Shown here: piece by piece, positions 1 through 32,688 of the stretch
Position numbering within the stretch: the first letter of the stretch is position 1
Layout of the letters: the number at the start of each line of letters is the position of its first letter
Origin: Chitinophagia bacterium
Lineage (GTDB): Bacteria > Bacteroidota > Bacteroidia > Chitinophagales > Saprospiraceae
Reading direction: 5' to 3'
Assembly: GCA_009923745.1 (NCBI GenBank)
Contig: RFSX01000005.1
Span: forward strand, 1 to 32,688
Length of the DNA stretch: 32,688 nt
Position numbers and translations under genes: made by a program
The notes under the pieces: model-generated
What the model saw: the letters and a program-made list of their open reading frames with translations, nothing else
The model's database searches: none
Told to the model about the DNA's origin: nothing

Positions 1-135
1 GCAATAGACCAGCATACAGGAAGTCTTCTATTTTGTGGGAGAGGCAAAATTGTATTTGCGTTTGATTGAGGATAATAATACTTTTGCCAATGCAATTTTG
101 GAGTTTTTTCGATTAGAATGATTTAACAATAGCAG

Positions 136-1002
136 ATGAGGCAACTTAAAATCACCAAATCCATAACCAACCGCGAAAGCCAATCACTAGAAAAATACTT
201 ACAAGAAATAGGCAAGGTTGACTTGCTCACACCGGAAGAAGAAGTAGACTTAGCAAAAAAGATCAAGGAGGGAGACCAGGAAGCGCTTGAAAAACTGACC
301 AAAGCGAATCTCCGATTCGTGGTATCGGTAGCCAAGCAATATCAGAATCAGGGTCTCAGCTTGAGTGACCTTATTAACGAAGGCAACCTCGGTTTGATCA
401 AAGCAGCTCAGCGTTTCGATGAAACAAGAGGATTCAAGTTTATTTCATATGCCGTCTGGTGGATCAGACAGTCAATACTGCAAGCTCTTGCTGAACAATC
501 AAGGATTGTAAGGCTACCACTGAATAAGGTAGGCTCTTTGAATAAAATAAACAGGGCATTCTCAGAACTTGAACAGGAATATGAGAGAGAGCCTTCTTCT
601 GAAGAATTGGCTGACCTGCTGGAAATCAGTTCTGATGAGGTTGAGACTACATTAGGCGTAGCTGCCAGGCATGTATCCATGGATGCGCCATTCGTTGATG
701 GGGAAGACAACTCTTTACTTGATGTCCTTGAGAATGACGGAACCCCCGGTACGGATACCAAACTGGAGTATGCCGAATCTCTGAGAAGGGAAATTGAGAG
801 ATCTCTGAATACGCTTACCGAGAGACAATGTGATGTCATCAAACTATACTTTGGGATTGGCATAGAGCATCCTATGTCGCTCGAAGATATTGGAGACAGG
901 TTTGGATTGACTCGTGAGAGGGTCAGACAGATAAAAGATAAAGCTATCAATAAATTGAGGTCTGCCTCAAGGAGCAAATTGCTCAAACATTATTTAGGCT
1001 AA
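136..1002 (+). CDS. rpoD: RNA polymerase primary sigma factor RpoD/SigA (short Bacteroidetes form)
   Basis: 288 aa ORF with sigma-70 regions 1.2-4.2: [57 protein letters not shown] and [28 protein letters not shown]. Confidence 0.97.
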
Positions 1003-1007
1003 AAAAT

Positions 1008-1038
1008 AACAGCCCGGTGAATTTCACCGGGCTGTTTT
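1008..1038. terminator. Bidirectional intrinsic terminator between convergent rpoD and lrp-like genes
   Basis: Perfect inverted repeat AACAGCCCGGTGAA / TTCACCGGGCTGTT followed by TTTT on + and preceded by AAAAAATA (U-rich on -); lies 6 nt after the rpoD stop. Confidence 0.9.
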
Positions 1039-1046
1039 CTTGGTTT

Positions 1047-1517
1047 TTATTCCGTAACCAGTCGAAGCGGGCGAAGCTGACTGTTGTGAAGGCTTATGAA
1101 AGTCTCTGTCCGCTGGATCCCATTGATCTGTTGTATCTTATCACTTATGATACTTCTAAGATGATCTGTGTCCCTGCAGATTATTTTCGCAAAAATACTG
1201 TATACGCCTGTCGTATAGTGCACTTCCAGGATTTCAGGTATTGTTCCAAGGTTGCTGGATACCTCTTCGTAAAACTTACTTTTTTCAAGGTAAATGCCCA
1301 GGAATGCAGTGATGTCATATCCCAGTTTGGAATAGTCTACTTTGAGTTGGGAGTTGAGTATAACCTTAGCCTCCATGAGTTTTTTGATCCTTACGTGAAC
1401 CGTTCCTCCAGAGATAAAAAGCTCTTTGCCAATTTCCGCGTAGGTTTTCTTGGCATCATGCATTAAAATGGAAAGTATTTTTAAATCGATGTCGTCAGGT
1501 ATAAAGCTCTTTTTCAT
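1047..1517 (-). CDS. Lrp/AsnC family transcriptional regulator
   Basis: 156 aa; N-terminal HTH (DDIDLKILSILMHDAKKTYAEIGKELFISGGTVHVRIKKLMEAKVI) plus RAM-like C-terminal domain. Confidence 0.93.
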   Translation of the reverse strand: MKKSFIPDDIDLKILSILMHDAKKTYAEIGKELFISGGTVHVRIKKLMEAKVILNSQLKVDYSKLGYDITAFLGIYLEKSKFYEEVSSNLGTIPEILEVHYTTGVYSIFAKIICRDTDHLRSIISDKIQQINGIQRTETFISLHNSQLRPLRLVTE

Positions 1518-1555
1518 GTGCTCAATTTCCTAAAATGAATAATTTCAACGAGCGG

Positions 1556-1563
1556 CAAATATA
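1556..1563 (-). promoter_or_regulatory. Candidate Bacteroidetes -7 element (TATATTTG on - strand) for the Lrp/AsnC gene
   Basis: Matches TAnnTTTG, 39 nt upstream of the start codon; no clear -33 TTTG seen. Confidence 0.35.
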
Positions 1564-1692
1564 CTCGATTCATAATATTAAGGGAATAATCTCATTAATT
1601 CCTGAACAATATTGTCATCAAGGCTTGTTCTTCATGTTGTTTAGAGAGTTGCTTTTGAATTAAAGCTTATTTTTGAACCAGAGAATCGCTTC

Positions 1693-3261
1693 ATGCCTGA
1701 AAACTTAAAATCCGGTAAAATAAGAGTTTATGAACCTTTGTTAGTTGCTCTGGCAGCAGCTATAGGACTTATTGCGGGCTACAATATGGATTTTAATAAC
1801 AATGATTATTCGCTTATTCGGATAGATTATAAACCTCAGACCCTTATCAATCGTGATGGCAGAATTGAGGAAATATTACGTTTTGTCGAAACCAATTATG
1901 TAGACAGTCTTGATCAGGACCTTGTAGCTATAGACGCTATCAGGCACATACTCCGTCAGCTGGATCCGCATTCGAGTTATATCACTTCAGACGAACTCCT
2001 TGATCATAATGAAAAAATGGAAGGCCGGTATAATGGTATCGGAATTGAGACTATAGAGCTGAATGACACATTCTATATTATGCGGGTTATAGAGGATAGC
2101 CCTGCTGACCTGGCTGGGATTCGTATTGGTGATGCTATCATTACAATGAATGGGGATACGGTGGTTGGTGACAGGAGCAGCTATACAAAAGTGCGTAACT
2201 ATTTCCGCGATTTGGATGCCTCTGCATTGCATATGCAACTCATTTCATTAGCTGAATCAGAAGTTCATGAGCTGATTATAGAACCGGATGAAATAGAGGT
2301 GGCATCTGCAGATATTTCATTCGCTTTGGATGAGGAAATAGGATACATTAAACTAAGTCGTTTTAGCGCGAATACCTACGAGCAATTTATGCGTTCTGTT
2401 GAATCTATGGCTGTTGAAAACCAGACCTTGAATCTGGTCATAGATCTTCGGGATAATCCAGGGGGCTATTTGCCGGAGGCTGTAAAAATTCTAAGCCAGC
2501 TTTTCAAGGAAAAGAACAAGCTTCTCTGCTACACCGAGGGGCTGAATAGAAAGAGGTCCGAATACCATTCAACGGGAAAGAATTTCTATGATATTGGGAA
2601 AATAGTGGTTCTCATTAACGAATATTCTGCATCGGGCAGTGAAATATTGGCTGGTGCAATACAGGATTGGGACCGCGGTGTTATAATAGGTCAACCCAGT
2701 TTCGGGAAAGGCCTGGTGCAGGAAATATTTCCGCTCAGAAACGGTGGTGCTTTAAGACTGACTGTCGCCAAGTACTATACACCAAGCGGGCGCCTTATTC
2801 AGAAGTCCTATGATAACATCAACCAGAATTTTGAGGCGGATACCAATGCTTTTAAGACAATGTTGCTGGAAAGGAATGTAGCTGGTGGGGGAGGTATAGT
2901 TCCTGATATTTTTATAGAAGACCCTTACAATGATTTTTGCTATAACTATTCAGAATATATCGACTACTATTTATTGCATAAGATGAAAGAAACAGGGTCA
3001 AGCAAATTGGAACCGCAACTGCTCAATTCAAAAGATTTAAACGACTTTGTGGCTGATTATTTTGAAGAAGATGCTGGGGTATTGGAAATGCATTGCAAAA
3101 TTGACCTTGACGAATATATCCGAGCACGCTATCAAAGATTAACTGAGGGTCCGTTGGCTTATCAGAAATACCTGGCGGATTCAGATCCCTGTATTGCGAG
3201 ATCCATCGACTTTATAGAAAATAAAAAAACAACCCTCGCTTTACTCACGATGGAAGATTAA
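1693..3261 (+). CDS. S41 family C-terminal processing peptidase with PDZ domain
   Basis: 522 aa; PDZ (GIGIETIELNDTFYIMRVIEDSPADLAGIRIGDAIITMNG) and S41 core (LVIDLRDNPGGYLPEAV, NEYSASGSEILAGAIQDWDRGVIIGQPSFGKGLVQ). Confidence 0.95.
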   Translation: MPENLKSGKIRVYEPLLVALAAAIGLIAGYNMDFNNNDYSLIRIDYKPQTLINRDGRIEEILRFVETNYVDSLDQDLVAIDAIRHILRQLDPHSSYITSDELLDHNEKMEGRYNGIGIETIELNDTFYIMRVIEDSPADLAGIRIGDAIITMNGDTVVGDRSSYTKVRNYFRDLDASALHMQLISLAESEVHELIIEPDEIEVASADISFALDEEIGYIKLSRFSANTYEQFMRSVESMAVENQTLNLVIDLRDNPGGYLPEAVKILSQLFKEKNKLLCYTEGLNRKRSEYHSTGKNFYDIGKIVVLINEYSASGSEILAGAIQDWDRGVIIGQPSFGKGLVQEIFPLRNGGALRLTVAKYYTPSGRLIQKSYDNINQNFEADTNAFKTMLLERNVAGGGGIVPDIFIEDPYNDFCYNYSEYIDYYLLHKMKETGSSKLEPQLLNSKDLNDFVADYFEEDAGVLEMHCKIDLDEYIRARYQRLTEGPLAYQKYLADSDPCIARSIDFIENKKTTLALLTMED

Positions 3262-3813
3262 ATCACCTTGCTGGTTAAAGCTGACCAGCACAGGAGCTTG
3301 CATGCTCTGTTGCAAATGGCGTCCGGTCTGAAAAATGTACTTGCACTTGTCAATTATGTCTTCGTCTATATCCTCGTAGCTACATGGAATAAGATTTGCC
3401 TTGCTGACTGCCGGTACCGTAAGCAATGGTCTATCAAGCAGGTCTATCAATTCAGATAGCATAGGATCTTTTGTTATCCTGAAAGCCAACTTGCCGGCAC
3501 TGGGCTTAAGATGCCCAGGAAAAAAATGAGCAGGCCGATAATAAACGCTGAGCGGTTTTTCATGATAAAGCAACAGCGTTTCTATCCTGGGGTGGATATC
3601 ATGTATATATTTCTTGAGCTGAGAAATGGAGTTCACCATGAGTTCATGATCCGATGGGTTTATGGGATTTTTAATTTTTTGCATGGCCGCATAGGCTTTT
3701 TCAGACATGGCATCACAGACCAGGCTCCATATGGTGTCGGTAGCCGAAAGCAGTACTTGCTTATTGTTAATAATGTCTTTTACGGCATATAAATCGTCGA
3801 GGTAGTATTTCAT
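3241..3813 (-). CDS. Sua5/YciO/YrdC family protein (divergent threonylcarbamoyl-AMP synthase homolog)
   Basis: 190 aa; overall YrdC layout (LLSATDTIWSLVCDAMSEKAYAAMQKIK...KPLSVYYRPA...GKLAFRITKDPMLSELIDLLDRPLL), 3' end overlaps the S41 gene by 21 nt. Confidence 0.75.
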   Translation of the reverse strand: MKYYLDDLYAVKDIINNKQVLLSATDTIWSLVCDAMSEKAYAAMQKIKNPINPSDHELMVNSISQLKKYIHDIHPRIETLLLYHEKPLSVYYRPAHFFPGHLKPSAGKLAFRITKDPMLSELIDLLDRPLLTVPAVSKANLIPCSYEDIDEDIIDKCKYIFQTGRHLQQSMQAPVLVSFNQQGDLIFHRE

Positions 3814-3947
3814 ATAACAATTGCAGCGGACTGACGTTATTTCAATATGCTTGTTTGTATTCAGATTCTGTTAACTTGGGGTATCAACGATGATATTCTG
3901 AATTAAAGTACATTTGAATTGCGAAATAAAATTTGTGTCACTGTTAG

Positions 3948-6257
3948 ATGATAAAACCGAATAGAATATTCAAATACTTTTTTGTGCTGACAAGCCTATT
4001 GGTGGCCTCTTCGATTGAATTGGAAGCTGCCCATATTGTCGGTGGTGATGTATACTACACTTTTTTGAGATACAATGCAGACAGTACTCGTGTTACTTAT
4101 CGACTTGAATTCAATATGTACAGGGATAAGTTTGGAGAAGGGGCTCCATTTGATGCTCTGGCCACCTTCGGGATATTCAGAAAAAACCTCAACGGCAGCT
4201 GGGTTTATATAGATGATGTTGGCATTCCACCGGGACCGGTCAATGATGTGCCACGCACCGATGACCCCTGTGTCGAGGAACCTACAGATATCGGTGTGGA
4301 AGAAACGCAATACAGTTTTGAATATACTTTTGATGTGATAAATACGGCATACATGATTGCCTATCAGAGATGTTGCAGGAACAATTCGATCACCAATATC
4401 TTTGACCCGGGCGACACGGGTGCTGTCTTTTCAATAGAGATCTCTGGTGCGGCGATGGCTTCAGCAAACAGCAGTCCACGCTTTAATGAGTTTCCTCCCA
4501 TATTTATATGTGCCAATCAGCGCTTGGAGTTTGATCATTCAGCTACCGATATTGATGGCGACATCATACGATACAGCTTTTGTGCACCTCTTGCTGCAGG
4601 TGGCGTAGTAGATGCTCAAACAGGTGGTATGCTCGGATGTTGTGATTGCGTTATGCCAAACCCCGTAATTTGTGGACCTCCCTTTGATGAAGTCGTTTTT
4701 CAGCCGCCCTTCACAAGCCTTCAACCCCTTGCCGGTAATCCCAGTGTGGATATCAATAATGTCACAGGTCTGATAAGGGGTGAGCCGACATTTCAGGGAC
4801 AATATGTGGTGGGTGTCTGCGCTGAAGAATACCGCAACAATATATTTATGAGCCGTATACGGAGAGATTTTCAGTTCAATGTTGTGGAATGTACACCCCA
4901 GGTGGTTGCATCTTTTGATTACGAAGTCATCAATGATAATACTACGAATGATGATTGTCAGACCTTTGAAATCAACTCCTGTGGAGAGAACACCATATTC
5001 ATAGAAAATGACAGTCGTATACCGTCCAATATCTTTGCATACCACTGGACCTTTTTTACTCCTGACGGTACGGTATTGGATGATGTTAATGGTGGTCCTG
5101 AAGTAAGAGACTTGTCAATTACATTCCCTGGAGTAGGGCAGTATCAGGGAGTTATGATCCTGAATGAAGGTACAGAGTGTTCTGATACAGCTTGCTTCTT
5201 TGTGAATATATATCCATCCATCGAAGCTGACTTTGAATTTAAGTATGATACCTGTGTAGCGGGTCCTGTCTTGTTTACCGACCTATCCGTCACCGGTGCG
5301 GATAGGATCGAAAGCTGGGAATGGGATTTTAATTCGGAGTCAGATTCCGGTTTCCAGAATCCAGCCTATGAATTTGAATCCCCCGGTAATAATATGGTAA
5401 GGCTGAGGGTGGAAGACAATAACGAGTGTGTCGATGTGATTGAGAAAACAGTTGACTATTTCCCTGTTCCGCAAGTCATCATCATTGAGCCCACAAGTTT
5501 TGTTGGCTGTTCTCCCGCCGAGATATTTTTTAACAATCTGTCTACACCCGTAGATTCTACCTATGATATTTTTTGGGACTTCGGGGATGGCAATTTTGGG
5601 GATGCAGTGAGTCCTATGCATAATTATGATGAACCCGGTGTCTATTCTGTGTCTGTTGATATCACTTCACCGGTAGGCTGTACCACAAGCCGATCGTTTG
5701 ATTCCTGGATACGAATCCTTGAAGGGCCCACCGCTGATTTCAGTTTCAGCCCAGAAGAGCCGAATAATTTTACCGAAACTGTTTCCTTTACAGATCTTTC
5801 TCAAAATGCCGGTGCATGGCAATGGGACTTTGACGGCTTAAGTAATTCATTCAACAGGAATCCCAATTTTGCTTTTCCGGATACCGGTTTCTATGAGGTT
5901 GTGCTGACGGTATTTCACCCCGTTACAAATTGTCCGGACACCATCAGTAAAATTGTAGAAATCCGTCCTTTGACTACATTGTTTATGCCGAATGCCTTTA
6001 CACCAAATAATGATGGCGATAATGATGATTTTAAGGGTAAGGGCTATATACAGGCTATTTCAGATTACTCAATGAATATATTTAACCGATGGGGGCAACT
6101 GGTTTTTGAATCATCGGATCCGAACATAGGATGGAATGGTTTACTCAATAATACCGGACAGGCATCACCTCAGGGCGTTTATGTCTATAAAGTAAGTTAC
6201 AGGGATCCTCGAGGGGAGCGCAAGGTTCTGGAAGGCCATCTTACACTTCTGCGCTAG
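3948..6257 (+). CDS. Secreted PKD-domain protein with gliding motility-associated (CHU_C / T9SS type B) C-terminal sorting domain
   Basis: 769 aa; signal peptide, PKD-type repeats (ESWEWDFNSESDSGFQNPAYEFESPG, YDIFWDFGDGNFGDAVSPMHNYDEPGVYSV, GAWQWDFDGLSNSFNRNPNFAFPDTGFYEVVLTV), C-terminal FMPNAFTPNNDGDNDDFKGKG...MNIFNRWGQLVFES...GWNG...QGVYVYKVSY. Confidence 0.95.
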   Translation: MIKPNRIFKYFFVLTSLLVASSIELEAAHIVGGDVYYTFLRYNADSTRVTYRLEFNMYRDKFGEGAPFDALATFGIFRKNLNGSWVYIDDVGIPPGPVNDVPRTDDPCVEEPTDIGVEETQYSFEYTFDVINTAYMIAYQRCCRNNSITNIFDPGDTGAVFSIEISGAAMASANSSPRFNEFPPIFICANQRLEFDHSATDIDGDIIRYSFCAPLAAGGVVDAQTGGMLGCCDCVMPNPVICGPPFDEVVFQPPFTSLQPLAGNPSVDINNVTGLIRGEPTFQGQYVVGVCAEEYRNNIFMSRIRRDFQFNVVECTPQVVASFDYEVINDNTTNDDCQTFEINSCGENTIFIENDSRIPSNIFAYHWTFFTPDGTVLDDVNGGPEVRDLSITFPGVGQYQGVMILNEGTECSDTACFFVNIYPSIEADFEFKYDTCVAGPVLFTDLSVTGADRIESWEWDFNSESDSGFQNPAYEFESPGNNMVRLRVEDNNECVDVIEKTVDYFPVPQVIIIEPTSFVGCSPAEIFFNNLSTPVDSTYDIFWDFGDGNFGDAVSPMHNYDEPGVYSVSVDITSPVGCTTSRSFDSWIRILEGPTADFSFSPEEPNNFTETVSFTDLSQNAGAWQWDFDGLSNSFNRNPNFAFPDTGFYEVVLTVFHPVTNCPDTISKIVEIRPLTTLFMPNAFTPNNDGDNDDFKGKGYIQAISDYSMNIFNRWGQLVFESSDPNIGWNGLLNNTGQASPQGVYVYKVSYRDPRGERKVLEGHLTLLR

Positions 6258-6332
6258 CATGTATACATGACTAAAGTCTTGAAATTCAACATGTTATTAA
6301 TAAAGCGGGTATTTTTAAAAAACTTGAAAATA

Positions 6333-6366
6333 TTTGTGCATATAAAAGCTAATTGGATTATCTTTG
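6333..6366 (+). promoter_or_regulatory. Candidate Bacteroidetes RpoD promoter for rplS (TTTG-N22-TATCTTTG)
   Basis: TTTG at 6333-6336 and TATCTTTG at 6359-6366 (TAnnTTTG consensus), 29 nt upstream of the rplS ATG. Confidence 0.55.
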
Positions 6367-6395
6367 CGGACTAATTTTGAAAAAAGATTACAGCC

Positions 6396-6746
6396 ATGGA
6401 TTTGATAAACTATGTACACGATCAACTGACTGAAAAAAAGGAATACCCGTCATTCTCTCCCGGGGACAATATTGCTGTTAGTTACAAAATCATTGAAGGC
6501 GCCAAAGAAAGGATCCAAACTTTCAAGGGTAATGTTATTCAAATAAATGGCGAGGGTTCTACAAAGACTTTTACCGTAAGGAAAATTTCCAATGGTGTTG
6601 GGGTAGAAAGGATATTCCCTTTTGCTTCACCTATCATCGACAGCATAGAAGTGTTGAAGAAAGGTAAGGTCAGAAGAGCTAAACTTTACTACCTACGAAA
6701 TCTAGTCGGTAAGAAAGCTAAAATAAAAGAAAAGCAGCGCCGATAG
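6396..6746 (+). CDS. rplS: 50S ribosomal protein L19
   Basis: 116 aa; [93 protein letters not shown]. Confidence 0.98.
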
Positions 6747-6748
6747 TC

Positions 6749-7609
6749 CTAGACAGGTCTGTAGCTTTTCGCATCTTTTTTATCCAGGTTACTCCAAATA
6801 ATTTTGTCCAGCAAGCTTGAGGGTAAGACATTTACCATCAGTTTTAATAATAAGGCATTGCGGTGTACCATATACCTGTTCTTCTTTTTTGGTGCACCTA
6901 GGATTTTGATGATCAGATCAGTCATTACTTTCAGATCAAGAGCAGTCTTTTCTGTGTGCTGAATCATTTTATCAGCCTTTTCAGCAATACTGGCAAAGGC
7001 ACCTACTTTGAAACGATCGAATGAGCCTTTCGCTTTTCGCCATATTTCTGTTTTTAAAGGTCCTGGTTGTATGCTGATGACATCTATGCCAAGGTATCTT
7101 AGTTCCCGCCTGTAAATATCTACCAGGCATTCAAGAGCGTGTTTTGACACACAATAGGCGCCATTGAATGGAGCTGCAAATACACCAGATATTGAACTGA
7201 TGAATATGATTTTTGGTTTTATCGAACCCCATTGCCTGAGGGATGGAATCAATAGATTTGTGACGCGTCGCGTTGCCATCAGATTAACATCCATTTGTTT
7301 TTCAAATTCTGCATCTGTGATAAGATGCATGGGGCCCGGAACGGCAATTCCCGCATTATTTATCAGAGCATACAGAGGTTCTCCTTCCATGTATTGGGCC
7401 ATCTGTTCAACAGCCTGATCAAATTGAGCATTGTCGGTAATATCGCAGATCAGGATCCTGGCCTTTTCGCCGAATTGTCTTTCTAATTCAAGCTTATCCG
7501 CTTCCTTTCGCACGGTGCCGATAACATGATATCCTTCCATGACCAGTTTTTCCAGAAATGCTCTTCCAATACCTGTAGAGACGCCGGTGATAAATACTGT
7601 TTTTTTCAT
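6749..7609 (-). CDS. SDR family oxidoreductase
   Basis: 286 aa; FITGVSTGIGRAFLEKL, NNAGIAVPGP, ISSISG, YCVSKHALE. Confidence 0.93.
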   Translation of the reverse strand: MKKTVFITGVSTGIGRAFLEKLVMEGYHVIGTVRKEADKLELERQFGEKARILICDITDNAQFDQAVEQMAQYMEGEPLYALINNAGIAVPGPMHLITDAEFEKQMDVNLMATRRVTNLLIPSLRQWGSIKPKIIFISSISGVFAAPFNGAYCVSKHALECLVDIYRRELRYLGIDVISIQPGPLKTEIWRKAKGSFDRFKVGAFASIAEKADKMIQHTEKTALDLKVMTDLIIKILGAPKKKNRYMVHRNALLLKLMVNVLPSSLLDKIIWSNLDKKDAKSYRPV

Positions 7610-7674
7610 TTTCCTGTTTATATGAATGATATTGATTAGATGGAAGTGTAAATTTAATTATAAACAAAGCTTTC

Positions 7675-7682
7675 TATTTTTG
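7675..7682 (+). promoter_or_regulatory. Candidate -7 element TATTTTTG upstream of the 7706 lipoprotein gene
   Basis: Matches TAnnTTTG 23 nt upstream of the ATG; no convincing -33 element. Confidence 0.3.
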
Positions 7683-7705
7683 TTTGTAGATGTAAAGTGC
7701 AGTAA

Positions 7706-8089
7706 ATGATGAGAAGCTTTATCATATTGTTTTTAGTTTGGCTAGGTCTGTTTTCATGCAGGAATGACAGCAGTGGATTGGGTCATGTGATGGCTGAAAA
7801 TCTTGAAGCCACCTGGGTAGTCATGGAAGCATCCAGAAATAACAGGCCCGCCTTATCTCTTGAAAAATCAGAGTTTTACATTCGTGACAGCCTTTTTTCG
7901 ACCAATTTCCTTCCCGATACAAGTTCTTACCCTTACAGCTATGATGGGGAAAAGATTGTTTTGCTGGACAAGGCTAAAAGTGTGTTTCGAGTCTCCAGGA
8001 AGGCTCCAGATACCTTGATTTTTAAAACCGAGATTAAAAACTTTGACTTCAAGTTTATCGCAGTTAAGAAAATGGAGGAAAATGATTAG
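7706..8089 (+). CDS. Small predicted lipoprotein, function unknown
   Basis: 127 aa; MMRSFIILFLVWLGLFSCRN signal/lipobox; overlaps the next gene start. Confidence 0.75.
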   Translation: MMRSFIILFLVWLGLFSCRNDSSGLGHVMAENLEATWVVMEASRNNRPALSLEKSEFYIRDSLFSTNFLPDTSSYPYSYDGEKIVLLDKAKSVFRVSRKAPDTLIFKTEIKNFDFKFIAVKKMEEND

Positions 8090-9536
8090 GAAAACATTCT
8101 TTACTCTGGCATTGCTTTTTGGACTCGGTCCAGTGTTTGCTTTCGAAGTCAGCCTGACAACAGCTGTATTCAGAACAGATCATTCCTACTATCTTGAAAT
8201 CTACAGCAAATTTAAATTGTCAGAAATTCAATGGGCGGGCCTGCCTGATACACCGGACAAACTCTTTGCCCGAATAGAGCTGCTTTGTATCATCAAACAG
8301 GATGGCAATCCTATATTGGCCGAAAAATACCATATCAACAGTCCGGAAGACTCTGGACCCATGGATTTTTGGGATATGAAGCGCTTTGGCGTCAGTCAAG
8401 GCAATTATGAGTTGGAATTGCAATACCTAGACCTCAATAACATAAGTGATACCCTTACAATTTCTAAGAGAATCACAGTGGCCGGAGAAGAAACCTGCCT
8501 TAGGTTTTCTGATATTCTGCTGCTTTCAAATGTTAAATCTGAGAGCTCTGATCTACCCTTCACTAAAAGCAGCTTCAGTTATGAGCCGCTTGAATTTGAC
8601 CTTGTAGACCCAGAGACAGGGAATTTGATATTTTATACAGAATTGTATGGTCTGGCAGAAGACTATGATGATGTCATGCTGATCAAATATTTTATAGAGA
8701 ATAAGAAAGCCACTGGCCTGGACAAGTATTCGAGAACCGGGTACAAAAAAATCCATTCTGACAGTACCCAATTTCTACTTATAGATTTTCCTATGGCTGA
8801 TTTTGCAAGTGGCAATTACATTCTCCACCTTGAATTGAATAAGAAAAGCAGGGAGGTCATCTGCAGTGCCAGTAGAAGTTTTTCGGTTTATAATCCCCTT
8901 ACGGATTACCGGAACAGCATGGGGACAGATGTCAGTTTTGAAAGCTCATTCTTCCAATTCATGACCCGCGACGAACTCAATTACAGTCTAAAGGCTATAT
9001 TCCCAAGGGTAGGGAATAATATGACCGAAATTCTGAACTATATAGTAGCGAGTGATGAATTGAAACCTAAGAGGTATTTCCTGTACAACTTCTGGTCAGG
9101 ATTCTCACTGGAAAAAATGCAGCAGGTCTATGAGGAGTATATGGATGTGGCCAGAGCCGTAGATAACAGCTATGCCACCAATGTAGGCTTTGGCTTTGAG
9201 TCACACAGAGGGTATTATTTTCTTAAATATGGTAAGCCCGATGATATCGTTTTTGAAGAGGATGAGCCAACGGCACCACCCTACGAAATATGGATTTATA
9301 ACTACCTGGAAGAGACGCAGCAAACCAATGTGAAATTTCTTTTCTATAATCCAAGCCTTGCTCATAATGATTTTGTTTTACTGCATTCGACCTGCCGCGG
9401 AGAACGCAATAATCCAAGGTGGGAACTTGATTTGTATAGTGATGCCTATAATGAACAACCCTCCAATTATATAGATGGGCGAACAATGCCATCTAATTTT
9501 CACAGGAATGCCAAGCGATATTTTACCGATTTTTAA
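8082..9536 (+). CDS. GWxTD domain-containing protein (secreted)
   Basis: ORF track starts at 8043, but ATG 8082 (MIRKTFFTLALLFGLGPVFA) gives a signal peptide and an 8-nt overlap with the upstream stop; C-terminal FMTRDELNYSLKAIFPRVGNNMTEILNYIVASDELKPKRYFLYNFW...GFESHRGYYFLKYGKPDDI resembles the GWxTD family. Confidence 0.8.
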   Translation: MIRKTFFTLALLFGLGPVFAFEVSLTTAVFRTDHSYYLEIYSKFKLSEIQWAGLPDTPDKLFARIELLCIIKQDGNPILAEKYHINSPEDSGPMDFWDMKRFGVSQGNYELELQYLDLNNISDTLTISKRITVAGEETCLRFSDILLLSNVKSESSDLPFTKSSFSYEPLEFDLVDPETGNLIFYTELYGLAEDYDDVMLIKYFIENKKATGLDKYSRTGYKKIHSDSTQFLLIDFPMADFASGNYILHLELNKKSREVICSASRSFSVYNPLTDYRNSMGTDVSFESSFFQFMTRDELNYSLKAIFPRVGNNMTEILNYIVASDELKPKRYFLYNFWSGFSLEKMQQVYEEYMDVARAVDNSYATNVGFGFESHRGYYFLKYGKPDDIVFEEDEPTAPPYEIWIYNYLEETQQTNVKFLFYNPSLAHNDFVLLHSTCRGERNNPRWELDLYSDAYNEQPSNYIDGRTMPSNFHRNAKRYFTDF

Positions 9537-9538
9537 CC

Positions 9539-10345
9539 ATGAAGGAGATTTCAGATATTACCGTCCAGTTATTACAGGCAAAAATAGAATGGCATAAGCC
9601 TAAGTTTAACCTTGAGCATTTCAATCATTTGATCGGCCAATCCGGTTCCGCAGACCTTATCGTGCTGCCCGAAATGTGGAATACCGGATTTACGATGAAA
9701 GCCGACTTATATCATAGCCATGCAAATGAAGCTTTAAGACTTATGAAGGAGTGGAGTCTAAAGTATGCCAAGGCTATTGTCGGATCTGTTATCGTCAAGG
9801 AGGACGATAAAATATATAACAGACTCTATTTTGTAGCTGAAGGGTCGGTGTTGGCTCATTATGATAAAAGGCATCTTTTTGCGTTTTCCGGTGAAGACAG
9901 GAGTTTCACTGCAGGAGATTCCAAGCTTGTAGTGAGTTATAAAGGCTGGCGATTTTGTTTAAATATCTGTTATGACCTGCGTTTTCCGGTATGGGCGCGT
10001 AATTATGAAGATTACGATGTTTTGATCTACTCAGCCAACTGGCCGGATGCCCGGATAGATGCATGGCAAAGCCTCTTGAAGGCGAGAGCTATCGAAAATC
10101 AATCCTATGTATTGGGATGCAACTGTTACGGGCAGGATGCCTGGCGCAATGCTTACGGTGGCCACAGCTACCTTTATGCATACGACGGTTCTCTCATCTC
10201 AGAAGAAAAACGAAATGAGCAGTTATTTACCTGCCGCCTGGAAATAGAAAAACTCAAAGAATTCAGGACGAAATTCCCATTCCTCGCAGAAAGAGATGCT
10301 ATAAAGTCCGACTGGAAAACCAACTATTTTACGGATTCGAAGTAG
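9539..10345 (+). CDS. Carbon-nitrogen hydrolase / omega-amidase-like nitrilase family protein
   Basis: 268 aa; Glu-Lys-Cys triad context LIVLPEMWNTGFTM, YDKRHLFAFSGED, LNICYDLRFPVWARN. Confidence 0.93.
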   Translation: MKEISDITVQLLQAKIEWHKPKFNLEHFNHLIGQSGSADLIVLPEMWNTGFTMKADLYHSHANEALRLMKEWSLKYAKAIVGSVIVKEDDKIYNRLYFVAEGSVLAHYDKRHLFAFSGEDRSFTAGDSKLVVSYKGWRFCLNICYDLRFPVWARNYEDYDVLIYSANWPDARIDAWQSLLKARAIENQSYVLGCNCYGQDAWRNAYGGHSYLYAYDGSLISEEKRNEQLFTCRLEIEKLKEFRTKFPFLAERDAIKSDWKTNYFTDSK

Positions 10346-10779
10346 GCTATCAAGCGCTCATAATCATCGTCGCTGAGTTGGGCTTTTTTATGTATCCAGG
10401 TATAGGACTTGTAGGGCATTCGGCGCCGCTCCATGACCTCTATGCACTCATCTACTTTTCTTGCTTTACGCTTGTCATCATAACTGTTCCATTTCGAAAA
10501 ATTGAGTTGCTCCCTTCCGTTTTCAATGTGTCCTTTCAACCACCATCCCAGAGGCTGTATATTAATGTACCACGGATATTCAGTTTCATTTGAATGGCAG
10601 TCACGGCAGGCATTTCTGAGCAGTATCCTGACATCTTCTGGAACCGATTTGTCGTTATAAAAATTCTCAGTTTCTACAACCGGAGGCAAGGTTTCATCAA
10701 TGCCGAAGAGCTGTATGATGATGAATACAGCGATAGCTAAAATTCCCAGAGTTTTTCGCTTATTTAGTTTCATGAGCAA
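10324..10779 (-). CDS. Haem-binding domain-containing protein (CXXCH)
   Basis: 151 aa; N-terminal TM, RNACRDCHSNETEYPWYINIQPLGWWLKGHIENGREQLNFSKW; 3' end overlaps the nitrilase gene by 22 nt. Confidence 0.88.
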   Translation of the reverse strand: MLMKLNKRKTLGILAIAVFIIIQLFGIDETLPPVVETENFYNDKSVPEDVRILLRNACRDCHSNETEYPWYINIQPLGWWLKGHIENGREQLNFSKWNSYDDKRKARKVDECIEVMERRRMPYKSYTWIHKKAQLSDDDYERLIAYFESVK

Positions 10780-10851
10780 TGTTTTTCCAAATGTCTTGAT
10801 GGAGTTTAAAAAATAGCCGCGCTCTTAGCTATTATAATTACATTTGGCTGA

Positions 10852-10884
10852 TATTTTAACCCGAGCTCAGCTCGGGTTAAAATA
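10852..10884. promoter_or_regulatory. Perfect inverted repeat TATTTTAACCCGAGCT-C-AGCTCGGGTTAAAATA between divergent genes
   Basis: 16-nt arms with 1-nt centre, 24 nt before the TonB receptor ATG (10909); operator, or hairpin/terminator-like with flanking A/T tracts. Confidence 0.8.
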
Positions 10885-10908
10885 CTATCAAATTCTGAGT
10901 TGACCACT

Positions 10909-13194
10909 ATGAGATCATTCAAAAGATATATTTACAGTATTCTTGTTATACTGCTTCCGGCCTTGGCGATAGCGCAGGAAGCTTCCATACGAGGACATGT
11001 TTACGATGCTAAATCAGGAGAACCCGTCATATTTGCCAATGTTATTCTTGTAGAAGAAACCATAGGGACAACTACTGATGATAATGGCTTATTTACAATT
11101 GCCGGTCCTAGTCCCGGCAATTATACTTTGAAAATCAGTTATATAGGTTATGAGGAACAAGAATTTCCTGTCGTCTTCGATGCCTATAGGATTAATTATT
11201 ATACCGTTAACCTCGAACAGGGTGGTGTTAATATCGGAACAGTCAGTATTTCAGCAGAACGCGAGCAGGCAAAGTCAGAGGTAAGAATCTCACAGCTCAA
11301 TGTCAGTCAGCGACAGATTAAGGCCCTGCCTTCTACCGGTGGTGATGCCGATATACTTCAGTATCTGCAGGTTCTTCCTGGTATAATATCTACAGGAGAC
11401 CAGGGTGGTCAACTGTATGTCAGGGGAGGAAGCCCGGTACAAAATAAAATTCTTCTGGATGGCTTGACCATTTATAATCCATTCCACTCTATAGGCTTCT
11501 ATTCGACATTTGAAACAGAGTTAATTCGAAATGTAGACGTTCTCACAGGAGCGTTTAATGCAGAGCATGGTGGAAGAATTTCGGCCATCGTTGATATCAA
11601 AACGAGAGAGGGTAATAAGAAGCACCTGGGAGGGCAATTGTCGGCAAGTCCCTTTATGGTTAAAGCGCTTTTTGAAGGGCCGATAGCAAAACTTAAAAAT
11701 GATGGCGGTAGCGTTTCTTTTACTTTGACAAGCAAGCGATCCATTATTGACAGGACATCACCTGATTTATATCCCTACGCCAGCGTCAACGACAGTATCG
11801 GATTGCCTTTTAAGTTTAACGACAGCTACGGAAAATTATCATTCGTAACAGAGAATGGTAGCAAGTTTAATGTATTTGCCTTCAACTTTGACGACAGTTA
11901 TGCCAACCCACTTGTGGCTGACATTGACTGGAGCAACAGTGGGGGTGGATTTAATTTTGACCTGCTGCCATCTACGAGTCCTATCACACTCAATGGCCTT
12001 GTTGGATTTACTCAGTATGAAACATCCATACAGGAAGCGGACGAAAGCCCGAGACGCAGTCTTATTAAGGAGTATGTGCTAGGCCTTAATTTCAATTATT
12101 TCTCCAACGCTTATGTACTCAAGTATGGCCTCGATATAAAGAGTATTCGAACTGAATTTGACTTTACCAATCCTTTTGGCTTGCGACTTAATCAATTTCA
12201 GAATACGACAGAAATGTCAGGTTTTATGAAGCTCAGGAAAACATCTGAAAAGCTTGTTATTGAGCCAGGTATCCGTTTTCAATACTATGCTTCATTGGGT
12301 GAATTTTCTCTTGAGCCTAGATTTGGTTTGAAATGGAATATAAGTGAAAAAACCCGCCTGAAAGCGGCAGCTGGAATTTATACTCAAAACCTGATCAGTA
12401 CTTCCAATGAGAGGGATGTAGTCAATCTGTTCAACGGATTTTTGTCGGGGCCTGAAAGCCAGTTTGATGATATAAATGGAGACAGGGTTACTTCCAAACT
12501 TCAAAAGTCGAGACATGCAGTCCTGGGGATAGAACAAGACCTTGGTCCTAATCTGAAAGTAAACATAGAGGGGTACATAAAGGACTTCCCTCAATTGATT
12601 GTTGTCAACAGGAATAAAACAAGTCTCAGGCAATCCGATTATACGACGGAAGAAGGCGAGGCTTATGGTGTTGATGTTTCTGCAAAATATGAATTCCAGG
12701 GATGGTATCTGTGGGCGACCTATACCTATGGATTTGTGAATCGCTTTGATGGGGAGCAGGAATATCCAACCATATTTGACAGAAGGCATAATGTCAATTT
12801 CCTGACAAGTAAAAGCTTTGGTCGGGACAACAGCTGGCAGGCAAGTGCCCGTTGGAATTTTGGATCAGGATTTCCTTTTACCAAAACGCAGGCATTTTAT
12901 AATCAGCTGGATCTCAGGGAAGGGCCGGGTTCTGATTATTTGACGGCTAATCCTGACGATGTAGGAATCATATATTCCGATGTAAGGAATGGTGGCAGAC
13001 TACCATATTATCATCGTCTTGACCTATCTTTGCAAAAGACCATTACTTTTTCAACTTATGCAAATCTTGAGATGGTCGCCAGTGTTTCAAACAGCTATGA
13101 CAGGGATAATATCTTTTATTTTGACAGGGTTCGATTTGAGAGGGTAGATCAATTGCCAATCATCCCTTCAATGGGTCTTAGACTCAATTTTTAG
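10909..13194 (+). CDS. TonB-dependent receptor with carboxypeptidase-like regulatory N-terminal domain
   Basis: ORF track uses TTG 10900; ATG at 10909 fits the signal peptide MRSFKRYIYSILVILLPALAIAQ. SIRGHVYDAKSGEPVIFANVIL...TTDDNGLFTI and plug motif LPGIISTGDQGGQLYVRGGSPVQNKILLDGLTIYNPFH. Confidence 0.95.
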   Translation: MRSFKRYIYSILVILLPALAIAQEASIRGHVYDAKSGEPVIFANVILVEETIGTTTDDNGLFTIAGPSPGNYTLKISYIGYEEQEFPVVFDAYRINYYTVNLEQGGVNIGTVSISAEREQAKSEVRISQLNVSQRQIKALPSTGGDADILQYLQVLPGIISTGDQGGQLYVRGGSPVQNKILLDGLTIYNPFHSIGFYSTFETELIRNVDVLTGAFNAEHGGRISAIVDIKTREGNKKHLGGQLSASPFMVKALFEGPIAKLKNDGGSVSFTLTSKRSIIDRTSPDLYPYASVNDSIGLPFKFNDSYGKLSFVTENGSKFNVFAFNFDDSYANPLVADIDWSNSGGGFNFDLLPSTSPITLNGLVGFTQYETSIQEADESPRRSLIKEYVLGLNFNYFSNAYVLKYGLDIKSIRTEFDFTNPFGLRLNQFQNTTEMSGFMKLRKTSEKLVIEPGIRFQYYASLGEFSLEPRFGLKWNISEKTRLKAAAGIYTQNLISTSNERDVVNLFNGFLSGPESQFDDINGDRVTSKLQKSRHAVLGIEQDLGPNLKVNIEGYIKDFPQLIVVNRNKTSLRQSDYTTEEGEAYGVDVSAKYEFQGWYLWATYTYGFVNRFDGEQEYPTIFDRRHNVNFLTSKSFGRDNSWQASARWNFGSGFPFTKTQAFYNQLDLREGPGSDYLTANPDDVGIIYSDVRNGGRLPYYHRLDLSLQKTITFSTYANLEMVASVSNSYDRDNIFYFDRVRFERVDQLPIIPSMGLRLNF

Positions 13195-13196
13195 AG

Positions 13197-13204
13197 TATC
13201 TTTG
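13197..13204 (+). promoter_or_regulatory. Candidate -7 element TATCTTTG upstream of the TerB-like gene
   Basis: Matches TAnnTTTG 40 nt upstream of ATG 13245. Confidence 0.35.
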
Positions 13205-13244
13205 CAGAATAATTTAGTTCATCAAAAAAAAGTGAAATTAAACA

Positions 13245-13724
13245 ATGGTTCAGGGATTCGAAGATTTAACCCAGGAGCAATTCGAAACGCTAAAAAAAGC
13301 AATTAGCTGGATTACTCTACTCCTAGCCGGTGCTGACGGTAAAATAGAAAAAGAAGAAACAGCTTGGGCGGAGAAGTTAGCTGATATAAGAAGTTATAGT
13401 CTTCCAAACGATTTGATGCATTTTTATCAGGAAGTGGGTAAAGACTTTCAGGAAGAGCTTGAAACGCTTCTTGACACCCTTCCCAAGGATAATAAAGAGC
13501 GTGCGCGTATTTTGACAGAGAATATTAAAACTGTCAATCCGATCCTCAGTTCTTGGAATGATGATCTTGCGGGGGAATTGTATAAATCCTATAAGTCCTT
13601 TGCCAAACATGTTGCGAAATCTTCTGGTGGATTCCTGGGAATGATGAGTATTTCAAAAGAAGAAAGAGAACTTATCGAGCTTCCTATGCTTGAGAAAGTT
13701 GTATTCTTCGATGAGGATGAGTAA
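13245..13724 (+). CDS. Conserved hypothetical protein, possibly TerB-like
   Basis: 159 aa, all-helical; ISWITLLLAGADGKIEKEETAWAEKLADIRSY resembles the TerB-like acidic GADGxIxxEE motif. Confidence 0.6.
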   Translation: MVQGFEDLTQEQFETLKKAISWITLLLAGADGKIEKEETAWAEKLADIRSYSLPNDLMHFYQEVGKDFQEELETLLDTLPKDNKERARILTENIKTVNPILSSWNDDLAGELYKSYKSFAKHVAKSSGGFLGMMSISKEERELIELPMLEKVVFFDEDE

Positions 13725-13742
13725 TTGAATCTTTTGATTCAA
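13725..13742. repeat. Short perfect stem-loop TTGAATC-TTTT-GATTCAA after the TerB-like gene
   Basis: 7-bp arms, 4-nt loop, immediately after the stop codon; no U-tract directly after, so terminator function is uncertain. Confidence 0.45.
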
Positions 13743-13777
13743 CCAGGAAATCACTTTCCGGCTTAAAAAAAATCTTA

Positions 13778-14808
13778 ATGATAAATTATCACCAGGCAAG
13801 CCTGAGGTCTTTGTCTGTGCACAGTGTTCCAGGAGCTCAGCATGAAGCAGAATTTCTCATTACCAAAGAACCTGTAATTCTTGAAGATGAAATGCTTCAG
13901 GATGTATTCCTGAGGTTCTTTTTTGGTGCTTTCAAGGAGCCTGAATTTTACAGCTTTGATCATTTTGAGGGGGATTCCAACAGGATGTACAGCTTGGCCG
14001 GGCAAATCTTTGATGACCCATCCATGTGTCATCATGTATCCAAAGAAATAGCACGTCATCTTCAAAGCCAGTCCACGCATCCAAATATCAGGAAAGGAGA
14101 ACTCATAGTGGCTCATATACGGGATGTATTGATTGAAGACGAACTCGTTTCAGCTCTTGTTGTGCTTAAGTCGGAATCGAAGGAAAGCTTTATCGATGTA
14201 CATCGAAATAATGATGCGATTGAGTTCCGTTTGAAAAAAGGCATATATCCCAAGAAGATGGATAAGGCCTGTATCATATTTAATACGAAGCGTGGGGAAG
14301 GTTTTAAACTGTGTGTGGCAGATAAAATTAACTCTAGGGAAGAAGCCTTGTATTGGAAACAACTCTTTCTGGACGTCAAGAAGGAGCTCAATGATTATCA
14401 TAATACAAAAGTCTATATCCAGGCTACGCGTTCATTTATCGATGAGCGACTCAAGCCGAAGTATGAATTGAGAAGCAGGATGAAGCTCAACTGATGAGTA
14501 ATTCGAAACACTATTTTGATAGCAATAAGCAATTTGATGAAGAATCCTACCTGGACTCACTTTTTGGGAAACAGGCAGATTTCAAGGAAGAATTCAAGTT
14601 GTTCCAGTCTGAAAGCAACTGGGAAAGTGATGATAATTTCAGAGTTTCTCAGGCGGCCGTTAAAAAGCAGAATAAGGTATTTCGATCAGTTATTAAGCTT
14701 GATAAGAATTTCCATATCTATGTCCACGGCAACAGGAACATGATTGAACGCGGCACAGACGCCAATGGCCGCAAGTTTTATAAGCTCTATTTTGACCATG
14801 AGGAATAA
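13778..14808 (+). pseudogene. NA37/YejK-type nucleoid-associated protein gene, split by a -1 frameshift near 14462-14470 (ORFs 13778-14494 and 14494-14808)
   Basis: ORF1 carries the N-terminal NA37-like part, ORF2 the C-terminal part (AAVKKQNKVFRSVIKLDKNFHIYVHGNRNMIERGTD..GRKFYKLYF). The second frame reads upstream of its ATG as IEKQDEAQLMSNSKHYF, continuing the conserved region, which places a one-base deletion at tatgaa^ttgag. Confidence 0.8.
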
Positions 14809-14811
14809 AGA

Positions 14812-15756
14812 ATGATTGGCAATAATTCATCTGCGATAGGACAGGCGCACGCCAGGATCAAGAATTATATTCACAGAACGCCCGTGATGAGTTCCAGACT
14901 TATCAATACAATGGCGGGATGTGACATTTATTTTAAATGTGAGAATTTTCAACGGATGGGTGCCTTTAAAATGAGGGGTGCCATCAATGCTGCTTTGTCA
15001 CTTTCCGAGTCCCAGAGATCCAAAGGCATACTTACACATTCTTCAGGCAATATGGCACAGGCAGTAGCCCTGTCTGCACAATTACTGGGTATCCCAGCTT
15101 ATATAGTTATGCCTGAAAATGCACCCCAGGTGAAGAAAAATGCAGTGGCGTCCTATGGTGGTCAAATAACGCTGTGCGAATCCACGATAGAGGCACGCGA
15201 AGCCGAAGCCTCGCGAATCCAGCAAGAAACAGGCGCATGGCTTTTACATCCCTCCAATCATATAGAAGTCATACATGGGCAGGGAACAGCTGCATATGAA
15301 TTAATACAGGATAATTCTCCACTCGATTTTATTCTGACACCTGTTGGTGGTGGTGGATTGTTGGCCGGTACAGTCCTGGCTGCGAATGAGCTACTGCCGG
15401 ACTGCCGTATTGTTGGTGCTGAACCTATGGAGGCCGACGATGCTTACAGGTCGCTGAAGTCTGGAAAAATTGAATACAACAGCTCTGCAAACACTATTGC
15501 TGATGGTTTGAGGACACATTTGGGTGATGTCAATTTTCCAATTATAAAAAGCCATGTTGGCGACATTATCAGGGTAGAGGAGGAAGAGATAATTTCAGCT
15601 ATGCGTTTGATATGGGAACGCATGAAAATAATTATCGAACCCTCGTGTGCCGTACCATTGGCGGCGGTACTTCGCGCAAAGGAGAAATTTAAGTCTCACC
15701 GCATAGGGATTATACTTTCAGGAGGCAATGTTGATCTCAATAACTTGCCATTCTGA
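14812..15756 (+). CDS. Threonine/serine dehydratase or serine racemase-like PLP enzyme
   Basis: 314 aa; FKCENFQRMGAFKMRGA, SSGNMAQAVA, PVGGGGLLAG, SGGNVD. Confidence 0.9.
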   Translation: MIGNNSSAIGQAHARIKNYIHRTPVMSSRLINTMAGCDIYFKCENFQRMGAFKMRGAINAALSLSESQRSKGILTHSSGNMAQAVALSAQLLGIPAYIVMPENAPQVKKNAVASYGGQITLCESTIEAREAEASRIQQETGAWLLHPSNHIEVIHGQGTAAYELIQDNSPLDFILTPVGGGGLLAGTVLAANELLPDCRIVGAEPMEADDAYRSLKSGKIEYNSSANTIADGLRTHLGDVNFPIIKSHVGDIIRVEEEEIISAMRLIWERMKIIIEPSCAVPLAAVLRAKEKFKSHRIGIILSGGNVDLNNLPF

Positions 15757-15759
15757 TGA

Positions 15760-16077
15760 TCAGCGATATACCCAATATCTGAACAGGGGAAAACTTATAA
15801 AGATTCCAATAAAACTGGCAATGATAATCTTTGATATCATGTACTGGAATCCAGCTATATCTGTAAGAATGTAGATCCCGCCCATATTCAAAAGGAGAAC
15901 AAGTCCGCTTACCATGACGTATTTGAAGGCTTGCCCTATGATTTTTTTCTCTGTGCGTTTGAATGCCCAATATCTGAGTGCAAGAAAGCTTGTTATGGCA
16001 CCAAGTGCGCTTGCAATTCCGGCTGAATACACATAGTAAATACCCACATATTCAGTCAATACAAACAAGCTGAGCAT
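15760..16077 (-). CDS. GtrA family membrane protein (N-terminus uncertain)
   Basis: 105 aa; ALGAITSFLALRYWAFKRTEKK and FPLFRYWVYR typical of GtrA. In-frame upstream codons FLRSQITAITATAVD look GtrA-like but have no ATG/GTG/TTG. Confidence 0.75.
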   Translation of the reverse strand: MLSLFVLTEYVGIYYVYSAGIASALGAITSFLALRYWAFKRTEKKIIGQAFKYVMVSGLVLLLNMGGIYILTDIAGFQYMISKIIIASFIGIFISFPLFRYWVYR

Positions 16078-16163
16078 ATCAACGGCTGTCGCTGTGATAG
16101 CCGTTATTTGCGACCTTAAAAAAGAGATGATAAATGGGACTTTATGGCTGATAAGGCTTGGAT

Positions 16164-16625
16164 TTAAAAGAAAGTATGGATAGCATACAAAACCAGAAAG
16201 CTGTAGATACCGGCAAGAGCATCATCGAGCATGACACCCCAGGCACCTTTAATGCGGGTATCCAGGTAACGTATTCCGAGTGGTTTGAGAATATCAAAGA
16301 ATCGAAATAGTATAAAAGCTCCCCAAATATTCATATGGCTAAGCGGGAGCAAGTAAATAGCTATGAGAAGACCTACAAATTCATCGACAACTACCCTGGA
16401 AGGGTCATCACCCCATTCTTTGATGACATGCGATGTAGACCAGGTTCCCAATAAAGTCAATGCTACAATTAAGGCACTGTAAACAGTTATACCCAGGTGT
16501 GTATCTGTAAGTTTAAGGATGTATAAAAAAAGAACGGCTCCCAGCGCACCAAAAGTACCAGGTGCAAAAGGAGCCATTCCTAATCCAAAAACAGTGCTTA
16601 CTGTTTTGTGAAAGATTTTATTCAT
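16164..16625 (-). CDS. Phosphatidylglycerophosphatase A family protein (candidate phosphatidylinositol-phosphate phosphatase)
   Basis: GLGMAPFAPGTFGALGA, VVVDEFVGLLIA, FRFFDILKPLGIRYLD, GAWGVMLDDALAG are PgpA motifs; ATG 16625 (MNKIFHK) overlaps the MIPS stop. Confidence 0.9.
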   Translation of the reverse strand: MNKIFHKTVSTVFGLGMAPFAPGTFGALGAVLFLYILKLTDTHLGITVYSALIVALTLLGTWSTSHVIKEWGDDPSRVVVDEFVGLLIAIYLLPLSHMNIWGAFILFRFFDILKPLGIRYLDTRIKGAWGVMLDDALAGIYSFLVLYAIHTFF

Positions 16626-17946
16626 AATCCAGACCAAGGTGATGAATCAAATCATGACCTCCAAGGTAACGGAGCGTGTTTTCAAGTTTATGCAGTTGTT
16701 TGAATATATCGTGTATAGGCATTCTTCCCTGAGGTGCCTGTGGCGATTTAAGGTAGAATGACAACCATTCTTGGATGCCGTTCATGGATGATCTTTTTGC
16801 AAGATCAAGGAATATGGCCAGATCCAGAACAATGGGCGCTGCCAGGATAGAATCCCTGCAAAGGAAATCAATCTTTATTTGCATTGGGTAGTTGAGCCAA
16901 CCGGATATGTCAATATTATCCCATCCTTCTTTGTTGTCACCTCTTGGCGGGTAATAATTTATTCTAACCTTGTGGTAGAAGTCCTTGTATAATTCAGGAT
17001 ACAATTCTGGTTCAAGAATTTGTTCCAGTACACCCAGTTTGGATACTTCTTTTGTTTTGAAGTTGTCAGGATCGTCAAGCACTTCACCATCCCTATTGCC
17101 CAGGATATTAGTTGAGAACCATCCATCAATAGCCAGTGCCCGCGCTTTCAAGCCAGGAGCCAAAATGGTTTTCATCAGTGTTTGACCAGTTTTGAAGTCC
17201 TTTCCTGCAATCGGCGTATTTGTCATTTTAGCCAATTCTACTAATGCAGGGATATCGCAGCTCAGGTTAGGGGCACCGTTCGCATATGGAATACCCATCT
17301 TAATAGCAGCATAAGCGTAAATCATGCTCGGTGCAATATCCTTTGAGTTGTTTTGAAGTCCTTTCTCGAAGGCAGCTAACGATTTATGAACTCTAGATTC
17401 TTCGATATAGATTTCAGTAGAACCACACCAAACCATCACAAGCCTGTCACATTTGTTATCGGCCTTAAATTTTTTGATATCGTTCATCACTGCTTTAGCC
17501 AAAGCCATTTTTGTTTTTGACTTTTTAACATGCGTGCCGTTAAGTTTCTTGACATAATTCTTGTCAAAAACAGCTTTCATCGGCTTGATCTTTGAAAGAG
17601 GCGCTTTCAATTTATTCAGTAGGTTGATATCCAGAACACCGGCGTGGACAGCAGCCTCATACATATTATCTTTAAAAATATCCCAGCCACCAAAAGCTAC
17701 TTTTTTCAAATCCTGAAGCTCTACAACTTCATTGATAAGCGGTTTATTTACTTTTCCTGTTCGTTTTCCTAATCTCAACCGTCCCATTTGAGAAAGAGAT
17801 CCGATTGGTTGAGCCAGACCTTTATTTACTGCAAGAACCCCTGCTATAAAGGTCGTTGCAACAGCGCCCATACCAGGCAGCAATATTCCGAGTTTTCCCT
17901 TTGCAGGCTCTACCGTTACAGTGTTATTTGTCTGTTTTTTTGCCAT
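16618..17946 (-). CDS. Inositol-3-phosphate synthase (MIPS, Ino1 family)
   Basis: 442 aa; KLGILLPGMGAVATTFIAGV, VFGGWDIF-like AFGGWDIFKDNMYEAA, PYANGAPNLSCDIPAL, GKDFKTGQTLMKTILAPGLKARAL, CRDSILAAPIVLDLAIFLDLA. Confidence 0.95.
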   Translation of the reverse strand: MAKKQTNNTVTVEPAKGKLGILLPGMGAVATTFIAGVLAVNKGLAQPIGSLSQMGRLRLGKRTGKVNKPLINEVVELQDLKKVAFGGWDIFKDNMYEAAVHAGVLDINLLNKLKAPLSKIKPMKAVFDKNYVKKLNGTHVKKSKTKMALAKAVMNDIKKFKADNKCDRLVMVWCGSTEIYIEESRVHKSLAAFEKGLQNNSKDIAPSMIYAYAAIKMGIPYANGAPNLSCDIPALVELAKMTNTPIAGKDFKTGQTLMKTILAPGLKARALAIDGWFSTNILGNRDGEVLDDPDNFKTKEVSKLGVLEQILEPELYPELYKDFYHKVRINYYPPRGDNKEGWDNIDISGWLNYPMQIKIDFLCRDSILAAPIVLDLAIFLDLAKRSSMNGIQEWLSFYLKSPQAPQGRMPIHDIFKQLHKLENTLRYLGGHDLIHHLGLDYE

Positions 17947-17950
17947 TTGT

Positions 17951-18943
17951 TTAAAGTAATTTATGTTGTTTATACCAATTTATCGTTTCTTCCATACCTC
18001 TCTTGAGGTCGTATTGGGCTGCGAAGTTAAAATCTTTTTTTAAGTCTTGCGTATCTACGGCAAAAGACCTTACAAAATACTCCTTTACTTTGTTTCTATT
18101 GAGAATTGGGCTTTGCCCCCTTAAACGACCGGAAAACTCACTTATTGCAGCTATGCCCTTCATTAGAGCTATTGGAATCTTTAGTTTTATTGTTTTAACA
18201 TCGAGCAACTCTTTGACGATGTTATTCAGCTGACTTGCAGGATATACATTGCCATCTGATACGAAGTAGGAACGATTGACAAGATGGCTTTCCACGCCAT
18301 CCATGATGACTCTGGCCAGGTCTTTTACATAAATAAAGCTTTGCAGTTGTTCGTACATGCCTATAGTAACTTCGAGGCCTCTATTTATGGCTTTATAGAC
18401 CTCCAACATATCCATATCCCTTGGCCCGTACACAGCTGTTGGTCTGAATATAAGACTGGGTATCTGTGTATAGGATTCTACGAATTGCTCGGCCTGTAAT
18501 TTTGATTCACCATACCAGGTGGTAGGATGGGGGACAGCATCGCTGTCGAGTACTTGTTTGAATTGAAAGTCGGCTGCTCCGTATGAGGCGAGACTGCTGA
18601 TAAGGACAAATTTACTCGGAACCACCTCTTCTTCAAGTAGAATGCGACAGAATTTCCTTACGTAAGCTGCATTAATCTTGAAATACATATCCCTGTCCAG
18701 ACTGCTTGTGATTCCTGCAGAATGGATGATGTACTGAAAATTATGTGATCTCAGCTGAGCACGCAGCTTATCTTCATTATCGAAGTCGTAATGCAAAAAA
18801 TTAATCCTTGGATCTATGAGGTGGGAGATATTACTGCTTTTCCTGACTCCGGCAAAGACATTAAAGCCTCTTGCTATAGCCTCTTCGACAAGGAAGCTGC
18901 CTACAAAGCCATTGCTGCCCGTTATTAGTATCTTATTGCTCAT
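17951..18943 (-). CDS. NAD-dependent epimerase/dehydratase family protein (candidate CerR-like ketoceramide/ketosphinganine reductase)
   Basis: 330 aa; ILITGSNGFVGSFLVEEAIARGF, LISSLASYG, YGESKLQAEQF, RPTAVYGPRD. Role inferred from operon context. Confidence 0.9.
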   Translation of the reverse strand: MSNKILITGSNGFVGSFLVEEAIARGFNVFAGVRKSSNISHLIDPRINFLHYDFDNEDKLRAQLRSHNFQYIIHSAGITSSLDRDMYFKINAAYVRKFCRILLEEEVVPSKFVLISSLASYGAADFQFKQVLDSDAVPHPTTWYGESKLQAEQFVESYTQIPSLIFRPTAVYGPRDMDMLEVYKAINRGLEVTIGMYEQLQSFIYVKDLARVIMDGVESHLVNRSYFVSDGNVYPASQLNNIVKELLDVKTIKLKIPIALMKGIAAISEFSGRLRGQSPILNRNKVKEYFVRSFAVDTQDLKKDFNFAAQYDLKRGMEETINWYKQHKLL

Positions 18944-20075
18944 TCGATTTTGGCAAGGGGTATTTGTAGATGCGGTAGGTCTTGTATTTAATTCCGTTAA
19001 GTTTTTCAGCAGAGGTCACCATGTCCTGATTGCTTTCGAGAATCCATGATGCTTCACCACCAATCAAATTCCTTTTTCTTGCCTCCAAAATATTTCGTGC
19101 AAAGAATATGGCCTCAATACCTTTTTTACGATATTCTTTCAAAATTCCAGTGGCCAGGACTCGAACGCTTTTTGCCTTTTTCTTTCCCAAAAGCAATTTG
19201 AAAATATTAAAGGGAAACAGTCTTCCTTTTTTGAAGTTAATAGTGATTTCATTGATGTTTGGCAGCGATATAGAGAAGCCGATGGGTTCGCCATCTTGTT
19301 CGGCAATGTAAGCGAAATCCTCATCTGCAAGCATCTTGAGGCCATCCGCCAGGTGTTCAAATTCCTTTTCGGTGAAAGGAACAAAGCCCCAGTTATCTTC
19401 CCATGCTGCATTATATACTTTTTTTATGTGGGCTACTTCTTCTTTAAAGTTTTTAAGGGATATTTTTCGGATGCTGACGCCAGACCTTTTAAGCCTCTCT
19501 TCAATAAGCTGTGACATCTTGATGGACTTATCTGATGCTTCAAAAGAATAGATCATGTACGCATAGAGATCCATTTCTTTTTCCAACCCGATACTTTTTA
19601 AAATCCTGTTATAAAATGGAGCATTGTAGGTCATCATGATTTTTGGAGGCTCTTCAAATCCTTCAACAAGAAAACCTGCTGTTTCATTGGTTGTAAAATT
19701 TGTGGGCCCCATGAGGTAGTCATAATTTTCACCACTTAGCCAGTCCTGGGCTGCCTGCAGCAGGGCTCTGGCCACTTCTTCTGACTCAATGAATTCAAAA
19801 AAACCAAAGAATCCGACATTGGAATTGTGAAATTCATTATACCTGTGGTTTTTAATTGCAGCTATGCGTCCCACAATTTCACGGCCTTCATAAGCCAGGA
19901 AACACTTGGCATCTCCATATTCATAAAAAGGATATTTGCCTTTGTCAAACATTTCCTTTTGAGCAATATAAAGTTCAGGAACATAATTGGGGTCGTCCTT
20001 ATACAGCTCATGAGCGAAATCTATAAATTGTCTGATTTCAGCTTTGCTGGCTGCTTCACGAATTTCGAGAGCCAT
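18933..20075 (-). CDS. GNAT-superfamily acyltransferase-like protein (candidate bacterial ceramide synthase)
   Basis: 380 aa; YEYGDAKCFLAYEGREIVGRIAAIKNHRYNEFHNSNVGFFGFFE, FAYIAEQDGEPIGFSISLPNINE, LATGILKEYRKKGIEAIFF; overlaps the epimerase by 11 nt. Function inferred from context. Confidence 0.85.
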   Translation of the reverse strand: MALEIREAASKAEIRQFIDFAHELYKDDPNYVPELYIAQKEMFDKGKYPFYEYGDAKCFLAYEGREIVGRIAAIKNHRYNEFHNSNVGFFGFFEFIESEEVARALLQAAQDWLSGENYDYLMGPTNFTTNETAGFLVEGFEEPPKIMMTYNAPFYNRILKSIGLEKEMDLYAYMIYSFEASDKSIKMSQLIEERLKRSGVSIRKISLKNFKEEVAHIKKVYNAAWEDNWGFVPFTEKEFEHLADGLKMLADEDFAYIAEQDGEPIGFSISLPNINEITINFKKGRLFPFNIFKLLLGKKKAKSVRVLATGILKEYRKKGIEAIFFARNILEARKRNLIGGEASWILESNQDMVTSAEKLNGIKYKTYRIYKYPLPKSNEQ

Positions 20076-20130
20076 AATGAATGATTTATTGACTTGATTC
20101 CTGCCTTTATATCAGGCTGGTGGTCAGTGA

Positions 20131-21348
<1,218 letters not shown>

Positions 21349-21358
21349 CTATTTAATT

Positions 21359-22294
21359 CTATCTAATAAAATTAAGGGCACTCTTGTACCAATTAGGTAC
21401 AAATTTACGATTTACCAGTAATTCTGTGATAATTAAACCCAGAATCCCGCAAACAATTCCCAAAATCATATCTATTACATAATGATGGGCTGAATACACG
21501 GCTCCGAACCATATTCCGATAAGGCTCAGAGTGAAAAGTGCTGTTAGCCAGTGGTTTTTGAATTTCAATGAATAATATACGAGGAGTAAAGGGAAAGCGG
21601 CATGCATGGAGGGTATGGCTCCAAAGGTATTTGTTCCTTGCGAGTACATGGCCCTGTACATATTTATTCCGAGCATATCATCAAACCTCGCGAGACCGGC
21701 TGCGTTGCACGGAACCGTATTGATCAATTCATTGCCATATTCAAAATAATACCAGGGTGGGGCTGCAGGATAAATGATGTAACCCAAAAAGCCAAAAATA
21801 TTAGCAATGAAGAAGGCGATCCAGAAATCAAAAGCAATCTTAGGCTTTTTTGAAAAGAAGACTATAAAGGCAAAGAATATGGGAAAGGGCACCCAGGTGA
21901 TGTAAAAAGATCCCGCAAATAAATCCAGCAAGGCATGTGCATGTTCCATAAAATATTCATTGACACTGATCCTTGTTCCTTCATGATTGATTCCAAAAAG
22001 CTGGACTTCGAGTTTGTAAAGGTCCTCAATATGAATATTTAATGGATTAATTCTTCCTAATGCCCGTAAGGAGCTGTAGAAAATAAGATATATAAAAAAT
22101 GGACTGAAGAGGACAAAGATTTGCCGGCTGCTTTTATTGAAGAAGAACAAGAAAAGTATCAGCAGGTATAAGTTCAGATCTGAAGTCTGAAAGCCTACCA
22201 GAAGGCCAAACCATATCCAATAGACCACGGTGATTACAGCAAACGCTACAAGCCATGATTTGGAAAATCGTTCAAAATCTACGAATGAAGCCAT
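21359..22294 (-). CDS. PAP2/Aur1-like membrane phosphotransferase (candidate inositol phosphoceramide synthase)
   Basis: 311 aa, multi-TM; AAPPWYYFEYG, GAIPSMHAAFPLLL, AVYSAHHYVIDMILG (Aur1-type H/H/D motifs). Confidence 0.9.
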   Translation of the reverse strand: MASFVDFERFSKSWLVAFAVITVVYWIWFGLLVGFQTSDLNLYLLILFLFFFNKSSRQIFVLFSPFFIYLIFYSSLRALGRINPLNIHIEDLYKLEVQLFGINHEGTRISVNEYFMEHAHALLDLFAGSFYITWVPFPIFFAFIVFFSKKPKIAFDFWIAFFIANIFGFLGYIIYPAAPPWYYFEYGNELINTVPCNAAGLARFDDMLGINMYRAMYSQGTNTFGAIPSMHAAFPLLLVYYSLKFKNHWLTALFTLSLIGIWFGAVYSAHHYVIDMILGIVCGILGLIITELLVNRKFVPNWYKSALNFIR

Positions 22295-22300
22295 GATCTA

Positions 22301-22816
22301 TCAGATCAGAATTTTTTGATAACTAGGAAAATCATTCGATAGATTGTAGCCAAACAGCTCTATATATTCGACTTTTGGAAAGATGCCAAATTCATTGGCA
22401 AACACATAGATATTGTGCAATCTCGCATCCTGGCCATTTATCTTTGTAATTATACTGTAACTCTCATCTTCCATGTGTGCAATAAAAAAGCGCATTTTTA
22501 GATAGGACTCCATTCTGAACTCGAAAGTGTCATTATTGATTTTTTTGGAGCTGTAACCGAATGCCCTTTTCTGAATGGTATTCAGTTGTTGCTTGATGCC
22601 TCCATCTGTGTATTTTATCCAAAACACCTGCATGGGATAGGATTCGTCAACAAAACCATCCCTATTGTCATTCAGGGTATAAACAACAGTATTCATGTTC
22701 AGGTTTCGCTGAATGTAGAAGAGCAGTTTGTCAATATTCTTTGGAGTAGGGTAATATTCAGGTAATCCCACCTCTCCGTGAATGGCAAACTGTGATCTGT
22801 CGAATTCTGTCAGCAT
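22301..22816 (-). CDS. DUF4833-like protein, function unknown
   Basis: 171 aa; LLFYIQRNLNMNTVVYTLNDNRDGFVDESYPMQVFWIKYTDGGIKQQLNTIQKRAFGY resembles DUF4833 as I recall it. Confidence 0.75.
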   Translation of the reverse strand: MLTEFDRSQFAIHGEVGLPEYYPTPKNIDKLLFYIQRNLNMNTVVYTLNDNRDGFVDESYPMQVFWIKYTDGGIKQQLNTIQKRAFGYSSKKINNDTFEFRMESYLKMRFFIAHMEDESYSIITKINGQDARLHNIYVFANEFGIFPKVEYIELFGYNLSNDFPSYQKILI

Positions 22817-22939
22817 AATAATTCTGGTCGGGGCAATTGAAAACCAAATATAAAAAACTGTTATCCAAGTCTGGATGATAATCGTTTTAAATTAGGGTGA
22901 ATTCAGTGACCAAAATTGTGGGTCAGGCCTTCGGTTTCA

Positions 22940-23632
22940 TTAAGTCATGACATTTTTTGCATAGAAAAGCCTGCGCAAAGCTGTCATATTGGCCGAAACA
23001 GCCAAGAAAAATATAGCCCAACTGAAAATAGATATGGTTTCAAAAAGAGGCTGTGGAAGCCAAGGCACTTCCAGTCGATAACCACCCCCTATAATCCCTG
23101 ATACAATACTGGTGGCTATGCTTGCAAATGCTACCAGCACAATCCGTTCAGGCCGCTGCATCAGTCCAACACTGGCGTTTATGCCAAGCCCTTCAGCACG
23201 GGCCCTCGTATAGCTGACCATGATAGAACCAATCATAGAAATAAAGCAGAAGATGGAAGTCAACAGATAGTTTTGCGTAACGGTATAGTAGCAGAACCCG
23301 AAAAACATAACCAATTCGCTGTACCGGTCAATGACTGAATCAAACAAAGCTCCAAAAGGTCTGGCTTGGTTATTAATTCTGGCTAGTCTGCCATCAACCA
23401 TATCCATAGCTCCGGCAAGCAAGATAATGATGCCTGCATAACCAATGAATTTATGATTATCACGGTCTCCTATCTCAGCTCCATATATTAAAACAACTGT
23501 GGATGCAAAGGTCAGGATAAAACCAAACATTGTGACCATGTTTGGTGTTACACCTATCTTGATGAGCAGCTTGACAAAAGGGTCAAGAAATTTATAGGCA
23601 AGTTGCTGCAGTTCTTGTTTGAGTGTGTACAT
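22940..23632 (-). CDS. CDP-alcohol phosphatidyltransferase (candidate phosphatidylinositol-phosphate synthase)
   Basis: 230 aa; exact D-x2-DG-x2-AR-x8-G-x3-D-x3-D motif: DMVDGRLARINNQARPFGALFDSVID. Confidence 0.95.
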   Translation of the reverse strand: MYTLKQELQQLAYKFLDPFVKLLIKIGVTPNMVTMFGFILTFASTVVLIYGAEIGDRDNHKFIGYAGIIILLAGAMDMVDGRLARINNQARPFGALFDSVIDRYSELVMFFGFCYYTVTQNYLLTSIFCFISMIGSIMVSYTRARAEGLGINASVGLMQRPERIVLVAFASIATSIVSGIIGGGYRLEVPWLPQPLFETISIFSWAIFFLAVSANMTALRRLFYAKNVMT

Positions 23633-23784
23633 TTTATGTATATCTGCTTCAATAGCGGATTATGCTCCCATCTTGATTAAAAAACGAATGTGAAATTTAG
23701 GCTTTAATATTTCAAATCTTAAATTGTGCTGCAAATTTTATCAAAAAAATTGCTTGATACTATTTATAATTTAATCTGAAAGAG

Positions 23785-24840
23785 ATGAATTCCAAAATTG
23801 CGGGTCTTGGTTATTATGTTCCAGAGAATGTTGTTACAAACAACGATTTAACACAATATATGGATACCTCGGATGAATGGATTCAGGAACGGACAGGGAT
23901 ACAAGAAAGAAGGTATGCCTCTAAGCATAGTGAATCGACAACATCTATGGCTAAGTTCGCCTCTGAGATTGCCATTGAGCGAGCGGGAATAAGCAAGGAA
24001 GATATCGATTTCATCATCTTCGCTACTTTAAGCCCGGATTATTATTTTCCGGGGTGTGGTGTTTTGTTGCAGCGTGAGTTGGGAATAACAAAAACAGAGA
24101 TTGGTGCCCTGGATATTCGTAATCAGTGTTCTGGATTCGTATACGGTTTATCAGTAGCAGATCAGTTTATAAAGTCAGGTATGTATAAAAACATTCTTCT
24201 CGTAGGCTCTGAAAAGCATTCGATGGGATTGGATTATACCACCAGGGGTCGAAACGTGACTGTAATATTTGGTGATGGGGCTGGAGCAGCTGTCATACAG
24301 CCCGAAGAAGATGATTCTAAAGGTATTCTGACAACGCATTTACATTCTGACGGTACGCATGCAGAGGAATTGGCTTTTATAAGTCCCGGAGCCCATGGAG
24401 GGTATTTCGGTGATACAGAAAAATATGGTTTTCCAGGTGAAGATACGCCGGGAGGACTCTTTGTCACTCAAAAAATGATGGATGAGGGTATGATATTTCC
24501 GAATATGAACGGCCAGCTTGTTTTCAAGAATGCAGTGGTCCGTTTCGCCAGAGTAATCAAAGAAGCCCTTGCAAAGACGGGATTGTCAGGAGATGAGATT
24601 TCTCTGCTTGTGCCTCACCAGGCCAACCTACGAATCAGTCAGTTTGTACAAAAAAGCTTTGGCTTGCGTGATGACCAAGTCTATAACAACATACAGAAAT
24701 ATGGTAACACGACAGCGGCCTCTATTCCTATAGCTTTGACAGAAGCCTGGGAAGAGGGTAAGGTGAATGAAGGTGATCTTGTGTGCCTTGCTGCATTTGG
24801 AAGTGGATTTACATGGGGAAGTGCCTTAATAAGATGGTAG
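23785..24840 (+). CDS. 3-oxoacyl-ACP synthase III family (KASIII/FabH-like)
   Basis: 351 aa; catalytic IRNQCSGFVYGL, VPHQANLRI, YGNTTAASIPIAL, AAFGSGFTWGSALIRW. Confidence 0.94.
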   Translation: MNSKIAGLGYYVPENVVTNNDLTQYMDTSDEWIQERTGIQERRYASKHSESTTSMAKFASEIAIERAGISKEDIDFIIFATLSPDYYFPGCGVLLQRELGITKTEIGALDIRNQCSGFVYGLSVADQFIKSGMYKNILLVGSEKHSMGLDYTTRGRNVTVIFGDGAGAAVIQPEEDDSKGILTTHLHSDGTHAEELAFISPGAHGGYFGDTEKYGFPGEDTPGGLFVTQKMMDEGMIFPNMNGQLVFKNAVVRFARVIKEALAKTGLSGDEISLLVPHQANLRISQFVQKSFGLRDDQVYNNIQKYGNTTAASIPIALTEAWEEGKVNEGDLVCLAAFGSGFTWGSALIRW

Positions 24841-25559
24841 ATATAAAACTGGATATATTGGCAATTGGCGTGCATCCGGATGATGTGGAACTGAGCTGCG
24901 GAGCGACATTACTTAAGCACGTGGACATAGGGTATAAGGCAGGTATTCTTGATCTTACTAAAGGTGAACTCGGCACAAGAGGGACCGCGGAATTAAGACT
25001 CCGGGAAGCAGAAGCAGCGCGGGCCTATGCCGGTATAGAAATAAGAGACAACCTTGGATTGAGGGATGGTTTTTTTGTAAATGATGATGAATCCAAAATG
25101 GCCATTATTCGAAAGATTCGCCAATACAGACCGGATATAGTACTTGCCAATGCCATTCGTGATCGCCATCCGGATCATGGACGTGCAGCACTCCTGACCA
25201 GTGAAAGTTGTTTTTTGGCGGGTCTTTCCAAGATAAAAACCAGCTATCAAGGCAAAGATCAACAGCACTGGCGTCCCAAAAAAGTCTATCATTATATTCA
25301 GGATAATTACATAGAACCTGATATAGTGATTGATATTTCAGGATATCTTGACAGGAAATTTGAAATGATAGCCTGTTTTAAATCTCAATTCTATGACCCC
25401 AATTCCAGGGAGGAGGAAACTCCTATTTCATCCAAGCAATTCATGGATCACCTTAAGGGTAGGGCAGTTGATTTTGGACGTCGTATATCTGTTGAATACG
25501 GTGAGGGTTTTACATCTGAAAGCTATATAGGCGTATCGGATTTGTATAAACTGATTTAA
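24834..25559 (+). CDS. bshB1: Bacillithiol biosynthesis deacetylase BshB1
   Basis: MVDIKLDILAIGVHPDDVELSCGATLLKH (AxHPDD), GELGTRGTAELRLREAEAA, RHPDHGRAA; ATG 24834 overlaps the KASIII stop by 7 nt (ORF track starts at 24783). Confidence 0.93.
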   Translation: MVDIKLDILAIGVHPDDVELSCGATLLKHVDIGYKAGILDLTKGELGTRGTAELRLREAEAARAYAGIEIRDNLGLRDGFFVNDDESKMAIIRKIRQYRPDIVLANAIRDRHPDHGRAALLTSESCFLAGLSKIKTSYQGKDQQHWRPKKVYHYIQDNYIEPDIVIDISGYLDRKFEMIACFKSQFYDPNSREEETPISSKQFMDHLKGRAVDFGRRISVEYGEGFTSESYIGVSDLYKLI

Positions 25560-25930
25560 TGCCTTTTTTCTTCGAGCATGGATGTGCGCCAGGCAGGTAG
25601 TTTCATTTCCATGGCATTGACAGTATTCAGACTCCCGAGACGCATTCTTATTGCCATTCCTGAGGCCTTGCTGCCCTGATGTTCTAACTTACAAAAGGAG
25701 CCCATAAAGGCATTGTAATAATTATATTTTTCCCATGACATGTCAGCATTAGTCAATCGATTTTCTTGGTTGAATTTATTGAAACTCTGAAGCAGGATAG
25801 AATGGTTGCCTTTTTCCTCTCTCTCCCCGGGTATTAAATGCTGTGCCATGATGCCTGAAGAGCAAATTAAAAGAATTGAAAGAAGTTGAATTTTTTTAAA
25901 CCTGGTATTTCGCCTTCTTGGATCCTTCAT
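25556..25930 (-). CDS. Small predicted secreted protein, function unknown
   Basis: In-frame ATG 25930: MKDPRRRNTRFKKIQLLSILLICSSGIMAQ signal-like; overlaps the methyltransferase 3' end by 35 nt. Confidence 0.55.
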   Translation of the reverse strand: MKDPRRRNTRFKKIQLLSILLICSSGIMAQHLIPGEREEKGNHSILLQSFNKFNQENRLTNADMSWEKYNYYNAFMGSFCKLEHQGSKASGMAIRMRLGSLNTVNAMEMKLPAWRTSMLEEKRH

Positions 25931-27038
25931 ACATTTCAAATTTATAGAGTTTGGCGTCCATACCGCCGTGGTTAAGTGCGATCCTTCGACTCGGTCTGAG
26001 TCCAAGATTTTTCATGGCTTCAGCATTACCGCTTATTATCCAGGCTTCTGATCCCGACCAGCTCATTTTAAGCTGATCTCCCAATTTTTTATAAAACAGA
26101 TTGATATCGTCGAGTTCGATCCTTCTATTGTAAGGTGGATTCATGAACAGAACGGTTTCTTCTTGTCCTGGCAGGGTGAAAAAATCCCTGGAAAAGACAT
26201 GCACTTTTTCCCGGAATGGAAATTTCTGAAGATTCTTTTTGGTGTCACGTACTGCCAACGGGTGAATATCGCTGGCCAACAATTCGCATTCCGGATGAAC
26301 GATAGCTGCATCTGCAGATTCCTTGACTACTTTCCATATGTCCGGATGAAATTCATGCCAGTTTTCAAATGAAAAGCTTGGGTTGAACATGCCGGCCGGA
26401 ATGTTGGCTGCTATCATCAAAGCCTCTGTGATAAAAGTGCCAGATCCTGACATGGGGTCATGGAATCTTTTCTGCCCATCCCATTCGGCAAGCTGGATGA
26501 TGCCTGAAGCGAGGACTTCATTGAGAGGAGCTTTGTATTGCCTGTACTTATAATTTCTAAGATGGAGGGACCTCCCTGAGCTATCGAGAGAAAGCTTCAT
26601 TCTGTTATCGCTGATATAAAGGTCAATAAGTATATCTGGCCTTCTTGTGTCGACACGGGTACGATCACCATACGCATCACGTAAGTTGTCTACAATGGCA
26701 TCTTTTGCCCTGAAAACAGGGTATTGGCTGTGTTTGAATAATTCCCCGGATATAGTGCCATTTATAGCAATGGATTTTTTGGGAGGAACAAAGTCTTTCC
26801 AATTAATGGAGTAGACGGCATCGTAAAGATCATCCTGGGTTTCCAATTGTGTTTCCATTATAGGTAGTAATACCCTCAAGGCTGTTCTTAATTGGTAGTT
26901 GCATTTATACAGTTGAGCCCAGCTGCCTTCACAGCTTACCGCTCTCTTCAATACCTTTATGTTGAGAAGTTGCAGGTTTTCGAGTTCTTTGGCAAGAACT
27001 TCCTCCAGGCCTTCCATTGTTTTTATTACCAGATCCAT
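25896..27038 (-). CDS. THUMP-domain class I SAM-dependent RNA methyltransferase (RlmL-like)
   Basis: 380 aa; DPMSGSGTFITEALMIAANIPAG, LLASDIHPLAVRDTKKNL, ETVLFMNPPYNRR. Confidence 0.94.
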   Translation of the reverse strand: MDLVIKTMEGLEEVLAKELENLQLLNIKVLKRAVSCEGSWAQLYKCNYQLRTALRVLLPIMETQLETQDDLYDAVYSINWKDFVPPKKSIAINGTISGELFKHSQYPVFRAKDAIVDNLRDAYGDRTRVDTRRPDILIDLYISDNRMKLSLDSSGRSLHLRNYKYRQYKAPLNEVLASGIIQLAEWDGQKRFHDPMSGSGTFITEALMIAANIPAGMFNPSFSFENWHEFHPDIWKVVKESADAAIVHPECELLASDIHPLAVRDTKKNLQKFPFREKVHVFSRDFFTLPGQEETVLFMNPPYNRRIELDDINLFYKKLGDQLKMSWSGSEAWIISGNAEAMKNLGLRPSRRIALNHGGMDAKLYKFEMYEGSKKAKYQV

Positions 27039-27041
27039 ATC

Positions 27042-28679
27042 TTATGTTTGGATCACACCAAGGTTAAATTTTTCAATTGGTGCTTTTGAACAAGCACTCA
27101 ATGCCCGCGATATAAATTCCCTGGTTTCTCTGGGATCTATAATTGAATCAACCCACAGACGTGAAGCAGCATAGTAAGCACTGGTTTCATCGTCGTATTT
27201 TGATTTGATCTTTTTAAAGATCTCCTTTTCGATGTTTGCATCCAACTCTTCACCTTTTCTCTTTCTGGCAGAGATCTCTATTTGTGTCATTACTTTAGCC
27301 GCTTGTTCACCACCCATAACAGCTATCTTCGCAGTCGGCCAGGCCACAATAAAACGGGGGTCATAGGCTTTGCCACACATGGCATAATTGCCTGCACCAT
27401 AAGAATTTCCCAATACCACAGATATTTTAGGAACAGTGCTGTTGGAAACGGCATTAACCATTTTGGCTCCATCTTTTATGATGCCGCCATGTTCTGATCG
27501 CTTACCTACCATAAAGCCAGTCACATCATGCAGGAATATCAGTGGAATCTTCTTTTGATTGCAATTCATAATAAAGCGAGAAGCTTTATCGGCAGAATCG
27601 GAGTAGATAACGCCACCAAATTGCATTTCTCCTTTTGCATTTTTACTGACAAGGCGGTTATTGGCGACTATCCCTACTGACCAGCCGTCAATGCGTGCAT
27701 AGGCTGTCACTATGGTCTTCCCGTAATCTGCTTTATAGAGGGTCATACTTCCCTTATCGGCAATACATTTCAGCAACTCCATGGTGTCATAGGGTTTATT
27801 ACCAGCAGAAGGGAATAGGCCAAGTAAATCATCCGCAGGCCTTTCCGGGTCGACAGCCTCTTGTTTGTCAATTTGAATATTTCCAAGAGGACCCATTTTA
27901 GAAATGATATCCTTGATCTTATCCAGGGCATCCTGATCGTTGGCAGCTTTATAATCACATACACCGGATATTTCTGTTTGTGTGCTGGCACCACCAAGAG
28001 TTTCTTTATCCACTTCTTCACCGATGGCAGCTTTTACGAGGTATGGACCGGCAAGGAATATAGAGCCGGTGCCATCGACAATAATGGATTCATCGGACAT
28101 AATCGGCAGGTAAGCACCTCCGGCTACACAAGATCCCATGATGGCTGCTATTTGGGGGATCCCTTTACTTGACATGACGGCATTATTTCTGAAAATACGG
28201 CCAAAATGTTCCTTGTCGGGAAAAATTTCATCTTGCATTGGCAGATAAACGCCAGCTGAGTCGACGAGGTAAATGATCGGCAGATGATTCTCCATAGCTA
28301 TTTCCTGTGCCCTCAGATTTTTTTTACCGGTCATGGGAAACCAGGCTCCGGCCTTCACTGTCGCATCATTGGCCACAATAACGCAATCCCTGCCGTGAAT
28401 ACGTGCCAGACCCACTACTACTCCGGCTGCTGGAGCTCCTCCTTGATCTTGATACATATTATGAGCTGCAAAAGCTCCAAGTTCTAGAAAACTGTCATCA
28501 TCAACCAGATAGTCTATACGTTCTCGGGCTGACATTTTTCCTTGGGCTTTTAATTTATCCAGTCTTTTTTGTCCTCCGCCAAGTGCTATCTTCACAAGTC
28601 TGTGATTCAGTTTTGAAACCGCCAGTTTCATGGCATCTTCATTCTTGCTGAATTCCAGATTTATATTCTTTGTTGCCAT
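27042..28679 (-). CDS. Acyl-CoA carboxylase beta subunit (methylcrotonyl-CoA carboxylase-type carboxyltransferase)
   Basis: 545 aa; YLPMQDEIFPDKEHFGRIFRNNAVMSSKGIPQIAAIMGSCVAGGAYLPIMSDE, LHDVTGFMVGKRSEHGGIIKDGAKMVNAVS, WPTAKIAVMGGEQAAKVM. Confidence 0.93.
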   Translation of the reverse strand: MATKNINLEFSKNEDAMKLAVSKLNHRLVKIALGGGQKRLDKLKAQGKMSARERIDYLVDDDSFLELGAFAAHNMYQDQGGAPAAGVVVGLARIHGRDCVIVANDATVKAGAWFPMTGKKNLRAQEIAMENHLPIIYLVDSAGVYLPMQDEIFPDKEHFGRIFRNNAVMSSKGIPQIAAIMGSCVAGGAYLPIMSDESIIVDGTGSIFLAGPYLVKAAIGEEVDKETLGGASTQTEISGVCDYKAANDQDALDKIKDIISKMGPLGNIQIDKQEAVDPERPADDLLGLFPSAGNKPYDTMELLKCIADKGSMTLYKADYGKTIVTAYARIDGWSVGIVANNRLVSKNAKGEMQFGGVIYSDSADKASRFIMNCNQKKIPLIFLHDVTGFMVGKRSEHGGIIKDGAKMVNAVSNSTVPKISVVLGNSYGAGNYAMCGKAYDPRFIVAWPTAKIAVMGGEQAAKVMTQIEISARKRKGEELDANIEKEIFKKIKSKYDDETSAYYAASRLWVDSIIDPRETREFISRALSACSKAPIEKFNLGVIQT

Positions 28680-29219
28680 TTATTGCTTATTCATATCAAT
28701 GGTACACTCGATGGATTGGACCAAAGGAATAATAATTGTAAAATTAAGTCGAAGCTGATCTTCACTAAGGAATTCGCCATTACCTGTGACGGTTATAGTA
28801 ATCGGGAATGGAATCTGTTCCAATTCGAGTGTTTGTGTTATTGCTGGCAGGTTGAAGCTGCCAGATTCTGGATTGACACTGATTGTATTATCCATACCAG
28901 TATTAAACGGTGTTGAGATTATTACATGCCAAATATTATCAGGGTCGCTAGTGACTGTCGCACTTGCCGTACCCAAACCATCCGGAATCTGATCAGGCGG
29001 GACTAAACCGCCGAGGCAAGCACTGAAGTCTCCCTCGAAAATACCGAGATACTTCGCCCTGATTTCTGTTTCACAATTTACACCTGTGTAAGCTTCATCG
29101 CAATTACACACACCTTCGATGCAAGTACCGTTAGCGCCACAATCTATATCACTGCAGGGGTCAGAGCATGCAATGATGAATAGGCTTACAAATGCCAATA
29201 CAGATCCAATTTTTTTCAT
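28680..29219 (-). CDS. Predicted lipoprotein with one EGF-like module
   Basis: 179 aa; lipobox SLFIIACSDP, then CSDIDCGANGTCIEGVCNCDEAYTGVNCETE (six-Cys EGF pattern) and a beta-rich C-terminus. Confidence 0.85.
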   Translation of the reverse strand: MKKIGSVLAFVSLFIIACSDPCSDIDCGANGTCIEGVCNCDEAYTGVNCETEIRAKYLGIFEGDFSACLGGLVPPDQIPDGLGTASATVTSDPDNIWHVIISTPFNTGMDNTISVNPESGSFNLPAITQTLELEQIPFPITITVTGNGEFLSEDQLRLNFTIIIPLVQSIECTIDMNKQ

Positions 29220-29229
29220 AGCTTACTTT

Positions 29230-30203
29230 TTAAATAAATCGATTTTGCTTCATCCACTCATCATTATATACTTTATTGATATATCGGGTGCCGGAATCGT
29301 GAAATATAAGCACGGCCATGGAGTTGTCATCAAGCCTATCTTTAAGTTGCAATAGTCCCGCCATGGCTGATCCGGCACTGTAACCCAGAAGAAGGCCTTC
29401 CTCCCTTGCCAGACGCCGTGTCATGACTGCGCCATCTTTATCGCTAACCTTTTCAAAATGGTCTATTATATCAAAATCAATATTTGCAGGTATGATATCT
29501 TCTCCAATACCCTCGGTTATATAAGGATATATTTCTTCCTCATCAAACTCACCCGTTTCGTGATATTTTTTCAATGCACTGCCATAGGTATCAATCCCCC
29601 AGATTTTAATATTGGGATTTTGTTCCTTTAGATATTTTCCTGTTCCTGAAATGGTGCCTCCAGTACCTACACCAACGATAAGGTGTGTGATCTTACCTTC
29701 GGTTTGTTCCCATATTTCTGGTCCTGTCGAATAGTAATGGGCTTCCCGATTGGATAGGTTGTCGTATTGATTGCACCAAACTGAATTGGGCGTTTCACTG
29801 CTTAATTTTTCAGCGACGCTGTAATAGGACCTAGGGTCATCTGCCGGGACATTGGTAGGGCATACTATGACTTCAGCTCCCAGGGCTCTCAGGATATCAA
29901 TCTTTTCTTTCGATTGCTTGTCCGAAGTAGTGAAGATGCAATTATAAGCTTTTACACAGGCTGCAAGTGCAAGGCCCATTCCGGTATTACCTGATGTACA
30001 TCAATTATGGTCCCTCCAGGTTTTAGACGCCCCTCTTTTTCAGCGTCCTCAACCATCTTGATGGCCATTCTGTCTTTTATGGAGTTTCCAGGATTGAAGT
30101 TTTCCATTTTTCCTAAAACAAGTCCGGGAACATCTTTACATATCTTGTTTATCCTGACCAGGGGAGTATTGCCTATTGTTTCCAGGATATTGTTATAAAT
30201 CAT
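29230..30203 (-). pseudogene. Cystathionine beta-synthase/cysteine synthase gene interrupted by a one-base frameshift at ~29998-29999 (ORFs 29952-30203 and 29230-29979)
   Basis: N-part MIYNNILETIGNTPLVRIN...KMENFNPGNSIKDRMA...GGTIID; sequence GAT-GT-ACATCAGGTAATACCGGAATGGGC restores D-[A]-TSGNTGMGLA with one added base; C-part GVGTGGTISGTGKYLKEQNP, GYSAGSAMAGL. Confidence 0.88.
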
Positions 30204-30292
30204 AGAAGTATATTTCGCTGTAAAGATAGGGGAAAACATGCAAAGTGCTGTCTTGCTTGGCATGTATAATCTGTGAGATTTGCTGAATTAGA

Positions 30293-31237
30293 TCACTCGT
30301 AATAGGTCATGAGGACCTGGAATCGCGTATCTAAAGCACCAAGCTTTTGGGCTACAGATCTTGAAACGATTGCATCTATATCATCGGTATAGACATTTTC
30401 AGGGATTGGACCGACGACCTGGGCGACGACAACAAGATCTGTAACAGGGTTTTGCAGTTTGATAACGGATCCCGTTTGCGCTGTTTTGTGTAGGACCAAT
30501 AGTGATTCGGTATTACTGTCAGCCTTATCCCATAGGGCGATTCCGCTCCGATTGATAATAACAGGTTCTATCACCCGCATTATCGAATCTTCCTCAGTGT
30601 TTTCCAATTGAAGCGACTCAGCTGATGGTTTTTCATTATTAACAATTACCGCTTTTGGAATATTGTTGTTTGCACTATTGTCCTTTTCTTTTTTGAATTC
30701 CTTTATTTGTACGGAATCATTCTTTGATACTATAGTTGTATTCTGTGTGCTGATTTGCTGAGCACATGGCCACCATCCAACTAAAAGTTCTTCCCCTGTT
30801 CTAAGAGATAATTTTCTAATCTTGTTCCTCACAACCAGATTTTCAATTGGCTGATCGAAATATACTTGCGATATTTTAAAGAGAGTTTCCAGCTTTTTTA
30901 CTTGATATATTACAGGTATATCATTGGCTTGATTGCGCTCACTTGAACGGATTAAATGATCCAGATTAAGTGGAATTTTAAGTTGCGTTCCAAGTGGTAG
31001 AATCTCATTTTCTTCAATCCCGTTAAGAATCAGGAGGTCGCGGAAATTAACCTTGAAATATTTGGCCAGGCTATAGGCCGTTTCGCCTTGCAGCATTTCA
31101 TGCATGTAGAATGCCTGGGCATTCTCATCGACTTCAACGACAATACTATCCAGTGATTCAAAATCAATGTGCATTTGGGCAAGCAGGCAGGAAGAGTAGC
31201 CAAGGCTCAAGAATATGAGTATTAGTTTTAAACGCAT
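30293..31237 (-). CDS. LysM domain-containing protein (secreted)
   Basis: 314 aa; signal peptide MRLKLILIFLSLGYSSCLLAQ and two LysM-like segments (HEMLQGETAYSLAKYFKVNFRDLLILNGIEENEILPLGTQLKIP; YQVKKLETLFKISQVYFDQPIENLVVRNKI). Confidence 0.8.
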   Translation of the reverse strand: MRLKLILIFLSLGYSSCLLAQMHIDFESLDSIVVEVDENAQAFYMHEMLQGETAYSLAKYFKVNFRDLLILNGIEENEILPLGTQLKIPLNLDHLIRSSERNQANDIPVIYQVKKLETLFKISQVYFDQPIENLVVRNKIRKLSLRTGEELLVGWWPCAQQISTQNTTIVSKNDSVQIKEFKKEKDNSANNNIPKAVIVNNEKPSAESLQLENTEEDSIMRVIEPVIINRSGIALWDKADSNTESLLVLHKTAQTGSVIKLQNPVTDLVVVAQVVGPIPENVYTDDIDAIVSRSVAQKLGALDTRFQVLMTYYE

Positions 31238-31332
31238 CAGACAAATTTACATAATAAATATTTATAATGTATAATTATCTTTTGATCAATACTTTAATAT
31301 TAATATTTTTAAGTAATGATGTCGTGCGCTTA

Positions 31333-31822
31333 TCAATAAGTGAGGCCACCTTTGTATAGGCAAAGAAAGGATGCATAAGCGTTCTCTACCAGGCTGCTTA
31401 CGGATTCAAAAATGTCTGTGTTCAGACCATTTTCATCAACATAAGTACCAATTCTTTTGCCGAGGACTGTAGTTATAATACTGCCTACACCAGCACCCTT
31501 TCGACCAGCACAGATCCATTCTGGTCTATTAGCATTGGTTTGAATGCACTCATCATCAAGAATTATAATTGACTGCAGCTTTCAGTAGGGTAGGAATATT
31601 ATCTCACTGGCTGGTTGTCAGATGAGGAATGACTAGTGCTTTATCTGAACCTTCAAGTTGCAGCAGAGACTCATCGTCAATGTTTTCAGGGATATTTCCG
31701 ATTTTGATTTGGGCGTCGATATCATTTATGGCCAGGCATACAAATGCCATAGCAAGTATCAATCTCAGGTTTAACTTGAACAGTTTTAAAAATCCACACT
31801 TTTCTGCTCTGCACAATTGCAC
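31333..31822 (-). pseudogene. Decayed secreted-protein gene (internal stop plus frameshift)
   Basis: 72 aa ORF ends ...LLQLEGSDKALVIPHLTTSQ-TGA; reading through gives DNIPTLLKAAVNYNS-TGA, then after a frame change ILDDECIQTNANRPEWICAGRKGAGVGSIITTVLGKRIGTYVDENGLNTDIFESVSSLVENAYASFLCLYKGGLTY-stop. Confidence 0.65.
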
Positions 31823-31998
31823 AATTGTTCTTATGTAAAAAGGCGCATTGCCCTCATTAAAATGAGAGTCAGCAACTATAAGACAAATAAAAGCATTTAT
31901 ACCTCTATGGTATTATAGGAAAATTTGTAAAAAACTTGTTATTTAAATTTTAAGCACTGCTTATCAGTTGGTTATGACAAATACTTGACACTTTTAAA

Positions 31999-32688
31999 CT
32001 AGGGCTTGATCAATTTGAACTCTGCAGAAGATACATTTTCGTCCTTTCTGAGGATATCTAGTATCTCTTCAGGGGAGTATTCTTTCATATTGTATGAAAC
32101 AAGCCAACGGTCATATGAGCCATCGATTTGTTTGAGAATACGGATACCATAATTTTTCCTGGCATATTCGAACCATCTGGACAGTTGAGCCCCATCGATA
32201 AGCTGGATGTCAATCTGCGATTTATCGTAAAGCGTGGTTTCCACCTGGACGCTTCCATCTATAATTTTCCAGCCTGTCTTTGATTCGGCAATTTCTTCCA
32301 GGATAAACTGCAGTTTATGTACGGCATCCGGTCTTTCTCTCTTGCCGGTCACACTTTTAATTTGATCTTTTTTTCTGTAGCTGATTTTTACAGTAGGTAA
32401 ATCAGGTATGTTGCTTTCATAAAAGTCCTGATATTGGAAAAAATCCGCATTTTCAAATGCTTTCTTTACCTCTTTATACTTTTCTTTTGACAGTGTCAGG
32501 CTGTGTGTACCCATTTTATAACTGTCCTGTTTTCCTTCAAAAGTGCAATAACCACCTGTGTATATTTTAAAAGTATAGACAGGGCAGGAGCCAAAACATG
32601 CTTCTTTTTCCATACTGATCAACACATCTTCAGGGCCGAGTTCGGAAATGTCTTTTGAGCTTGAACAGGCTATAATAAATAGGCTGGA
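31999..32688 (-). CDS. DUF6438-like lipoprotein, truncated by window end
   Basis: Frame stays open to the window edge: SLFIIACSSSKDISELGPEDVLISMEKEACFGSCPVYTFKIYTGGYCTFEG; lipobox-like IIACSSS and FGSCPVYTFKIY motif. Confidence 0.75.
   Translation of the reverse strand, partial: SSLFIIACSSSKDISELGPEDVLISMEKEACFGSCPVYTFKIYTGGYCTFEGKQDSYKMGTHSLTLSKEKYKEVKKAFENADFFQYQDFYESNIPDLPTVKISYRKKDQIKSVTGKRERPDAVHKLQFILEEIAESKTGWKIIDGSVQVETTLYDKSQIDIQLIDGAQLSRWFEYARKNYGIRILKQIDGSYDRWLVSYNMKEYSPEEILDILRKDENVSSAEFKLIKP

Follow-up and report, generated by a model that had tools for sequence, protein, structure and literature searches.

A conserved Saprospiraceae gene block predicted to encode phosphoinositol dihydroceramide synthesis

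One important question raised by this locus is whether nine consecutive minus-strand genes, between positions 15760 and 23632, encode the de novo synthesis of inositol phosphoceramide as a single operon, as was originally predicted. The window, i.e. the whole 32,688-nt stretch analysed, is one entire contig of a fragmented 1.77-Mb assembly (285 contigs, estimated completeness 79.5%). The list of open reading frames confirmed the nine genes at the predicted coordinates and strand, and Pfam placed each protein in the family named for it; in transcription order these are CDP-OH_P_transf, DUF4833, PAP2_3, Aminotran_1_2, Acetyltransf_1, Epimerase, NAD_binding_5/Inos-1-P_synth, PgpA and GtrA. NCBIfam models and PDB matches also supported the families, the PAP2 and CDP-alcohol phosphotransferase proteins scoring below the NCBI equivalog cut-offs. 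The gaps at the junctions, in the same order, are 123, 6, 16, 55, -11, 4, -8 and 86 bp, seven of the eight being overlaps or spacings of at most 86 bp. The catalytic motifs of the block enzymes were conserved across 25–31 homologues.

The first gene (22940..23632) encodes a CDP-alcohol phosphotransferase (PF01066), which is probably a phosphatidylinositol-phosphate (PIP) synthase (PIPS) resembling BT_1523 of Bacteroides thetaiotaomicron. Its score against the PIPSynBT1523 model NF052561 was 286.7 bits, below the cut-off of 350, whereas a homologue from another genome (L083) passed with 400.7 bits. The motif D-x2-DG-x2-AR-x8-G-x3-D-x3-D was present in 29 of 29 homologues, and the protein matched the solved PIP synthases 5d92 and 6h53. 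The seventh gene (16618..17946) encodes a myo-inositol-1-phosphate synthase (MIPS) with full-length NAD_binding_5 and Inos-1-P_synth domains (PF07994, 336 bits); its nearest solved structure is the Bacteroidota-type inositol-3-phosphate synthase 7nwr (E 2e-163), which we take to be the BT_1526 structure of PMC9246714. The PgpA-family gene (16164..16625; PF04608, 144 bits) has a further possible start, a TTG at 16637, in frame with the predicted ATG at 16625. Its product combines a PgpA fold with the same inositol-lipid neighbourhood as BT_1525 homologues and is probably a PIP phosphatase, an activity described for the BT_1525 type (PMC9246714). The last gene (15760..16077; PF04138, 58 bits) encodes a GtrA-family membrane protein, BT_1524-like and found within the cluster in most relatives, which may be an accessory part, as may the DUF4833 protein (22301..22816; PF16117, 117 bits). 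The inositol lipid cluster BT_1522-BT_1526 has been characterised, with knockouts of BT_1522, BT_1523, BT_1525 and BT_1526 (PMC9246714, PMC8791184), and homologues of all five of its genes (IPC synthase, PIP synthase, GtrA, PgpA and MIPS) occur in the window. It differs from the window in its gene order and in having neither a ceramide module nor DUF4833; the serine palmitoyltransferase of B. thetaiotaomicron, BT_0870, is encoded elsewhere (PMC9246714, PMC8791184), so that the sphingoid and inositol modules do lie apart in that species, as the original prediction had it (PMC9246714).

The ceramide module starts with the gene at 20131..21342, and the serine palmitoyltransferase (SPT) that it is predicted to encode is the firmest enzyme identity in the block. 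With NF047600, the equivalog model for Bacteroidota SPT (cut-off 640), the protein reached 693.6 bits, and with BioF, Kbl and related models at most 432 bits. These profile scores argue against a KBL/BioF identity, which had been named among the outcomes that would overturn the prediction. The nearest solved structures are the serine palmitoyltransferases 3a2b and 8guh (E 1.5e-159), the former being the Sphingobacterium enzyme, and the PLP lysine (TFSKS), the catalytic His (DH) and the substrate-binding Arg (SxxxLIR) are all conserved. This enzyme would condense serine with acyl-CoA or acyl-ACP. The next gene (18933..20075) encodes a tandem-GNAT N-acyltransferase, 34% identical to E. coli YghO over 98% of its length; YghO is listed as a homologue of the Caulobacter N-acyltransferase CC_1154 (PMC9386255). 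This homology to a GNAT from an established set of ceramide genes, together with the adjacent SPT gene, points to a probable bacterial ceramide synthase (bCerS/aca), which would N-acylate the 3-keto base. The predicted structure (pLDDT 54) had Foldseek matches to tandem GNAT, FemX and MprF proteins, which back the superfamily alone. Outside the Bacteroidales-like genomes that were examined, SPT and GNAT are commonly neighbours in Bacteroidota; GNAT homologues also occur apart from SPT, which counts against the assignment.

The third member of this triad (17951..18943; PF01370) is an extended SDR with the motifs TGxxGFxG and YxxSK, the latter supplying the YxxxK expected of CerR/epi. It is probably the 3-keto-(dihydro)ceramide reductase, and reduction of the keto group would yield dihydroceramide. 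For a separate reductase of the BT_0972 type (KdsR), the genus of the window gave no match above the background level that E. coli and other controls gave as well, which leaves the SDR of the block as the reductase candidate. Its N-terminus, MSNKILITGSNGFVG, has no obvious signal peptide as judged from the sequence itself. In Caulobacter, whose ceramide genes have been characterised (PMC11087976, PMC9386255), the base is acylated before the keto group is reduced, and CerR lies in the periplasm (PMC11087976). The spt-acp-epi-acs-aca set of Caulobacter and E. coli BL21 (PMC9386255, PMC11087976) shares with the window the SPT, the extended SDR (epi/CerR) and the GNAT (aca/bCerS, YghO), but it contains no inositol genes, whereas the window lacks a dedicated ACP and acyl-ACP synthetase and its SPT belongs to the Bacteroidota subgroup. 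The SPT-GNAT-SDR order was also found on a Rubrobacter plasmid. Although the three ceramide genes have been described as not close together in sphingolipid-producing Bacteroidota (PMC11334938), they are adjacent here, which bears on the assignment of N-acylation and keto reduction in this phylum.

The PAP2-family protein encoded at 21359..22294 bears on the predicted end product. It scored 255 bits against NF052609 (BT_1522 phosphoinositol dihydroceramide synthase), below the cut-off of 480, as did the homologues of two other Bacteroidota families, f21 and f23 (323–350 bits). It matched yeast AUR1 (9vj3) with an E value of 6e-18 over 237 residues; this likeness is remote, but the PAP2 fold and the triad of two catalytic His and one Asp are the same, and HHY..D and PS(M/L)H were kept in 28 homologues. 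The transfer reaction is probably the same as well, and we regard the protein as a probable inositol phosphoceramide synthase (IPCS), Aur1/BT_1522-like. Yeast AUR1 needs Kei1, and yeast obtains phosphatidylinositol without a PIP intermediate. Because neither the PAP2 nor the CDP-alcohol protein reaches its equivalog cut-off, they are said to work like BT_1522 and BT_1523 and are not called members of those families, and the end product is assigned from homology and context. On the model of the characterised homologues, the block very probably specifies a de novo route to phosphoinositol dihydroceramide (inositol phosphoceramide). A fatty-acid hydroxylase gene joins the cluster in relatives, which fits a ceramide product, and ceramide phosphoryl-myo-inositol has been reported in Sphingobacterium spiritivorum according to a citation in PMC9246714. 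The claim of a complete pathway needs qualifying: the count of nine takes in DUF4833 and GtrA, whose roles are putative, and the supply of CDP-DAG and acyl-CoA is left to genes elsewhere.

The arrangement is conserved. The nine-gene order was identical in 12 of the 14 genomes of the genus, the window included; in the 13th the contig ends before GtrA, and the 14th (78% complete) had no matches to SPT or MIPS. Since the block proteins have diverged to 43–89% identity among genus members, this identical order is far beyond chance. The same order was found in six further Saprospiraceae genera, in one of them (G478) with two added genes, and this conservation across genera rules out chance clustering. 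Of 248 genomes of the family, 54 have MIPS and 64 have SPT; 40 have both genes, where 14 would be expected (P 5e-18, phylogeny not being taken into account). In 21 of these 40 genomes, from 11 genera, the listed coordinates put the two genes on one strand, with SPT upstream of MIPS by no more than 6 kb, and several of the other genomes with both genes are broken at contig ends. The fused architecture itself stands, but it is not special to the source organism: at least 11 genera of the Saprospiraceae have it, and a permuted form occurs in two other families. A scan of named genomes for IPCS returned two loci only. Two named relatives, L019 and L020, come from Saprospiraceae metagenome assemblies. 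No earlier description of the fused block was found in the openly licensed literature; as far as that literature shows, it is a previously undescribed, conserved arrangement of known enzymes. Most work on the bacterial genes for sphingolipids and inositol lipids has dealt with gut Bacteroides, in which the two modules are separate. In free-living Saprospiraceae the block is probably a single genetic unit for a yeast-like lipid; in free-living Bacteroidota, such a conserved fusion provides a genomic marker of non-gut organisms that make inositol phosphoceramide, and a compact set for heterologous reconstitution.

Whether the block is also a single transcription unit is a separate matter. Contiguity and the close spacing of seven junctions agree with the operon originally proposed, but the single transcript is only putative, as a promoter-like site, TATATTTG, sits in the 123-bp gap between PIPS and DUF4833 (22817..22939, minus strand). 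This element, which matches the Bacteroidota -7 consensus, lies about 35 nt upstream of DUF4833; the three nearest relatives keep it at much the same spacing, and it is absent in others. It may be a second promoter, and the pathway could then be transcribed as two units, PIPS alone and eight genes from DUF4833 onwards, a layout compatible with the proposed function that we consider possible but somewhat less likely than a single unit. Against this layout, no gap separates PIPS from DUF4833 in other genera (L115, L116), where the two overlap or adjoin, and in L083 and L087 they form a single gene. So short a motif could also have arisen by chance, a -7-like motif being expected in about 10% of shuffled 152-nt stretches. 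The divergent intergenic region between the block and fabH (23633..23784) is the probable promoter region, and the divergent fabH arrangement is kept in the genus and in four of the further genera (G512, G509, G480, G565); no Bacteroidota -7 consensus was found in the window's own copy.

The two halves might instead be neighbours with separate products, the inositol half making PI-DAG and the SPT half free or differently headed ceramides. Such independence has precedents: the modules are apart in one genome of the same family (G029), in G092 and G442 and in Bacteroides-type genomes, ceramide-only loci exist (G028, G510), and inositol genes occur where SPT has no strong match (G050, G450, G308). 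We nevertheless judge it quite unlikely here, given the strong co-occurrence of SPT and MIPS and the IPCS-like gene, which adjoins SPT or shares its block in every complete fused cluster; the known substrates of IPCS being phosphatidylinositol and dihydroceramide, this gene links the halves. A KBL/BioF or cysteate acyltransferase paralogue in place of SPT, leading to a sulfonolipid or another non-sphingolipid product, is very improbable: all these enzymes are alpha-oxoamine synthases, and at a distance of about 6 kb (29230-30263) there is a cysteate-synthase/CBS-like gene (NF053679, 368 bits, cut-off 600), but the SPT equivalog was passed, the PDB scores were 535 bits to the Sphingobacterium SPT and 258 bits to the cysteate acyltransferase 28eh, and an Aur1-like partner gene is present. 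A neighbouring PIG-L gene (24783-25559) was also considered as a GPI-like enzyme and rejected, as it is BshB1.

Fused blocks of this kind also occur outside the Saprospiraceae. Among 396 Bacteroidota genomes, the IPCS family was found in 15 and SPT in 225, and in seven genomes from outside the family (five f23, two f21) SPT and IPCS lie on one strand, 8–9 kb apart. These clusters (L079, L080, L076, L077, L078, L091, L092) have the gene set of the window and largely its cyclic order; they place the SPT-to-GtrA part first, followed by the part from DUF5686 to IPCS. The f21 order is SPT-GNAT-SDR-MIPS-PgpA-GtrA-DUF5686-PIPS-DUF4833-FA_hydroxylase-IPCS, and that of G478 (locus L116), from the family of the window, is DUF5686-PIPS-DUF4833-FA_hydroxylase-IPCS-SPT-GNAT-SDR-MIPS-PgpA-GtrA; each of these 11-gene orders is an exact circular permutation of the other. 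Nine of the 11 genes are present in the window, which lacks DUF5686 and the fatty-acid hydroxylase, and the f23 clusters lack one or two; SDR and PgpA were not detected in four f23 loci (L077, L078, L091, L092), nor DUF4833 in L076. Three label changes are required on the SPT and MIPS trees, and in the MIPS tree the window clade is sister to the split G029, so that the trees neither show nor exclude a single fusion; a single fusion with later permutation and two independent assemblies are both possible. The permuted cluster is a new lead.

DUF4833 accompanies this arrangement. In most fused clusters it is the neighbour of PIPS, and in L083 and L087 it is joined to the C-terminal end of that enzyme; the genomes of several split or partial clusters (G029, G092, G450, G288, G406) lack it, and in L131 it lies in a ceramide locus, PIPS and IPCS not being detected in the stretch fetched. 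The literature searched contained no mention of it, and an AlphaFold model built from three sequences (pLDDT 52) gave no Foldseek match below E 0.26. The fusion to PIPS is a further new lead and makes DUF4833 a new candidate component. Tentatively, one ancient or mobile 11-gene sphingolipid unit may have been circularly permuted between Bacteroidota families, and DUF4833 may be a functional component of phosphoinositol-sphingolipid synthesis that has so far gone undescribed. It would act as a partner of PIP or IPC synthase, at times as a fusion with PIP synthase, and would be exported in certain lineages but, as far as the sequences suggest, cytosolic in the genus of the window. The free copies in L077 and L080 start with a signal-peptide-like stretch, which the copies of the window's genus lack.

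The 11-gene sphingolipid clusters of L116, a locus from the family of the window, and L080, a Bacteroidota locus from outside the Saprospiraceae, are exact circular permutations of one another, a rearrangement between families of this phylum. In the Saprospiraceae locus L127 (genome G570), the order SDR (epimerase)-MIPS-PgpA-DUF5686-PIPS (PIP synthase)-IPCS (inositol phosphoceramide synthase-like PAP2) was observed without SPT or GNAT genes, and this gene set looks like a decayed permuted cluster. The DUF5686 protein (850 aa, with a carboxypeptidase-regulatory-like domain) is encoded beside the ceramide module or the inositol module in relatives (loci L089, L090, L112 and L034), and is possibly the counterpart of B. 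thetaiotaomicron BT_1527. PIP synthase and DUF4833 form one gene, joined by an additional hydrophobic segment, at L083:8051-9400 and L087:10722-12032.

On the E. coli plasmid NZ_MG591698 (locus L111), yghO adjoins SPT-like, ACP, epimerase and acyl-AMP ligase genes, a set that is a ceramide-like cluster; the yghO locus also appears in PMC9386255.

Adjoining the inositol operon, the PIG-L family gene at 24783-25559 (+), located 3' of the divergent fabH, was identified as the bacillithiol deacetylase gene bshB1, and the neighbourhood is kept across the genus of the window. The PALP gene at 29230-30263 (-), cysteate synthase/cystathionine beta-synthase-like (NF053679, 368 bits; cut-off 600), is split into two overlapping ORFs by either an assembly error or a real frameshift. 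Its copies in relatives are intact, including the homologue in a Saprospiraceae metagenome assembly (L019:1969-2946).
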